A DNA stretch of 64,000 bases from Actinocatenispora thailandica. GTDB lineage: Bacteria; Actinomycetota; Actinomycetes; Mycobacteriales; Micromonosporaceae. Within the stretch, counting starts at the first letter, position 1; every line of letters begins with the position of its first letter. Below the pieces are notes generated by a model that did not search any database, was not told the DNA's origin, and saw only the letters and a list, made by a program, of their open reading frames with translations. A program made the position numbers and the translations under genes. Shown here one piece after another: positions 1 to 64,000 of this stretch. The stretch lies in the NCBI RefSeq assembly GCF_016865425.1, contig NZ_AP023355.1, forward strand, positions 6,136,198 through 6,200,197, written 5' to 3'.

Positions 1-706
1 CCGATGGCTGGTCGTAGCCGGCGGCCTTGGCCCGGTCCCACGGGGTGCTGCCGTTCGGCGCGGTGTGGTCGAAGTAGTTGTGCGCGGCCATGTCCGCGCT
101 GTGCCCGCGGGCGGCCTTCGCCAGCCGCGCGTCGTACCGCAGGGCGCCGCAGCCGGCCGACGACCGGGCCGCGTTGATCTCCGTCAACACCTGCTGCTCG
201 TACCGGCTGGCGAGGCTGGTGCCGGTCGACTCGGCGGACGAACCGGAGCCGGTCGAGTGCGACGCCGAGCCGCCACCGGAGTGCCTCGGCGTCGCGGACG
301 CCGAGGCGCGCTTCGACGGGCTGGCCGACGCGGAGGCCGAGGCGGACCGGGACCCGCTCGGCGACCCGGACGGGGTGGTACGGGCACCGCCACGGCTGGC
401 GCGGTCCGGCGCACCCCGGCCGTCGTTCACCCCCAGCGCGGTACCGACGACACCGTCCGGGTGCTGGTGCACCCAGTGCCAGCCGTACCCGCCGGCGGCC
501 GGCACGGCGATCGCGAGCGTGACCGCGACCAGTACCGCGATGCGGCGGCCGCGGTGCCGGCGGGTGCGGTGCCGGCCGGGACCGGGCGACGGGCTGCCCG
601 GCCGCGGCGCGCCGGCCTCGCCGGGTGGCGTCCAGCCGAAGTCGCGCAGGGTGCGGCGGATCTGCGGTGTCTCTTCGGATCGTGCCGATCGGCGTGCCCC
701 GCGCAT
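1..706 (-). CDS. membrane-anchored CAP/SCP-domain (YkwD-like) protein, C-terminus cut by window edge
   Basis: The reading frame enters from the left edge with no stop, so only about 235 residues are visible. The N-terminus (residues 1-55) is basic and cytoplasmic-looking. A single hydrophobic segment follows at about 56-73 (IAVLVAVTLAIAVPAAGG), then a Ser/Ala/Pro-rich linker, then from about residue 167 a CAP domain: the helix YEQQVLTEINAARS, the core HSADMAAHNYFDHT and APNGSTPWDRAKAAGY, typical of bacterial YkwD-like extracellular CAP proteins. The molecular function of bacterial CAP proteins is mostly unknown. The ATG at 704-706 was chosen; an in-frame GTG at 761-763 is an alternative but lies inside a perfect hairpin. 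Both plus-strand ORFs here are shadows. Confidence 0.8.
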   Translation of the reverse strand, partial: MRGARRSARSEETPQIRRTLRDFGWTPPGEAGAPRPGSPSPGPGRHRTRRHRGRRIAVLVAVTLAIAVPAAGGYGWHWVHQHPDGVVGTALGVNDGRGAPDRASRGGARTTPSGSPSGSRSASASASASPSKRASASATPRHSGGGSASHSTGSGSSAESTGTSLASRYEQQVLTEINAARSSAGCGALRYDARLAKAARGHSADMAAHNYFDHTAPNGSTPWDRAKAAGYDQPS

Positions 707-758
707 CGCGTCACCGTATCGGGCGACCCGGCGCAAGCGCAGCCCATAGGTGGCGTTG

Positions 759-782
759 ACCACCCGCCCGCCGGCGGGTGGT
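759..782. repeat. perfect 10-bp inverted repeat between divergent genes
   Basis: ACCACCCGCC (759-768), four-base loop, GGCGGGTGGT (773-782). It lies just upstream of the CAP gene start and about 190 bp before the C39-peptidase gene. There is no T-run, so it is not a classical terminator; it could be an operator or a 5'-UTR hairpin of the CAP gene. Confidence 0.6.
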
Positions 783-968
783 AAACGGTGATTCGACCGG
801 TTTCCTGCCGCTACGGGCCGGTCAGGCTGGGCTGTTCCCGGTGCGGCACTGGTCCGTACCGCTTTGCCGGTAACGAGAAATCTTCCATCCAACCGAAGCT
901 CTGGCGAAAGTTCTCGACCTGGAGAATAGTGACGGGCGTCGTGGAACCTTTGCGCATATGGAGCTGCA

Positions 969-2342
969 ATGACACGTTCCCTCTCGGTCAGCCGACGCAC
1001 CCTCCTCGGTGGCGCGGCCGCGGTCACCGGGGCACTGGCGGTGCCCGGTAGCGCCCTCGCCGCGCCGGGCCGCGGCAAACCCGCGACCGACGACGTCCCG
1101 ATCAACTACCACGGGTACACCAAGCTCGCCGACTGGTGGCGCGGCCACAACGACGGCACCGTGGTGTGGCCCGGCCGCAAGCCCGGCGTCGTGATCGCCC
1201 GTCCCGTCGGTACCACCAGCTACACCGACCCGCACACCAGCACCACCCGCGAGTACGAGTACGCGACGTGGACCTCGCCGGTGTACAAGCTCGACTTCGG
1301 CGCCACCGAGCTGGTCTCGTCGTGGAACGCCGACACCCCCGAAGGCACCTGGATCCAGGTCGAGATGCAGGGCAGCTACACCACGGGCAACAAGACGCCG
1401 TGGTACGTGATGGGCCGCTGGACGGCCGGCGACAGCGACGCCGACATCCGCCGCACCTCCCTGGACGGGCAGGGCGACGAGTGGTCCGGGGTGTACACCG
1501 ACACGTTCGCGGTCGACTCCGACGACGCCGCGAACGGCGTGCTGCTCACCGACTACCAGCTGCGACTCACCCTGTACCGGCCGAAGGGCAGCCACGCGAC
1601 CCCGCTGGTGTACCGGCTGGGCGCGTTCGCCTCCACCATCCCGGCGCGGTTCGACGTGCCGGTCTCCACGTACGGGCTGCGCGGCCACGTCGAGATCGAC
1701 GTCCCGACGTTCTCCCAGGACATCCACGCCGGCCAGTACCCGGAGTACGACAACGGCGGCGAGGCCTGGTGCAGCCCGACCTCGACCACCATGGTCCTGT
1801 ACCGCTGGGGCAAGCACCCGACCGCGCGGCAGCTGGCGTGGGTGGACCCGAGCTACGCCGACCCGCAGGTCGACTACTCGGCCCGGTACACCTACGACTA
1901 CCAGTACGAGGGCTGCGGCAACTGGCCGTTCAACGCCGCGTACGCCGCCACCTACGGCGGGCTGGACTGCATCGTCACCCAGATCCGCTCGCTGAACGAG
2001 GCGGAACGGCTCGTCGCGCACGGCATCCCGGTGGTCTGCTCGGTGTCGTTCTACGCCAGCGAGCTGGACGGCGCCGGCTACAACACCTCCGGCCACCTGC
2101 TGGTGATCGTCGGCTTCACCGCCGACGGCGACGTGATCGTCAACGACCCGGCGTCGGCCGACGACAGCAAGGTGCGGCACGTGTACGAGCGGCACCAGTT
2201 CGAGACCATCTGGCTGCGCACCAAGCGCCACCTGACCAGCGGCGGGACCGGCAGCGGCTCCGGCGGCGTCGCCTACCTGTACAAGGCGTCGCACCTGCCC
2301 TGGCCGCAGGTCACCGACCGCCGCAACCCCAACTGGGGCTGA
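969..2342 (+). CDS. Tat-exported C39-like (papain-fold) peptidase
   Basis: 457 residues. The N-terminus SVSRRTLLGGAAAV followed by an Ala-rich stretch ending near GSALAAPG is a twin-arginine signal peptide, so the protein is secreted folded. The C-terminal half is a Peptidase_C39_2-type papain fold: catalytic Cys in GGEAWCSPTST (about C268), His in SGHLLVIVGF (about H376) and Asp in VNDPAS (about D393). The middle part is Trp/Tyr-rich and beta-like, with no family I recognise. The ATG at 969 has GGAG 7-10 nt upstream. A strong hairpin follows the stop, so it is probably monocistronic. The family contains secreted cysteine peptidases of unknown substrate; the specific role here is not known. 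Confidence 0.85.
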   Translation: MTRSLSVSRRTLLGGAAAVTGALAVPGSALAAPGRGKPATDDVPINYHGYTKLADWWRGHNDGTVVWPGRKPGVVIARPVGTTSYTDPHTSTTREYEYATWTSPVYKLDFGATELVSSWNADTPEGTWIQVEMQGSYTTGNKTPWYVMGRWTAGDSDADIRRTSLDGQGDEWSGVYTDTFAVDSDDAANGVLLTDYQLRLTLYRPKGSHATPLVYRLGAFASTIPARFDVPVSTYGLRGHVEIDVPTFSQDIHAGQYPEYDNGGEAWCSPTSTTMVLYRWGKHPTARQLAWVDPSYADPQVDYSARYTYDYQYEGCGNWPFNAAYAATYGGLDCIVTQIRSLNEAERLVAHGIPVVCSVSFYASELDGAGYNTSGHLLVIVGFTADGDVIVNDPASADDSKVRHVYERHQFETIWLRTKRHLTSGGTGSGSGGVAYLYKASHLPWPQVTDRRNPNWG

Positions 2343-2350
2343 TCGGCAGC

Positions 2351-2396
2351 CGGGGCGGCTCGCGGCGTCCGGGCCGGGACGCCGCGAGCGGCCCCG
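2351..2396 (+). terminator. long GC-rich hairpin after the C39 peptidase gene
   Basis: CGGGGC/GCCCCG outer arms (2351-2356, 2391-2396) and inner arms GCTCGCGGCGTCC/GGACGCCGCGAGC (2358-2370, 2377-2389), with one mismatch pair between and a 6-nt loop. It lies 8 nt after the stop, between convergent genes, and could serve both strands. There is no U-tract, as is usual in actinomycetes. Confidence 0.75.
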
Positions 2397-2474
2397 GCGT
2401 CCCGGGCGCTCGTCCGGGCGCCCCTCGACCCGCCGGCGTCGCGTTCCCCCACGCGGCGACCGGCGGGCCGATCG

Positions 2475-2732
2475 CTACTTGGCGTTGTCGTCCTCACCGG
2501 AGAGCGCGGCCCGCAGCCGCTGCTTCTCCTCCTTGCGCCGCCGCACCGAGCCGTCGATCCGCTCGGCCATCTGCTCCCGCCACCTGCGCAGCACGAAGTA
2601 GGACAGCGGCATCGACACCACCAGGGCGATCATCAGCGTGACGAACAGGTTGAGCCCGAACGGATACACCGCGGCACCGATGACGACGAACAACCCGATC
2701 CGCCCGAGCGTGTACTTCACCGCAGGGCTCAC
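2475..2732 (-). CDS. DUF4229 family small membrane protein
   Basis: 85 residues: short N-terminus, two hydrophobic segments (about 8-25 and 28-48), then a basic amphipathic tail (RRWREQMAERIDGSVRRRKEEKQR) that should lie in the cytoplasm. This layout and length match the actinobacterial DUF4229 family, whose function is unknown. It sits 21 nt downstream of another small membrane protein on the same strand, so the two are probably co-transcribed. It ends facing the C39 peptidase terminator. Confidence 0.75.
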   Translation of the reverse strand: MSPAVKYTLGRIGLFVVIGAAVYPFGLNLFVTLMIALVVSMPLSYFVLRRWREQMAERIDGSVRRRKEEKQRLRAALSGEDDNAK

Positions 2733-2753
2733 CGTCGTGTCTCCTCACTCGCC

Positions 2754-3170
2754 TCACTCAACGAAGCGGATCCCGTAGAACCAGACCGGCGCGTACACCA
2801 GCACGCCGACCGCGGCGCCGACCGAGCCGGTCACCAGCGCCGGCAGCCCGGACGCCAGGTAGGCCAGCCCGTACCCGGCGGCGCCACCGACGAGCACCGC
2901 GAGCAGCAGCGCGATCAGCATGATGCCGAGCCGCGAGCGCACCCCGCGCCAGGCCCGGAAGTCCTCGACGTAGAGCCAGAGCGCGAGGATCGCGATCAAC
3001 CAGCCGCGGGACGAACCCACCTCGCCCACCCCGACCAGCGAGCTGAGCACGTCGATCACGGTCAGCGCCAGGAACGCCACCACCAGCCAGACCACCGCGG
3101 CGGCGATCAGGTCGCCGAACCGCGCCACCCGGCCGTCCGGATCACGGCGCGGAAACCTCGCGCGCTCCAT
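2754..3170 (-). CDS. hypothetical four-helix integral membrane protein
   Basis: 138 residues from ATG 3170, which has GAGGGCAGGGG upstream; an earlier in-frame ATG at 3227 lacks a ribosome-binding site and would add a non-conserved-looking stretch. About four transmembrane helices are visible (LIAAAVVWLVVAFLALTVI, WLIAILALWLYV, GIMLIALLLAVLVGG and a C-terminal pair ending in VLVYAPVWFYGIRFVE). I do not recognise a family. It is the upstream partner of the DUF4229 gene. Confidence 0.7.
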   Translation of the reverse strand: MERARFPRRDPDGRVARFGDLIAAAVVWLVVAFLALTVIDVLSSLVGVGEVGSSRGWLIAILALWLYVEDFRAWRGVRSRLGIMLIALLLAVLVGGAAGYGLAYLASGLPALVTGSVGAAVGVLVYAPVWFYGIRFVE

Positions 3171-3273
3171 CGCACCCCTGCCCTCACCGACACCTCGTTC
3201 ACCGAGAGTACGCGGGGCGCCCGGCACCGCCGCCCGCCGCCGGGGTGTCGTACCGCTCGGGCATCATCGCGGC

Positions 3274-4107
3274 GTGATCGAAGCGACCGAGTACCTGGCG
3301 CGGATCGGGCACGCCGGCCCGGTGCGGCCCGATTCCGGCACTCTCGCCGCGCTGCACCGCGCGCACCTCGCCACCGTGCCGTACGAGAACCTCGGCATCC
3401 AGCTGGGCCGGGTGCCGGCGCTGACCCGCGACGCGCTCTACCGGCGGATCGTCGGCGAGCGCCGCGGCGGTTTCTGTTTCGAGCTGAACGGAGCGTTCGG
3501 CCTGCTGCTGACCGAGCTGGGGTTCCCGGTGCGGTTCGTGTCCGCCGCGGTCAACCGGCTCCGGGACGGCGAGTCCGCCTGGGGCAACCACCTCGCGCTG
3601 CTGGTCGGCACCGAGCGCGGGCCGATGCTCGCCGACGTCGGGTTCGGTGACGGGTTCCTGGCGCCGCTGCCGCTCGCGATCGGCAGCCACCGGCAGCCGC
3701 CGTTCGAGTTCCAGCTGCGCCGTGACCTGGCCGGGGTCTGGCACCTGGTGCACCACCAGGCCGGGGCCGCGCCGGGCTTCGAGTTCCGTACCGACGCGCT
3801 GGAGCTGGCCGAGTTCGCGCCGCGCTGCACCGCGCTCGCCACCGACCCGGCCTCGCCGTACCTGCGGACGCTGCTCGTGCAGCAGCCGCGGGCCGACCAC
3901 TCGCTGAGCCTGCGGGCCCGGTCGCTGACCCGCTCCGCGCTGGCCGGCCGGGAGACCCGCGAGCTGACCGAGATCGACGAGTTCGCGGCGGTGCTGGTCG
4001 ACGAGTTCGGCCTCCCCGCGCTGCCGCCGGACGAGCTGGCCGCGCTGTGGCGCCGCGCCGGCGCCCAGCAGACCGCCTGGCACGCCGCCCAACCAGCGCG
4101 ACGGTGA
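3274..4107 (+). CDS. nat: arylamine N-acetyltransferase
   Basis: 277 residues from GTG 3274, the usual NAT length. The Cys-His-Asp triad is visible: Cys68 in RGGFCFELN, His in WGNHLALLV, Asp in LADVGFGDG. The start VPYENLGIQLG is the conserved substrate-pocket motif. The enzyme transfers acetyl (or other acyl) groups from CoA to arylamines and hydrazines. In actinomycetes relatives also serve sterol catabolism (mycobacteria) or amide formation in secondary metabolism; nothing nearby supports either. The gene is divergent from the membrane-protein pair with little spacing, and a small hairpin overlaps its stop codon (4106-4124). Confidence 0.93.
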   Translation: MIEATEYLARIGHAGPVRPDSGTLAALHRAHLATVPYENLGIQLGRVPALTRDALYRRIVGERRGGFCFELNGAFGLLLTELGFPVRFVSAAVNRLRDGESAWGNHLALLVGTERGPMLADVGFGDGFLAPLPLAIGSHRQPPFEFQLRRDLAGVWHLVHHQAGAAPGFEFRTDALELAEFAPRCTALATDPASPYLRTLLVQQPRADHSLSLRARSLTRSALAGRETRELTEIDEFAAVLVDEFGLPALPPDELAALWRRAGAQQTAWHAAQPARR

Positions 4108-4124
4108 CCGCCGGTGCGGCGGTC
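4106..4124 (+). terminator. small hairpin at the nat stop codon
   Basis: GACCGCC (4106-4112), 5-nt loop, GGCGGTC (4118-4124). Modest stem; possible terminator. Nothing else is recognisable in the 212-bp gap before the amidase gene apart from its ribosome-binding site GGAAGGGA. Confidence 0.4.
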
Positions 4125-4319
4125 GGGCAGGGACGCCGAGCCAGCGCCCAACCGGCCATAGCCGCACATTACGAACAACCGGCAACGGGGACTCGGCGTC
4201 CACAGATCACGATTCGGGGCTCGGTGTGCAGGTGGGGGTCACCGGCACCGCGTTTGTCAATATCCTCCGATGTCGGCACCACTTCCCGCATATCTCTGCC
4301 ATAGCCGGAAGGGACCCCC

Positions 4320-5498
4320 ATGACCCCACCCCAGCACGGGATCAGCCGCCGCACCGTCGTCCGTACCGGTGTCGGCGGCGCAGCCGTCGCCGGCGCCGCC
4401 GGCCTCGGGCTGCTCGCCGGCGCCGACGCGGCGCTCGCCGACTCCGGCGCCACCGCGGCGGACGCCGCCGCACCCGCCACGAAGATCCCGTGGATCATCG
4501 ACTGCGCCGGCTGGAACGCCCGGTTCGTCCCGGACAGCGACCTGACCATCCGGTACGGCACCACCCGCAAGATCGTGGTGCACCACATGGCGTTCCCGAA
4601 CGTCACCGACTACTCCGAGGAGCACGCCAAGCAACTGGCGCGCGACTGCCAGGACCTGCACATGGACCACAACGGCTGGGCCGACACCGGCCAGCACTTC
4701 ACGGTCAGCCGCGGCGGGTACGTCCTGGAGGGCCGGCACGAGTCGCTGCCGTCCCTGGAACTGGGCACCCAGCAGGTGCAGGGCGCGCACTGCATCGGCG
4801 AGAACACCCAGTCGATCGGCATCGAGAACGAGGGCACCTACGTCACCGAGACCCCGACGGTGCCGCAGTTCACCGCGCTGGTCCGGCTCTGCACCACCAT
4901 CTGCCAGCAGTACGGGATCCACGCCTGGAACATCTTCGGCCACTGGGACTGGAACAACACCGACTGCCCCGGCATCGCGTTCTACCGCGAGTTCCCGACG
5001 CTGCGCCGCGAGGTGGCGGCGGCGTGCGGCGAGCGGCTGGCCGACGTACCGGCCCGCACCTGGCCGGACATCTTCACCTCGTCCGCCGGCTCCACCGTCA
5101 CCACCCTGCAGTACCTGCTGGTCGCGAACGGGTACGACACCGTGACGCCGAACGCCGCGTTCGACGCCGCCACCAAGGCCGCGGTGCAGGACTTCCAGGC
5201 CAAGCACGGTTTCGAGGTGGCCAGCGACGGCACCGTCACGCAGCCGACCTGGGAGGCGCTCGCGCCGCGGCTGCTGCCGCACGCCAGCGGCGACGCGGTG
5301 AAGGCGGCGCAGAGCATCCTCGCGCACAAGGGCTACGACGTGACCGTCGACGGCAACTACGACGGCGCCACCCGCCAGGCGGTACGCCAGATGCAGCGGC
5401 TGCACGGCCTGCCCCCGAACGGGCTCGCCGACACCACCACCTGGTGCGCGATCCTCGGGGGCATCGTTCGCCAGGAGTTCGCCAACCTGCACCACTGA
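4320..5498 (+). CDS. Tat-exported N-acetylmuramoyl-L-alanine amidase with two C-terminal peptidoglycan-binding domains
   Basis: 392 residues. A twin-arginine signal (ISRRTVVRTGVGGAAVAG, cleavage near residue 41) is followed by an Amidase_2/PGRP fold at about 60-245: zinc ligands in IVVHHMAF, FGHWDWNN and DCPG, plus the HFTVSRGGYVLEGRH and SIGIENEGTY strands. Two PG_binding_1 repeats follow at about 265-320 (LQYLLVANGYDTVTPNAAFD) and 325-385 (AQSILAHKGYDVTVDGNYD). It should cleave the MurNAc-L-Ala bond in the cell wall and bind glycan through the tail, giving a role in growth, division or competition. It has a good ribosome-binding site and stands alone, ending in a double hairpin region. Confidence 0.92.
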   Translation: MTPPQHGISRRTVVRTGVGGAAVAGAAGLGLLAGADAALADSGATAADAAAPATKIPWIIDCAGWNARFVPDSDLTIRYGTTRKIVVHHMAFPNVTDYSEEHAKQLARDCQDLHMDHNGWADTGQHFTVSRGGYVLEGRHESLPSLELGTQQVQGAHCIGENTQSIGIENEGTYVTETPTVPQFTALVRLCTTICQQYGIHAWNIFGHWDWNNTDCPGIAFYREFPTLRREVAAACGERLADVPARTWPDIFTSSAGSTVTTLQYLLVANGYDTVTPNAAFDAATKAAVQDFQAKHGFEVASDGTVTQPTWEALAPRLLPHASGDAVKAAQSILAHKGYDVTVDGNYDGATRQAVRQMQRLHGLPPNGLADTTTWCAILGGIVRQEFANLHH

Positions 5499-5846
5499 TC
5501 GGCGTTTGCCGATCGGGGGGGCGGTGCGGCGCGCTTCGCCTGGATGGTGTTCGTGCCGGCGGTGTAAAGCCCACCTCTGTCCGCCGTCTTCACCCCGCGT
5601 GGGGGAACGTGGGGAGGGGCTTCGCCCCTCCCCACACCCCTCCCCGTCAAGGGGGCAGTCGCCCCCTTGACGATCCCCCGCCGGGGAAGCGGTGGCGAGA
5701 TCCTGACGCCGCCGGGCCCGCTTCGGACGACGGGGATTGTGGGCGGGCGGGATGCCGCCGGGCCCGCCTCGGAGCGTCGGGGATCGGATCCGGACGCTGC
5801 CTGGCCGTTTCGGGAGGGCGGGGCGGCGGGGTGTGCGGGGCGTGGA
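5499..5846. other. 348-bp intergenic space between convergent genes
   Basis: No gene is supported. The first half holds two strong hairpins (listed separately). The second half repeats GCCGGGCCCGC-type words several times (about 5710-5770) but has no clear periodicity. Confidence 0.6.
5609..5671. terminator. tandem double hairpin between convergent genes
   Basis: Hairpin 1: GTGGGGAGGGGC (5609-5620), TTC, GCCCCTCCCCAC (5624-5635), a 12-bp perfect stem. Hairpin 2: GTCAAGGGGGC (5646-5656), AGTC, GCCCCCTTGAC (5661-5671), an 11-bp perfect stem. Together they can terminate transcription from both sides. Confidence 0.75.
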
Positions 5847-6482
5847 TCAGGTGAAGACGGACTGGGGTTCGGCGCGGCGGTCCGCGGCGGGGGTGGCCGG
5901 GCCGTAGTCACGGACCGTGCCGAAGTCGGCGTCCCGGTGCACCGGGGTGCCGCCGGCGTCCCAGATCAGCTCGGCGACGTGCTGCGGGTCGAACCCGTCG
6001 GCCGGTACCAGCAGGTCGGCGACGCCGAAGTCGAGCAGCAGCTGCGCGGTCGACTCCGGGTGGCTGGCCAGGTCGCAGCCGATGGTGACGGCCTCGTCGA
6101 ACAGCAGCCGGCACACCGCGAACAGCTTGAGCATCTCCGCCGGTGACACCTCGTGGCCGTCCGGCCCGGCCGCCGCGCGTACCGGCGCGAACACCCGGGT
6201 CGGCTGGTCGCGCAGCGCGAGCAGTTCGGTGACCCGGTCGGCGGCCGGCTGGCCCGGGGTGTACTGCCAGGTCAGCACCTGCGGCGTGGCGGCCGGGTCG
6301 GCGACCGGCAGGTAGCTGGTGACCGCGCCGGCGGCGGCGACCCGGCGGGCGTGCGCGAGGCCGCCGAGCCAGGCCAGGTCGTCGCTGCCGAACAGGGCGA
6401 CGGCGTCGTCGGCGGTCAGCCGGGAACCGGCGGCCAGCCTGGCCTCGATGTCGGCGCGTACCGACAGTTCTGGTGCCGCCAT
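5847..6482 (-). CDS. MqnE/MqnC-like protein lacking the radical-SAM core
   Basis: 211 residues from ATG 6482 (GGGAGAGGAG upstream; the longer reading from 6521 adds only the leader). The N-terminal 60 residues (RLTADDAVALFGSDDLAWLGGLAHARR) look like the N-terminus of futalosine-pathway radical-SAM enzymes (aminofutalosine synthase MqnE, MqnC). The C-terminal half (SPAEMLKLFAVCRLLFD and AQLLLDFGVADLLVP) looks like their C-terminal part. The CxxxCxxC cluster-binding core expected between them is absent, and only two Cys occur in the whole protein. Length is about half of MqnE. It is therefore probably a pseudoenzyme or a repurposed scaffold. No other menaquinone gene lies in the window. Similarity was judged by eye. 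Confidence 0.6.
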   Translation of the reverse strand: MAAPELSVRADIEARLAAGSRLTADDAVALFGSDDLAWLGGLAHARRVAAAGAVTSYLPVADPAATPQVLTWQYTPGQPAADRVTELLALRDQPTRVFAPVRAAAGPDGHEVSPAEMLKLFAVCRLLFDEAVTIGCDLASHPESTAQLLLDFGVADLLVPADGFDPQHVAELIWDAGGTPVHRDADFGTVRDYGPATPAADRRAEPQSVFT

Positions 6483-6755
6483 GGCGCAACTCCTCTCCCC
6501 GCCACCGACCTGCGCCGGCACCGTCTGCGACTCGTCCCGTCGAGCCTACGAGCCCGGCTTCGCCGGGTCCGGCACCGCCCCTGTTCCCAGGCTTTTGTGA
6601 CCGGCGATCGGTAGAAGGTTCGCGGCGTGTGCCGTACCGTGGTGACCGCCTTGGCGAGGTTCATCAGGGTCTGCGGCCAATGCCGGCGACGGCGGTCGCG
6701 GCGCGCAACTTGGCCGCGGCGATCGGGCCCGGCGACGGTGATGCGGGATGGTGAG

Positions 6756-8288
6756 ATGCGGAAAGCGGCACGGCGGACAGACCGCAGGATGCGACGTCGA
6801 CCGTGGTTGGCGGCCGCCGGCCTGGCCGCGGTCATCCTCGTCGCCGGCGGCGCCGCGGCCTCGGCCGGCGGCGCCCCCGCCACCGCCGCACCGAACGCGA
6901 CCGGCGCCTCCGCCGTCGACGGCCAGGGCAGCGGCGCACCGGCCGCACCGCCGGACGCCGGCGCCAGCCCGCAGACCGGCGGCCCGGTGGTTCCACCGAG
7001 CACCGGCAGTACGCCCGGCAGCACCGACCTGCCCGCCGCCGGTACCGATCCGACCGGGCCGTTGAGCAGCCGGATCGCCACCCAGACCGTCAAGGTGCAG
7101 ACGCTCGCCGAGCAGGCCAAGCAGGCGCAGGACCAGATCGACACCACCAAGTCGAACGTGGACGCCGCGAAGCGCAACCTCGACCTGGCCAAGCAGGAGA
7201 TGCACTACTTCCAGAACCGGGCCGGCGACAACGGCGGCAAGGCGTACCGCAGCGCGGCGAAGATCCCGCGCCGGCTGGACCCGTCCGCCCGGGAGTACCG
7301 CCAGCTCGCGAAGCTCGCGCCGTGGCTCGCCGAGCCCGGCACCGTGCAGGGCAGCTCGGCCGGCGCCTCCTACCAGCAGGCCAAGAAGCTGTACGCGGCG
7401 GCGGACTCCGCCTACCAGAAGGCGCTGAAGGACCAGCGCACGGCGCAAGACCACTACGCCTCGCTGCGCAAGCAGCTCAAGCAGGCCCAGTCCGACCTGA
7501 AGAAGCTGCAGGACCAGAACAAGACCTCGGTGTCGGCCCTGCAGCAACAGCAACAGCAGGCCACCCGGCAGTACCTCGGCACGGTCGGTGGCGCGGTCGA
7601 CGGCATGCAGGCGAACCCGAAGGCGCTCGCCGCGGTGAAGTTCGCGCTGCGCCAGCTCGGCAAGCCGTACGTGTGGGGTGCCGAGGGGCCGAACGCGTAC
7701 GACTGCTCCGGCCTGGTGCTCGACTCGTACCAGCATGCCGGGGTGGCACTGCCGCGCATCGCCGACCAGCAGTACCGCGCGACCGCCGGCTCACCGGTGC
7801 CGCTGTCCAAGCTGCTGCCCGGCGACCTCATCTTCTACGGCACCACGCCCGGGGTCTCCACCTCGATCTACCACGTCGCGATGTACGTCGGGCACGGCAA
7901 GGTCGTGCAGGCGCCGACGTTCGGTATCCCGGTGCAGGTGGTGCCGCTGTCGCTGGGCGGGTTCTACGGCGCCACCCGGGTGGTGCCGGCGGTGAGGAAG
8001 AAGCCGACGAAGCCCACGCCGCCGACGTCGCCCAGCCCGTCACCGTCCGGCACCTCACCGAGCCCGTCGCCGTCCGGCACCTCGCCGAGCCCGTCGCCGT
8101 CCGCTTCCGGCGGGACCACCCCGGGCGGCCCGTCGACCTCGCCGAGCACGTCACCGTCCACCTCGCCGTCCGGTTCGTCGCCGAGTTGCTCGGCGAGCCC
8201 GTCGCCGTCCGACTCCGCGTCGCCGAGCCCGAGCCCGTCGGCGTCGGCCAGCCCGTCGGGGTCGGCGAGCCCGTCGCCGACCTGCTGA
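6756..8288 (+). CDS. secreted NlpC/P60 peptidoglycan endopeptidase with coiled coil and Pro/Ser-rich tail
   Basis: 510 residues from ATG 6756 (GGGATGGTGAG upstream; ATG 6741 also possible). After a basic N-terminus comes a hydrophobic signal/anchor (AAGLAAVILVAGGAAASAGG), a Pro/Thr/Gly linker, and a long Lys/Gln/Ala-rich coiled coil (about 110-290). The NlpC/P60 domain follows at about 295-410: Cys about 317 in AYDCSGLVLDSY, His about 373 in IYHVAMYVGHGK. The last 90 residues are PSPSPSGTS repeats ending in Cys. By family it should cut D-Glu/diaminopimelate-type bonds in peptidoglycan, with the coiled coil controlling access (RipA/CwlO-like layout). It is divergent from the MqnE-like gene across 273 bp in which I recognise no riboswitch. 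Confidence 0.87.
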   Translation: MRKAARRTDRRMRRRPWLAAAGLAAVILVAGGAAASAGGAPATAAPNATGASAVDGQGSGAPAAPPDAGASPQTGGPVVPPSTGSTPGSTDLPAAGTDPTGPLSSRIATQTVKVQTLAEQAKQAQDQIDTTKSNVDAAKRNLDLAKQEMHYFQNRAGDNGGKAYRSAAKIPRRLDPSAREYRQLAKLAPWLAEPGTVQGSSAGASYQQAKKLYAAADSAYQKALKDQRTAQDHYASLRKQLKQAQSDLKKLQDQNKTSVSALQQQQQQATRQYLGTVGGAVDGMQANPKALAAVKFALRQLGKPYVWGAEGPNAYDCSGLVLDSYQHAGVALPRIADQQYRATAGSPVPLSKLLPGDLIFYGTTPGVSTSIYHVAMYVGHGKVVQAPTFGIPVQVVPLSLGGFYGATRVVPAVRKKPTKPTPPTSPSPSPSGTSPSPSPSGTSPSPSPSASGGTTPGGPSTSPSTSPSTSPSGSSPSCSASPSPSDSASPSPSPSASASPSGSASPSPTC

Positions 8289-8556
8289 ATCAGCCACTGT
8301 CGAACGAGCTGGACACTGCATGCCGGTACCCCGCCGGTACGGTCCGTGGCGTCGACTCCAGTGGGTCTCATGATGTGGGCAAACCAAGTGATCCCTGTCA
8401 AATGAACGCCGCCGATGCCTCGTAGGCTCACGTGGCCGGGTCGATCCTGACCGGGCAGCGTGACGTTCCCTTCGATGGCCCATGCGCAGCGTGGGCCTGA
8501 TCGCGGCGATATGGCACCGTGAACGGAGCGTTTGCCGGAAGCCTTGGGAGGGCTCG

Positions 8557-11500
8557 ATGGAAGACCGGACGTGTTCGACGTGCGGTGAGCGCGTGCCACC
8601 AGCCGTGGGCATCTGCCCGCGCTGCGGCACGCCGGTCGACCAGCCACCGGCTGCCGGCCAGTACCGGGCGCCCGGCGGCTCGGCGCAACCGCCGTCCTGG
8701 CCGCCCGCCGACCAGCCGGGCTCTCCGGCAGGCCAAGCCGGCCCCTGGGGCGCCCCGCCGGCGGGCGCTGCCGGCGGCAACCCGTGGGAGTCGCCCGCCC
8801 AGCCCGCCGGCGGCGGGTGGGACGGACCGCAGCGGTCGGCCGGCCACGAGAGCGTGCCGCCGGAGTCCACCCCGTGGGGCGCGCCGCCGGCCGCACCGGC
8901 GAACGCCTGGGGCGAGCCGCCGGCACAGCACGGGGCGGCCCCCGCACAGCACGGCCAGCCCGACGCCTGGGGCGAGCCCGCGCAACCCGACGGCCGACCC
9001 GACGCCTGGGGCGAACCCGCGCAACCCGACGGCCGACCCGACGCCTGGGGCGAACCCGTGCAACCCGACAACCGGCCCGACGCCTGGGGCGAGCCGGCGC
9101 AACCCGACGGCCGGCCCGCCGGGGGCGGGAATCCGTGGGGCGAGCCGCCGGCCGCCGAGGCGTCGGGCGCACCCGGCTGGGGCGGCCGGCCGGAGCCGAC
9201 TTCGCCCGACGCCGGACTGCGGGACAGGCCCGACCAGGCCGACGACCCGGTCTCGCCGGCCGAACCGCCGGAACCGCCGCCCGGCTGGGGCGAGCCGCAG
9301 GTGGACGAGGCCGCGGCACTACCCGAGCCGTACCAGCCACCTCCGCCGCCGGTGGACGGGCCGGTCTGGGCCGGCGGTGCCGCGCCCGGCCCGGAGGAGC
9401 CCCCGAACCCGGCGCCGGCCGACAGCACGGATGCCCCCGCCGACCTGGGCGGCTACGACTCGGACGAGCTGCCGCCGGACCCGTGGGCGACGGCCGCACC
9501 GGCGGGCGACGGCGAACCGGCGGGCGATTCGCCGTCGGGCACCGACCGGCCGGCACCCTGGTCCGACCCCGCCCCGCTGGAGCAGCCGGACGGCGGGCAG
9601 CACGCGCAGCCGGGCGACGCCGGCGCCGGCGGCTTCGCGGTGCCCGACCAGCAGCCCGTGGATCGCTACGCACCCGCGGACGGCGGCTTCGCGGTGCCCG
9701 ACCAGGCACCCGCGGACCGCTACGCCCCGGCCGAGCAGGCCGGCTTCGCGGTACCAAACCAGGAACCGGTGGACCGCTACGCACCCGCGGACGGTGCCGG
9801 TGGCTTCGCGGTGCCCGACCAGGCACCCGTCGACCGCTACGCACCGGCGGACAGCGGCTTCGCGGTGCCCGACCAGGCGCCGGTCGACCGCTACGCGCCG
9901 GACGGCGGTTCCGGCAGCTCCGAGCAGCCGCCAGCCGACCGGTACACGCCCGCGGACGGTGCCGGTGGCTTCGCGGTACCCGACCAGGCGCCCGTCGATC
10001 GTTACGCGCCGGCCGACGGTGGCTCGGGAGCGCACGCCGCGCAGGACGACTCGGCCGGTGCCGGACACGGTGCGGCGCCGGGCGGCTTCGCGGTGCCCGG
10101 CCAGGATCCGGTCGATCGGTACGCGCCGGCGGACGTCGCGGCGCAGCCGTCGGGGGCGGTGGACGGCGGGTCGCCGTGGGCGGCGTTCGCCGACGCCTGG
10201 CAGGAACCGGTCGACCAGTCGGCGCCGCCGGCCGGCGGGGCCACGCAACCCGGCCACGAGCCGGTCCGCCCCGAGTCTGCCCGGCCCCAGCAGGCCGATC
10301 ACTCGGCGGGCCCCAGCCACGCGCAGCCTGAGCCGGCGGCCGGGTACGCCCAGCCGGCACCGTCCGGGTACGACGCGGACCGCCCGGCACCGTCCGGGTA
10401 CGACGCGGACCGCTCGGCACCGTCCGGATACGGGCAGGCCCGCTCCGAGCAGCCTGGTCATGCGCAGTCACGGCAGGAGCAGGATGCCGGGCCGGCCGCG
10501 CCGGTCGGGCACGATCAGGCCCGGCCCGAACCGGTCGAGTACGGCAGGGGTGGCGACCCGGCCCGGCACTCGCGCGGCGATGACGCGCCACGGCCAGCGG
10601 ACGACGGGCCGCCGGCCGCGTGGCCACCGGCCGCGGCGCCGTGGCCGGGCGACGACGTGCCGCCGGTGGTTGCGGCGCGTGGCCGGGCGACGGTGCCCGC
10701 CGCGAACCGGATCAGTGCCGAGGAACTCGCCTCGCTGCTGGACCAGGGCACCGGCGGCGAGCCGAGCCCGGCGCAGCCCGTGCACCCGGCGCAGCCGCCG
10801 GCCGCGGCGCCGTCCCCGGATCCGGCCCCGGCGAACGCCGAGGCCGACGCCGCGCGCGGGGCGAACGCCTGGTGGGAGCACGGTGCGCCGGGCGACCCGG
10901 CCGCGGCCGGCAACGCCGAGCCCGGCCGGCCCGGGTGGCCGCCGTCGGGCGAAGCGCACGGCGCCGGCCAGCCCGGCGGGCTGCCGCAGCGCGACACCAG
11001 CGACCCCTACCGGGCCCAGCAGCCCGACGCGTACGGCGGGCAGGACGCGGGGTCCTACCGCGCCGCGCCGCCGGACGCCGGCCCGGGCACGTACGGCGCG
11101 GCGGCCACGCCGCAGGGCGACGGCCCGTTCGGCGCACCGCAGGGCAACGGGCAGTACGGCGCACCACGAAGCGACGGCCCGTTCGGCGCACCGCAGAGCA
11201 ACGGGCAGTACGGCGGGCCGCAGGGCGACAGTCCGTACGGCGGGCCGCAGGGCGACGGCCCGTACCGGTCGGCGAGCCAGGCGGGTGCGCCGCCGAGCCA
11301 GGCGTACCGGCAGCCGGCCGGTTCACCGGACGGCCAGTACGGGTCGGGGCAGCAGCCGGGCGGTCAGCAGTACGGTGGGTCGCAGTACGGCGAGCCGGCG
11401 CAGGACCAGGCGTACCCGCCCGGGCAGTACGGCGCGCCGCAGCAGCAGTACGGCGCGCCCGGCCAGCAGCCGGCCGGTGGCCAGCCCGGCACGTACGGGG

Positions 11501-12630
11501 CGCCGGCGGATCCGCGCTATCCGAACTCCGCGCCGCCGTTCCCGGCCCCGCCGGAGCCGAACGGCGCCGCGCCGGACGCCGGTTCGTGGTGGCAGAGCGG
11601 TTCGGACCGGGCCGGCGGCGAGCAGGCCCGGCGGGACGGCGGCGAGGGCGGCGGTACCGGTGGGGGCGGTCCAGGGGGCCCGGGCATCCACCACGGACAG
11701 CAGAATCCCGCGTTCCTGGGTGACGGGGCCGAGGCTCCGCCCGGCTCCCTGCCACCCGCGCAACGCTTCGCTGCCCAGCTCGCCGCCGAGCACGACCGCA
11801 CCGCGGCCGATGCGGACCGCCCGCAGGCACCGGACCGGAACGAGTACCGGTCCGCCGCCCCGGGCCGGCACGAGCAGCAGCAGGACAACCCCGCCGGTGC
11901 CGCTCGGTACCAGCCGGGCGGTGCGCCGGGCTCGACGCCCGGCGGAGCCGGACTCCCCCGGCGGCACGGCGCTGGAGCGAACGACGAGGCCCGGGGCCAC
12001 CCCGGCGACGCCGACCCGAACAGGACCGCCGGGCCGGGTGGCGACGCGCACACCCGACCCGACGCCGGTCCGAACAGGACCGCCCCGGCCCGACCCGACG
12101 CCGATCCGGCCCGGCACGATGCCGGTCCGGGTGGCGACGCCGGAGCCCGATCCGGCGACGCGGGCGAGCCACGGTACGCGACGGATCCGCCGCCCCGGCC
12201 GTGGACCGACGCGGACCGGGCCGCCGCCCGGCCGAACCCGGCCGGCGCACCGCCGTGGGCCCAGGACGGTGCCGCCGGCCCGGCCCGGAGCGCCGCCGAC
12301 GGCACCGGCTGGTCATCCACCGCGCCGGGCCAGCCGGGCCCGAACGCCGCGGGAGCCGGCCCCGGCGGTACGCCCACGCCGGGCGCGCCGGGCGGAGGCC
12401 GACCCGGGCCGGGCAGTGGGGCATCCGCGCCGGCCGGCTATCCGGCGCTGAACCCGCTGGAGACGACCGGGTCGCTGGCCGGCAGCATCCTCGGGCCGCG
12501 AAACGCGCCGCCGGACGCCACCGGCGACCTGCGGCAGCAGACGTCGACCCGGCGCACCCTGCTGGTACTGCTGGTCGGCGTGGTGTTCCTGGTACTGATC
12601 GGGGTGGGGCTGTGGGTGTTCCTGTCCTGA
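8557..12630 (+). CDS. giant zinc-ribbon / low-complexity repeat / C-terminal tail-anchored protein
   Basis: 1357 residues from ATG 8557 (TTGGGAGGGCTCG upstream). Three parts: an N-terminal zinc ribbon (CSTCGERVPPAVGICPRCG, residues 6-24); about 1290 residues of Pro/Gly/Ala/Gln/Asp low complexity with several tandem repeat families (PDAWGEPAQPDGR, FAVPDQAPVDRYAPADG, PSGYDADR, PQGNGQYGAP/PFGAPQ); and one C-terminal transmembrane helix (TLLVLLVGVVFLVLIGVGLWVFL), ending two residues later. The topology suggests a cytoplasmic disordered protein anchored in the membrane by its tail. I do not recognise a family and make no functional claim. A TAGGCT box lies at 8423-8428, about 130 nt upstream. An 887-residue minus-strand ORF over this region is a composition shadow. 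Confidence 0.8.
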   Translation: MEDRTCSTCGERVPPAVGICPRCGTPVDQPPAAGQYRAPGGSAQPPSWPPADQPGSPAGQAGPWGAPPAGAAGGNPWESPAQPAGGGWDGPQRSAGHESVPPESTPWGAPPAAPANAWGEPPAQHGAAPAQHGQPDAWGEPAQPDGRPDAWGEPAQPDGRPDAWGEPVQPDNRPDAWGEPAQPDGRPAGGGNPWGEPPAAEASGAPGWGGRPEPTSPDAGLRDRPDQADDPVSPAEPPEPPPGWGEPQVDEAAALPEPYQPPPPPVDGPVWAGGAAPGPEEPPNPAPADSTDAPADLGGYDSDELPPDPWATAAPAGDGEPAGDSPSGTDRPAPWSDPAPLEQPDGGQHAQPGDAGAGGFAVPDQQPVDRYAPADGGFAVPDQAPADRYAPAEQAGFAVPNQEPVDRYAPADGAGGFAVPDQAPVDRYAPADSGFAVPDQAPVDRYAPDGGSGSSEQPPADRYTPADGAGGFAVPDQAPVDRYAPADGGSGAHAAQDDSAGAGHGAAPGGFAVPGQDPVDRYAPADVAAQPSGAVDGGSPWAAFADAWQEPVDQSAPPAGGATQPGHEPVRPESARPQQADHSAGPSHAQPEPAAGYAQPAPSGYDADRPAPSGYDADRSAPSGYGQARSEQPGHAQSRQEQDAGPAAPVGHDQARPEPVEYGRGGDPARHSRGDDAPRPADDGPPAAWPPAAAPWPGDDVPPVVAARGRATVPAANRISAEELASLLDQGTGGEPSPAQPVHPAQPPAAAPSPDPAPANAEADAARGANAWWEHGAPGDPAAAGNAEPGRPGWPPSGEAHGAGQPGGLPQRDTSDPYRAQQPDAYGGQDAGSYRAAPPDAGPGTYGAAATPQGDGPFGAPQGNGQYGAPRSDGPFGAPQSNGQYGGPQGDSPYGGPQGDGPYRSASQAGAPPSQAYRQPAGSPDGQYGSGQQPGGQQYGGSQYGEPAQDQAYPPGQYGAPQQQYGAPGQQPAGGQPGTYGAPADPRYPNSAPPFPAPPEPNGAAPDAGSWWQSGSDRAGGEQARRDGGEGGGTGGGGPGGPGIHHGQQNPAFLGDGAEAPPGSLPPAQRFAAQLAAEHDRTAADADRPQAPDRNEYRSAAPGRHEQQQDNPAGAARYQPGGAPGSTPGGAGLPRRHGAGANDEARGHPGDADPNRTAGPGGDAHTRPDAGPNRTAPARPDADPARHDAGPGGDAGARSGDAGEPRYATDPPPRPWTDADRAAARPNPAGAPPWAQDGAAGPARSAADGTGWSSTAPGQPGPNAAGAGPGGTPTPGAPGGGRPGPGSGASAPAGYPALNPLETTGSLAGSILGPRNAPPDATGDLRQQTSTRRTLLVLLVGVVFLVLIGVGLWVFLS
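9631..10134 (+). repeat. in-frame protein repeat array (FAVPxQxPVDRYAPAD)
   Basis: Seven copies of a roughly 18-24-residue unit beginning FAVP and ending DRYAPAD, separated by short Gly-rich linkers, inside the giant zinc-ribbon protein. One degenerate half-unit (EQPPADRYTPADG) lies between copies five and six. Copies differ mainly in linker length, so the array probably expands and contracts in units. Confidence 0.85.
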
Positions 12631-12770
12631 GCGGTGCGGGCGGAAAGCACCGTCGGTCCCGCTGATCCGGCCGTCGGCGTGGCAGGCTGGTCGGGTCCGC
12701 CGCGACGACCGGGAGGCGGGAGCCGACCGGCCGCTCCGACGGCGGTGGATCGCGGACCCGGGAGGCGGAG

Positions 12771-13394
12771 ATGGCGACGCTGGGCAGGTCGGCGCTGTGG
12801 CGTCGGCTGGACACCACCGGCACCGAGCACGTGCTGTACGACGACAGCCAGGGCCTGCGCGCTCGCGGCACCGTCGTCAGCGCCGACCCGGTGCCGTACG
12901 TGTGCCAGTACCAGCTGCTCACCGATGAGACGTGGGCGACCCGGATGTTCGAGGTCGAGGCGGAGGGTGCCGGCTGGCGGCGCCGGGTGCGGCTGGAGCG
13001 GGCCGCGGGCCGGTGGCGGGTCACCGCGAACGAGGCGGGTCGGCTCGACCAGCTGCTCGCCCGGGCGGGGCGCCCCGGTGCGGCGCTGCCCGGTGCCGAG
13101 CTGCCCGAGGAGTTGACCCCGGCCACCGACGTCGACCTGCAGTTCTCGCCGCTGACGGCGATGCTGCCGCTGCGCCGGCGCGGGCTGCTGCACGAGCCGG
13201 ACAGCGTGCCGCACACGATCACCGCCGCCTGGGTGTTGCTACCGGAGCTGACGGTGCTGCCGAGCGAGCAGACCTATCGGGCGGTCGGCGACGACAAGGT
13301 GCGCTACCAGTCGGGGTCGTTCGCGGCCGAACTCACCGTCGACCCGGACGGGCTGGTCCGGCACTATCCCGGCCTCGCCGACCGCGTCGGCTGA
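12771..13394 (+). CDS. putative glycolipid-binding domain protein (PF06475-type)
   Basis: 207 residues, ATG 12771 with CGGGAGGCGG upstream. The pattern of beta strands and short motifs fits the glycolipid-binding/DUF1089 family: an N-terminal W(R)RLD...GTEHVLYDD, a middle TRMFEVEAEGAG...RVRLERAAGRWRV, the conserved TDVDLQFSPLTAMLPLRR, then ITAAWVLLPELTVLPSEQTYRA. No signal peptide or membrane helix is seen. The family has a structure resembling lipoprotein-localisation folds, but no proven function. The gene stands alone, 140 bp after the giant protein, and runs into a long inverted repeat. Confidence 0.75.
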   Translation: MATLGRSALWRRLDTTGTEHVLYDDSQGLRARGTVVSADPVPYVCQYQLLTDETWATRMFEVEAEGAGWRRRVRLERAAGRWRVTANEAGRLDQLLARAGRPGAALPGAELPEELTPATDVDLQFSPLTAMLPLRRRGLLHEPDSVPHTITAAWVLLPELTVLPSEQTYRAVGDDKVRYQSGSFAAELTVDPDGLVRHYPGLADRVG

Positions 13395-13407
13395 CCTCCC
13401 CCGCGCC

Positions 13408-13468
13408 GTTGATCATGGTGTTGTCCGGCTTGGACATCGATGTCTTCTCGGACAACGCCATGATCGAC
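13408..13468. repeat. GTTGATCATGG-family intergenic inverted repeat, copy A
   Basis: Arms 13408-13427 and 13449-13468 pair over 20 bp with two mismatches around a 21-nt loop. Same arm core (GATCATGGYGTTGTC) as copies at 20711 and 52292. Sits between convergent genes; likely a bidirectional terminator. Confidence 0.85.
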
Positions 13469-13488
13469 AGCGTCCCGGGCGCGGCGGG

Positions 13489-14643
13489 TCAGGGTTCGCG
13501 CCAGTGGCCGGTGGCGAGGAACCGCTCCACGGTGGCCAGGTACGGCGCCGGGTCCAGGTGCTGCGCGGCGAGCCAGTCGTCGTCGTAGTACGTGCAGGCG
13601 TAGCGGTCGCCGGAGTCGCACAGCAGCGTCACCACGCTGCCGGTCCGGCCGGCCGCGCGCAGCTCCGCGATCAGCGCGAACGCCCCGCACAGGTTGGTAC
13701 CGGTGGAGCCGCCGACGCGCCGCCCGAGCAGCGTCGCCGCGGCCCGCATCGCGGCGATCGACGCCGCGTCCGGTACCCGCATCATCCGGTCCACCACGCC
13801 GGGCAGGAACGAGGGTTCGACCCGCGGCCGGCCGATGCCCTCGATCCGGGATCCGGCGTTCACCGTGTGCTCCGCGTCGTCGTCGACCCAGCCCTGGTAG
13901 AACGCCGAGTTCTCCACGTCGACGACGGCGAGCCGGGTCGGATGCTGCCGGTACCGCAGGAACCGGCCGATGGTCGCGGACGTGCCGCCGGTACCGGCGC
14001 CGACCACGATCCACTCCGGGATCGGGTGCCGTTCCAGCGCCAGCTGCTCGAAGATCGACTCGGCGATGTTGTTGTTGCCGCGCCAGTCGGTGGCGCGCTC
14101 GGCGTAGGTGAACTGGTCCATGAAGTGCCCGCCGAGCTTGCCGGCCAGGGTGCGCGCCTCGGCGTACACCCGGGACGCGTCGTCGACCAGGTGGCACCGG
14201 CCGCCGGCGAACTCGATCAGCTCGATCTTCTCCGGGCTGGTGGACGCCGGGATCACCGCGACGAACGGCAACCCGAGCATGCGCGCGAAGTACGCCTCGC
14301 TGACGGCGGTGGAGCCGGACGACGCCTCGACGATCGTGGTGCCCTCGGTGATCCAGCCGTTGCACAGCCCGTAGAGGAACAGCGACCGGGCCAGCCGGTG
14401 CTTGAGCGAGCCGGTCGGGTGCACCGACTCGTCCTTCAGGTAGAGGTCGATGCCCCAGTCGAACGGCAGCGGGAAGGCGAGCAGATGGGTGTCGGCGCTG
14501 CGGTTGGCGTCCGCGGCGACCTTGCGCACCGCGTCCGCCACCCAGCCGCGGGCGGCGTTGCCCCGGTCGAGTTGTTCCACCCGGCGACGGTACCGCGCGG
14601 TGGGCCCCGGTTCCGGCACCCACCGCAGCGTCGGCAGGATCAC
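13489..14643 (-). CDS. PLP-dependent cysteine desulfhydrase / cysteine synthase-like protein (Cds1-like)
   Basis: 384 residues from GTG 14643, whose first bases overlap the stop of the upstream Clp-N gene (GTGA, 14640-14643), so translation is coupled. Fold-type II PLP enzyme: Schiff-base Lys in [13 protein letters not shown], phosphate-binding [13 protein letters not shown] and [14 protein letters not shown], and C-terminal LLCDSGDRY. The stretch NRSADTHL...[11 protein letters not shown] strongly recalls mycobacterial Cds1 (Rv3684), which converts cysteine to pyruvate, H2S and ammonia; true cysteine synthase activity cannot be excluded. A frame open far upstream of GTG 14643 belongs to the Clp-N region and is not real. 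Third gene of an HTH-ClpN-Cds operon. Confidence 0.85.
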
Positions 14644-15191
14644 GCGGCCTGGTGCGGCAGTTCCCGCTCGACCGCCTCGCGTACCGCGTCCGGCTCGACG
14701 CCGAGCGCCCGAAGTGTCGCGGTCGCCGGGTTCGGCTCGGCGCCGACGACCCCGAGCAGGATGTGCCCGTCGTTGATCTCGGTGTCCTGCCGGTGCACCA
14801 CCTCCCGCACGGCCAGCTCCAGCGATTTCTTCGCGGCCGGGTCGAACGGGATGTGCCCGGCCTGGAACGGCTTCGGTGACCGGTCCAGCGCGCCCGGCCC
14901 GAACGACTCCTCGGCGGCGCGCTTCACCTCGGCCAGGTCGATGCCGACGGTGGCGAGCGCGTCGGCGTCCAGCGCGTCGTCGTGCTGGTGCCCCAGCCCC
15001 GCCACGTACGCCCGGGCCGGCTCGAACCCGACCCCGAGCGAGGCGAGCGCCGCCGCGCCCGGCCCCCGGTCGATGGCGAGAATGCCGAGCAGCACGTGCT
15101 CGGTACCGACGTGGTCGTGCCGCAGCGCCCGGGCCTCTTCCTGGGCCATGACCACGGCCGCGCGGGCACCCTTGGTGAACCGATCGAACAT
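14640..15191 (-). CDS. stand-alone Clp N-terminal domain protein
   Basis: 183 residues carrying two Clp-N (double-Clp) repeats and no AAA+ ATPase: [20 protein letters not shown] and [10 protein letters not shown] in the first, [20 protein letters not shown] and [11 protein letters not shown] in the second. It aligns by eye with the N-domain of ClpC encoded at 46178-48700, but the linker between repeats is longer. Clp-N domains bind adaptors and substrates, so it may act as a substrate adaptor or decoy for ClpC, or as a sensor in its own operon. It starts 2 nt after the HTH gene stop and overlaps the Cds gene by 4 nt. Confidence 0.87.
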
Positions 15192-15193
15192 CG

Positions 15194-15415
15194 TCAGCGA
15201 TCCTTTCGCCCTTTGGCATGTTTCTTGTGGACGGCCTGCCGGCTGACCCCGAGCAGCACCGCGATGGCCTCCCAGGACCAGCCCTGGTCGCGCGCCGCGG
15301 TCACCTGCAACGCCTCCAGCCGCTCGGCGAGCTCGCGCAACGCCCGCACCGCCCGGAGGCCGATCGCCGGATCCTTGCTGCCGGCCGCCTCGGCCAGCTG
15401 CACTCCAGTAGCCAT
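15194..15415 (-). CDS. small helix-turn-helix transcriptional regulator
   Basis: 73 residues. The N-terminal half is an Ala/Glu-rich helix ([20 protein letters not shown]) that may dimerise; the C-terminal half is an HTH ([19 protein letters not shown]) followed by a basic tail. Small HTH proteins of this type are often encoded before Clp-N proteins in actinomycetes. Its upstream DNA holds two GTCAAC...GTTGAC palindromes exactly over a good promoter, so it probably represses its own operon. ATG 15415 has no ribosome-binding site; the promoter position implies a leaderless mRNA. Confidence 0.85.
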
Positions 15416-15461
15416 GCCGTCAACCTACGTTGACATCGGGCCCGTGTCAACCTTGGTTGAC
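15416..15461 (-). promoter_or_regulatory. sigma-70 promoter overlapped by two operator palindromes, leaderless
   Basis: Read on the minus strand: -35 TTGACA (15450-15445), 17-nt spacer, -10 TAGGTT (15427-15422), then 6 nt to the ATG. The palindromes GTCAACCTTGGTTGAC (15446-15461, 7-bp arms) and GTCAACCTACGTTGAC (15419-15434, 6-bp arms) cover the -35 and -10 boxes respectively. Binding of the HTH dimer would block RNA polymerase. Confidence 0.82.
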
Positions 15462-15574
15462 GCCACGGTGTGCCGGTTACCGCGCGGGCACGTCCGACGT
15501 CACCCGCCCGACACCGTCGGCGAGGACACTGGGAGAGCCCGCAAAACCCGATGCAGCAAGGGGAACGCGACATC

Positions 15575-16030
15575 ATGCCGCAGCAGCCGCGGACGGTACG
15601 GACCATCGCGATGGTCGCGCACGACAACAAGAAGGTCGAACTGTTGCGCTGGGCCGACTTCAACCGGACCACCCTGCGCGGCCACCGGCTCTACGCCACC
15701 GGCACCACCGGTTCGATGCTGCAGTACGAGTTGGGGCTGCCGGTCACCCAGTACCTGTCCGGGCCGGTCGGCGGCGACCAGCAGATCGGCGCCAAGATCG
15801 CCGAGGGCGAGATCGACATGCTGGTCTTCTTCTGGGACCCGCTGGAGGCCCAGCCGCACGACCCGGACGTCAAGGCGCTGCTCCGGCTGGCCACGGTGTG
15901 GAACATCCCGGTCGCGACGAACGTCGCCACCGCCGACTTCCTGATCTCGTCACCGCTGTTCCACGGCGACTACGCGCCCCGGCGCCCCGAGTTCGCCCCC
16001 CGCAACCCCACCGACCTCACCCCGGAGTGA
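15575..16030 (+). CDS. mgsA: methylglyoxal synthase
   Basis: 151 residues from ATG 15575 (AAGGGGAACG upstream; ATG 15551 is an alternative). Family motifs: AMVAHDNKK at the N-terminus, [11 protein letters not shown] phosphate loop, [21 protein letters not shown] with the catalytic Asp region, and [15 protein letters not shown]. The enzyme converts dihydroxyacetone phosphate to methylglyoxal and phosphate, a bypass that releases phosphate when sugar phosphates accumulate. It is divergent from the HTH-ClpN-Cds operon, so the operator cluster could also affect it, although the plus-strand box there (TTGACA, 17 nt, TTGGTT) is weak. Confidence 0.92.
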
Positions 16031-16033
16031 GTC

Positions 16034-16071
16034 AGTACCGATTCTGGTACTGGATCAGGTACCATCGCGGC
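16034..16071 (+). promoter_or_regulatory. toxin-antitoxin operator: three GGTAC half-sites, leaderless -10
   Basis: AGTACC (16034-16039), GGTACT (16046-16051) and GGTACC (16058-16063) are half-sites spaced exactly 12 bp apart. The first two form an inverted repeat. TACCAT at 16060-16065 fits a -10 box and is 6 nt from the antitoxin ATG. Typical of ribbon-helix-helix autoregulation. Confidence 0.65.
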
Positions 16072-16269
16072 ATGGCAGCACTCAACGTGGCTTTCGACGA
16101 TGATGAGATGGACGAGCTGCGCCGAGTCGCCGAAGCAGAGGGCGTCAGCATGAAGGCCCTGGTGCACAAGGCGACGATTCATTCTCTGCACGAGCGCAGG
16201 GTGCAGACGGCGACGAAACGTACGGTCGACGCGCTGGCCGAGGTGAACAAGCGGCTGGCCGAGCTGTGA
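16072..16269 (+). CDS. antitoxin of a Fic/Doc-type toxin-antitoxin pair
   Basis: 65 residues: MAALNVAFDDDEMDELRRVAEAEGVSMKALVHKA... The N-terminal strand followed by two helices fits a ribbon-helix-helix DNA-binding module, and the C-terminal helix (VDALAEVNKRLAEL) would neutralise the toxin. The stop overlaps the toxin start (GTGA, 16266-16269). No ribosome-binding site is visible, in line with a leaderless transcript from the operator region just upstream. Such antitoxins usually repress their own promoter with the toxin as co-repressor. Confidence 0.8.
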   Translation: MAALNVAFDDDEMDELRRVAEAEGVSMKALVHKATIHSLHERRVQTATKRTVDALAEVNKRLAEL

Positions 16270-16641
16270 CCGAATCGGTCGAATATCTCGACATCGAGGA
16301 CATTGTCGCCATCGCGAGCACGATCGCCGGCGAGCGAATCGCGCCACGTGACCTCGGCCTGCTCGCCTCGGCAGTGGCCCGGCCGCAAGCGAGCATGTTC
16401 GGGCAGGATGCCTATCCCGACCTACACGTGAAGGCCGCCGCGCTGCTGCATTCACTGGCCGCCAACCATGCCTTCGTGGACGGGAACAAGCGCACCGCGC
16501 TCAACTCCGCGATCGTGTTCCTCGACATCAATGGTCATCCGTTGAGCAAGCCGGTTGACATCGATGCCATGGTGAAGCTGACCCTTGCCGCGGCTCAATC
16601 GCAGCTTGATCTCGCCGCGATCGCCGACGGGCTTCGCACAT

Positions 16642-16652
<11 letters not shown>
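16266..16652 (+). CDS. doc: Doc/Fic-family toxin
   Basis: 128 residues from GTG 16266, the size of P1 Doc. The Fic motif HAFVDGNKRTALNSA (HxFxxGNKR) is complete, with an upstream VKAAALLHSLAANH helix as in Doc. Doc proteins phosphorylate elongation factor EF-Tu and stop translation reversibly. The gene is translationally coupled to its antitoxin. Its 3' end overlaps the 3' end of the convergent Lrp-type regulator by 11 bp (16642-16652), so transcription of the two may interfere. Confidence 0.9.
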
Positions 16653-18471
<1,819 letters not shown>

Positions 18472-18488
18472 CCTCGCGCCCCGTACTT

Positions 18489-18528
18489 CCGGCGCGGGTC
18501 GCGCCAACGACGTCGCGGCCCGCGCCGG
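18489..18528 (+). terminator. hairpin after hppD
   Basis: CCGGCGCGGG (18489-18498) pairs with CCCGCGCCGG (18519-18528) around a 20-nt loop, 18 nt after the hppD stop. Confidence 0.55.
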
Positions 18529-18761
18529 TCGGCCCCGGGGGCGGGGGCGGGCATCGCGGTTGCCGCTACCCGTAACCTTGCTCTGTCAGCTTTCGCCGGG
18601 CCCTCCACCGTGCGTGCGTGGTCGCGCCCACCGGCACCGGCCCCTCGGGAGCCCGGGTCGGCGCGGTGGTGTCGAGGAAGGTTCATGAGCGAGCAGCGAG
18701 CGAATCCCAGGTGTCGCGCCGTCGTGCCGCGTGCCCGTTCGGAACGCGGCGGAGAACGGGC

Positions 18762-19615
18762 ATGAGCAAATCGATCGCGTCCGGGTGGTACAAGGACCCG
18801 GCGGCGCCGGAGACGCAGCGTTACTGGGATGGCGAGCAGTGGCTCGGCGAGCCGCTGCCGGTCGATGCCACACCCCCGCCACCCCGCCGGAGCCGCCGCC
18901 CCCACCGCCGCCCGTCCCGCAGATCCCGCAGGTACATCCGGGTTGGACCGGTGCCGAGGTGCCCGGCCACGGTGCGGCGCGGCCCGATCAGCAGGTGCCG
19001 CCGGAGCTGCTGCGTCCCGGTACGGTGCTGCCCACGTTGCCGAAACCGACGATGCCGGCGGGTTTCGTGTCCGCGTCGCTGGAGCGCCGGCTCGGTGCCC
19101 GGCTGATCGACGTCGCCATCGTCGGGGCGCTCAGCATCGTGGCGAACGCGTGGCTCGGCTACAAGTACGTCGCGGCCCTGATGCCGTACGTGCGGGAGGC
19201 GATGGTCAACCCGCAGACCGAGGTGCCGAACGATCCGCAGCTGACCACCCTGCTCTACGCGATGATCGCGATCTCGCTGGTGCTCTGGTTCGCCTACGAG
19301 GTGATCGGTACCGCGCGCAACGGGCAGACGTTCGGCAAGCGGCTGGTGGGCATCAAGGTGGTCCGGTTGGACGGGGCGCCGGCCGACTTCGGCTCGTCGT
19401 TCCGCCGCTGGGCCGTGATGGCGATCCCGAACCTGTTCTTCCCGTGCTGCGCGCCGGTGCAGCTCATCGACGTGCTCTGGTGCACCTGGGACAAGCCGCT
19501 CGCGCAGTGCATCCACGACAAGTCGGCCCGCACCATCGTGGTGTCGGCCCGCCCGACCGACCTGCCGCCGCCCGCGGACCGGCCGGTCGACGACGGAAGG
19601 ACGTCTCATGACTGA
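18762..19615 (+). CDS. DUF2510-RDD membrane protein, frameshifted by one missing base
   Basis: Read in one frame the N-terminus is a DUF2510 domain (SGWYKDPAAPETQRYWDGEQW, then LGEPLPVDATPP). Read in the -1 frame the rest is a Pro-rich linker and an RDD domain (LERRLGARLIDVAIVGALSI, later GQTFGKRLVGIKVVRLDG) with three to four membrane helices. DUF2510-linker-RDD is a common actinobacterial layout. Total length is 3n+2, and adding one C to the C5 run at 18873-18877 restores a smooth VDATPPATPPEPPP linker. It is therefore one intact gene in life, about 284 residues, of unknown function. ATG 18762 has GGCGGAGAA upstream. The 3' end overlaps the aminotransferase start by 8 nt. Confidence 0.8.
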
Positions 19616-20696
19616 GAGCGATCGTCGTCCCCTGACCCGGCCGGACCTGGCCGCGCTCCCGCCGTACGTGCCGGGGCGCAGTCCGGCCGACCTCGCCCGC
19701 GAGCTGGGCATCCCGGCGGCGATCAAGCTCGCCTCCAACGAGGTGCCGTACGGCCCGCTGCCCGGCGTCCCGGAGGCGATCACCTCCGCGATGGCGGAGG
19801 TCAACCGGTACCCGGACGCCGCGGTGCTGGAGCTGCGCGACGCGCTGGCGGAGCGGTACGAGGTGACGCCGGACCGGATCGTCACCGGCTGCGGCTCGGT
19901 CGGGCTGCTGGACCTGCTGTGCAAGTCGACCTGCCAGCCGGGCGACGAGATCGTCTACTCGTGGCGCTCGTTCGAGGCGTACCCGCTGGTCGCGCTCGGC
20001 GCCGGCGCCCGCTCGGTCCGGGTACCGAACAAGCCGGGCCACGGGCACGATCTGGACGCGATGCTCGCGGCGATCACCCCGGCGACCCGGCTGGTGCTGG
20101 TGTGCAACCCGAACAACCCGACCGGGACGGCGCTGCACCGGGCCGAGCTGACCCGGTTCCTGGACGCGGTGCCGGACGACGTGCTGGTGGTGCTGGACGA
20201 GGCGTACCGCGAGTTCATCACCGACGAGGAGGTGCCGGACGGGTTGGTCGAGTACGCCGACCGGCCGAACGTGGTGGTGCTGCGGACGATGTCCAAGGCG
20301 TGGGGGCTGGCCGGGCTGCGCTGCGGCTGGCTGGTCGCCTCGCCGGAGGTGGCGAACACGCTGCGCACCGTGCTCACCCCGTTCGCGACGAACCTGCTCG
20401 CGCAGGCGGCCGCGATCGCGGCGCTGCACGCCGCCGACGAGATGCGCCGCCGGGTCGATCTGGTACTGGCCGAGCGGGATCGGCTGCTGCCGCAGCTGCG
20501 CGCGCTGGTCCCGGACGTGCCGGCGTCGCAGGCGAACTTCTTCTGGCTGCCGGTGGCGGACCCGGTCGGGTTCGGCAAGCAGTGCGAGAGCCACGGCGTG
20601 ATCGTCCGCCCGTTCCCGGAGGGTGTCCGCGTCACGATCGGTACCGCGGAGGAGAACGACGCGTTCCTCGCCGCCGCCCGCGACTCCACCCGCTGA
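19608..20696 (+). CDS. histidinol-phosphate/aromatic aminotransferase (HisC/Pat type)
   Basis: 362 residues, ATG 19608. Fold-type I PLP enzyme: ASNEVPYGPLPGV at the start, VCNPNNPTGT, DEAYREF, and the Schiff-base Lys in RTMSKAWGLAGLRCGW. It belongs to the HisC/Pat group. Because no his genes are nearby and hppD lies two genes upstream, conversion of tyrosine (or phenylalanine) to the keto acid is the more likely task, though histidinol-phosphate cannot be ruled out from sequence alone. It overlaps the RDD gene by 8 nt, so translation is probably coupled, and ends in a long inverted repeat. Confidence 0.88.
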   Translation: MTESDRRPLTRPDLAALPPYVPGRSPADLARELGIPAAIKLASNEVPYGPLPGVPEAITSAMAEVNRYPDAAVLELRDALAERYEVTPDRIVTGCGSVGLLDLLCKSTCQPGDEIVYSWRSFEAYPLVALGAGARSVRVPNKPGHGHDLDAMLAAITPATRLVLVCNPNNPTGTALHRAELTRFLDAVPDDVLVVLDEAYREFITDEEVPDGLVEYADRPNVVVLRTMSKAWGLAGLRCGWLVASPEVANTLRTVLTPFATNLLAQAAAIAALHAADEMRRRVDLVLAERDRLLPQLRALVPDVPASQANFFWLPVADPVGFGKQCESHGVIVRPFPEGVRVTIGTAEENDAFLAAARDSTR

Positions 20697-20710
20697 CCCG
20701 GCCAGCCTCT

Positions 20711-20771
20711 GTTGATCATGGTGTTGTCTCGGCGAGCAAGCGGTTACCGGGAAGACAACACCATGATCAAC
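20711..20771. repeat. GTTGATCATGG-family intergenic inverted repeat, copy B
   Basis: Arms 20711-20729 and 20753-20771 pair perfectly over 19 bp around a 23-nt loop. Outside them CCAGCCT and AGGCTGG pair again after a 2-nt bulge. Lies between convergent genes. Best-preserved of the three copies in the window. Confidence 0.9.
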
Positions 20772-20784
20772 AGGCTGGGACGGG

Positions 20785-21657
20785 TCAGGCGGCGTTGGTG
20801 ACGAGGCGGAGGGCGTCGTCGACCGAGCCGGCCGGGTCGGTGATCGGGTAGTCCACCGCGCGCACCACCCGGTCGGCGTCCACCACCAGGGTCAGCCGCT
20901 TGAGCCGGTCGACGCCGGCGGCCCGAAAGGTGGGCAGCCGGAGTGCGGCGGTCAGCGTCAGTTCGGCGTCGGACAGCAGGGGGAACCGGATCCCCTCGTG
21001 CTCGGCGAACGCGTCGAGCTGGTCCGGCCGCTGGGTGCTGATCCCGCGGACGCTCGCGCCCCGTTCGGCGAAGTCGGCCGCCCGCGCCTGGTAGGTACGT
21101 GATTCCAGGGTGCAGCCGGGCGCGCCGGGGATGTCGCCCCAGCCGGGCGGGTAGCCCTGCACGCCCGGCCGGTACGCCCCGGGGAAGCAGAACAGCACCG
21201 TACGCGGGGTGTCCGCGACCGGATCGACGGTGCCGTCGCCGTGCCCGAGCAGTACCGGCGGGATCCGGGTACCGACCAGGGCGTGCGCGGCGCGGACCTC
21301 GGCGGAGCCCTCGACGCCGGTGGCGGTCAGCGTGCCGTCCCCGCTGACGTACCGCGATCCCCAGTCCTGCAACGCGATCAGCACCGGCAGCAGGCCGCGG
21401 CCGGCGTCGCTGAGGTGGTACTCGTACCGCGGCGGGTGGTCCTGATAGCGGCGGCGGTCGAGCACCCGGTGCTCGACCAGGCTGGCGAGCCGCTGCGCCA
21501 GCACCTTGCGACTGACACCGAGTTCGGCCTGCAGCGCGTCGAAGCGGTGCAGCCCGCCGGCCACGTCGCGCACCACCAGCAGCGTCCACCAGTCGCCGAC
21601 CACGGCGAGCGCCTGCGCGATGGCGCAGTCGGCGTCGGCCAGGTCCGTGTATCGCAT
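20785..21657 (-). CDS. fusion of an HxlR-type regulator and a peroxiredoxin-like domain
   Basis: 290 residues. Residues 1-105 are an HxlR winged helix (DADCAIAQALAVVGDWWTLLV, RFDALQAELGVSRKVLAQRL, YEYHLSDAGRGLLPVL) with the family's N-terminal Cys. Residues about 125-290 are a thioredoxin-fold peroxiredoxin: VLFCFPGAYRPG, IPGAPGCTLES with the candidate peroxidatic Cys, then GISTQRPDQLDAFAE, IRFPLLSDAELTL and a C-terminal RLTLVVDADRVVRAV strand. A redox-sensing regulator that is itself a peroxidase is the simplest idea. It is divergent from an MFS exporter, with a perfect operator-like palindrome and a consensus TATAAT between. The ribosome-binding site GGGGAG touches the ATG, which is unusually close. 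Confidence 0.83.
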   Translation of the reverse strand: MRYTDLADADCAIAQALAVVGDWWTLLVVRDVAGGLHRFDALQAELGVSRKVLAQRLASLVEHRVLDRRRYQDHPPRYEYHLSDAGRGLLPVLIALQDWGSRYVSGDGTLTATGVEGSAEVRAAHALVGTRIPPVLLGHGDGTVDPVADTPRTVLFCFPGAYRPGVQGYPPGWGDIPGAPGCTLESRTYQARAADFAERGASVRGISTQRPDQLDAFAEHEGIRFPLLSDAELTLTAALRLPTFRAAGVDRLKRLTLVVDADRVVRAVDYPITDPAGSVDDALRLVTNAA

Positions 21658-21689
21658 CTCTCCCCTGCTTTCGCCGCCCCGCCCCCGCC

Positions 21690-21719
21690 ATTATAGTCAG
21701 TTCCCATTGGGAACTGACT
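21690..21719 (-). promoter_or_regulatory. perfect operator palindrome adjoining a consensus -10 box
   Basis: AGTCAGTTCCC (21695-21705), ATT, GGGAACTGACT (21709-21719): 11-bp perfect arms. On the minus strand TATAAT occupies 21695-21690, directly abutting the palindrome and 32 nt before the HxlR-fusion ATG. Likely autoregulation, and perhaps control of the divergent exporter gene. No convincing -35 box was found. Confidence 0.75.
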
Positions 21720-21825
21720 TGCCGAGAACCCGACCGCCCGGGAACCGACCGCCCGGGAACACCGGCCGGGAACCGGTCCGCTCGGCAGCCGGTCCGTTCC
21801 AGAACAGATCTGCTCAGGGGGACGT

Positions 21826-23049
21826 GTGACGACACTCGACCGGCGGGCCGCGACCGGCGCGTTCTGGCGGTACTGGACCGCCTCCACGATCAGCAACGTC
21901 GGCGACGCCGTCACCGCGGTCGCACTGCCGCTGCTCGCGGTGGCCACCCTGCACGCCTCGACGTTCCAGGTCAGCCTCATCGCCGCCGCGTCGTACGTGT
22001 CCTGGCTGCTGATCGGCCTGCCCGCCGGGGTACTCGTCGCCCGGCTGCCGCTGCGCGGTACCCAGGTGGCGATGGACCTGCTGCGCGCCGTCGCGCTGCT
22101 GTCGATCCCGGCCGCCGCCGCACTCGGCATCCTGCACCTGCCGCAACTGGTGGTCGTCGCGCTCGTGGTCGGGCTGGCCAGCGTCGTCTTCTTCGTCGGC
22201 AACTCGACGCTGCTGCCCGCGATCGTGCCGGCCGACCAACTGACCGGCCGCAACAGCCTCACCTCCGGTACCCACGCGGCGACCCAGCTGTCCGGCCCGT
22301 CGCTCGGCGGGGTGCTCGTCCAGGTGGTCGGCGCGGTGGCCAGCCTGCTGTTCGACGTGCTCAGCTACCTGATCTCCGCGGTGCTGCTGGCCGGCCTGCC
22401 GCGCCCCCGCCGTACCGGGGACGCGCCGGCCGGCGCGCCGCTGCGGATGATCGCCGACGGCCTGCGGTACGTGGCCGGGCACCGGCTGATGCGCTCCTGC
22501 GTCGCCGCCGCGACGCTGGTGAACTTCGTCTGCGGCGCGCTGCTCACTCTCGTCCCGGTCTTCCTGCTCCGTACCCTCGGCGCGGCGCCGGGTCTGGTCG
22601 GCGTGCTGATGGCGACCGAGGGGGTGGGCAGCCTGCTGGGCGCGGCGCTGACACCGCGGCTCGCGCGCCGGCTCGGCTCGGCCCGGGCGCTGCTGCTCGC
22701 CGGTACCGTCGGCGCCGTGCTGGCGCTGCTGATGCCGCTGGCCCGGAGCGGCTGGGGGCTGCTCGTGTTCGCCGCCGGCAACGCGGGGTTCGCCGCCGGC
22801 GTGGTGGTGCTGAGCGTGCTGACCCGTACCCACCGGCAGACGGTGACACCGCCGGAACTGCTGTCCCGGGTGATGGCGACGGTACGGTTCGTCTCCTGGG
22901 GCGCGATCCCGCTCGGCGCACTGGTCGCCGGGCTCGTCGCCAGCGCCGTCGGCAACCGCGGCGCGCTCGCCCTGACCTGCGCGGTCACCTTCGCCGCCCC
23001 GCTGGTACTGGCCCTCGGCCCGGTACGCCGGCAGCGCGACCTGAACTGA
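21826..23049 (+). CDS. MFS transporter (12-helix, drug-efflux type)
   Basis: 407 residues from GTG 21826 (CAGGGGGACGT upstream). Twelve predicted helices; the N-terminus FWRYWTASTISNVGDAVTAVALPLLAV and the long matched halves resemble the MFS_3/EntS-like and macrolide-efflux groups. It probably exports a small hydrophobic compound by proton antiport. It is divergent from the HxlR-peroxiredoxin fusion and shares its operator region, so redox-linked or drug-induced control is plausible. A strong hairpin lies just after the stop. Confidence 0.85.
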   Translation: MTTLDRRAATGAFWRYWTASTISNVGDAVTAVALPLLAVATLHASTFQVSLIAAASYVSWLLIGLPAGVLVARLPLRGTQVAMDLLRAVALLSIPAAAALGILHLPQLVVVALVVGLASVVFFVGNSTLLPAIVPADQLTGRNSLTSGTHAATQLSGPSLGGVLVQVVGAVASLLFDVLSYLISAVLLAGLPRPRRTGDAPAGAPLRMIADGLRYVAGHRLMRSCVAAATLVNFVCGALLTLVPVFLLRTLGAAPGLVGVLMATEGVGSLLGAALTPRLARRLGSARALLLAGTVGAVLALLMPLARSGWGLLVFAAGNAGFAAGVVVLSVLTRTHRQTVTPPELLSRVMATVRFVSWGAIPLGALVAGLVASAVGNRGALALTCAVTFAAPLVLALGPVRRQRDLN

Positions 23050-23061
23050 CGGCGGCACGAA

Positions 23062-23090
23062 GCGGGCGGGCACCGGTGGTGCCCGCCCGC
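23062..23090 (+). terminator. strong hairpin after the MFS gene
   Basis: GCGGGCGGGCACC (23062-23074), GGT, GGTGCCCGCCCGC (23078-23090): 13-bp perfect stem, 12 nt after the stop, between convergent genes. Confidence 0.85.
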
Positions 23091-23173
23091 GCTCGTCGGG
23101 GTCGCGACGCCAGTAGGAGCGCCGCGTGACCGGCTGCGGCCGGCCCGGCCGGCAGCCGTTCGGTGCGGACCGG

Positions 23174-23959
23174 TCAGGACTGGACCTGGCAGAAGCTGCC
23201 GTAGTCGTCCGGGGTGTAGTAGTACTCGCCGCCGGAGCCGCTGATCAGCCGCCGGTCACCGGCGGTGGAGTCGCCGGGCGTGGGCACCACGTACAGGTGG
23301 TAGTAGTCGGCCGACTCGACGGGCAGCACACCCTCGCGGTTCTGGTACACGGTGCCGTCCTGCTCGTACGGGAACGGGCCGCCGGCCTCGACCAGGTCGA
23401 TGGTGTCCGGCACCTGCGACGGCAGGTCGGTGCACGCCGGTACGCCGCCACCGCCGCCGCCGTTCGCGTCGGTGATCTCGCAGAACGAGGCGTAGTGGTC
23501 GCCGGTGTAGTAGTAGTGCGCCGGGTCGGTCAGCGGCGACCCGCCGGTGACGATCCGCCGGGTGCCGCGGTTCGACGAGCCGGGCGTGATGACGGTGTAC
23601 TCGTGGTAGTAGCCGGACGACTCGGCGGGCAGGATGCCCTCCCGGTTGTCGAACACCACCCCGTCGTTGTCCGGGTACGGGAACGGTCCGCCCGAGTGGA
23701 TCAGGTCGACCGTGTCGGTGGCCTGGGTGGGCAGGCCGCTCAGCGAGCAGTCGGAGATGTCGGCCGGCGCGACGACGGAGGCCGCCGCGACGTGGCTGGT
23801 GGGCGCGGACCTCGGCGCGGAGCTGGTCGGCGCGGAGCTGACTGGTACCGGGCCGGCCGGTTGGGCCTGCGCGACCCCGGTACCGAGGGCGAAGACCCCG
23901 GCGAGCCCGGCGACGGTGGTCACCAGCGCTCGGCGGAGTGTCAGGGCATGTAGTTTCAT
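23174..23959 (-). CDS. secreted tandem guanyl-specific ribonuclease (RNase Sa-like), second copy catalytically degenerate
   Basis: 261 residues with an N-terminal signal peptide (RRALVTTVAGLAGVFALGTG, cleavage near AQA). Two RNase Sa-like domains follow a Ser/Ala/Pro linker. Domain 1 (about 68-165) keeps all catalytic residues by RNase Sa numbering: Glu54 in YYHEYTVITPG, Arg65 and Arg69 in RGTRRIVTG, His85 in TGDHYASF. Domain 2 (about 172-261) is plainly homologous (DTIDLVEAGGPFPYEQDG, YQNREGVLP) but has Leu for Glu54, Ala for Arg65 and Asp for His85, so it should be inactive. A Gly6 linker joins them. The enzyme should cut single-stranded RNA after G outside the cell. No barstar-like inhibitor gene was found nearby. 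Confidence 0.9.
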   Translation of the reverse strand: MKLHALTLRRALVTTVAGLAGVFALGTGVAQAQPAGPVPVSSAPTSSAPRSAPTSHVAAASVVAPADISDCSLSGLPTQATDTVDLIHSGGPFPYPDNDGVVFDNREGILPAESSGYYHEYTVITPGSSNRGTRRIVTGGSPLTDPAHYYYTGDHYASFCEITDANGGGGGGVPACTDLPSQVPDTIDLVEAGGPFPYEQDGTVYQNREGVLPVESADYYHLYVVPTPGDSTAGDRRLISGSGGEYYYTPDDYGSFCQVQS

Positions 23960-24092
23960 GTCCGGATAGTACGAATAAATCGGTTAACAGCGCATCCCCG
24001 GGCCGCGAAACTTCTCGCCCCGTCCGATCGGCGCCGATCGATCCTCCGCCGCCCGGCCGAACGGGCCGGTCCGGCCGACGAGCGGTCCGGGC

Positions 24093-25652
24093 TCAGTGGC
24101 CGCCGCCGGCCGGACGCAGGTCGGACGGGATCAGTGCCAGGCTGACCAGCGCCGCGAGCAGCAGGATCACCGCGGAGACCAGCGCCGTGTCGACGAACGC
24201 GTGGCCGAACGCGGTGAAGGCGCCGGCCAGCGGCCCCCCGGTGCCGGGCGGGTGGCCCAGGTCGGTGGAGACCTGCGCCGCGGTACCGACCGACTCGGCG
24301 GCCGGGCCGGCGTGCTCGGCCGGCAGCGCCGGCAGGTGCGCGCGATAGAGCCGGACCGCCAGGCTGCCGAGCGCGGCGACCCCGAACGCGCCGCCCAGCT
24401 CGTAGCTGACCTCGTCGACCGCGGCCGCGCTGCCGGCCTGGTCGGCCGGCGACGACGCCATCAGCAGTACCGAGGCGATCGTCGACGACGCGCCGGCGCC
24501 GAGACCGGTCAGCGCCAGGAACGCACCGACCGGCGGGTACGACGGCTCGCCGGTACCGGCAGCGAACCACGGCACCGCCATCCCCACCGCAACGAGCAGC
24601 AGCGCGAGCGCCAGCACGTACCGCGGGGCGAAGCGGGTGATCAGTGCCGGCGCGCCGAGCGTGCCGACGATCAGCGCGAGCGGCAGCGGCAGCAGCCGCA
24701 CCCCGGCCTCCAGCGGGGTGTCGCCGTCCGCGTACTGGAACCACTGGCTGGTCAGGAACAGCAGTCCGACCAGGCCGAACATCGCGAGCGCGATGGCCGC
24801 CACGGCGCCGGTGAAGCCGCGCCGGGCGAACAGCCGCACGTCCAGCAGCGGATGCCGGCGGCGCAGCGAGTTGCGGACGAACGCGTACCCGCAGACCACG
24901 GCGACGATCAGCGAGACCCAGACGACCGGGTCGCGCAGCCCGTTCTTGCCGGCGAGCTTGATCGCGTTGGCGATGCCGACGATGGCCAGGATCGACAGCA
25001 CCACGCCGGCCCAGTCCCACCGGGACGGTACCGGCCGGTGGTAGTCCGGCAGCAGCCAGCGGCCCAGCACCATCGCCGCCATCGCGATCGGCACGTTGAT
25101 CAGGAAGACGGCGTGCCAGCTGAAGTGCTCCAGCAGCCAGCCGCCGAGCAGCGGACCGAGCGCCATCCCGGCGCCGAACACCGCCGACCAGACACCGAAA
25201 GCGAACGTGCGCTCGCGCGCCTCGGTGAACACCTGGCGCAGCATCGACAGCGTCGCCGGCATGATCGCGGCGCCGCCGACACCGAGCCCGACCCGGCTCG
25301 CGATCAGCTCGGCCGGGTTGGTCGACATCACCGCGCCGAGCGAGGCGACACCGAAGATGCCGTACCCGATCAGCAGCACCCGCCGCCGCCCCGTGCGGTC
25401 GCCCATCGCGCCGGCGGTGACGAGCAGCCCGGACAGCGCCAGCGCGTACCCGTCGACGATCCAGAGCTGCTCGACCGAGTTCGCGTGCAGGTCCTCGACC
25501 AGCGCCGGCAGTGCGACGTTGAGGATCGTCGCGTCCATCGCGATGATCAGCAGCGACGCCGACAGCAGCGCGAGGACCACCCAGCGGGAGCCCACGCCCG
25601 GGACCTCGACGGCGACCGGCTCGTCCGGTTCCGCGGCGCGGTGCCTCCCCAT
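24093..25652 (-). CDS. DHA2 (EmrB/QacA-type) MFS multidrug exporter
   Basis: 519 residues from ATG 25652 (GGGGTGG upstream); the in-frame ATG at 25769 would add a basic leader and is unlikely. Fourteen predicted helices with family motifs: AMDATILNVALPAL in helix 1, LVTAGAMGDRTGRRRVLLIG (motif A) and the antiporter motif C in helix 5 (AVFGAGMALGPLLGGWL). It should export drugs or a natural product with proton antiport. No adjacent regulator is seen. The space upstream holds a large nested palindrome. Confidence 0.9.
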   Translation of the reverse strand: MGRHRAAEPDEPVAVEVPGVGSRWVVLALLSASLLIIAMDATILNVALPALVEDLHANSVEQLWIVDGYALALSGLLVTAGAMGDRTGRRRVLLIGYGIFGVASLGAVMSTNPAELIASRVGLGVGGAAIMPATLSMLRQVFTEARERTFAFGVWSAVFGAGMALGPLLGGWLLEHFSWHAVFLINVPIAMAAMVLGRWLLPDYHRPVPSRWDWAGVVLSILAIVGIANAIKLAGKNGLRDPVVWVSLIVAVVCGYAFVRNSLRRRHPLLDVRLFARRGFTGAVAAIALAMFGLVGLLFLTSQWFQYADGDTPLEAGVRLLPLPLALIVGTLGAPALITRFAPRYVLALALLLVAVGMAVPWFAAGTGEPSYPPVGAFLALTGLGAGASSTIASVLLMASSPADQAGSAAAVDEVSYELGGAFGVAALGSLAVRLYRAHLPALPAEHAGPAAESVGTAAQVSTDLGHPPGTGGPLAGAFTAFGHAFVDTALVSAVILLLAALVSLALIPSDLRPAGGGH

Positions 25653-25752
25653 CCGACCACCCCGAGCCGCACGATACTTCGTGTGATCGGAGCGACGCGC
25701 AGAGTTCGATGACCGCGCGGCGACGCCCCGACCCCACCACCCCTTCGCAGCC

Positions 25753-25814
25753 TCCTTTGCTCTGCGCACGCATATGCACCACCGGTGGTGCGCTGGTGTG
25801 CGCAGAGCAAAGGA
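25753..25814. repeat. nested long palindrome
   Basis: Outer arms TCCTTTGCTCTGCGCAC (25753-25769) and GTGCGCAGAGCAAAGGA (25798-25814) are a perfect 17-bp inverted repeat. The 28-nt loop contains a second perfect palindrome, GCACCACC-GGTGGTGC (25776-25791). Lies after fah and before the DHA2 exporter, both on the minus strand. Could terminate fah or be a REP-like element. Confidence 0.8.
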
Positions 25815-25859
25815 CAGCGAACAGGTGGGTGGTGGCGGCCGGATCGCGGCGCGCGGGTC

Positions 25860-27092
25860 TCAGTCGCGCGCTGGCAGGACGGTGCCGGTGACCTCGCCGA
25901 ACCCGATCGTCGTACCGTCGGCGCCCGGTGCGGTGGCGGTGATCGTGACGGTGTCGCCATCGTTCAGGAACACCCGCTGCGACCCGTCGTCCAGCATCAC
26001 CGGCTCGGCGCCGCCCCAGGTCAACTCCAGGAAGCAGCCGCTGCCGGCCGGCCGCGGACCGGACACCGTCCCGGAGGCGTAGAGGTCGCCGGTGCGCAGG
26101 CTGGCGCCGTTGACGGTGAGGTGCGCGAGCTGCTGCGCGGCGGTCCAGTACATCCCGGCGAACGGCGGGCGGGACACGACGGTGCCGTTCCAGTCGACCG
26201 CGAGCGATAGGTCGTAGCCGCTGCCGGCGGGCAGCAGGTAGTCGGCCGGCACCGGATCCTGCGCCGGGGCCGGCACCCGCGCGGCGGCGAGCGCCTCCAG
26301 CGGTACCACCCAGGGCGAGATGCTGGTGGCGAACGACTTGCCCAGGAACGGTCCGAGCGGCACGTACTCGAACGCCTGGATGTCGCGCGCGGACCAGTCG
26401 TTGACCAACACCGCGCCGAACACCGTCCGCTCGAAGTCCACGGTGGACACCGAGCTGCCCTGCGGGCTCGGGGTGCCGACCACGAAGCCGACCTCGGCCT
26501 CGATGTCGAGCCGGATGCTCGGCCCGTACACCGGCTCGCCGTCGACCAGCCGCTGCCCGGACGGGCGGACCACGTCGGTGCCGGAGACCACGACGGTGCC
26601 GGCCCGCCCGTGGTAGCCGACCGGCAGCCGGTGCCAGTTCGGCAGCAGCGGCGGCTGGTTGGGCCGGAACAGCCGGCCCACGTTGCCGGCGTGCTCCTCG
26701 AAGCAGTAGAAGTCGACGTAGTCGGCCACCTCGACCGGCAGGTGCACGGCGACCTCGTCCCGCGGTACCAGCGCGGACCGCAGCGCCGGCTGGTACCCGG
26801 CGTCGGTGACCAGCTCCAGCAGCCGGGCCCGCACCGCGTGCCAGACGTCGAACCCCTTGGCCAGGAACGGGTTGAGGCTCGGCGCGTCGAACACGGCGCG
26901 GTCCACCACGCCGAACTCGTCGCGCAGCGCGTCGTCCAGCAGCCCGGTGTTCGCCGTCGCGGCGAGCGACAGCACCTGGTCGCCGACCGCCACCGCGACG
27001 TGTCGCCGACCGCCTCCCCTGCTGACGATCCCGTACGGCAGGTTGGTCGCCGGGAACGGCGAACTCTCCGGTACCTCGATCCAGCTGGTCAC
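25860..27092 (-). CDS. fahA: fumarylacetoacetase
   Basis: 410 residues from GTG 27092, overlapping the previous gene's stop (GTGA). N-terminal SH3-like part, then the FAH hydrolase domain: DFYCFEEHAGNVGRLFRP, PVGYHGRAGTVVVSGTDV with the catalytic His, LDIEAEVGFVVG metal ligands, NDWSARDIQAFEYVPLGPFLGKSF split over two strands, and GDLYASGTVSGP. It hydrolyses fumarylacetoacetate to fumarate and acetoacetate, the last step of tyrosine degradation. It is co-transcribed with the unknown gene upstream and divergent from hmgA. A much longer in-frame reading upstream is a shadow of the neighbour. Confidence 0.94.
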   Translation of the reverse strand: MTSWIEVPESSPFPATNLPYGIVSRGGGRRHVAVAVGDQVLSLAATANTGLLDDALRDEFGVVDRAVFDAPSLNPFLAKGFDVWHAVRARLLELVTDAGYQPALRSALVPRDEVAVHLPVEVADYVDFYCFEEHAGNVGRLFRPNQPPLLPNWHRLPVGYHGRAGTVVVSGTDVVRPSGQRLVDGEPVYGPSIRLDIEAEVGFVVGTPSPQGSSVSTVDFERTVFGAVLVNDWSARDIQAFEYVPLGPFLGKSFATSISPWVVPLEALAAARVPAPAQDPVPADYLLPAGSGYDLSLAVDWNGTVVSRPPFAGMYWTAAQQLAHLTVNGASLRTGDLYASGTVSGPRPAGSGCFLELTWGGAEPVMLDDGSQRVFLNDGDTVTITATAPGADGTTIGFGEVTGTVLPARD

Positions 27093-28051
27093 GCGTCGGC
27101 CTTTCTGGGCGCGGGCAGGTGGGACAGCAGGGTGCGGTCGAGCAGGCCGAGCTCCACCAGATCGGTCAGCGGCTCGGCGACGCTGCACGACCCGTACGAC
27201 GCGAACCAGGCCCGGGACCGGCCGGCCTCGCCGGGGCGGGCCAGCATCGCCCGCGCCACCTCGGCCAGCGGGCCGGCCTCGCGGCAGGCCAGCGCCTGCT
27301 CGGTGCCGGCGAACGGCGGGTCGGGCAACCAGTCCAGGCACACCGCGGCGAGCACGTTGAGGTAACCGTGGTGCTCGAACCCGGTCGACGCGGCGGTGTG
27401 CCGGACCGCATGGTGCAGCCCAGCGGTGAGCTTGAACGGCTGGCCGTGCCCGCGGCACCGGTCGACGAAGCGGGCCAGTTCCGGCTCGGTCGGGAACGCG
27501 TCGGCGGTGAGCCCACCGGTACGCAGCTTCGCCCCGGCGGCGCCGTCCCCGCGAGCGGTGGCGATCGCGTCGACCGCGTCGAGCAGCCGTGGCCCGCGGG
27601 GCAGCTCGACGAACCGGCGCACCGTCCGGTCCACCGCCGCGTCGAGCCGGGCGGCGACGTCCCGGACCGCGCCGACCGGGTCCGGTTCGGCGCCGACCGG
27701 GCATTCGAGCTGCCGCAGCGCCACCCGGGGTTCGGCGCGCGCTGCCGGAACGACCGCGTCGAGCTGGTCGATCGGTCCGATCAGACCGATGTCCAGCCGC
27801 ACCGGACGGTGGCCGAGCCGTTGCGCGTCCGGCGTCTCGATGCCGCCCGGCGCGGCGTCCAGGCAGTCGACCAGTTCGCTCCACCGGGCGGCGGGAAGCA
27901 GCAGCGGCCCGACCAGATCGGTGTACGGTGCCGAGCGGTGGTGTCGGTGTTCGGCCACCGCGACCGACATGGGCGCATTGCCCGGCGGGAAGAGGGCGGC
28001 GTCGTCGACGAGCGCACGAAACAGCGCCGGGATCGGCGACTCGGTTGACAT
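27089..28051 (-). CDS. conserved-looking protein of unknown function, first gene of the fah operon
   Basis: 320 residues from ATG 28051. No signal peptide or membrane helix. It opens with PALFRALVDDAALFPPGNAPM and has alternating strands and helices (VRLDIGLIGPIDQLDAVVPA, GAAGAKLRTGG, ELARFVDRCRGHGQPFKLTAG, LHHAVRHTA) suggesting an alpha/beta barrel-like enzyme, but I do not recognise the family. Its stop overlaps the fah start by 4 nt and it is divergent from hmgA, so it should act in homogentisate breakdown. The pathway here lacks a recognisable maleylacetoacetate isomerase; whether this protein fills that gap is speculation. No clear ribosome-binding site. Confidence 0.75.
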   Translation of the reverse strand: MSTESPIPALFRALVDDAALFPPGNAPMSVAVAEHRHHRSAPYTDLVGPLLLPAARWSELVDCLDAAPGGIETPDAQRLGHRPVRLDIGLIGPIDQLDAVVPAARAEPRVALRQLECPVGAEPDPVGAVRDVAARLDAAVDRTVRRFVELPRGPRLLDAVDAIATARGDGAAGAKLRTGGLTADAFPTEPELARFVDRCRGHGQPFKLTAGLHHAVRHTAASTGFEHHGYLNVLAAVCLDWLPDPPFAGTEQALACREAGPLAEVARAMLARPGEAGRSRAWFASYGSCSVAEPLTDLVELGLLDRTLLSHLPAPRKADA

Positions 28052-28082
28052 ACCGCTGACCGTAGTCGACGCTACGTGTATA

Positions 28083-28107
28083 GGACAATAGTGTCCGATT
28101 ATCGGAC
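28083..28107. promoter_or_regulatory. overlapping operator palindromes between the fah operon and hmgA
   Basis: GGACA-ATAG-TGTCC (28083-28096) overlaps GTCCGAT-T-ATCGGAC (28093-28107, 7-bp perfect arms). The part GGACAATAGTG is the complement of CACTATTGTCC and resembles the site in front of hppD. This AT-richer patch probably carries the divergent promoters. Confidence 0.6.
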
Positions 28108-28164
28108 GAACGCTTGGCGCTGGTCGACGCGAACCGCCGACGGCGCCCGTACCCGGGAGGGCCG

Positions 28165-29331
28165 ATGCCGTACTACCGGCGGGTGGGCGAGATCCCACCG
28201 AAGCGCCACACCCAGTTCCGGCAGCCCGACGGCTCCCTCTACAAGGAGGAGCTGATGGGCCAGGAGGGGTTCTCCAGCGACTCCTCCCTGCTCTACCACC
28301 GCTACCCGCCGACCGCCATCCTCGCGGCCGACGCGTACGACGCGCCCCGCGTCACCCGCACCCCGAACCACCCGCTCAAGCCGCGGCACCTGCAGACCCA
28401 CAAGCTCGACACGACCGGCGCGGACGCCATCACCGGCCGGCAGCACCTGGTCGCCAACGACGACGTCCGCGTCTCGTACGTCACCGCCGACGCGCCGAGC
28501 CCGCTGTACCGCAACGCCATCGGCGACGAGTGCCTCTACGTCGAGGCCGGCACCGCGACGATCGAGACCCAGTTCGGCGCGCTCGACGTGCACCTCGGCG
28601 ACTACGTGATCATCCCGATGTCGGTCATCTACCGGGTGCTGCCCACCGGCGACGAGCCGCTGCGGATGCTGTCCGTCGAGTCCACCGGCCACATCGGCCC
28701 GCCGAAGAAGTACCTCTCGGTCCGCGGACAGTTCCTGGAGCACTCGCCGTACTGCGAGCGCGACGTGCGCGGCCCGAGCGAGCCGCTGCTGGTGGACGAG
28801 ACCGAGGTCGAGGTCATCGTGCAGCAGCGCGGCGGCTGGACGAAGTTCGTGTACGCGCACCACCCGTTCGACGCGGTCGGCTGGGACGGCTGCCTGTACC
28901 CGTGGGCCTTCTCGATCTTCGACTTCGAGCCGATCACCGGGCGGGTGCACCAGCCGCCGCCGGTGCACCAGACCTTCGAGGGGCCGAACTTCGTGCTCTG
29001 CTCGTTCGTGCCGCGCAAGGTCGACTACCACGAGCTCGCCATCCCGATCCCGTACAACCATCACAACGTCGACTCCGACGAGCTGATGTTCTACACCGGC
29101 GGGAACTACGAGGCCCGGCGCGGCTCCGGCATCGAGCAGGGCTCGATCTCGCTGCACCCGTCCGGCTTCACCCACGGCCCCCAGCCGGGCGCCGTCGAGC
29201 GCGCGCTCGGCGTCGAGTTCTTCGACGAGCTCGCCGTCATGGTCGACACGTTCCGCCCGCTCGACCTGTGCGACCCCGGGCTGTCCGTCGAGGACACCGG
29301 CTACGCCTGGACCTGGAACCGCAAGGCCTGA
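28165..29331 (+). CDS. hmgA: homogentisate 1,2-dioxygenase
   Basis: 388 residues from ATG 28165 with CGGGAGGGCCG upstream; ATG 28114 lacks a site. Cupin-type dioxygenase: YYRRVGEIPPKRHTQFRQPDG at the N-terminus (first 20 shown), QHLVANDDVRVS, and the C-terminal metal region with YNHHNVDSDELMFYTGGNY and HPSGFTHGPQPG supplying His, Glu and His ligands. It opens the homogentisate ring to maleylacetoacetate. At 388 residues it is shorter than the roughly 430-residue proteobacterial and animal enzymes. It is divergent from the fah operon, sharing an operator region, and is followed by a hairpin. Confidence 0.93.
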   Translation: MPYYRRVGEIPPKRHTQFRQPDGSLYKEELMGQEGFSSDSSLLYHRYPPTAILAADAYDAPRVTRTPNHPLKPRHLQTHKLDTTGADAITGRQHLVANDDVRVSYVTADAPSPLYRNAIGDECLYVEAGTATIETQFGALDVHLGDYVIIPMSVIYRVLPTGDEPLRMLSVESTGHIGPPKKYLSVRGQFLEHSPYCERDVRGPSEPLLVDETEVEVIVQQRGGWTKFVYAHHPFDAVGWDGCLYPWAFSIFDFEPITGRVHQPPPVHQTFEGPNFVLCSFVPRKVDYHELAIPIPYNHHNVDSDELMFYTGGNYEARRGSGIEQGSISLHPSGFTHGPQPGAVERALGVEFFDELAVMVDTFRPLDLCDPGLSVEDTGYAWTWNRKA

Positions 29332-29337
29332 CCGGGC

Positions 29338-29370
29338 CCGGTGCCGGTGGCCGCGAGCCACCGGCACCGG
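29338..29370 (+). terminator. hairpin after hmgA
   Basis: CCGGTGCCGGTGG (29338-29350), 7-nt loop, CCACCGGCACCGG (29358-29370): 13-bp perfect stem, 7 nt after the stop, between convergent genes. Confidence 0.85.
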
Positions 29371-29459
29371 GGTGCGGCACGGCACCTCGCCCGCCGGGCA
29401 CCGACGGTGTGCGGCACCGGCGAGCCACCGGCGCCGGCCGGCCCGCGGCCGGTGGCGGC

Positions 29460-30505
29460 TCAGCGGCCCCGACCGGCGCGGTGCAGGTCGTCGGCGCGCA
29501 GCACCAGCGCGGCGAACGCGAACGCGCCCAGCAGGATCAGCACGCCCAGCGGCCACGGCGAGGTCACCAGCGCGAACACCAGCATCATCGGCGGGCACGC
29601 CAACACGCAGCAGGCACCCAGCGCGAGCCAACGATCCAGCGACGGCAGCGCCCGCAACGCCGGCTGCGGACCGGCCGGTGGATGCACCCGGAACACCCCG
29701 AACAGCAGCACCCCGAGCAGCCCGACCGCGGCGGCCACCACCCGGGCCGCACCGCCGCCCGCCAGCGTGGTCAGCGCCACCACCAGCGGCCCGCCCCACG
29801 CGTACAGCGCGCCGACGGCGAGGAACCGGGACATCCCGCTCCGCACCCCGTGCGCCGCCGGACCGACCGGCTCGGTCCGCTCGTCCGGCGCCGGCTTCCC
29901 CCGCTCCGGGACGGGCGCAGCCGCAGGACCGACGGCTGCTCGTCGTCCGCCGCCCGCGGGTCCAACCTGATCGCCTCGGTGTGCGCGCGCCGGGCCAGGT
30001 CGACCAGCCCCAGATCGGCCGCCACCGCGGACAGCACCAGATGCGTCTCCGGCTCGTCCGGCGCCAGCCGCACCGCCTGCCAGGCCGCGTCCAGGGTCGC
30101 CTGCCCGTTGCGCACCCGGCGCACGATCGCCGCGAAGTGCAGCTGCCGCAGCCAGGACTCCGGATCGACCTCGACCAGGCGCTCCGCGGCGTCGATCGCA
30201 TCCTGCTTGCGCTCCAGCGCGACCAGCGCATACCCGCAGACGACCTGGCCGAGCAGATGCTCCGGGTCGGCGGCGAGCGCGGCGCGGGCCGGCGGGAGCG
30301 CCTGCTCGGCGCGACCGGCGCGCAGCTCCACCATGCCCAGGGTGGCCAACGCCTCCGGGTTGTCCGGCGCCAGCCGCAGCGCATCACGCAGCTCCTCGGC
30401 CGCCTCCGCGAAGTGGCCCAGGTCGTCGAGCAGGTCGGCGCGCTGGATGAACGTGCGCACCTCGGCGGCGGTGTCCCGCCCCGTCTCGTCCGGCTCCCCC
30501 GTCAC
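29460..30505 (-). CDS. TPR protein with C-terminal membrane domain, frameshifted by one missing base
   Basis: The N-terminal part, from GTG 30505, has about four TPR units (FIQRADLLDDLGHFAEAAEEL, ALATLGMVELRAGRAEQALP, later ETHLVLSAVAADLGLVDLAR). In this frame the reading degenerates after QPSVLRLRP and stops at 29771. In the -1 frame the sequence continues through KPAPDERTEPVGPAAHGVRSG into about four membrane helices (FLAVGALYAWGGPLVVALTT to GVLILLGAFAFAALVL), stop 29460. TPR plus C-terminal helices is, from memory, a common layout in this order. Length is 3n+2; one extra G in the G5 run (plus-strand C5, 29898-29902) joins the two parts into about 348 residues. Function unknown; probably an inner-membrane assembly factor. 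Confidence 0.75.
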
Positions 30506-30511
30506 GCCCCG

Positions 30512-30518
30512 AGCCTAA
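30512..30518 (-). promoter_or_regulatory. TTAGGCT -10 box, leaderless start of the TPR gene
   Basis: On the minus strand TTAGGCT is followed by 6 nt and the GTG. The flanks CGTTAGGCTCG are identical to the box before ispF. No clear -35 box. Confidence 0.5.
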
Positions 30519-30552
30519 CGACCCGACGCCCCCGCCGACCGCCACTCACCCG

Positions 30553-31029
30553 TCACGGCCGATACACCAGGGCGGTGGCGATCGCGGCGAGCCCCTCGCC
30601 CCGCCCGGCGAACCCCAGCCCGTCGCTGGTGGTCGCGGACACCCGGACCGGGGCGCCGCCCAGCGCCGCCGACAACGCGTCCTGCGCCTCGGCTCGGCGC
30701 GGCCCGATCTTCGGGGACCGGCCGATCAGCTGCACCGCGACGTTGCCCACCGCGTACCCGGCGGCGCCGACCCGGCGGGCCGTCTCGGCGAGCAGCGCGG
30801 TACCGGCCGCGCCCGCCCACTCCGGCTCCGCGGTGCCGAAGTTGGCGCCCAGGTCGCCCAGGCCGGCCGCGGACAGCAGCGCGTCACAGGCGGCGTGCGC
30901 GGCCACGTCGCCGTCCGAGTGGCCGGCCAACCCGGGCTGCCCCGGCCAGTGCAGGCCGGCCACCCAGCAGTCGCGGTCCGCCTGGTACGCGTGGATGTCG
31001 GTGCCGACGCCGACCAGCGGGATGATCAC
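30553..31029 (-). CDS. ispF: 2-C-methyl-D-erythritol 2,4-cyclodiphosphate synthase
   Basis: 158 residues from GTG 31029. Family motifs are complete: [10 protein letters not shown] and [11 protein letters not shown] for the divalent metal, [16 protein letters not shown], and [17 protein letters not shown] at the C-terminus. Forms the cyclodiphosphate in the non-mevalonate isoprenoid pathway, supplying among others the prenyl donors that the UbiA enzyme at 36904 would need. It follows ispD on the same strand, 73 nt downstream, and also has its own TTAGGCT box 6 nt from the GTG, so it may be expressed separately as a leaderless mRNA. Confidence 0.95.
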
Positions 31030-31035
31030 GCCGCG

Positions 31036-31042
31036 AGCCTAA
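31036..31042 (-). promoter_or_regulatory. TTAGGCT -10 box, leaderless start of ispF
   Basis: On the minus strand TTAGGCT, 6 nt (CGCGGC), then GTG 31029. Matches the TANNNT pattern of the housekeeping actinobacterial sigma factor; spacing fits transcription starting at the start codon. Confidence 0.5.
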
Positions 31043-31102
31043 CGAACGGCGCGGCGGGCGCCGCACCAGCGGCCGAACCGGACCAGACCGCCGCAGCGGC
31101 GG

Positions 31103-31828
31103 CTACAGGTCGATCAGGAGAGCCGCGACCTCGAGGTCGAAAGGCCTGGTGATCTTGAGCGCGGCCTCGGCGCCGGGCACCGTGGTCACCCGGCCGCCCA
31201 TCCGCTCCACCAGCCCGGCGTCGTCGGTCGCGCCGCCGTCCGCGTCGGCGGCGTGCGCCGCGGCGAGCACCGGCCGCCGGAAGCCCTGCGGGGTCTGCAC
31301 CGCGCGCAGCACCGTGCGGTCGACCGTACCGGTCACCGCGCCGTCCCGGTCGACCCGCTTGATGGTGTCGACCACCGGCAGCACCGGGATCACCGCGTCG
31401 CTGCCGGCGCGCACCGCGGCGGCCACCCGGTCGACCAGCTCCGGCGGCGCGAACGCCCGCGCCGCGTCGTGCACCAGGATGATCGGGTAACCACCCGGCA
31501 CGGCGGCCAGCGCCGCCGCCACCGACTGCTGCCGCTCGGCGCCACCGACGACCAGATCCAAGCCCACCCCGGACCCCGCAAGGACGGGCGTGAGCAGCGC
31601 GGACACCGACTCGACCGCGCCGGCCGGCACCGCGACCACGACGTGACCGACGCAACGGGCCTGCGCCAGCCGGCGCACCGCGTGCACCAGCAACGGCGAA
31701 CCGGCCAGCTCGCGCAGCGCCTTCGGCAGCCCGGGGCCGAGCCGCTCACCCCGGCCCGCAGCAGGCACGAGGACCGCGACGTCGCCGCGTCTTGCTGTCG
31801 ACGCGGTCACGTCGCGGTCCTCGTTCAT
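31103..31828 (-). CDS. ispD: 2-C-methyl-D-erythritol 4-phosphate cytidylyltransferase
   Basis: 241 residues from ATG 31828; GTG 31810, with AGGA 8-9 nt upstream, is a good alternative. Nucleotidyl-transferase fold: VPAAGRGERLGPGLPKAL with the CTP-binding Lys, VVGGAERQQSVAAAL, ILVHDAARAF, and the C-terminal LRAVQTPQGFRR and GAEAALKITRPFDLE. Third step of the non-mevalonate isoprenoid pathway. Lies between carD (22 nt upstream) and ispF, as in mycobacteria (Rv3583c-Rv3581c). Confidence 0.94.
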   Translation of the reverse strand: MNEDRDVTASTARRGDVAVLVPAAGRGERLGPGLPKALRELAGSPLLVHAVRRLAQARCVGHVVVAVPAGAVESVSALLTPVLAGSGVGLDLVVGGAERQQSVAAALAAVPGGYPIILVHDAARAFAPPELVDRVAAAVRAGSDAVIPVLPVVDTIKRVDRDGAVTGTVDRTVLRAVQTPQGFRRPVLAAAHAADADGGATDDAGLVERMGGRVTTVPGAEAALKITRPFDLEVAALLIDL

Positions 31829-31850
31829 GCGATGTTGCGTTGTGACTTGC

Positions 31851-32336
31851 TCAGGCCTCGGACAGAACGCGATCGAGCAGCGATTCCGCCTCGTCCTTGG
31901 TGCTCTTCTCGGCGAGGGCCACCTCGCCGACCAGGATGTCGCGGGCCTTGGCGAGCATGCGCTTCTCGCCAGCCGACAGCCCACGCTCCCGTTCCCGACG
32001 CCACAGGTCCCGCACGACCTCGGCAACCTTGAGCGGGTTGCCGGACGCCAGCTTCTCCAGATTTGCCTTGTACCGCCGCGACCAGTTGGTCGGCTCCTCG
32101 GTGTGCGGAGCGCGCAGCACATCGAAGACCTTGTTCAGGCCCTCTTCGCCAACCACTTCCCGGACACCGACGATCTCGGCGTTTTCAGCTGGAACCCGCA
32201 CCGTCAGATCGCCCTGCGCAACCTTGAGCACGAGGTACTGCTTTTCCTCGCCCCGGATGGTCCGGGTCTCGATTGCCTCGATGAGTGCGGCCCCGTGGTG
32301 GGGGTAAACAACGGTCTCGCCGACACTGAAAGCCAT
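31851..32336 (-). CDS. carD: CarD family transcriptional regulator
   Basis: 161 residues. N-terminal RNA-polymerase-interaction domain ([42 protein letters not shown]) and C-terminal helical DNA-binding domain with the conserved tryptophan in [20 protein letters not shown]. CarD binds the RNA polymerase beta subunit and stabilises open complexes, mainly at rRNA and housekeeping promoters. Upstream (minus strand) AAAGGGG serves as ribosome-binding site, and GTGTTA-CCCT-TAACAC (32373-32358) is a small palindrome containing a possible -10 TACCCT. Confidence 0.96.
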
Positions 32337-32642
32337 AGGTTCGAAACCCCTTTCGCTGTGTTAAGGGTAACACGCCGTTGCCCCGGACCGGGACTCCGGA
32401 TGCCGCCATAACCGCTGGTCAGCGGCGTGTGAGGAGGCCTACTCGACTTGACAAACGCCGATTCACCCGGCACACGCGAGCCGATCGCGACTACTGGTGA
32501 TCTAATGGGCACGAAAAGTCAGCTGTCCGCTTCGTCCTGAAACGCACGTGGGTACAGCCCGGATCCGATCTCGTCCGGTGCCATCCCTGGTGCTCTCCGG
32601 GAACGTGAGAGAGAGTGGAACCAAGCAGCCGAGGAGGCAGCG

Positions 32643-33380
32643 GTGAGCGGTCAACTTGGTGACGACGACGGCGGCCGCAGGTCGCCCGACCCCGACGGAC
32701 TGCCCGGCTTCCCGCCCGAGTGGGGACGCATCGTCATTCCCGACGACGCCGCCGAACTCGACCGCGAGGCGACGAAGGTGCGGCGCGAGCTGCGCCGCGA
32801 AGCGCTGCTGCACCGCCACGGGCTGCGCCCCGGGCGCCGGATGCAGCACCTGATGCTGCCCCTGGTGCTGCTCACGATGGCCGTGCTGGTCGCCACCACC
32901 AGCCTGTTCGCCGCCCTGTTCCCGCAGGGGCGGCGCGGTGGCACCACCCCCAGCAGCAAGGCCACCGCGGTGCAGACCGGCGCACCGCTGCCCGATCTGA
33001 CCCTCGCCGCCGCGTCCGGCCGGTCCGTGTCGCTGCGCGGAGTGCACCCCGCCGTGGTCCTGGTGCTGCGGCACTGCGCCTGCGGCAGCCTGATCAGCGG
33101 GACCGCCCAGGCGGCCGGCAGCCACGTCCGGGTGCTCGTGGTCGGCGCCACCACCCCGCCCACGCTGCCGGCCCTGCCGGCCGGCAGCCGGGTCACCGCG
33201 GTCCGAGACAGCGGGGGTCAGCTCGCCGAGGCGGTCGCCGCCGGACAGCACAGGACGAAGCTCGCCGACAAGACCGCGACCGCGCTGCTGGTCGACCAGC
33301 ACGGCGCGCTGACCGCCACCGTCGCCACCACCGTCGATCCGACCGACTTCGCCGAACGGGTACCCGCCCTCGCCGGCTGA
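32643..33380 (+). CDS. single-pass membrane protein with extracytoplasmic thioredoxin-like domain
   Basis: 245 residues from GTG 32643 (GAGGAGGCAGC upstream). The cytoplasmic N-terminus contains EWGRIVIPDDAAELDREATK and a basic helix; one membrane helix lies at about 67-90 (MLPLVLLTMAVLVATTSLFAAL). The outer part resembles an AhpC/thioredoxin fold (GAPLPDLTLAAASGRSVSL, VVLVLRHCACGSL) with a CxC rather than CxxC motif, and ends TALLVDQHGALTATVATTVD. Redox activity is possible but unproven. It is divergent from carD and faces the PKS gene, which ends only 9 nt away. Confidence 0.7.
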   Translation: MSGQLGDDDGGRRSPDPDGLPGFPPEWGRIVIPDDAAELDREATKVRRELRREALLHRHGLRPGRRMQHLMLPLVLLTMAVLVATTSLFAALFPQGRRGGTTPSSKATAVQTGAPLPDLTLAAASGRSVSLRGVHPAVVLVLRHCACGSLISGTAQAAGSHVRVLVVGATTPPTLPALPAGSRVTAVRDSGGQLAEAVAAGQHRTKLADKTATALLVDQHGALTATVATTVDPTDFAERVPALAG

Positions 33381-33389
33381 GCGGCGCCG

Positions 33390-34532
33390 TCACACCGCGC
33401 GCAACAGCACCGCGTAGAGGGTCAGGCCGGGACCGAACGCGAGCGCCACGGTGCGCTCACCGGGGCGTACCGGCAGATCCTGCAGCACCGCGAGCACGGT
33501 GCCGGACGAGCAGTTGCCGTGCCTGCGCAGCGTCGCGCGGGACGGCTCCAGCGCCGCGTCCGACAGCCCGAGGCGCTCCTGCACCACGTCCAGGATGCGC
33601 GGGCCGCCCGGATGCACCGCCCAGTGCGCGACGTCGGCGACGGCCAGGCCGTGCCGGCGCAGCAGCGCCGCCACCGTGCCCGGCAGCTGGCCGGCCAGCG
33701 TGTCCGGCACCTGGGCGGACAGCCCCATCCGGAACCCGTGGTCGGTGACGTCCCAGGTCATCTGCTCGGCGGTGGACACGTCGGTGGTCGCCGCCACGTC
33801 CACCACCGCCAGCCCCGGCACCGGGTGCGCCGCCTCCGCCGGCCGCAGCACCGCCGCCACCGCCGCGTCGGAGAACAACGAGTGCGCCACCACCTGGGAC
33901 AGGTCCCGGCTGGCCGGCTGCAGGTGCAGCGAAGTCAGCTCGACGCACAGCAGTACGGCGGGCCGCCGGTGCACGGTGACGAAGTCGGCGACCGCGGCCA
34001 GCCCCGGCAACGCCGCGTAGCAGCCCATGTGGCCGATCAGCAGCCGCTGCACGTCGTCGCGCAGCCCGAGTTCGGCGGCCAGCCGGATGTCCACCCCGGG
34101 CGTCACGTAGCCGGTGCAGGAGGCCACCACGAGCAGGCCCGGATCGCGTACCGACAGGCCGGCGTCGGCGAGCGCAGCGGTCACCGCGGACCGGCCCAGC
34201 GGCAGCGCCTCGGTCAGGTACCGGCGCATCCGGTCCCCGGTGCCGGCCGTCGAGATGTCCTCGACCAGCGGGTTGATCGCCGGGTGCCGCTGCCGCACGC
34301 CGGCGTGCGCGAAGATCCGGCCGGCGCTGCGCACGTCCCGGTAGTGCGTGGCGAAGAAGTCCGTCCACAGCGTCGACTGGTCCACCGCCGGCGGGAACGC
34401 CGCGGCCAACCCCGCCAGTACCGGCGTCACCGCCGGGCCGTCGCCGCCGGCCCGCGTGGTCGCCGCCGGTGTGGGCAGTGGTGCCACCGCGGGCAGGCTC
34501 GGCACCGGCGGCGCGCCGGGGGTGGTCACCAT
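33390..34532 (-). CDS. type III polyketide synthase
   Basis: 380 residues from ATG 34532, overlapping the acyl-CoA dehydrogenase-like gene by 7 nt. Thiolase fold with the Cys-His-Asn triad: Cys in GHMGCYAALPGL, His in HWAVHPGGPRILD, Asn in RRHGNCSSGTVL; also VVASCTGYVTPGVDIRLA and the C-terminal ALAFGPGLTLYAVLL. Such enzymes extend a fatty-acyl starter with malonyl-CoA to alkylresorcinols or alkylpyrones. The neighbours (flavoprotein, methyltransferase, UbiA prenyltransferase) match the set I recall for the agq alkyl-hydroquinone cluster of Actinoplanes missouriensis, where the PKS makes an alkylresorcinol. The product here is not proven. Confidence 0.93.
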   Translation of the reverse strand: MVTTPGAPPVPSLPAVAPLPTPAATTRAGGDGPAVTPVLAGLAAAFPPAVDQSTLWTDFFATHYRDVRSAGRIFAHAGVRQRHPAINPLVEDISTAGTGDRMRRYLTEALPLGRSAVTAALADAGLSVRDPGLLVVASCTGYVTPGVDIRLAAELGLRDDVQRLLIGHMGCYAALPGLAAVADFVTVHRRPAVLLCVELTSLHLQPASRDLSQVVAHSLFSDAAVAAVLRPAEAAHPVPGLAVVDVAATTDVSTAEQMTWDVTDHGFRMGLSAQVPDTLAGQLPGTVAALLRRHGLAVADVAHWAVHPGGPRILDVVQERLGLSDAALEPSRATLRRHGNCSSGTVLAVLQDLPVRPGERTVALAFGPGLTLYAVLLRAV

Positions 34533-35734
34533 CGAGGGGCCGTCCCCGCGGCGTTCGGGTCGCCGCCGAGGGCGGCGACGCCGAGCCAGTCGGCGCACAC
34601 GTCGCTGGTCGCCGGTTGCAGCGCGCCGCAGCGGGCGTCCCGGTACAGCCGTTCCAGCGGCTGACCCCGCCGGGAGGCGCCGGCCCCGGCCGCCTCCAGC
34701 AGGTCGCTCGCCACCCGGGCCGCCGTGTCCCCGGCGAGCAGCTTGGCCCGCCACACCCAGCGGTTGGTCTCCGGGGAACCCGGATCGTCGTCGACCCGGC
34801 GGGCCGCCTCCAGCACCGCGAGGCGGGTCGCGGCCACGCTCGCCTCGGCGCGGCCGATCCGGGCCCGCACCGCGGGCAGCGTGGCCAGCTTCCGGCCCCC
34901 CACATAGGCCACCGCGGCGTCCACGGCGGCCTGCGCGACCCCCACGTACACCGCGGCGTAGCTGGCCACCAGCCACTGCGGCATCACCGCGGCGACCAGC
35001 AGCGCCAGCCCCTCGACGCCGCCGAGCAGGGCATCGGCCGGTACCCGTGCCGACAGGTGCAGGTCGTGGCTGGCGGTGGCGCGCATGCCGAGCACGTCCC
35101 AGTTCGGCGCGATCCGGACACCGTCCCCGGCCGGTACCAGGAACTGGGAGACCTTGTCCGGCTCGGCCGCCGAGCGCGCCGCGACCAGGTAGCCGGCGGC
35201 CCCCTCGGCGCCGGACACGAAGCATTTGTGGCCCTCCACCAGGAACCCGTCGCCGTCCGCCCGGTAGCTGCTGACCAGCTCGGACAGCCGGGAACCGGCG
35301 CCCGGTTCGCTCATCGCCACCGCGTACCGAGCGCCGTCGCGCACCGCGGCGGTGAGGATCCTGTCCCGGGCGGCGAAGTACGCGTCGGTCGCGCCGAGCG
35401 CGCGGGCCAGCTCGTCCGGCGTCTGGGCCAGCGCCCCGGTGACCGAGGCGTGCATGTTGTAGATCAGCGCGGTGGCACCGTTGCCGCGGCCCAGTTCCAT
35501 CGCCACCCGGGCGTAGTCGGCGAACCCGGCTCCGGCACCGCCCAGCCGCGGCGGCACCATCAGGCCGAGCAGCCCGGCGTCGCGCAGCGCGGCGAGGTCC
35601 GCGGCCGGCAGCGCCCCGTCCACGTCGTACTCCGCGGCCCGCGCCGCGAGGTCCGGTACCAGCGCGGCGGCCGCCGCCACCGCCCGCTCCGGGGTGAGCG
35701 GCTGCTCCTCGGTCACCTCACGCGTGCTGGTCAA
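34526..35734 (-). CDS. acyl-CoA dehydrogenase-like flavoprotein (probable hydroxylase/monooxygenase of the PKS cluster)
   Basis: 402 residues. Start is TTG 35734, with AGGGAGG 6 nt upstream; later GTG codons lack a site. ACAD fold: N-terminal helices (LGLMVPPRLGGAGAGFADYA), the FAD-binding AVAMSEPGAGSRLSEL, GHKCFVSGAEGA, and a C-terminal four-helix part without a clear catalytic Glu. Flavin-dependent hydroxylases of this fold act on aromatic rings, so ring hydroxylation of an alkylresorcinol is more likely than fatty-acid beta-oxidation. Overlap with the PKS start suggests coupled translation. A 10-bp hairpin lies in its leader (35756-35779). Confidence 0.85.
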   Translation of the reverse strand: MTSTREVTEEQPLTPERAVAAAAALVPDLAARAAEYDVDGALPAADLAALRDAGLLGLMVPPRLGGAGAGFADYARVAMELGRGNGATALIYNMHASVTGALAQTPDELARALGATDAYFAARDRILTAAVRDGARYAVAMSEPGAGSRLSELVSSYRADGDGFLVEGHKCFVSGAEGAAGYLVAARSAAEPDKVSQFLVPAGDGVRIAPNWDVLGMRATASHDLHLSARVPADALLGGVEGLALLVAAVMPQWLVASYAAVYVGVAQAAVDAAVAYVGGRKLATLPAVRARIGRAEASVAATRLAVLEAARRVDDDPGSPETNRWVWRAKLLAGDTAARVASDLLEAAGAGASRRGQPLERLYRDARCGALQPATSDVCADWLGVAALGGDPNAAGTAPRW

Positions 35735-35755
35735 CGTCGCCTCCCTGGATCCTGC

Positions 35756-35779
35756 CGGTTCCGCCGCGCGGCGGAACCG
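35756..35779 (-). other. 5'-leader hairpin before the acyl-CoA dehydrogenase-like gene
   Basis: CGGTTCCGCC (35756-35765), GCGC, GGCGGAACCG (35770-35779): perfect 10-bp stem, 21 nt upstream of the TTG start. May be an internal terminator/attenuator separating the methyltransferase gene from the PKS pair. Confidence 0.55.
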
Positions 35780-35905
35780 CGCTCGCGAAACGGCTCGTCA
35801 CCCTGCTTCCCACCAAACGGCTCGGCACGCGGCCCGGCACGAAACGACTCAGCCCACGGCCTCCCCCGAACGGCCGGCCGGGCCGCCTCGCGCGCCACGG
35901 CCGGG

Positions 35906-36760
35906 TCACGACGGCCCGCGCGGCGGGTCGGCACGTCGCGTCCCGCGCGGCGGGTCGGCACGTCGCGTCCCACGCGCCGGGGCGGCACGTCGCGTCGCGC
36001 GGAACTGGTAGAGCAGCGCCGGCGAACCGCCGGCAAGCATCGGCACCGGCCCGCGCCCGGTGGTCAGGAACCGCAGCAGCCCCGGCAGGCCCGGCCGCAG
36101 GCCACGTACCTGCAGGTCCATGCCGTGCGCGCGGGCCGCGGTGCGCAGCAACGCGGGCGGTACGAACAGGTCCGGGTCGTGGATGCCGGCCGCCATCACC
36201 GGCCGGAACCGGGACCGATCGCCCGGCCCGTCCGGGCGCGGCGCCACCGCCGGCACCCGTTCGCCGAGCGTGACCAGCAGCAGCCGGGCCAGCGCCGTCG
36301 CGTTGATCGTGTCGCCCACCAGCAGCCCGCCGGGCCGCAGCAGCCGGGCCGCCTCGGCGATCACCCGGGCCGGGTCGGCGACGTGTTCCAGCAGCTCACC
36401 GGCCACCACCACGTCGGCGCAGCCGGACGCGAGCGGCACCCGGTAGGCATCGCCGCGCAGCGGGGTCACCCCGTGCTCGCGGGCCAGCGCGAGCGAGATG
36501 CTCACCGGGTCCACGCCGACGTGCCGGTACCCGCGCCCGGCCAGCCACGGCGCGAGCAACCCGCCGCCGCAGCCCAGGTCGACGAGCACCGCGCCGGGCC
36601 GGCCGGCCGGCGGGACCAGCCGGGCCCGCGCCTCGGCCAGCCACCGTAGCGGGGTGAACACGCTGCCCGGACGCCACCACTCGTCGCGCAGCCGCTCGTA
36701 CTGGGACAGCTCGTTCCGGCCCCGGTGCCGGCCGGGCGCCGAATCGACGGTGTGCACCAT
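35906..36760 (-). CDS. class I SAM-dependent methyltransferase (UbiG-like) of the PKS cluster
   Basis: 284 residues from ATG 36760 (GAGGGG 9 nt upstream; GTG 36769 sits too close to it). Rossmann methyltransferase motifs: VLVDLGCGGGLLAPWL (motif I), HVGVDPVSISL, GDAYRVPLASGCADVVVAGE, and EAARLLRPGGLLVGDT. It resembles O-/C-methyltransferases of quinone biosynthesis and probably methylates the hydroxylated resorcinol or hydroquinone. The last 30 residues (RGTRRADPPRGTRRADPPRG) come from a 27-bp DNA repeat and are unlikely to be part of the fold. Confidence 0.88.
   Translation of the reverse strand: MVHTVDSAPGRHRGRNELSQYERLRDEWWRPGSVFTPLRWLAEARARLVPPAGRPGAVLVDLGCGGGLLAPWLAGRGYRHVGVDPVSISLALAREHGVTPLRGDAYRVPLASGCADVVVAGELLEHVADPARVIAEAARLLRPGGLLVGDTINATALARLLLVTLGERVPAVAPRPDGPGDRSRFRPVMAAGIHDPDLFVPPALLRTAARAHGMDLQVRGLRPGLPGLLRFLTTGRGPVPMLAGGSPALLYQFRATRRAAPARGTRRADPPRGTRRADPPRGPS
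35921..36001. repeat. 27-bp tandem repeat, three copies, at the methyltransferase 3' end
   Basis: Unit CGGCGGGTCGGCACGTCGCG + 7 nt starts at 35921, 35948 and 35975; the third copy is degenerate. In frame it encodes the repeated TRRADPPRG tail. Confidence 0.8.
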
Positions 36761-36903
36761 CGCGATCACCCCTCGACCCTGTCACACGAACCGGATGACC
36801 GGGAGGTTCATCGCGGACCGGGCAGCGTCGCATCCCCGACGGTGCGCCGGTCCACCCTGGCGGCGTCAACGCCGGATCGCGATGCGGGCGGCAGACTGGC
36901 GAC

Positions 36904-37773
36904 ATGGTGTCCAGGGGCCGGGCCGGTGCGCGGGCGGCGGACGGCGGTGCGCCGGTGGGCGTGCGACGTGCGGCGATGGGGCTGGTCCGCGGCTGCCACC
37001 CGGAGCCGGTGGCGGCGGTCACCGTGGTGGCCACGGTGCTGTCGGTCGCCGTCGGCCGCGGCGCCGCCGGCACCCTGTCGGTGGCGGCCGCGGTGTGCAC
37101 CGGCCAGTTGTCCGTCGGCTGGGCCAACGACTGGCTGGACGCGGCGCGCGACCTCGCCGCCGGCCGGCGGGACAAGCCGGTGGTGGCCGGGCTGGTCACG
37201 CCGGCGACGCTGCGCCGGGCGGCGCTCGCCGCCGCGGCCGCGACGGTACCGCTGTCGTTGCTGTCCGGTTGGCTGGCAGGCGGCGCGCACCTCGTCGCGG
37301 TCGGCAGCGCCTGGCTGTACGACCGGCCGCTGAAGGCGACCCCCGCCTCGGTACTCCCCTACCTCGCCTCGTTCGGCCTGCTGCCGGCGTTCGTACTGCT
37401 CGGCGCCGGCGTACCGGTGCCGTGGTGGTTGTGCGCGGCGGGTGCCGCCCTCGGCGGCGGGGCGCACTTCTTCAACACGCTGCCCGACCTGGACGCCGAC
37501 CGGGCCGCCGGGATCGCGGGGCTGCCGCACCGGCTCGGCGCCCGTACCTCCTGGTGGGTCGGCGCGGCGCTGCTGCTCGTCGCCTCCGGCCTGCTCGCCT
37601 ACGGGGTACCGGGCTGGTACGGGCCGGCCGGGTTCGCGGTGGCGCTCGCGGCGCTGGTGGTCGGCGCCGTGGCCGGCCGCCGACCGGGCTCCCGCGCCAG
37701 CTTCCGGGTGGTCCTGGTGGTCGCCCTGGTCGACGTCGCGCTGCTGGTGCTCGCTGGCGCTGCCGCCGGCTGA
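36904..37773 (+). CDS. UbiA-family prenyltransferase of the PKS cluster
   Basis: 289 residues, ATG 36904. Eight to nine predicted membrane helices with both Asp-rich motifs of the family: NDWLDAARDLAAGRRDKP (first) and DLDADRAAGIAGLPHRLG (second), which bind the prenyl diphosphate through magnesium. It should attach a prenyl chain to an aromatic or quinol ring in the membrane, matching the type III PKS product. It is divergent from the methyltransferase. No ribosome-binding site is visible; an AGACT patch 6 nt before the ATG suggests a leaderless mRNA. Confidence 0.9.
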   Translation: MVSRGRAGARAADGGAPVGVRRAAMGLVRGCHPEPVAAVTVVATVLSVAVGRGAAGTLSVAAAVCTGQLSVGWANDWLDAARDLAAGRRDKPVVAGLVTPATLRRAALAAAAATVPLSLLSGWLAGGAHLVAVGSAWLYDRPLKATPASVLPYLASFGLLPAFVLLGAGVPVPWWLCAAGAALGGGAHFFNTLPDLDADRAAGIAGLPHRLGARTSWWVGAALLLVASGLLAYGVPGWYGPAGFAVALAALVVGAVAGRRPGSRASFRVVLVVALVDVALLVLAGAAAG

Positions 37774-37858
37774 GAGCCCGGCGATCGGCTGCGCCGCCGA
37801 ACGGGCGGGCCCGGGGGAGCCGATCGGTACCTCTCCGCACGCACCGACACGGCCGGGA

Positions 37859-37865
37859 TTAGGCT
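37859..37865 (+). promoter_or_regulatory. TTAGGCT -10 box upstream of lpqE
   Basis: Same TTAGGCT as before ispF and the TPR gene. Transcription would start near 37870, at an in-frame GTG (37871) 13 codons before the AGGAGG-served GTG 37910. Confidence 0.45.
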
Positions 37866-37909
37866 GTCCGGTGGCCTACCTGGGCATTGCTGCAAGGAGG
37901 ATCCGCACC

Positions 37910-38619
37910 GTGAGCCGCAGTGTTGTGTCGTCTCGATCGCCTCGGCTGCGTCGGTTCACCCGACGTGGCGCGCTCGCGCTGGTTGCCGGCGTGGGTGCCG
38001 CCGCGGTGCTGGCCGGCTGCGGTGCCGGCCAGATCTCGGAGACCGCCAAGATCCAGCCCGCCGTGCAGGGCGCGAACGCCCAGTCCGACTCCGGCACCAT
38101 CGCCCTGCGCGACCTGACGGTGCTGTTCCCCGGTGGCGGCGACGCGACGTACACCGCGGGCAGGACGCGCCGCTGGTGGTGCGGATCGCCAACTCCGGCG
38201 CCGCCGACGACGCGCTGACCTCGGTGAGCACCGACGCGGCCGAGTCCGTCGTCTATGTCGACAACACCGCGTCGGCCGCCGCGTCGCCGTCCGGCAGCGC
38301 CTCCCCGTCCGGCAGCGCCTCCCCGTCGGGCAGCGCCTCGCCGTCCGGCAGCGCCTCCCCGACGCCGAACGACCAGCCGCCCGGCTCGGACCGGTTCCAC
38401 CTCACCGTGGCCACCCAGGACCTGCTGACCCTGCTGCCGGACCAGGGCAAATACCTCGAGCTGTACAAGGTGCGCCGGGACCTGCGGCCGGGCCAGACGG
38501 TGCGGCTGGTGTTCCACTTCGAGAAGGCTGGCGACGTCCAGGTCGACGTGCCGATGGCGCCGCCGCAGCAGGTCACCACGCGCTCGCCGGCGGGCGTCGA
38601 GCACCCCAAGGAGGGCTGA
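37910..38619 (+). CDS. lpqE: LpqE-like lipoprotein, frameshifted by one missing base
   Basis: Start GTG 37910 has a perfect AGGAGG 9-14 nt upstream. Signal peptide with lipobox LAGC, giving a lipid-anchored CGAGQISETAKIQPAVQG; this N-terminus matches what I remember of mycobacterial LpqE (CGAGQISQT), and the position before radA-disA is the same. The first frame runs on to GGDATYTAG and then breaks; the -1 frame continues VVRIANSGAADDALTSVSTD to the stop 38619. Length is 3n+2; one extra G in the run at 38158-38160 restores GDATYTAGQDAPLVVRI. A (PSGSAS)n insert splits the beta-sandwich. Proposed role: cell-envelope lipoprotein, function unknown. Confidence 0.8.
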
Positions 38620-38715
38620 GGTCGCAGCCGGGACCCGCAACACGGTGCCGCGGCATCGCGCCGATCCGGGCGCGGCGTCGCGGCACTGTCGTACCCGGGG
38701 CATAGCGTTTCGGCC

Positions 38716-40188
38716 GTGACTTCCCGAAGCTCCGGCACTCGGCAGGGTTCCGCCTCGCGCGGCCCGGCAGTGCGCACCGTCCGCCCCGCCTACCACTGCG
38801 ACGCGTGCGGGTTCGCGGTGCCGAAATGGGTGGGTCGCTGTCCGGACTGCGGCAGCTGGGGTTCGATCGTCGAGGCCGCGCCGGCCGCGGCCGCACCGGC
38901 GGCGGCGCCGGCGCTGGCCGCGCGCGCGCCGTCCGTGCCGGCCAGTCCGATCGGCGCGGTCGACCTGGAGGAGGCGGCGCACCGGCCGACCGGTGTCGGC
39001 GAGCTCGACCGGGTGCTCGGCGGCGGGCTGGTGCCCGGTTCGGTGGTGCTGCTCGCCGGCGAGCCCGGCGTGGGCAAGTCGACGCTGCTGCTGGAGGTGG
39101 CCTACCGCTGGTGTGCCAGCGCCCCGCGGCCGGTCGCGGCCAGCCCGTCGCTGGTGGTCAGCGGCGAGGAGTCGGCGGCGCAGGTGCGGCTGCGGGCGGA
39201 GCGCACCGGAGCCGTGCACGACAGCCTGTTCCTCGCCACCGAGACCGACCTGGCCAACGTGCTCGGGCACATCGACACGGTCAAGCCCGGCCTGCTCATC
39301 CTCGACTCGGTGCAGACGATCGCCTCGCCCGAGGTGGACGGTTCGGCCGGCGGCGTCACCCAGGTCCGGGCCGTCACCGCGGCGCTGGTCGCGGTCGCCA
39401 AGGAGCGCGGCATCGCCACCGTGCTGGTCGGTCACGTCACGAAGGACGGTGCGATCGCCGGCCCCCGGGTGCTGGAACACCTGGTCGACGTGGTGCTGCA
39501 CTTCGAGGGCGATCGGCACTCGACGTTGCGGCTGGTGCGCGCGGTGAAGAACCGGTTCGGCGCGGCGGACGAGGTGGGCTGCTTCGAGATGCACGACGGC
39601 GGCATCCGTGGCCTTGCCGACCCGTCCGGCCTCTTCCTGTCCCGGCATGCCGACCCGGTGCCCGGCACCTGCGTGACGGTGACCGTGGAGGGCCGCCGAC
39701 CGCTGCTGACCGAGGTGCAGGCGTTGGTGGCGCCGTCGGTGCTGCCGTCGCCGCGGCGCGCGGTGTCCGGGCTCGACTCGGCCCGGGTGGCGATGGCGCT
39801 GGCGGTGCTGGAACGGCGCTGCAAGGTGCGGCTGCACGACCGGGAGGTGTTCGCCGCGACGGTCGGCGGGGTGCGGGTGAACGAGCCGTCGGCCGACCTG
39901 GCGGTGAGTCTCGCGGTGGCGTCGGCGTCCCGCGACTTCCCGCTGCCGGCCGACCTGGTGGCCATCGGCGAGGTGGGCCTGGCCGGCGAGGTGCGGCCGG
40001 TGTCCGCGGTGCCGCGCCGACTGTCCGAGGCGGCGCGGCTCGGCTTCACCCGGGCGCTGGTCCCGGTCGGCTGCGGCCCGGCCGCCACCGGGGTCGACGC
40101 ACCGGCCGGGCTGTCGGTCACCGAGGTGCCGGACCTGGGTGCGGCGCTACGGGCGGTGGCCGACGCCGCTCGGGGATCGCGCGACTGA
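38716..40188 (+). CDS. radA: DNA repair protein RadA
   Basis: 490 residues from GTG 38716. N-terminal C4 zinc finger (YHCDACGFAVPKWVGRCPDCG), RecA-like ATPase with Walker A GEPGVGKSTLLLEV, Walker B LLILDSVQTI, the RadA signature KNRFG, and a C-terminal Lon-protease-like domain (AVSLAVASASRDFPLPADLV). RadA drives branch migration in recombination and repair. Directly upstream of disA, as in mycobacteria. No ribosome-binding site is evident; TAGCGT at 38703-38708 lies 7 nt before the GTG, so a leaderless mRNA is possible. Confidence 0.95.
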   Translation: MTSRSSGTRQGSASRGPAVRTVRPAYHCDACGFAVPKWVGRCPDCGSWGSIVEAAPAAAAPAAAPALAARAPSVPASPIGAVDLEEAAHRPTGVGELDRVLGGGLVPGSVVLLAGEPGVGKSTLLLEVAYRWCASAPRPVAASPSLVVSGEESAAQVRLRAERTGAVHDSLFLATETDLANVLGHIDTVKPGLLILDSVQTIASPEVDGSAGGVTQVRAVTAALVAVAKERGIATVLVGHVTKDGAIAGPRVLEHLVDVVLHFEGDRHSTLRLVRAVKNRFGAADEVGCFEMHDGGIRGLADPSGLFLSRHADPVPGTCVTVTVEGRRPLLTEVQALVAPSVLPSPRRAVSGLDSARVAMALAVLERRCKVRLHDREVFAATVGGVRVNEPSADLAVSLAVASASRDFPLPADLVAIGEVGLAGEVRPVSAVPRRLSEAARLGFTRALVPVGCGPAATGVDAPAGLSVTEVPDLGAALRAVADAARGSRD

Positions 40189-40400
40189 AAACGCCCGGTT
40201 TTGTCCGTGAACGGCGCCGCTGGGGTCCCGGGCCGCCGCCCGGCCGGGGGCGCGCACATCGCTTCGGACACGAAGCGTGATCGACTGGTTGTTGGGGCGC
40301 TGTTGGCAAGGCCCGCATTCCCTACACTGTGCCGGGCGGGGTGGTCCGCGCTCGGGGCGGGCTGCCCCGGTTCTCCGGCGGAGATCGAAGGAGCGGCGAG

Positions 40401-41477
40401 GTGCCAATCGACCGGGATGATCCGCTGCGCGCGACGCTCGCGCTGATGGCGCCGGGCACCGCGCTGCGGGAAGGCCTGGAGCGGATCCTGCGCGGCAACA
40501 CCGGTGCGCTGATCGTGCTCGGGTACGACCGGGCCGTCGACGTGCTGTGCACCGGTGGCTTCCCGCTGGACGTCGAGTTCTCCGCGACCCGGCTGCGCGA
40601 GCTGTGCAAGATGGACGGTGCGGTGATCCTCACCAACGACTGCTCCCGCATCGTGCAGGCCGCGGTGCATCTGATGCCGGACCCGTCGATACCGACCGAG
40701 GAGTCCGGCACCCGGCACCGCACCGCCGAGCGGGTGGCCCGGCAGACCGGGTACCCGGTCATCTCGGTGAGCCAGTCGATGCACATCATCAGCCTGTACG
40801 TGACCGGCCAGCGGCACGTCCTGGACGACTCGGCGGCGATCCTGTCCCGGGCCAACCAGGCGCTCGCCACCCTGGAGCGGTACAAGGCGCGGCTGGACGA
40901 GGTGTCCGGCACGCTGTCCGCGCTGGAGATCGAGGACCTGGTCACGGTGCGGGACGCGATGGCCGTGGTGCAGCGGCTGGAGATGGTGCGCCGGATCGCC
41001 GACGAGATCGAGGGGTACGTGATCGAGCTCGGCACCGACGGCCGGCTGCTCGCGCTGCAACTCGACGAGCTGATGGCCGGGGTGGACGAGGACCGCGCCC
41101 TGGTCATCCGCGACTACTTCCCGCCCGGGCGCATCCCGCCGCAGGTGCACGAGGTGCTGGCGCAGCTCGACGAGCTGTCCGCGACCGAACTGCTCGACCT
41201 GACCGCGGTCGCGAAGGCGCTCAGCTACCCGGCGACCACCGAGGCGCTGGAGGCGGCGATCAGCCCGCTCGGCTTCCGGCTGCTGGCGAAGGTGCCGCGG
41301 TTGCCGTCCGCGGTGGTCGACCGGCTGGTCGGGCACTTCGGCGGGCTGCAGCGGCTGCTCGGCGCCACGGTCGAGGACCTGCAGGCGGTGGACGGCGTCG
41401 GCGACAGCCGGGCCCGCACCGTCCGGGAGGGCCTGTCCCGCCTCGCCGAGGCCTCCATCCTGGAGCGCTACGTCTGA
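40401..41477 (+). CDS. disA: diadenylate cyclase, DNA integrity scanning protein DisA
   Basis: 358 residues from GTG 40401 (AAGGAG upstream), the standard DisA length; the ORF open from 40329 has a non-family leader. N-terminal DAC domain with [10 protein letters not shown] and the GTRHRTAER motif for ATP, a helical linker, and a C-terminal helix-hairpin-helix domain ([20 protein letters not shown]) for branched DNA. It makes cyclic di-AMP and pauses at DNA lesions; RadA is its known partner. A TACACT -10-like box at 40323-40328 lies in the 212-bp gap after radA, so disA may have its own promoter. Confidence 0.95.
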
Positions 41478-41689
41478 CCCACCCCGTCGGCCCGCGTAGC
41501 TGCCGTCGGGGCGTTGGCGCCGACTTCCGGGAGTGGCGATGATCGAGGGCGTACGGATCGGCGCGAGCCTCCGGTTCGGCGGCGACCGACCGGCCGGCCG
41601 CCGCGGTTGCCCCGGGTGGCCCAGGTCGCGGCTTGGCCGGCGGGGCGCCAGGGTGCCGGAACCGCAGCTCGACTGGGCCGAGTGACCGG

Positions 41690-42403
41690 TCAGGTGACGG
41701 TCAGCGGGTAGGGCTTGGCGTGTTTGGTGCCGACCCGGCCGTCCAGCGAGTAGGAGCCGCGGGACAGCGCGTGCCGGGCCGTCTTGCAGCCCTTGCTCGC
41801 CGTGCGGCCGTCCCACACCAGCCGGTACGTGACGTGCACGCCCGGGTCGAACCGGCGGACGTCGGAGCCGTGGTTGGGGTCGCAGTAGTCCGACGACCAG
41901 ACCGTGGTGTCGCCGTGCTTGACGTACAGCTCCTGCTGGTCGGCGCCGATATCCCGGGTGCAGGGCTTGGTCGAACCGTTGCCGATGGTCAGGTAGAGCG
42001 CCGGCGTCGAGCCGGCCGGCATCCGCCGGGGATCCACCCCGACCGACACGGTCAGCGCATCGTCGCCGCAGCGCGCGGCCGGCTCGCCGGCGTCGGCCGG
42101 GGGCGGCACCGCGGCGGAGTCCACCGGCGCACCGTCGCCGCTGCCGGCGGTCGGGGTGGGGCTCGCCGACGGGCTGCCGGTGGGCGACGGGGAGCCGGTC
42201 GTCGGCCCGGTCGACGAGCCGGACCCGGACCCGCGGCTGGCCGAATGCTGCTTGGTGCCGGCCGCCTGGTGCGAGCCGGGCTCCGGCGCCGCGGGGCTGC
42301 ACGCCCACACCGCGAGCACGACCACCAGCGCCACGCCGGCCAGCACGATGACCCGCCGTCGCCAGTAGACGGCGGGTGGGAGCGGGCCAACCGTCATCCG
42401 CAT
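41690..42403 (-). CDS. membrane-anchored extracytoplasmic protein of unknown function
   Basis: 237 residues. Short basic N-terminus, one hydrophobic helix (VIVLAGVALVVVLAVWACSP, about 18-37), a Ser/Gly/Pro/Thr linker (SGSGSSTGPTTGSPSPTGSP), then a domain of about 130 residues with four Cys (AARCGDD, TKPCTRD, DYCDPN, SKGCKT) likely to form two disulfides. The strand pattern and VTYRLVWDGRTAS-like segments suggest an immunoglobulin-like sandwich of the DUF4232 kind, but I cannot place it with confidence. It converges with disA. Confidence 0.7.
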   Translation of the reverse strand: MRMTVGPLPPAVYWRRRVIVLAGVALVVVLAVWACSPAAPEPGSHQAAGTKQHSASRGSGSGSSTGPTTGSPSPTGSPSASPTPTAGSGDGAPVDSAAVPPPADAGEPAARCGDDALTVSVGVDPRRMPAGSTPALYLTIGNGSTKPCTRDIGADQQELYVKHGDTTVWSSDYCDPNHGSDVRRFDPGVHVTYRLVWDGRTASKGCKTARHALSRGSYSLDGRVGTKHAKPYPLTVT

Positions 42404-42504
42404 GGTCGAACACGTTAGCGACGACGTCCGCGAATGCCGGTAGGCGCGCCGGATCGACGGCCGCCGATCACCACCGCCGCACCTGGTGTGCGAGCGCGGA
42501 CCGG

Positions 42505-43284
42505 TCAGTACGGGTTGGTGACCGTGCCGTCGGCTTGGCGCCGGCTCTCCAGGTACTCGGCGAAGGTGACGCGACCGTCCGGGTGGTCCGGCGCCAGGTG
42601 CGCGCCGTCCCGGAAGGCTGCCATGACGCGCCCCGGCAGCCGTACCGGCACCTGGAGCATCCGTCGTTGCAGGCCGGTGACCGACAGGTAGGTACGCATC
42701 AGTTCGGGCAGCGACGTCACCTCCGGGCCGCCCATGTCGGGCACCCGGCCGGCCGGCTCGCCGAGCACCAGGTCGGCCATCCGGCCGGCGACCTCACCGA
42801 CGTCGACCGGCTGCACCGTCAGCTTGGGTACCACCGCCACCGGCGGGCGGGTGAGTGGTCGCAGGAAGCGCAGGACCAGGTCGTGGAACTGGGTGGTGCG
42901 CAGCACCGTCCACGGCGCGCCGGACTGCGCGATCGCCAGCTCCGAGTTGAGCTTGGCCCGGTAGTAACCGAACGGGATCCGGTCCACGCCGACGATCGAG
43001 ATGTAGGTCAGCGGCCGGTCACCGCGCTCGTCGAGCAGCCGCCGGGTCTGCGCGACATCCCGCTCGGGGTGCCGGTAGTCGGCGCTGGTCGCGCAGTGCG
43101 CGATGGCGTCCACGCCGTCCAGCGCCTGCGCCAGTCCGATGCCCGTTTCCAGATCGCCGCGGACCGAACCCGTCGGCAGCCCTTCCCGCCGGCTGAGCAC
43201 CCGTACCTCGGCGCGGTCCTTGAGCCGTTCGACCAGCGCCCGGCCGAGCACGCCGGTACCGCCCGTCACCAATACCCGTGTCAT
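42505..43284 (-). CDS. NAD(P)-binding oxidoreductase/epimerase (NmrA-like), probable ECF41 sigma target
   Basis: 259 residues from ATG 43284 (ATG 43290 also in frame). N-terminal Rossmann motif RVLVTGGTGVLGRALVERL, then DGVDAIAHCATSAD and an NmrA/SDR-like PWTVLRTTQFHDLVLRFL. There is no YxxxK catalytic pair in the usual place beyond YYRAKLNSE. ECF41 sigma factors typically control genes for carboxymuconolactone decarboxylases, oxidoreductases or epimerases. Here a near-consensus ECF41 promoter lies directly before the start codon (43319-43293), so the mRNA should be leaderless. Confidence 0.85.
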   Translation of the reverse strand: MTRVLVTGGTGVLGRALVERLKDRAEVRVLSRREGLPTGSVRGDLETGIGLAQALDGVDAIAHCATSADYRHPERDVAQTRRLLDERGDRPLTYISIVGVDRIPFGYYRAKLNSELAIAQSGAPWTVLRTTQFHDLVLRFLRPLTRPPVAVVPKLTVQPVDVGEVAGRMADLVLGEPAGRVPDMGGPEVTSLPELMRTYLSVTGLQRRMLQVPVRLPGRVMAAFRDGAHLAPDHPDGRVTFAEYLESRRQADGTVTNPY

Positions 43285-43292
43285 GACCATCA

Positions 43293-43319
43293 GACGGTAC
43301 GCGGGCCCGGAACGTGACA
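43293..43319 (-). promoter_or_regulatory. ECF41-type promoter upstream of the NmrA-like gene
   Basis: Minus strand: TGTCACG (43319-43313), 16 nt, CGTC (43296-43293). The published ECF41 consensus, as I recall it, is TGTCACA-N16-CGTC, so 6 of 7 plus 4 of 4 positions match with exact spacing. The ATG 43284 is 8 nt after the -10 box. Confidence 0.75.
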
Positions 43320-43475
43320 CGCCACGTTCGGCGCCAGGCACGGCGAACGTGGCGGGTCAGGTCGGCCCCAGGCGCGGCGAGCGGGCGCCGGATCGACCCG
43401 GTTCGGGTCGGCTGCGGGGGGCATCCGGTTTCCCCGACCGCGTCCCGGAGCCGGGCGAAGCGTCCAGGACGCCCC

Positions 43476-44405
43476 TCAGGCCCAGCCGGTGCGCAACTTC
43501 TCCGGGTTACGAACCGCCCATATGCGGGCGATCCGGTCGCCGACGACCTCGACCGCAGCCACCACGACGAGGTCGTCGCCGCGCCGGGCGACCAGCCCGG
43601 GCTGGCCGTTGACGGTACGTTCCTGCAGCGCCGGCGGCTGGCCCCGGCCCACGAAACCCATCAGGTACCGGACGATCTGCCGGCCGCCGTGGATCGGCTG
43701 CCGGGCGGCGCTGACCAGGCCGCCGCCGTCCACGACCACGGTGGCATCGGGGTCGAGCAGGCCGAGCAGCGCGTCGATGTCCTGCGCCTCCCAGGCCCGG
43801 CGAAAGTCGCGGACCACCCGCTGACGGAGCGCGTCGTCCGGCTTCGCCGCCGGCTGCGCGGCCCGGATCCGGCGGCGGGCGGAGGTGGCCAACTGGCGGC
43901 ACGCCGCCGCGGTGCGGCCGACGATCACCGCCACGTCGGTGAACCGGTACCCGTAGACGTCGTGCAGGATCAGCGCGACCCGCTCGGCCGGCGTCATCGA
44001 GTCCAGCACGACCAGGAACGCCATCGTGACGGACTCGTCCAGGGTGACCCGGTCGGCCGGGTCCGGCGGCGGGTTCGGCAGCGGGCCGCCGGGCGGCGTG
44101 CCGTCCCCGGGCACCGGCTCCGGGATCCACTCACCGACGTACCGCTCCCGCCGGGCGCGGGCCGAACCGAGCAGGTCGAGGCAGATCCGGCTGGCGACGG
44201 TGGTCAGCCACCCGCCCGGCGACGCGATCTGCTCCCGCTCCCGGCCGGACAGCCGGTACCAGCGCAGGTACGCCTCCTGCACCACGTCCTCGGCGTCGGC
44301 GAGCGAACCGAGCAACCGGTACGCGAGGCTCGTCAGCGCGCGGCGCTCGCCGAGCACCGCCGCCGGGCCCGGGTCGTACCGCCCGCTCACCGGCTCGGTG
44401 TCCAT
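43476..44405 (-). CDS. ECF41-family (SigJ-like) RNA polymerase sigma factor with SnoaL-like C-terminal domain
   Basis: 309 residues from ATG 44405 (GGGGAGGGACGG upstream). Sigma region 2 (LTSLAYRLLGSLADAEDVVQ), region 4 (LDSMTPAERVALILHDVYGYR) and a C-terminal SnoaL-like extension of about 110 residues. All three ECF41 signature motifs are recognisable: EWIPEP (family WLPEP), VDGGG (DGGGK) and RNPEKL (NPDKL). This class lacks an anti-sigma factor; the C-terminal domain controls activity. It is flanked by the two gene types ECF41 factors usually control, both with matching promoters. I see no such promoter before the sigma gene itself. Confidence 0.93.
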   Translation of the reverse strand: MDTEPVSGRYDPGPAAVLGERRALTSLAYRLLGSLADAEDVVQEAYLRWYRLSGREREQIASPGGWLTTVASRICLDLLGSARARRERYVGEWIPEPVPGDGTPPGGPLPNPPPDPADRVTLDESVTMAFLVVLDSMTPAERVALILHDVYGYRFTDVAVIVGRTAAACRQLATSARRRIRAAQPAAKPDDALRQRVVRDFRRAWEAQDIDALLGLLDPDATVVVDGGGLVSAARQPIHGGRQIVRYLMGFVGRGQPPALQERTVNGQPGLVARRGDDLVVVAAVEVVGDRIARIWAVRNPEKLRTGWA

Positions 44406-44518
44406 CGGCCCACCGTCCCTCCCCGCGGACCGAGCCGCCCGCCGGCGGGCGAGGCGACGTGCCCGGTCGTGACGAACGATGCCGCACCGGCGACGCGGCA
44501 CCACCACGATGTCCGGCG

Positions 44519-44545
44519 GCTCACATTCGCGCGGGCTGTTTCGTC
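44519..44545 (+). promoter_or_regulatory. ECF41-type promoter upstream of the carboxymuconolactone decarboxylase-like gene
   Basis: GCTCACA (44519-44525; 5 of 7 to TGTCACA), 16 nt, CGTC (44542-44545). Same spacing as the promoter of the NmrA-like gene. The 5' leader would be about 50 nt and includes the site GGAGAGG. Confidence 0.65.
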
Positions 44546-44602
44546 GAAGCATCGGGGCGCCGGGACCACCGGCGCCGGCCCGGACGGAGAGGATCACCAG
44601 AG

Positions 44603-45103
44603 ATGACCACGAGCACCGAACCCGACGACGTCACCTCCCGGCTGCCCAACCCGGGCCGGTACTTCCCGGAGCTGGGCACCGTGTCGAACGCGCTGGCGAA
44701 GATCACCCGCAACGGCGCCGTCCCGCGGGCCACCATCGGTCTGGTGCAGCTGCGGGCCGGCCAGCTCGTCGGCAGCACGTACCACACGGTCCGGCAGACC
44801 GAGCAGTTGCGCAGGGCGGGCGAGGCGGAGGAGCGCATCACCGCCGTCTCGTCGTGGCGCGACGCACCGTACTTCACCGACGCCGAGCGAGTCGCGCTGG
44901 AGCTGGTGGAGGCGGTACTGGTGCCGAACCCGGCGGGCCGCCGGGTGGACGACGAGCTGTACGCGCGGGCCGCCGCGCACTACGACGAGCGGGCGCTGTG
45001 GACGCTGACCCTGGTGATCGGCCAGATCTGCCTGTTCATCCCGGTCGCGCTGATCGCCCAGCCGATCCCCGGCACCCCGATCGGCAAGAACTACCGCGAT
45101 TAG
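44603..45103 (+). CDS. carboxymuconolactone decarboxylase/AhpD-like protein without the CxxC motif
   Basis: 166 residues from ATG 44603 (GGAGAGG upstream). All-helical CMD fold: FPELGTVSNALAKITRNGAV, LVQLRAGQLVGSTYHTVRQT, EAEERITAVSSWRDAPYFTD and AERVALELVEAVL are the usual AhpD-like segments. In active relatives the second segment reads roughly LRASQINGCAYCLDMHT; here the two Cys are Ser and His and the distal His is Gln, so classic peroxidase chemistry is not possible. The gene is divergent from the ECF41 sigma gene and carries its promoter, so it belongs to that stress regulon. Confidence 0.88.
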   Translation: MTTSTEPDDVTSRLPNPGRYFPELGTVSNALAKITRNGAVPRATIGLVQLRAGQLVGSTYHTVRQTEQLRRAGEAEERITAVSSWRDAPYFTDAERVALELVEAVLVPNPAGRRVDDELYARAAAHYDERALWTLTLVIGQICLFIPVALIAQPIPGTPIGKNYRD

Positions 45104-45204
45104 GGCTTCGCCTCGACGTCCCGGTGCACCGAGGCCGAGACGGCGCGGCTCTGCCGTCCCGGCGGTACGGGGGTGTCGAGGCGGTGTGGCAGGATCGGAC
45201 GGCG

Positions 45205-46092
45205 ATGGACAGCTCGGTACCGGAGCGGCGGTTGGCCGCGCTCGTCAGCGACTGGTACGCCGAACACGCCCGGGAGCTGCCCTGGCGGGCCCCGGGCGTG
45301 TCCGCCTGGGCGGTGCTGGTCAGCGAGATCATGCTGCAGCAGACGCCGGTGCACCGGGTGCTGCCGGTGTGGCGGGAGTGGCTGGCCCGCTGGCCCACCC
45401 CGCAGGACCTGGCCGTCGAACCGGCGGCCGAGGTGATCCGCGCCTGGGGCCGGCTCGGCTACCCGCGCCGCGCGCTGCGGCTGCACGAGTGCGCGAAGGC
45501 GCTCGTCGACCGGCACGCCGGCGAGGTGCCGCGAGAGGTCGACGCGCTGCTCGCGCTGCCCGGGATCGGCTCGTACACGGCCCGAGCCGTCGCCGTCTTC
45601 GCCTACGGGGACCGGCATCCGGTGGTGGACACCAACGTGCGGCGGTTCGTCGCCCGCGCGGTGACCGCGCTCGGCGACGCCGGCCCGCCCCGTACGGTGG
45701 CCGACCTCGCCGCGGTCGAGGAGCTGCTGCCGGCCGACGCGGCCGACGCGGCCCGCGCCTCGATCGCGTTCATGGAACTCGGCGCGCTGATCTGCACCGC
45801 CCGCGCGCCGCGCTGCGCGGACTGCCCGGTGTATGCCGAGTGCGGCTGGCAGCGCGCCGGGCGGCCGGCGGCGACCGGCCCGGCCCGCAAGGTGCAGAAG
45901 TTCGCCGGTACCGACCGGCAGGTGCGCGGGCTGTTGATGGCCGTGCTGCGGGAGGCGACCGCGCCGGTGCCCCGCGCCGCGCTCGACGCGGTGTGGCAGG
46001 ACGGCACCCAGCGCGACCGGGCGCTGGCCGGGCTGCTCGACGACGGGCTGGTGCACCGCCTCGCCGGCGACCGCTACGCCCTCCCGACCTGA
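45205..46092 (+). CDS. mutY: A/G-specific adenine DNA glycosylase
   Basis: 295 residues from ATG 45205. HhH-GPD fold: ELPWRAPGVSAWAVLVSEIM then LQQTPVHRVLPVW, the hairpin-helix-hairpin LLALPGIGSYTARAVAVFAYG, catalytic Asp in PVVDTNVRRFVAR, and the 4Fe-4S ligands in CTARAPRCADCPVYAEC (C-x6-C-x2-C-x5-C). It removes adenine mispaired with 8-oxoguanine. It lacks the long C-terminal NUDIX-like domain of E. coli MutY, as is common in actinobacteria. Its position between disA and clpC is the same as in mycobacteria. Ends in a strong bidirectional terminator shared with clpC. Confidence 0.93.
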   Translation: MDSSVPERRLAALVSDWYAEHARELPWRAPGVSAWAVLVSEIMLQQTPVHRVLPVWREWLARWPTPQDLAVEPAAEVIRAWGRLGYPRRALRLHECAKALVDRHAGEVPREVDALLALPGIGSYTARAVAVFAYGDRHPVVDTNVRRFVARAVTALGDAGPPRTVADLAAVEELLPADAADAARASIAFMELGALICTARAPRCADCPVYAECGWQRAGRPAATGPARKVQKFAGTDRQVRGLLMAVLREATAPVPRAALDAVWQDGTQRDRALAGLLDDGLVHRLAGDRYALPT

Positions 46093-46130
46093 CCGGCCGG
46101 CACTGGCCGCGCTGGAGGGCTCCGGAAACG

Positions 46131-46166
46131 CTGCGGGCCCCGAACCGGCTGGTTCGGGGCCCGCAG
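46131..46166. terminator. bidirectional terminator between mutY and clpC
   Basis: CTGCGGGCCCCGAACC (46131-46146), GGCT, GGTTCGGGGCCCGCAG (46151-46166): perfect 16-bp stem with 4-nt loop between convergent genes. Confidence 0.92.
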
Positions 46167-46177
46167 GGCGTTGCTCG

Positions 46178-48700
<2,523 letters not shown>

Positions 48701-49181
48701 TCCTTCGTGCTCCTCACGTGCTCGTGTCCCGGTTGCGGTCCTCGGTCACCCGGTTGTGAGCCTTGCCGGCGAGCCCGCGGGACGGGCTCCGGCCAAGCCA
48801 CGAGCACCTGGTGGTGTCCGTGTCATCACTCTATCGCTGGCGGCTGACCTTCTCCTGACGGCGGCGGGCGCCCAACCCCCCGCCAAACCAACCACGGGAC
48901 ACGGCCGGTCGGTCGTGACTGTGCCGGTGTACAGGACCTTTGAGTCAACCAGGCGCAGGGCCGGGCTGTTCCGGCCCGACGCGGCTGTACGCCAAGAGCG
49001 AAATCGGCGCGCCGCCGACGGCGCCGGGAACCTGCCCGGCGCGACCCGTTCACCCGGTCGCGGCCGGCCGGGCCACCGGCCGGGCGGACCGGCCACGGTG
49101 GTCAAGGTCACCGTTCGAACTCGTCTCAGAACGTCGAGTGATCATTGCGCCGGGCACCGCCACCCGCCGGGAGCGGCGACG

Positions 49182-49285
49182 CGGCCCGAACACCACCTCG
49201 CCCGAACAGCCACGCGGCCCGGACAGCCACGCGGCCCGGCCCGAACACCACCTCGCCCGGACAGCCACGCGGCCCGGACACCGAT
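49182..49285. repeat. 55-bp direct repeat, about 1.9 copies
   Basis: Copies start at 49182 and 49237, each beginning CGGCCCGAACACCACCTCGC. Within them a shorter word CCACGCGGCCCGGACA recurs. The repeat runs into the lsr2 terminator palindrome, which shares the GCGGCCCGGACA word. Confidence 0.75.
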
Positions 49286-49300
49286 CGGTGTCCGGGCCGC
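49269..49300 (-). terminator. 32-bp perfect palindrome, lsr2 terminator
   Basis: GCGGCCCGGACACCGA (49269-49284) followed immediately by its exact reverse complement (49285-49300), 23 nt beyond the lsr2 stop. Confidence 0.88.
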
Positions 49301-49323
49301 GGTCGGGCTGCGGTGCGGTCGAC

Positions 49324-49680
49324 TCAGCGACCGGCCTCCGCATGGTAACGCTCCACGATGTCGGCGGAAATGCGTCCGCGATCGGAGATATCCAAGCCTT
49401 TACGCTTTGCCCACTCGCGGATGGCGCGATTCTGCTCGCGGTCGCTGGCCGCCGAGGAGGTGCCACGATTTCGCGGCGCGGCGCCGCTGCGAGCCACCCC
49501 ACCACGGCCGAGCTTGCGAGCCTTCCCGACGTACGTCGCGAGCGCGTCACGCAGGCCCTGGGCGTTGGAATCGGAAAGGTCGATCTCGTAGTTCATGCCG
49601 TCCAGGCCGAACTTCACGGTCTCCGCGGCTTCCCCGCCGTCCAGGTCGTCGACGAGGAGGACCTGTACCTTCTGCGCCAC
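49324..49680 (-). CDS. lsr2: Lsr2 nucleoid-associated protein
   Basis: 118 residues from GTG 49680 (AGAAGGGA upstream). N-terminal dimerisation domain (QKVQVLLVDDLDGGEAAETV, then FGLDGMNYEIDLSDSNA) and C-terminal DNA-binding domain (REQNRAIREWAKRKGLDISD then RGRISADIVERYHAEAG). The AT-hook-like core of Lsr2 is RGR, here DRGRIS. It silences AT-rich, often foreign, genes in high-GC actinobacteria, working like H-NS. Its own upstream region is unusually AT-rich for this window (49690-49790), fitting autoregulation. Downstream of lysS, as in mycobacteria. Confidence 0.95.
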   Translation of the reverse strand: MAQKVQVLLVDDLDGGEAAETVKFGLDGMNYEIDLSDSNAQGLRDALATYVGKARKLGRGGVARSGAAPRNRGTSSAASDREQNRAIREWAKRKGLDISDRGRISADIVERYHAEAGR

Positions 49681-49853
49681 AGCGCGATCCCTTCTGGTGG
49701 TTGATTGCCGAGCTCGGAGAAAACAATAACTCATCGACCCGACGAATACGTCATCGGGCAAAAACCGAAGAGATTACCCGGACGCCGACCATGCTGCTTT
49801 ACCCCGTGCCGCACGCAATGACCGGTTCGCCGTCCGGCACGGTAGCCGGCCCG

Positions 49854-51361
49854 CTACTCCGGGCGGACGAGTGGGAACAGGATGGTTTCTCGGATGCCGA
49901 GACCGGTGAGCGCCATCAGCAGCCGGTCAATCCCCATTCCGACCCCACCGGTCGGCGGCATACCGTATTCGAGAGCGCGCAGGAAGTCCTCGTCCAGCTG
50001 CATCGCCTCGGGGTCGCCGCCGGCCGCGAGCAGTGACTGCGCGGTCAGCCGTTCCCGCTGCACGACCGGGTCGACCAGCTCCGAGTAACCGGTCCCGAGC
50101 TCGAATCCCTGCACGTAGAGATCCCACTTCTCCACCACGCCCGGGAGGTCGCGGTGCGGACGCACCAACGGCGAGGTCTCGACCGGATAGTCGCGGACGA
50201 AGGTCGGTTCGACGAGACGATCGGCGACCAACTCGTCGAACAGCTCCTCGGCGAGCTTCCCGGCCCCCAGGCCGGATCCACGGCAATTTCGTGCGCCTGT
50301 GCGTACGTCACCAGCTGGGCGTGCCCGGTGGCCGGCGTCACCTCTTCACCCAGCGCGTCGGACAGCGCCCCGTACATGCTGACCCGACGCCATTCCCCAC
50401 CGAGGTCGAACTCGGTGCCGTCGTGATGGGTGACCATCGTGGTGCCGTGCACCGCAAGCGCGGCGCGCACCACCAGCTCCTGGGTCAGATCGGCCACCGT
50501 GTCATAGTTCCCATAAGCCTCATAGAACTCCAGCATGGCGAACTCCGGCGAGTGCGAGGAGTCCACGCCTTCGTTCCGGAAGTTGCGGTTGATCTCGAAG
50601 ACCTTCTCGATTCCGCCGACCGCCGCGCGCTTGAGATAGAGCTCCGGCGCGATCCGTAGATACAGATCGATATCGAGCGCATTCGAATGGGTGACAAACG
50701 GTCGCGCGGTCGCTCCACCGTGCAACGGCTGCAGCATCGGCGTCTCGACCTCGACGAAACCGCGCTCGTGCAGCGTTTCGCGCAGGCTGCGGACCACGTT
50801 CGCCCGGGTGCGCACCGTCTCCCGGGCCTGCGGGCGCATGATCAGGTCGACGTAGCGCTGCCGGACCCGCGCCTCCTCCGACATCGGCTTGTGCGCGACC
50901 GGCAACGGCCGCAACGCCTTCGAGGTGATCTGCCAGCGACTCGCGAAAACGGACAGCTCGCCGCGCCGGCTGGTGATCACCTCGCCCTCGACGCCGACGT
51001 GGTCGCCCAGATCCACCAGCCGCTTCCACTCGTCCAGCGACTCCTTGCCCACCTCGGCGGCGGACAGCATCGCCTGCAGTTCCGTCCCGTCACCGGCGCG
51101 GAGGGTGGCGAAGCACAGCTTGCCGGTGTTGCGGATGAAGATCACCCGGCCGGCCACCGCCACCTTGTCCCCGGTCGTGGTGTCCGGCGGCAGATCGCCG
51201 TACTTGTCGCGCACCTCGGCGAGGGTCGCGGTGCGGGGAAAACCCAGCAGATACGGCTCGACCCCGTCGGAGAGCATCTTGGCCCGCTTCTCCCGACGGA
51301 CCCGCATCTGCTCGGGAAGCTCGTCCTGCTCGTCTGCGCTGCGCGGCTCGTCGGTACTCAC
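49854..51361 (-). CDS. lysS: lysyl-tRNA synthetase (class II), frameshifted by one missing base
   Basis: Start GTG 51361. N-terminal OB-fold ([20 protein letters not shown]), then class II catalytic core: motif 2 region [40 protein letters not shown]. The frame breaks after [11 protein letters not shown]; the -1 frame continues [20 protein letters not shown] to motif 3, [15 protein letters not shown], stop 49854. Total length is 3n+2, and one extra G in the G5 run (plus-strand C5 at 50264-50268) gives [20 protein letters not shown], an unbroken 502-residue enzyme. As this enzyme is usually essential, the break is far more likely a sequencing error than a pseudogene, unless a second lysyl-tRNA synthetase exists elsewhere. 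Confidence 0.92.
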
Positions 51362-51521
51362 GGCAACTCTCTGTTCGGTGGGTCGGTGACACGCAACGCT
51401 CAGCGTAACGAGTCGTCCCGGCCACGCCGGCAAGCGGCCGGCGTGCAGACCTGGTGAAGAACCCGCGAGGGCCTCCGGCAGCGGCTCGATGGTGGTGCAC
51501 CACGCCGGTAGCGTTGCCGCC

Positions 51522-52250
51522 ATGGAACCCGAGATCCGGGACAGCCACCGGTTGTCCTTCGGCCCCGCCGCCGACCTGTACGACGAGGTGCGCCCGACGT
51601 ACCCGGCCGCGGCGATCGGCTGGATGGTCGGCCCGGCGCCGCGACGGGTGGTCGATCTCGGCGCCGGTACGGGCATCTTCACCCGCCAACTGGTCGCCGC
51701 CGGACACCAGGTGATCGCGGTCGAGCCGGATCCGGGGATGCGCGCCAGACTCGCGTCGCGGGTGCCCGGGGCGGCGACGCCGGCCGGCTCCGCCGAGTCG
51801 GTACCGGTGCCGGACGCGAGCGTCGACGCCGTGGTCGCGGCGCAGTCGTACCACTGGTTCGACCCGGCGGTGGCGCACCCGGAGATCGCCCGGGTACTGG
51901 TGCCGGGCGGGGTGTTCGCGCCGATCTGGAACCACCGGGACACCGGCGTCGACTGGGTGGCGCAACTGTCCGGGATCGTCGGCGGCGAGGACGTGATCCC
52001 GCCGGAGCTGCCGGACGAGCTGTTCGGGCCGGTGCAGCGGGCCGACTTCCGGCACGAGGTGCCGTCCTCACCGGACCTGCTGGTCGCGCTGATCAGCTCC
52101 CGCTCGCACTACCTGACCGCGGCGCCGGCCGAGCGCGACCGGCTGGAACGCGAGGTCCGGCAGCTGTGCGCGACGCATCCCGACCTGCGCGGTCGGGACC
52201 GGTTCCCGATGCCGTACCTGACCTCCGCCTTCCGCGCCGCCCGCCGCTGA
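51522..52250 (+). CDS. class I SAM-dependent methyltransferase
   Basis: 242 residues from ATG 51522. SAM-binding motif [21 protein letters not shown], then [14 protein letters not shown], the motif III-like [20 protein letters not shown] and [14 protein letters not shown]. The start [17 protein letters not shown] is typical of the Methyltransf_11-type proteins of unknown substrate common in actinomycetes. No ribosome-binding site; TAGCGT at 51509-51514, 7 nt before the ATG, suggests a leaderless mRNA. It is divergent from lysS and converges with the TetR gene. Confidence 0.83.
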
Positions 52251-52291
52251 GCCTCGGCCCCGCGGCCGACTTCGCTGCCCCGCTCCGCCAT

Positions 52292-52352
52292 GTTGATCAT
52301 GGCGTCATCCGATCGGTAAGCGCTTCCCCGCCCGGACAACGCCATGATCAAC
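52292..52352. repeat. GTTGATCATGG-family intergenic inverted repeat, copy C
   Basis: Arms 52292-52311 and 52333-52352 pair over 20 bp with two adjacent mismatches around a 21-nt loop. The right arm supplies the stop codon of the TetR gene (52348-52350). Between convergent genes, as for copies A and B. Confidence 0.85.
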
Positions 52353-52947
52353 GGCTCTGGTCGGCGTCCGGCGGCGGGTCGGCGACGGCGGCGCCGAGGG
52401 CGAGGCTGGCGCGGCGGGCGGCGGCGAGCACATCGGCCGGGTCGACGCCGGCCGGGGCGGCGAGCAGCGCCGCCCGGACCGTGTCGAACGTCATCCGCAG
52501 CAGGATCCGGCCCTGCGGGTCGGCGTGCTCGCCGGCGAGCAGGTCGATCAGCTCATCGAAGCCGCCCACCACGTCGGTACCGTGCCCGGTGATCCGCCGC
52601 ATCACCGGCTGGTTGGCGTGCGCGAGCCGCATCGTCGCCAGGTGCTCGGGGGTGGTACCGGCGAGCCAGCGCAGCGCCGTCCGGCGCGCCAGGTCGGGGC
52701 CGGGCGGCTGTTCGCGGACCCAGGCGATCAGCTCGTCGAGGTCGCGGCGGCGCTCCTCGACCAGGCTGGCGAGGATCTCCTCCTTGTTCCGGAAGTGGTA
52801 GTAGAGCGACGACCTGGTCAGGCCCAGCGCCTCGGTCAGGTCACGGGTCGAGGTCGCCTCGTACCCCTTCTCGGTGAACAGTTGCCGCGCGACGCGCTGG
52901 ATCCGCGCGCGGGTGTCGGCGCCGCTGCGCCGGTCGCGTCCGGTCAT
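52348..52947 (-). CDS. TetR/AcrR-family transcriptional repressor
   Basis: 199 residues. N-terminal HTH (RIQRVARQLFTEKGYEATST, RDLTEALGLTRSSLYYHFRNKE) and an all-helical ligand-binding domain. Divergent from the TetX-like monooxygenase gene, with two CTTACCGAGCG sites in the 107-bp gap, so it most likely represses that gene and itself and is released by the monooxygenase's substrate or a related compound. Its last codons lie in inverted repeat C. Ribosome-binding site GAGGAGGG just upstream. Confidence 0.92.
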   Translation of the reverse strand: MTGRDRRSGADTRARIQRVARQLFTEKGYEATSTRDLTEALGLTRSSLYYHFRNKEEILASLVEERRRDLDELIAWVREQPPGPDLARRTALRWLAGTTPEHLATMRLAHANQPVMRRITGHGTDVVGGFDELIDLLAGEHADPQGRILLRMTFDTVRAALLAAPAGVDPADVLAAARRASLALGAAVADPPPDADQSR

Positions 52948-52978
52948 GACCCTCCTCGCACCGGGTCCAGCATAGTTG

Positions 52979-53025
52979 CTTACCGAGCGACCGTTCAGCT
53001 AGCGTCCTACTTACCGAGCGGCAAG
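52979..53025. promoter_or_regulatory. two TetR operator candidates
   Basis: CTTACCG-AG-CGGCAAG (53010-53025) is an imperfect palindrome (arms CTTRCCG/CGGYAAG). CTTACCGAGCGACCG (52979-52993) is a second, weaker copy 31 bp away, on the same helix face. TATGCT on the minus strand (52975-52970) is a possible -10 for the repressor gene. Confidence 0.65.
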
Positions 53026-53054
53026 TCAATCGTCGCCACCGAAGGAGGGCCGCC

Positions 53055-54281
53055 ATGAGCACCGAACCCCGCAACACCACCGAACCCCGCAACACTGCCG
53101 GACCCCGCAGGACCGCCGGACCCCGCCTCGCGATCGTCGGCGCCGGGCCGGCCGGCCTGATGTGCGCCCGCATGCTGTACCGGTACGGCATCCCCGCCAC
53201 CGTGTACGACGCGGACCCGTCGCTGTCCTCCCGGGACGCCGGCGGCAGCCTCGACATGCACGCCGACACCGGCCAGATCGCGCTCGCCGACGCGGGCCTG
53301 CTGGACGCGTTCACCGCGCTCGCCCGGTACGAGGACCAGGCGAAGCGGCGGGTCGACCAGCACGGCACCGAACTCGCCGCGTTCGTGCCGGACGCCGACG
53401 ACGACGCCGCGCCGGAGATCGACCGCGGCCAGCTGCGCCGGCTGCTCGCCGACAGCCTGCCCGCCGACACCGTCCACTTCGGACACCGGCTGGCCCGGGT
53501 CGATCCGGCGGGCGACGGGTACCGGCTGCGGTTCACCGACGGCGGCCACGCGGACGCCGATCTCGTGGTCGGCGCCGACGGCGCCTGGTCCCGGGTCCGG
53601 CCGCTGGTCACCGGGGCGACCCCGGCGTACAGCGGGGTGTCGTTCGTCGAGGTGCGGTTCGACGACGTGACGGCCCGGCATCCGGCGATCGCGGCGCTGG
53701 TCGGCGCCGGTCACCTGTTCGCCCACGACGGCGCCGGGCGGGCCATCGTCGCGCAACGCAACAGCGGCGGGCAGATCCGCTGCTACCTCAGCATGCGGAT
53801 CGAGGCGGACTGGCCGCGGCGCGCCGGGATCGCCGCGGACGACGAGGCGGCGGTCCGGCGGTACCTGCTCGACGCGTACGACGGGTGGGACGCCCGCTTC
53901 CGACCGCTGCTGACCGACACCGACGCCGGATACCTGCACCGACCGATCCACGCCCTGCCAGCGGGGCTGACCTGGCCACACCGGCCCGGCGTCACGCTGG
54001 TCGGCGATGCCGCACACGTGATGCCGCCGCTCGGCGGCTGGGGCGCGAACCTCGCCCTGCTCGACGCGGCCGAGTTGGCCACCGCGATCGCCACCCGGCC
54101 TGCCGAGACCGCACTCGCCGGCTACGAACGGCGGATGTGGGCGCGGTCCGCGCCGCTCGCCGTGGCCGCGGGCGAGGGCCTGGCGCGCTTCGCCGGTGCC
54201 GCCGACCAGATCCCGGACCACCGCGCCGAACACCAGCGGTACCGGGCCGACGCCGCCGCCTACCGCGCCGCCCGAGCCTGA
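53055..54281 (+). CDS. TetX-like FAD-dependent monooxygenase
   Basis: 408 residues, ATG 53055 with GAAGGAGGGCC upstream. After a repetitive N-terminal tail (TEPRNTTEPRNTAGPRRTAG) come the GxGxxG motif LAIVGAGPAGLMCARML, the GGSLDMHADTGQIAL segment that recalls TetX, the DG motif VVGADGAWSRVRPL, and the GD motif VTLVGDAAHVMPPLGGWGAN. PHBH-fold monooxygenases of this group hydroxylate aromatic compounds, including tetracyclines in TetX. Whether this one acts on an antibiotic is inference, supported by the divergent TetR-type repressor. The N-terminal tail comes from a short DNA repeat. Confidence 0.88.
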   Translation: MSTEPRNTTEPRNTAGPRRTAGPRLAIVGAGPAGLMCARMLYRYGIPATVYDADPSLSSRDAGGSLDMHADTGQIALADAGLLDAFTALARYEDQAKRRVDQHGTELAAFVPDADDDAAPEIDRGQLRRLLADSLPADTVHFGHRLARVDPAGDGYRLRFTDGGHADADLVVGADGAWSRVRPLVTGATPAYSGVSFVEVRFDDVTARHPAIAALVGAGHLFAHDGAGRAIVAQRNSGGQIRCYLSMRIEADWPRRAGIAADDEAAVRRYLLDAYDGWDARFRPLLTDTDAGYLHRPIHALPAGLTWPHRPGVTLVGDAAHVMPPLGGWGANLALLDAAELATAIATRPAETALAGYERRMWARSAPLAVAAGEGLARFAGAADQIPDHRAEHQRYRADAAAYRAARA

Positions 54282-54460
54282 CACACGCGACGGGCACCTC
54301 GGGTTCGCGGGAACGGCAGCCCGCACGTCGGCCGCGGGCGCCCGGCGATCGGGCGGGGTCCGGCCGCACCGGCGGCAGGCGCCGGCAGTCGGACCGAGCC
54401 CGGCCCGGCAACAGGCGGAACGGCGCCCGTCGGCCGCGGGCACCACGGCGATCGGGCCGG

Positions 54461-54491
54461 GCGGGGCGCGCCGGTGGCTGGCGCGCCCCGC
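54461..54491. terminator. hairpin between convergent monooxygenase and sedolisin genes
   Basis: GCGGGGCGCGCC (54461-54472), 7-nt loop, GGCGCGCCCCGC (54480-54491): 12-bp perfect stem, 14 nt beyond the sedolisin stop. The rest of the 224-bp gap is featureless. Confidence 0.8.
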
Positions 54492-54505
54492 GGAGGCGGT
54501 ACCGG

Positions 54506-55795
54506 TCAGAAGGCGCCGGTGCCGTTCGGGGTGCCGAGACCGGTCGGGCCGTCGTACCCGGCGCCCGCGGTGCACAGGTAGCTGCCACCGCAACTGCCGT
54601 TGCTGCCGCTGGTCACGTCGTTCAGCGCCGACGCGTGCGCGTACGGGTACGACTGGTCGATCGAGCCGGTGTTCCCGGCCAGCGCGAACACCGACGCGAT
54701 GATCGGCGACGAGGCGCTGGTACCGCCGACCTGCACCCAACCGTCCGCGCCCTGCGCCAGCCCCAGCGACAGCAGCAGGTCGCACCACGAGCTGGTGCCG
54801 CAGCTGTTGTACGTGTCGTACACGGCGACACCGGTGTTCGGGTCGGCGACCGCGGACACGTCGGCGACGCTGCGCTTCGCGCAGCCGCTGTCGTGCTGCC
54901 AGGACGGCTTCGCCTCCTGCGTCGAGCAACCGGAACCGGCGCCGGACCAGGCGGTCTCGCTCCAGCCCCGGGCGTTGCTGGCGGTGCTCAGGCTGGTACC
55001 GCCGACGGCCGTCACGTAGGGCGAGGCGGCCGGCCAGGAGACGCCGTACCCGGAGTCGCCGGAGCTGGCGGTGATCGCCACCCCGGGGTGCCGGAAGTGG
55101 CCGTCCGCGTCGAGTTCGGTGGCGTCCTCGGTGCCACCCCAGCTGTTCGAGACGGCGACGACGCCGCTCGCGGTGGCCGCGGTGTCCTCGGCGGCGCCGA
55201 GCGAGTCGGTGTCCGCCGAGTTCGCCTCCACCAGCAGGATGTGGCAGGACGGGCAGACCGCGGAGACCATGTCCAGGTCCAGCGAGATCTCCTCGGCCCA
55301 GCCGTAGTCGCCGGCCGGCAGCGGGCTCGCCGCGCCGCTCTGGTTCACCTTGCGGAAGCAGCCGTTCGCGGTCGTGCAGGCCGGCAGCCCGTACGCGGAG
55401 CGGTAGCTGGCGAGGTCCGCCTCGGCGGTGGGCGCGTCGTACGCGTCGACGATGGCCACGGTGCGGCCGGCGGCGTCGGCGCCGCCCAGGCCGTACGCGT
55501 CGACCAGCTGTGCCGGGGTGAGCCCGACGGTGCTGGGGCTGCCGGTGGTCGCCGGCGCGACCGGCCGGCCGCCGCGGGTGCGTACCCGGCGCGGCGCGAA
55601 CCTGCCGAGGCAGGACATCCGGCCTGGTTGCGCGGTGGCGCAGCCGAACGCGCGGGCTCCGATGGTGGTGGTACCGGTGGCCGGCTGCGCGGCTGCGGCC
55701 GTGGCCGGGGTGGCGGCCAGCACGCCGGCGACGAGTGCGCCGGCGGCGGCCAGTACGAGCGCCAGGCGGCGCGGGCGAGGGGTGGTGTCGTCCAT
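54506..55795 (-). CDS. secreted S53-family serine-carboxyl peptidase (sedolisin)
   Basis: 429 residues with signal peptide (RRLALVLAAAGALVAGVLAA, cleavage near ATA). The catalytic domain has the Glu-Asp pair in WAEEISLDLDMVSAVCPSCH, oxyanion-hole region SSGDSGYGVSWPAASPYVTA, and the nucleophile in GGTSASSPIIAS. The N-terminal region is short, so no large sedolisin prodomain is present, which is typical of the streptomycete-type family. Six or more Cys pairs suggest disulfide stabilisation. An extracellular protease, probably for nutrition. No neighbour shares its strand closely; 222 bp separate it from coaX. Confidence 0.9.
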   Translation of the reverse strand: MDDTTPRPRRLALVLAAAGALVAGVLAATPATAAAAQPATGTTTIGARAFGCATAQPGRMSCLGRFAPRRVRTRGGRPVAPATTGSPSTVGLTPAQLVDAYGLGGADAAGRTVAIVDAYDAPTAEADLASYRSAYGLPACTTANGCFRKVNQSGAASPLPAGDYGWAEEISLDLDMVSAVCPSCHILLVEANSADTDSLGAAEDTAATASGVVAVSNSWGGTEDATELDADGHFRHPGVAITASSGDSGYGVSWPAASPYVTAVGGTSLSTASNARGWSETAWSGAGSGCSTQEAKPSWQHDSGCAKRSVADVSAVADPNTGVAVYDTYNSCGTSSWCDLLLSLGLAQGADGWVQVGGTSASSPIIASVFALAGNTGSIDQSYPYAHASALNDVTSGSNGSCGGSYLCTAGAGYDGPTGLGTPNGTGAF

Positions 55796-55931
55796 CCAGA
55801 CTCCTTCAGAGTGGGGACCCGCCGGGCGGGCGGAAGGTCCGCAACTGGTGGAACACGTCCGGATGATGGTAAGGACGACAAACCGCCGAAATCAATGCAT
55901 GGACGTCGATGGGTACGGGAGGGGACATCGC

Positions 55932-56012
55932 GCCGCGGCCCCCGTCGCCGCCCCGGTCCCGGTCGCCGCCGCCCCGGTCCCGGTCGCCGCCGCCGCGGTC
56001 CCGGTCGCCGCG
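55932..56012. repeat. 21-bp tandem repeat, about four copies
   Basis: Units containing CCGGTCCCGGTCGCCGCC start near 55932, 55950, 55971 and 55992. The array ends 6 bp before the coaX stop, in the gap between coaX and the sedolisin gene; no gene is supported here. Confidence 0.75.
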
Positions 56013-56017
56013 CGGGG

Positions 56018-56770
56018 TCAGGCGTTCTTGGCGTGCACCAGGCGCAGGCCGATGAGGGTCAGGTGCGGCTCGTGGTGGGTGACGGTGCGGCACTCGCCGA
56101 CGATCAGCGGCGCCAGCCCGCCGGTCGCCACCACCGCGCGCAACTCACCCACCTCGGCCGCGATCCGGCCGACGATGCCGTCCACCTGCCCGGCGAAGCC
56201 GTACAGGATGCCGGACTGCAGCGCCTCGACGGTGTTCTTGCCGACCGCCCGCGGCGGCCGGGTCAGCTCCACCTTGACCAGCTGCGCGGCCCGCGCGGCG
56301 AGCGCGTCCGCGGAGATCTCCACGCCCGGCGCCAGCGCCCCACCGAGGAACTCGCCGCGCGCGCTCACCACGTCGAAGCTGGTCGAGGTGCCGAAGTCGA
56401 CCACCACCGTCGGACCGCCGTACAGGGTGTGCGCGGCGAGCGTGTTCATCACCCGGTCGGTACCGACCTCGCGCGGGTTGTTGTAGGTCAGCTGCACGCC
56501 GGTCCGCACGCCGGGCTCGACCACCACCACCGGCACCTGGGGGTAGTAGCCCGCGAACATCAGCCGCAGCTCGTGCAGCACCGCCGGCACCGTCGAGCAG
56601 GCCGCGATGCCGGTGATCTTCGCCCCGTCCAGCAGGCCCCGGATGGTCAGCGCCAGCTCGTCCGCGGTGTTGCGGCTGTCGGTCTTGATCCGCCACGACC
56701 GGGTCAGCACCTCCCCGTCGAACGTGGCGAGCACGGTGTTGGTGTTCCCGACATCGATGGCGAGCAGCAT
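56018..56770 (-). CDS. coaX: type III pantothenate kinase
   Basis: 250 residues from ATG 56770, overlapping the nadC stop by one base (TGATG). Type III signature motifs: LLAIDVGNTNTVLATFDG, YNNPREVGTDRVMNTLAAH, VVVDFGTSTSFDVVS, LGGALAPGVEISADAL and VVATGGLAPLI. Phosphorylates pantothenate, the first step of CoA synthesis; it does not bind acetyl-CoA feedback as type I does. Last gene of a six-gene DUF2520-panC-panD-nadB-nadC-coaX operon that joins pantothenate, NAD and CoA synthesis. Confidence 0.95.
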   Translation of the reverse strand: MLLAIDVGNTNTVLATFDGEVLTRSWRIKTDSRNTADELALTIRGLLDGAKITGIAACSTVPAVLHELRLMFAGYYPQVPVVVVEPGVRTGVQLTYNNPREVGTDRVMNTLAAHTLYGGPTVVVDFGTSTSFDVVSARGEFLGGALAPGVEISADALAARAAQLVKVELTRPPRAVGKNTVEALQSGILYGFAGQVDGIVGRIAAEVGELRAVVATGGLAPLIVGECRTVTHHEPHLTLIGLRLVHAKNA

Positions 56771-57687
56771 CAGCGGACCCCGGCGTCGGCCGTACGGGGG
56801 CGCAGATCCAGGGCGATGTCCAGGATCGGCGAGGAGTGCGTCAGCGCGCCCACCGACAGGTAGTCGACGCCGGTCGCGCCGTAGTCCGCCGCCACGTCCA
56901 GGGTCAGTCCGCCGGTCGCCTCCAGCTCGGCCCGGCCGTCGACCGCGGCCACCACCTCGCGCAGCAGGTCGGTGGACATGTTGTCGCACAGCAGGAAGCC
57001 GGCGCCGGCCTCGACCGCCTCCAGTGCCTCGTCGACCGTGGTCACCTCGACCTGCACCGGCACGTCCGGGAACCGCTCCCGCACCCGCCGGTACGCGGCG
57101 GTGATGCCGCCGGCCGCGACCACGTGGTTGTCCTTGATCATCGCGACGTCGTACAGGCCCATCCGCTTGTTCGTGCCGCCACCGGCCCGCACCGCGTACT
57201 TCTCCAGGAACCGCAGGCCGGGTGTGGTCTTGCGGGTGTCCAGCACGGTCGCGCCGGTACCGGCCAGCGCGTCCGCCCAGCGCCGGGTGTGGGTGGCCAC
57301 CCCGCTCGCCCGGCACAGCAGGTTGAGCGCGGTACGTTCGGCGGTCAGCAGCGCCCGAGCCGGGCCCACCACCTCGGCCAGCACGTCGCCGCGGCGCACC
57401 GCCGCGCCCTCCGCCACCTTCGCCTGGAAGCTCGTCGCGCCGGCCGAGGCCAGGTCGAACACTGCGGCGGCGACCGGCAGCCCGGCCACCACCCCGTCCG
57501 CCCGGGCCACCACGTCGGCGACGTCCAGCTGCTCGGCCGGGATCGTCGCCACGCTGGTCACATCCAGCCCGTCCGGCCCGAGATCCTCGGCCAGCGCGCG
57601 CCGCACCGTGTCCGACACCAGATCGGGATCCAGCCCGGCCGCGGCGACGTAGTCCACGATGGACTGTCCCAGTACGACGGTGGTCAC
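56770..57687 (-). CDS. nadC: nicotinate-nucleotide pyrophosphorylase (carboxylating)
   Basis: 305 residues from GTG 57687 (GTGA overlap with nadB). Motifs: ALAEDLGPDGLDVTSVATIP, LTAERTALNLLCRASGVAT, DTRKTTPGLRFLEKYAVRAG, and the barrel end LEATGGLTLDVAADYGATGV plus DYLSVGALTHSSPILDIALD. Converts quinolinate and PRPP to nicotinate mononucleotide. The frame is open far upstream of GTG 57687, but that part is a shadow of nadB. Confidence 0.95.
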   Translation of the reverse strand: MTTVVLGQSIVDYVAAAGLDPDLVSDTVRRALAEDLGPDGLDVTSVATIPAEQLDVADVVARADGVVAGLPVAAAVFDLASAGATSFQAKVAEGAAVRRGDVLAEVVGPARALLTAERTALNLLCRASGVATHTRRWADALAGTGATVLDTRKTTPGLRFLEKYAVRAGGGTNKRMGLYDVAMIKDNHVVAAGGITAAYRRVRERFPDVPVQVEVTTVDEALEAVEAGAGFLLCDNMSTDLLREVVAAVDGRAELEATGGLTLDVAADYGATGVDYLSVGALTHSSPILDIALDLRPRTADAGVR

Positions 57688-59339
57688 CGCGACTCCTCGA
57701 AGGTCTGGGCGATCCGGCCGCCCGGACCGATGGTGGCGACCAGGTGGCCCAACCATGCCGGGTCCGCGTCGGCGAAGTCCTCCCGCCAGTGGCAGCCGCG
57801 GGTCTCCCGGCGGCTGGACGCGGCGGCCAGCAACGTGCCGGCGACGGTCACCAGGTTCGTCGCCTCCCAGGCCGGCGCCGACGCCGGCGCCCGGGACTCG
57901 GCCAGCTCGGCCAGCTCGGCCGCCGTCGCGGCCAGCGACTCGCCGCTGCGCAGCACGCCGGCACCCCGGGACATCGTCTTCTGCAACCGTTCCCGTACCG
58001 ACGGGTCGACCGCCCACGCGGCACCCTCGCCCGGCACCGGATCCGCCTGCGGTGGCAGGTCGCGGGTCAGGTCCGCGCAGATCCGGGCGGAGAACACCAG
58101 CGCCTCCAGCAGCGAGTTGGACGCGAGCCGGTTCGCGCCGTGCACGCCGGTGCACGCCACCTCGCCGCACGCGTACAGGCCGGGCACGCTGGTGCGGCCG
58201 GACAGGTCGGTGCGCACCCCACCCGGCGCGTAGTGCGCCGCCGGTGCCACCGGGATCGGGTCGGTCACCGGGTCGATGCCGGCCTGCCGGCAGCGCGCGG
58301 TGATCGTCGGGAACCGACGCTCCAGCATCTCCCGGCCCAGATGCCGGGCGTCCAGGAACACGTGCTCGACGTTCTGCGCCAGCATGGTGCGGACGATGTT
58401 CTTCGCCACCACGTCCCGCGGCGCCAGCTCCGCCAGCTCGTGCCGGCCCACCATGAAACGGTTGCCGGCCGCGTCGACCAGGTGCCCGCCCTCACCGCGC
58501 AGCGCCTCGGACACCAGCGGCTGCTGCGCCAGCGCATCCCGGCCCCCGAGGTACAGCGCGGTCGGGTGGAACTGCAGGAACTCCAGGTCGGTGACCGCGG
58601 CACCGGCGCGCAGCGCCAGACCCACCCCGTCCCCGGTGGACACCACCGGGTTCGTGGTGGCCGCGAACACCTGGCCCATGCCGCCGGTGGCGAGCACCAC
58701 GGCGCGGGCCAGGATCGCGCCGACGCCGTCCGGACTGCCCTCGTCCAGCACGTGCAGGGTCACCCCGGCGGCCCGGCCGGTCCGATCGGTCAGCAGGTCG
58801 AGCACCAGCGCGTGCTCCACCATCTTGATCCACGGATCCCGGCGTACCGCGGCGTGCAGCGCGCGCTGCACCTCGGCGCCGCTGGCGTCACCGCCGGCGT
58901 GCACGATCCGGTTCGCGTGGTGGCCGCCCTCCCGGGTCAGGGCCAGCGACCCGTCGTCGTTGCGGTCGAACTCGGCACCGAACCGGATCAGCTCGCGGAC
59001 CCGCGCCGGCCCCTCGGTCACCAGAACGTCGACCGCCGCCGGATCGCACAGCCCGACACCGGCGATGTGGGTGTCCTCGGCGTGCGCGGCCGGCGTGTCG
59101 TGCGGGTCCAGCACGGCGGCGATGCCGCCCTGCGCCCACCTCGTCGAACCGTCGTCGATGCGTTCCTTGGTCACCACGGTGACCCGCAGGCCGGCCTGCC
59201 GGGCGTGCAGCGCCGCGGTCAGGCCGGCGACGCCGGAACCGATCACGCAGACGTCGGTCTCGTCGGTCCAGCCCGGGTCGCTCGCCGCGAGCCGGTGCGG
59301 CACCGCAAGCTGCCGCAGCGCTGCGGCCGGGGCGGTCAC
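57684..59339 (-). CDS. nadB: L-aspartate oxidase
   Basis: 551 residues from GTG 59339 (GTGA overlap with panD). FAD-binding [93 protein letters not shown] and the C-terminal [20 protein letters not shown]. Oxidises aspartate to iminoaspartate for quinolinate. NadA, the quinolinate synthase, is not in the window and must lie elsewhere. Confidence 0.95.
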
Positions 59340-59776
59340 CGGACGTCCGCGGTGGACGCGGTGGCCAGGTTGCCGGGCATCGGATCGCCGACGATGCCGG
59401 CCGGCGCGGCGGCCGGGTCGCTGCCCAGCTCGATGATCCGGTTGTCCCGGTCCACGTGCACGATGTGCGGCTCGTACTCCCGGGACTGCGTCTCGTCCAT
59501 CGCCGCGTAGGCCATGATGATGACCAGATCGTCCGGGTGCACCAGGTGCGCCGCCGCGCCGTTGATGCCGATCACGCCGGACCCGGCCGCACCGGGAATC
59601 ACGTACGTCTCCAGCCGGGCGCCGTTCGTGATGTCCACAATGGACACCTGCTCGCCCTCGAGCAGGTCCGCCGCGGCCATCAGGTCGGCGTCGATCGTCA
59701 CCGAGCCCACGTAGTGCAGGTCCGCCTGCGTCACCGTGGCCCGGTGGATCTTCGACTTGAGCATCGTTCGGAACAT
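59336..59776 (-). CDS. panD: aspartate 1-decarboxylase
   Basis: 146 residues from ATG 59776 (AGGGGAG upstream). The self-cleavage site Gly-Ser is in [33 protein letters not shown] and [20 protein letters not shown] are the other family strands. Produces beta-alanine, which panC joins to pantoate. The C-terminal tail after RDNRIIEL extends about 25 residues beyond the core, as in other actinobacteria. Confidence 0.96.
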
Positions 59777-59784
59777 GGTCTCCC

Positions 59785-60654
59785 CTACTCCTGCGCCGCG
59801 GCCGGCTTGTGACCGGGCCGTAGTTCGACGTGCAGGTTGTCGATGAGCCGAGTGCCACCGACCCGGGCAGCGACGAGCAGCCGCCCCGGCCCGGCCTCGG
59901 GTGCCGGCCCCAGGTCGGGGTCGGTCAACGCCAGGTAGTCCACCTCGACCGGCGCGGCGGCGAGCACCGCCCGAGCCGCGGCCAGGGCCGGCTCCGGCCC
60001 GTCGATCGCGGCCTCGGCGCCGGCCCGCAGCGCCGCGGACAGCGCGAGCGCGGCGGCCCGGTCGGGGCCGGACAGGTACGAGTTGCGGCTGGAGCGGGCC
60101 AACCCGTTCGGCTCCCGGATCGTCGGCACCCCGACGACCCGCACCGGCACCCCGTCGGTACGCACGTCCAGGTCGCGCACCATCCGGCGAACCAGCGCCA
60201 GCTGCTGGTAGTCCTTCTCGCCGAAGAACACCGCGTGCGGCACGGTCAGGTGCAGCAGCTTGAGCACGACGGTCAGCACCCCGTCGAAGAACCCTGGCCG
60301 GCTCGCGCCCTCCAGCTCGCGCCCGAGCGAGCCGGGATCCACCCGCACCGCCGGCGGCCAGCTCGGGTACATCTCCGCCTCGGTCGGCGCGAAGACCGCG
60401 TCCACGCCGGCCCGCTCGCACAGCGCGAGGTCGTCGTCCAGCGGCCGCGGGTAGCGGTCCAGGTCCTCGTTCGGGCCGAACTGCAGCGGGTTGACGAAGA
60501 TCGTCACCAGCACCGCGTCGCACCGCGCGCGGGCCGCCTCGATCAGCGCCCGGTGCCCGTCGTGCAGCGCGCCCATCGTCATCACCACGCCGACCACGCC
60601 GGACAGCCCGTCGCGCACCTTGTGCAGGGTGTCCTTGTCCCGTGCCACGATCAT
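59785..60654 (-). CDS. panC: pantothenate synthetase
   Basis: 289 residues from ATG 60654 (ATGA overlap with the DUF2520 gene). HIGH-like [80 protein letters not shown]. Condenses pantoate with beta-alanine. panD starts 8 nt after its stop. Confidence 0.96.
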
Positions 60655-61568
60655 GAGCCGGCCCGATCGGCACGCTCGGCCAGCACGCCGAGCAACGCCT
60701 CCGCGTCGGTCGGCCGCAGCCGGCCGGCCGCGATGGCCCGGTCCGCCGTGCGCCGGGCCAGGGCCAGGTAGGCAGCCACCGAATCCGGTGCCGACGCGCC
60801 GACCGCGGCGACGTGCCGCCGCACCGTACCGGCGTCGCCGCGGGAGACGGGACCGGTCAGCGCGGCGTCGCCCAACCGCAGCGTGTTGTCCAGCGCGGCG
60901 GACAGCAGCGGCGCGATCATCCGCTCTGGGTGCACCACGCCGGCCTGCCGCAGCAGGTCGACCGCCTCGTTCACCAGGGTCACCAGGTGGTTCGCGCCGT
61001 GCGTCAGCGCCGCGTGGTACAGCGGGCGGTGCTCCTCGGCCACCCACTGCGGCTCGCCGCCCATCTCCAGCACGAGGACCTCCGCCGCCGGCCGCAACGG
61101 CTCCGGCGCGGTCACCCCGAACGAGACGCCGGCCAGCCGGTCCAGGTCCTCCGGCCGCCCGGTGAAGGTCATCGCCGGGTGCAGCGCCATCGGCAGCCCG
61201 CCGTGCGCCAGCACCGGCTCCAGCACGTCGATCCCGTACGCCCCGCTCGGGTGCACGACCAGCTGGCCGGTGCGGAACGCGTCGGTCACCGCCAGCCCGT
61301 CGACCAGCCCCCGCAGCGCGTCGTCCGGCACCCCCAGCAGCAGCAGGTCGGCGGACGCCGCCACCTCGTCGGCCGGCAGGATCGGGGTGCCGGGGAGCAG
61401 CCGCTCGACCCGCGCCACCGACTCCGCGGACACCGCCGTGGCGCCGGACACCGAATGGCCGGCCCGCAGCAGCGCCGCCGCCAGCACCGAGCCGACCCGC
61501 CCGGCGCCGATCACGCCGACCGCGAGCCGCCCCGGCCGGTCCTGCGGGCTCGGGCCGCCCGGGCTCAT
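60651..61568 (-). CDS. Rossmann-like DUF2520 domain protein
   Basis: 305 residues. N-terminal dinucleotide-binding fold ([20 protein letters not shown]) and C-terminal all-helical DUF2520 domain ([20 protein letters not shown]). Mycobacteria have the same gene (Rv3603c) before panC. A role as ketopantoate/other reductase in pantothenate synthesis has been suggested from position only; nothing in the sequence proves it. ATG 61568 has no ribosome-binding site and overlaps the stop of a 12-codon upstream ORF that has one, suggesting coupled translation. Confidence 0.88.
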
Positions 61569-61603
61569 CGCCGGCCTCGGCCGGTTGGTAGTGCCACGTT
61601 CAT
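61565..61603 (-). CDS. candidate 12-residue leader ORF coupled to the pantothenate-NAD operon
   Basis: ATG 61603 reads [12 protein letters not shown] and stops in TGA overlapping the ATG of the DUF2520 gene (ATGA). GTAGGAGGA lies 11-19 nt upstream of its ATG, whereas the DUF2520 gene itself has no such site. It may feed ribosomes to the operon; no regulatory codon run is apparent. Confidence 0.4.
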
Positions 61604-61983
61604 CGAAGATCCAGTCCTCCTACGGGTACCGGTCAGGGCAAGTATTGCCCGCCCCGGTACGGGCCCGACACCGCTTGTGGCATCGTTCACGGGCCCGAGA
61701 ACCGAACCCGTGGGTGAGTTTCCACGATGCTGGGCGTTCTGCGCCGTTCCGCCGCCGGGCCCGGCCGCCCGGTGGCGCGGCACGAAGACCCGGCCCGGCG
61801 GCCCGGTGACGCGGCACGAAGACCCAGCCTGGCCCAGGGGGACGGCGCGAAGGCCCGACCCAAGGGGCACGGCGCGAAGACCCGGCCCGGCCCAGGGGTA
61901 CGGACAGGCCGGGCGGGTGGCTGGCGCCGAGGACACCCCATAGGGTGTCGGGCGGCGCAGGCTGGTGCCGGAAGGGGCGACCG
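61604..61983. other. 380-bp intergenic space between divergent genes
   Basis: The left end contains the leader-ORF ribosome-binding site and presumably the operon promoter. The rest, from about 61740, is a degenerate tandem repeat (listed separately). The final 25 bp include GGAAGGGG of the DUF1611 gene. No further gene is supported. Confidence 0.5.
61779..61907. repeat. degenerate tandem repeat, four units of 27-34 bp
   Basis: Units begin GGCACGAAGACCC or GGCGCGAAGRCCC at 61779, 61813, 61844 and 61871 and contain GCCCAGGGG. Non-coding; open in several frames only because of composition. Confidence 0.65.
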
Positions 61984-63030
61984 ATGCGGATGGTGATCGA
62001 CGCCGAGGGCGTCTTCGACGGCACGGGCCCCAAGCTCGCGCTCGGCGTGCTGCGGTACCGGTCCGACGACGTGGTGGCGGTCATCGACAGTGCGCACAGC
62101 GGGCGGACCGCCCGGGACCGCACCGCCGATCCACGGGTGCCACCGGTCCCGGTCGTCGACGGCCTGGACGCGGCCCTGCGGTACCGGCCGGACACCTTCG
62201 TGGTGGGCATCTCACCGATGCAGTCGACGCTCCCGGCCGGCCTGCGCGGCCGGATCCTCGCCGCGTTCGAGGCGAAGCTCGACGTGGTCTGCGGGCTGCA
62301 CCACCAGCTCGGCGACGATCCGGAGCTGGCCGCCGCCGCCGACCGGGCCGGCCGGCGGATCTGGGACCTGCGCCGACCGCCGCAGCAGGACGTCCAGGTC
62401 GGTACCGGCGGGCGCACCCACCGGCCGGGCAGCCGTACCGTGCTCGCCGTCGGGTCCGACTGCAACGCGGGCAAGATGACGACGATGGTCGAACTCGACC
62501 GCGAGGCGGCCCGCCGCGGCCTGTCGTCGCGGTTCGTCGCGACCGGGCAGACCGGCATCCTGATCGCCGGCGACGGCGTACCCGCCGATCACGTGGTGGC
62601 CGACTTCCTGCCGACCCTGCTGCACCAGCACGTGTGCGCGGCGACCGACGAGCACGACCTCGTCTTCGTCGAGGGGCAGGCCGCACTCAACCACCCCTGG
62701 TACTCCGGGGTCAGCCTCGGCCTGCTGCACGGCGCCGCGCCGGACGCGCTGGTCCTCTGCCACTGGGCGGGCGCCCGCGAACTGGGCCACCTGCCGCTGC
62801 CGATCCCGCCACTGCCGGAGGTGGTGGCGATGAACGAGGCGGCGACGAGGTGGGGTGGTGGCCCCGCCGCCCGGGTGGTCGCCATCGCGCTGGCCACCGG
62901 CCACCTGTCCGAGTCCGCGGCGGCCGACGCGCTCGCCGAGGCGTCCGAGGAGACCGGCCTGCCGGCGGTCGACGTGTTCCGCTCCGGCCCCGCTGCCCTG
63001 CTCGACGCGGTGCTCGCGTCCGGACGCTAG
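61984..63030 (+). CDS. DUF1611 (DgcN-like) P-loop protein
   Basis: 348 residues from ATG 61984 (GGAAGGGG upstream). N-terminal Rossmann-like part (VVGISPMQSTLPAGLR), then a P-loop domain: AVGSDCNAGKMTTMVELDRE (Walker A variant), GQTGILIAGDGVPADHVVAD and LVFVEGQAALNHPWYSGVSL. DUF1611 proteins include DgcN, reported to act in D-glutamate or D-amino-acid metabolism together with the enolase-like DgcA; no dgcA-like gene is visible here, so the specific role is open. It converges with the response regulator, with 11 bp between stops. Confidence 0.88.
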   Translation: MRMVIDAEGVFDGTGPKLALGVLRYRSDDVVAVIDSAHSGRTARDRTADPRVPPVPVVDGLDAALRYRPDTFVVGISPMQSTLPAGLRGRILAAFEAKLDVVCGLHHQLGDDPELAAAADRAGRRIWDLRRPPQQDVQVGTGGRTHRPGSRTVLAVGSDCNAGKMTTMVELDREAARRGLSSRFVATGQTGILIAGDGVPADHVVADFLPTLLHQHVCAATDEHDLVFVEGQAALNHPWYSGVSLGLLHGAAPDALVLCHWAGARELGHLPLPIPPLPEVVAMNEAATRWGGGPAARVVAIALATGHLSESAAADALAEASEETGLPAVDVFRSGPAALLDAVLASGR

Positions 63031-63041
63031 GGTCTGCCAGC

Positions 63042-63707
63042 TCAGGTGCCGGGGCGGACCAGGCCGCTTTCGTAGGCGAGGACGACGGCCTGGACGCGGT
63101 CGCGCAGGTCGAGCTTGGTGAGGATGCGGCCGACGTGCGTCTTGACGGTCGCCTCGGCGACCACCAACCGTTCGGCGATCTCGGCGTTGGAGAGCCCCTC
63201 GGCGACGAGCAGCAGCACCTCGCGTTCCCGCTCGGTCAGGGTGCCGAGCCGGGCGTCGGGCCGCGGCGGTGTGGTCAGCTCGCCGGCGAACCGGTCCAGC
63301 AGCCGGCGGGTGACCCGGGGCGCGACCACCGAGTCGCCGGCGGCGACCACCCGGATCGCGCTGAGCAGGTCCTCCGGCGGCACGTTCTTCAGCAGGAACC
63401 CGCTCGCCCCGGCGTGCAGCGCGGCGAACGCGTCCTCGTCGGTGTCGAACGTGGTGAGGGCGAGCACCCGCGGACGGTCCCGACGCGGGTCGGCGAGCAG
63501 CCGGCGGGTGGTCTCGACGCCGTCCAGCAGCGGCATCCGCAGATCCATCACCACGACGTCGGCGGCGACCCGGTCGAGCAGCTCCAGCGCCGCCGCACCG
63601 TCGCCGGCCTCGCCGACGACCTCGATGTCCGACTGGGCGCCGAGCACCATCCGGAACCCGGCCCGGACCAGTTCCTGGTCGTCGACCAACACCACCCGGA
63701 TCGTCAT
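63042..63707 (-). CDS. NarL/LuxR-family response regulator
   Basis: 221 residues. Receiver domain with acidic pocket VLVDDQELV, phospho-acceptor Asp in VVVMDLRMPLLDG, ALTTFDTDEDAFAALHAGAS and the Lys in GFLLKNVPPEDLL. C-terminal LuxR HTH (LTEREREVLLLVAEGLSNAE, IAERLVVAEATVKTHVGRIL). Its start codon overlaps the stop of the adjacent kinase gene (ATGA, 63704-63707), so the pair is one two-component system. Target unknown. Confidence 0.94.
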   Translation of the reverse strand: MTIRVVLVDDQELVRAGFRMVLGAQSDIEVVGEAGDGAAALELLDRVAADVVVMDLRMPLLDGVETTRRLLADPRRDRPRVLALTTFDTDEDAFAALHAGASGFLLKNVPPEDLLSAIRVVAAGDSVVAPRVTRRLLDRFAGELTTPPRPDARLGTLTEREREVLLLVAEGLSNAEIAERLVVAEATVKTHVGRILTKLDLRDRVQAVVLAYESGLVRPGT

Positions 63708-64000
63708 CGGTGCCCGTGCCCTTCCGCCGCCGGTCGTGCGCCGACCGTACCGTGCCGGTCCGCCCCGCCGGCCGCGGTACCGGCGTCGTCGGCATCGGCA
63801 TCGGCATCGGCGTCCTCGGTACCGGCGTCCTCGGTGCCGGCCGGCGCCGGGACGTCGGGCGGGACGGGGAGGGTGGCGGCGACCCGCCAGCCGGGTGCAC
63901 CGCGACGCGGACCGGCGGAGAACGTGCCGCCGTAGACCCCGACGCGTTCCCGCATACCGAGCAGGCCGTGGCCACCGGGTACCGGGCCCGGTACCGCCGA
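63704..64000 (-). CDS. sensor histidine kinase, C-terminal end only (cut by window edge)
   Basis: 99 codons, including the stop, are visible, open to the right edge. GGHGLLGMRERVGVYGGTFS is the G2 box and following helix of the HATPase domain in NarX/DesK-type kinases, then the last strand GWRVAATLPVP. The tail of about 55 residues is unusual: it contains a hexanucleotide repeat (GCCGAT)n coding for alternating Asp-Ala (DADADADADD). Partner of the NarL-type regulator. Confidence 0.88.
   Translation of the reverse strand, partial: SAVPGPVPGGHGLLGMRERVGVYGGTFSAGPRRGAPGWRVAATLPVPPDVPAPAGTEDAGTEDADADADADDAGTAAGGADRHGTVGARPAAEGHGHR

Follow-up and report, generated by a model that had tools for sequence, protein, structure and literature searches.

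A two-domain RNase Sa-type protein of Actinocatenispora thailandica and the conserved, apparently inactive second domain shared by secreted nucleases

The two-domain gene and its protein

The window analyzed here, a stretch of 64,000 nucleotides of DNA from Actinocatenispora thailandica, contains a gene for a secreted protein with two domains of the RNase Sa type (Table 1). The whole 261-aa protein scores 138 bits against the PF00545 profile (cut-off 24), and in a genome-wide scan each domain exceeded the cut-off separately, domain 1 with 88.1 bits and domain 2 with 53.7 bits. Each domain has PDB matches to RNase Sa, Sa2, and Sa3, and the two are 53% identical to each other over 87 columns. 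A first-pass annotation had described two RNase Sa-like domains in one secreted protein, and the single frame with two PF00545 stretches behind a signal-peptide-like start bears out that description.

Table 1. Features of the two-domain gene, in window positions
Feature	Position	Strand	Basis
Entire gene, encoding a 261-aa secreted protein with two RNase Sa-type domains	23174..23959	-	ORF translation, PF00545 profile
Signal-peptide-like N-terminus, aa 1-34, ...GVAQA/QPA	23858..23959	-	By eye from translation
Domain 1, RNase Sa type, all catalytic residues present	23468..23755	-	
Gly-rich linker ANGGGGGGVPA	23435..23467	-	Alignment; low model confidence
Domain 2, putatively disarmed Leu54 RNase Sa-fold module	23177..23434	-	
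Glu120 = RNase Sa Glu54, domain 1	23600..23602	-	Alignment to RNase Sa
Arg131 = RNase Sa Arg65, domain 1	23567..23569	-	Alignment to RNase Sa
Arg135 = RNase Sa Arg69, domain 1	23555..23557	-	Alignment to RNase Sa
His155 = RNase Sa His85, domain 1	23495..23497	-	Alignment to RNase Sa
Asn207-Arg208-Glu209 = N39-R40-E41, kept, domain 2	23333..23341	-	52/52 Leu54 domains
Leu222 at Glu54 position, domain 2	23294..23296	-	Leu in 52/52 such domains, 0/165 singles
Asp252 at His85 position, domain 2	23204..23206	-	Alignment to RNase Sa

Aligned to RNase Sa (PDB 1ynv), domain 1 has E54, R65, R69, and H85, and domain 2 has L54, A65, R69, and D85 at the same places. The alignment confirms the four residues previously assigned to domain 1; for domain 2 the four letters had been read correctly, but the description of these positions as degenerate does not hold for Arg69, which is kept. 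With a profile score over the cut-off and the full Glu54/Arg65/Arg69/His85 set, domain 1 is, as judged from its sequence, an RNase of the guanyl-specific family. Domain 2 has the PF00545 profile and the RNase Sa fold but lacks the catalytic Glu and His. We take Glu54 of RNase Sa to be the general base and N39-R40-E41 to be the guanine loop. Passages of one published study describe H85 and Y86 of RNase Sa as contacting the nucleotide and the histidine as acting in catalysis (PMC2716378). The structure matches also include PDB 1rnb, a complex of barnase with d(GpC), so the RNase Sa/barnase fold is able to hold a G-containing DNA dinucleotide. Modeled alone from a 17-row alignment, domain 2 takes the complete RNase Sa fold; the model of the tandem protein has a pTM of 0.55, with pLDDT below 50 at model residues 103-106, in the linker.

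The closest named records are from A. comari (84% identity in the best segment) and A. rupis (77%). In the window, in A. comari, and in the congeneric genome G005 the gene has a transporter gene on either side (by eye of MFS and DHA2 type), and among the neighbors tested only an aminotransferase gene (HisC by eye) lies within the fetched flanks in A. rupis. About 20 bases just before the ATG (TTATTCGTAC.ATCCGGAC; 23957-23980 in the window, and loci L034, L035, and L115) are near-identical in the four Actinocatenispora, and are perhaps the promoter of a nearly leaderless transcript; the upstream DNA of A. rupis is otherwise different. One Actinocatenispora genome, G004, has a single-domain RNase Sa (L012, G004:C33:55467-55736) beside its tandem gene, with a complete active site, no cysteine in the domain, and a lipoprotein-like signal (by eye).

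Distribution of the two-domain form

PF00545 was found in 63/354 genomes of the window's family, and among the matches listed in that survey the two-domain form occurred in G000 (the window's genome), G003, G004, and G005 alone, all of the window's genus. A class-wide sample had PF00545 in 81/394 genomes, with two domains in one frame only in G000 and G379. In family f15, to which G379 belongs, a profile of the second domain reached 100 bits or more in at least 56/346 genomes (43 of genus g76, seven of g67, and six of g122), a hand count of genomes with such a row; the next row had 96 bits. This count, like that of the phylum sample below, is a lower bound, as at most 17-18 first-look candidates were scored per genome. 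Position 54 was read in 46 tandem and six fused domains, and the remaining f15 rows were assigned by score.

Counting identical cores once, 46 distinct tandem proteins were collected: four from Actinocatenispora, six from g122, and 36 others. Amycolatopsis anabasis, by its record a member of the Pseudonocardiaceae, groups with g76 rows in both trees described below. Two-domain homologues are thus numerous but confined to a few genera, and the earlier view that members of the family are single-domain proteins is overturned by the 46 found in genomes.

In a phylum sample, a wider second-domain profile matched in at least 16/296 genomes, with position 54 read at the 15 loci located; one of these is G000's own, and the remaining 14 all have Glu54. 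A tblastn search of plasmids with the window's domain 2 returned 15 records, the best at 54% identity, and the same search with an Endonuclease_1-type second domain returned zero. Enterobacterial plasmids, among them NZ_AP019818.1, NZ_AP014939.1, and NZ_AP028311.1, carry a stretch about 46% identical to the window's domain 2, where an incomplete gene table lists no gene. Titles and abstract beginnings of open-license literature, taken as the best rows of larger lists with subscription papers mostly outside, contained nothing on tandem or inactive RNase Sa domains and nothing on Endonuclease I fused to an RNase Sa domain.

Residue pattern of the second domain

The first domains of the tandem proteins have a complete E54/R65/R69/H85 set in 46/46 cases. 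Their second domains have Y37, N39, R40, E41, L54, and R69 in 46/46 each, and Y86 in 45/46. The earlier reading that catalytic residues are lost in domain 2 therefore extends to the whole collection: beside the constant Leu54, Arg65 is lost in 42/46 (the four that keep it are all from g122) and His85 in 31/46, with 15 keeping it. The His85 place holds R, H, D, or N in tandem second domains and Y, H, or L in the Endonuclease_1 fusions treated below. Two loops have been lost from the second domains in g76 and g67.

Single-domain relatives differ at two positions, with the proviso that they were the best matches of searches and not a random sample. Leu54 occurs in 52/52 second or fused domains versus 0/165 single-domain relatives, and Tyr37 in 52/52 versus 6/165; Glu54 and His85 are each found in 164/165 of the single-domain proteins, with L226 the exception for Glu54. 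Arg40 is present in 52/52 second domains and 120/165 single-domain relatives, and also in 46/46 first domains. Eleven tandem ORFs were found before any genome search with a second-domain profile (six of them fetched by PF00545 for their first domain), and the pattern is present in 11/11. On these residues, domain 2 is predicted to have lost the cleavage chemistry selectively while retaining the base-recognition side, and the existence of a conserved, inactive RNase Sa-type module as such is very probable.

Two other arrangements were noted among the relatives. L226:1349-1783 (G939) encodes a degenerate RNase Sa-like protein that stands alone, in which Arg replaces Glu54 and Ala replaces His85; it has no NRE loop and differs from the Leu54 module. 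Kutzneria viridogrisea (L064:4284-5775) has two separate single-domain RNase Sa genes head to tail, both with Glu54, the second with NVE in place of NRE in the guanine loop.

The Leu54 domain on Endonuclease_1

At six loci of genus g67 (L205-L208, L227, and L228) the Leu54 domain lies C-terminal to a secreted Endonuclease_1. Two of the six fusions were scanned with PF04231 and scored 144.9 and 142.5 bits, and the nuclease part of the other four is 83-96% identical. L54, N39-R40-E41, R69, and Y86 are present in 6/6 of these fused domains, and a hydrophobic stretch of 15 residues lies ahead of the first domain in 52/52 tandem and Endonuclease_1-fused proteins. The fusions are limited to this one genus. 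As with an accessory module, the Leu54 domain is reused on different catalytic domains, namely RNase Sa of two lineages and Endonuclease_1, and its presence on the latter is the strongest argument against confining its role to the RNase of domain 1.

Descent and selection

Trees were built on 82 columns in all, without columns 37, 38, 40, 54, 65, and 85. The first had 78 rows after single-domain rows shorter than 70 aa and near-duplicates were dropped; the second had 79, after nine rows that were odd or on long branches were removed and ten were added. All second domains, including the Endonuclease_1-fused ones, form one clade, with support of 97/84 in the first tree and 100/98 in the second, where the bootstrap had not settled. 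The first domains fall in two places, those of Actinocatenispora among single-domain proteins of the Gordonia, Williamsia, Mycobacteriaceae, and Kribbella type and the others with single-domain proteins of the Pseudonocardiaceae type. The window's domain 2 is 68-69% identical to two g122 second domains versus 53% to its own domain 1.

These sequence comparisons favor one origin of all second domains, followed by spread, over local duplication or convergence, and both the tree and the identities disfavor a local duplication of domain 1 in Actinocatenispora. Common descent is favored rather than established: the AU test does not reject such a duplication (p 0.131, with a log-likelihood 28.6 lower), a Cys...FC pattern is common to the Actinocatenispora domain 2 and its own domain 1, and some single-domain proteins are 58-65% identical to the window's domain 2.

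Pairwise dN/dS was calculated by the Nei-Gojobori method with our own script. Mean values for domains 1 and 2 were 0.23 and 0.39 in the four Actinocatenispora, 0.26 and 0.19 in eight g76 proteins, and 0.28 and 0.35 in six g122 proteins, so that the value for domain 2 is the higher in two of three genera. By these ratios, domain 2 is maintained under purifying selection. A recent, functionless duplicate in decay would suit the lost catalytic residues and the higher Actinocatenispora value for domain 2, but it is hardly tenable given this selection, the presence of the domain in the four listed genomes of the window's genus and in three f15 genera, and the recurrence of Leu54 as the replacement in all domains read.

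Barstar genes

A barstar profile built from nine seeds finds no barstar inside the window, as previously reported; the genome's one barstar match, at C1:7304894, lies outside it. That barstar is directly downstream of a barnase-like stretch without its N-terminal part (L116:3831-5290; G000:C1:7303830-7305289), which overlaps a transposase-like frame (IS110-like by eye), and the locus looks like a disrupted barnase-barstar pair. No barstar was found in G003, G004, or G005, three of the four Actinocatenispora genomes.

Within 1 kb of tandem genes the same profile found a barstar in 0/45, versus 55/161 for single-domain genes. These counts omit loci with less than 1000 nt on a side (1/46 tandem and 5/171 others), and the remaining 166 others include five Endonuclease_1 fusions, leaving the 161 single-domain genes. 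No tandem gene thus has the adjacent barstar gene of a barnase-barstar pair. Among single-domain genes the frequency varies widely by group: 20/21 in Gordoniaceae, Nocardiaceae, Mycobacteriaceae, and Tsukamurellaceae (including L036-L046), 11/23 in family f33, 2/21 in f15, 2/36 in Streptomycetaceae, and 0/6 in Kribbella. In two f15 genomes the barstar adjoins a separate RNase whose frame is shorter: in G379 the barstar at C3:293038 and the RNase at C3:293388 (169 aa frame), and in G434 the barstar at C21:243471 and the RNase at C21:243139 (221 aa frame). Many single-domain relatives have neither a barstar nor a second domain. The first-pass annotation had held self-protection to be unexplained for want of a barstar gene, a weak point when 106/161 single-domain genes are likewise without one (34/36 in Streptomycetaceae and 12/23 in f33).

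A possible role for the second domain and its alternatives

Domain 2 is read here as a module by which secreted nucleases bind nucleic acid, one that recognizes guanine but does not cleave, with a probability of roughly 0.48; binding is inferred from the residues kept. On this account a secreted guanyl-specific RNase, domain 1, is joined via a flexible Gly linker to a permanently disarmed domain of the same fold, which would bind the guanines of single-stranded RNA (or DNA) and leave the strand uncut. Domain 2 would hold extracellular nucleic acid beside the catalytic domain and thereby raise processivity or the concentration of substrate nearby. Export of the enzyme, not a barstar, would protect the producing cell. 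RNA binding was one of three roles suggested at first for domain 2, and it is the one that the residue pattern supports.

A further proposal, offered tentatively, concerns how the module came to be where it is. The Leu54 domain could be a mobile, guanine-reading, nucleic-acid-binding module with a single origin in a secreted ribonuclease, probably of the Amycolatopsis family, whose general base became Leu. It would then have been attached to the RNase Sa of two lineages and to Endonuclease I.

Several observations temper the guanine-binding reading. It is held with more caution because Arg40 is equally strict in first domains and because some single-domain proteins come near the window's domain 2 in identity. 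The contrast in Arg40 between second domains and single-domain relatives may be a lineage effect only, R40 being equally constant in the 46 first domains, and the conserved residues may have been retained for the fold and not for guanine. Also counting against it are the loss of the nucleotide-contacting H85 in 31/46 second domains and the persistence of R65 in 4/46.

An unlikely but live rival is that domain 2 acts in cis as an inhibitor or folding partner, packing on domain 1, silencing it until export, and replacing barstar. The absence of barstar from the neighborhood of all 45 tandem genes, set against 55/161 single-domain genes, fits this rival better than it fits guanine binding. In addition, three of the four Actinocatenispora genomes are without barstar while single-domain proteins in the group of their domain 1 have a neighboring barstar in 20/21 cases; loss of barstar and gain of domain 2 may coincide in one lineage, and for this reason the rival is kept alive. 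However, the Kribbella relatives of that same domain 1 (0/6) do without both a neighboring barstar and a second domain, and only 2/21 f15 single-domain genes have a barstar, so its absence from tandem genes there is little contrast. Domain 2 also has the RNase fold and not the barstar fold, and a kept guanine loop would not be required for inhibition. The original form of the idea, in which domain 2 occupies the active domain until secretion, survives as a rival but leaves the copy fused to Endonuclease_1 unexplained.

Just as unlikely is a structural, stability, or attachment module for a target other than nucleic acid, such as the cell wall, a partner protein, or a dimer. Like the guanine loop, Leu54 and Tyr37 never vary (52/52), which would indicate new selection at the old active site, and the loss of two loops in the g76 and g67 second domains is in keeping with it. 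Such a module would nonetheless have no special reason for strict N39-R40-E41, R69, and Y86, nor would it account for the nuclease partner in each of the 52 proteins read.

That domain 2 is a decoy, capturing the barstar-like inhibitors of competitors and thereby keeping domain 1 active, is improbable. R40, E41, and R69 are kept, and presumably correspond to the barstar contacts R59, E60, and R87 of barnase; R65 and H85, which we take to be the equivalents of the barstar contacts R83 and H102, are lost in most second domains, in the proportions given above, and this weakens the earlier suggestion that domain 2 blocks an inhibitor. Nor is Endonuclease_1 known to be targeted by barstar. Residual activity, or an enzyme that employs other catalytic residues, is very improbable: Arg69 is always kept and His85 is found in 15 tandem second domains, but with Leu at the Glu54 place in 52/52 and a variable His85 place there is no constant acid-base residue at either position.

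Comparison with known systems

Barnase and RNase Sa serve as textbook examples of single-domain enzymes. The solved structures listed for RNase Sa, Sa2, and Sa3 (PF00545) each consist of one domain, about 96-99 residues long; with domain 1 they share the fold, the guanine loop, and the catalytic tetrad, and with domain 2 the fold and the guanine loop. The tandem protein differs from them by an extra Leu54 domain after a Gly linker, one without general base or acid. Barnase-barstar pairs are described, in passages of one paper, as simple toxin-immunity gene pairs (PMC3482391). Their nuclease is homologous to the tandem proteins, whose genes differ in having no barstar within 1 kb. The Endonuclease_1 (PF04231) proteins of g67 resemble the tandem RNases in carrying the disarmed Leu54 module, but their catalytic domain is unrelated.

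Carbohydrate-binding modules on secreted glycoside hydrolases are non-catalytic, grip the substrate, and are attached by a flexible linker. Domain 2 would be like them in its proposed role only: it is derived from the enzyme family of its own partner, and what it binds would be guanine within nucleic acid. Because it recurs in related bacteria, at times on a quite different nuclease, the Leu54 domain probably serves as a handle that can be reused to grab nucleic acids. If so, it would supply a guanine-binding protein module ready for use, show by a natural experiment which residues of the fold serve binding and which serve cutting, and offer a model for how soil bacteria capture extracellular nucleic acid. 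It would then stand as the nuclease counterpart of the carbohydrate-binding modules, made from a killed copy of an enzyme.
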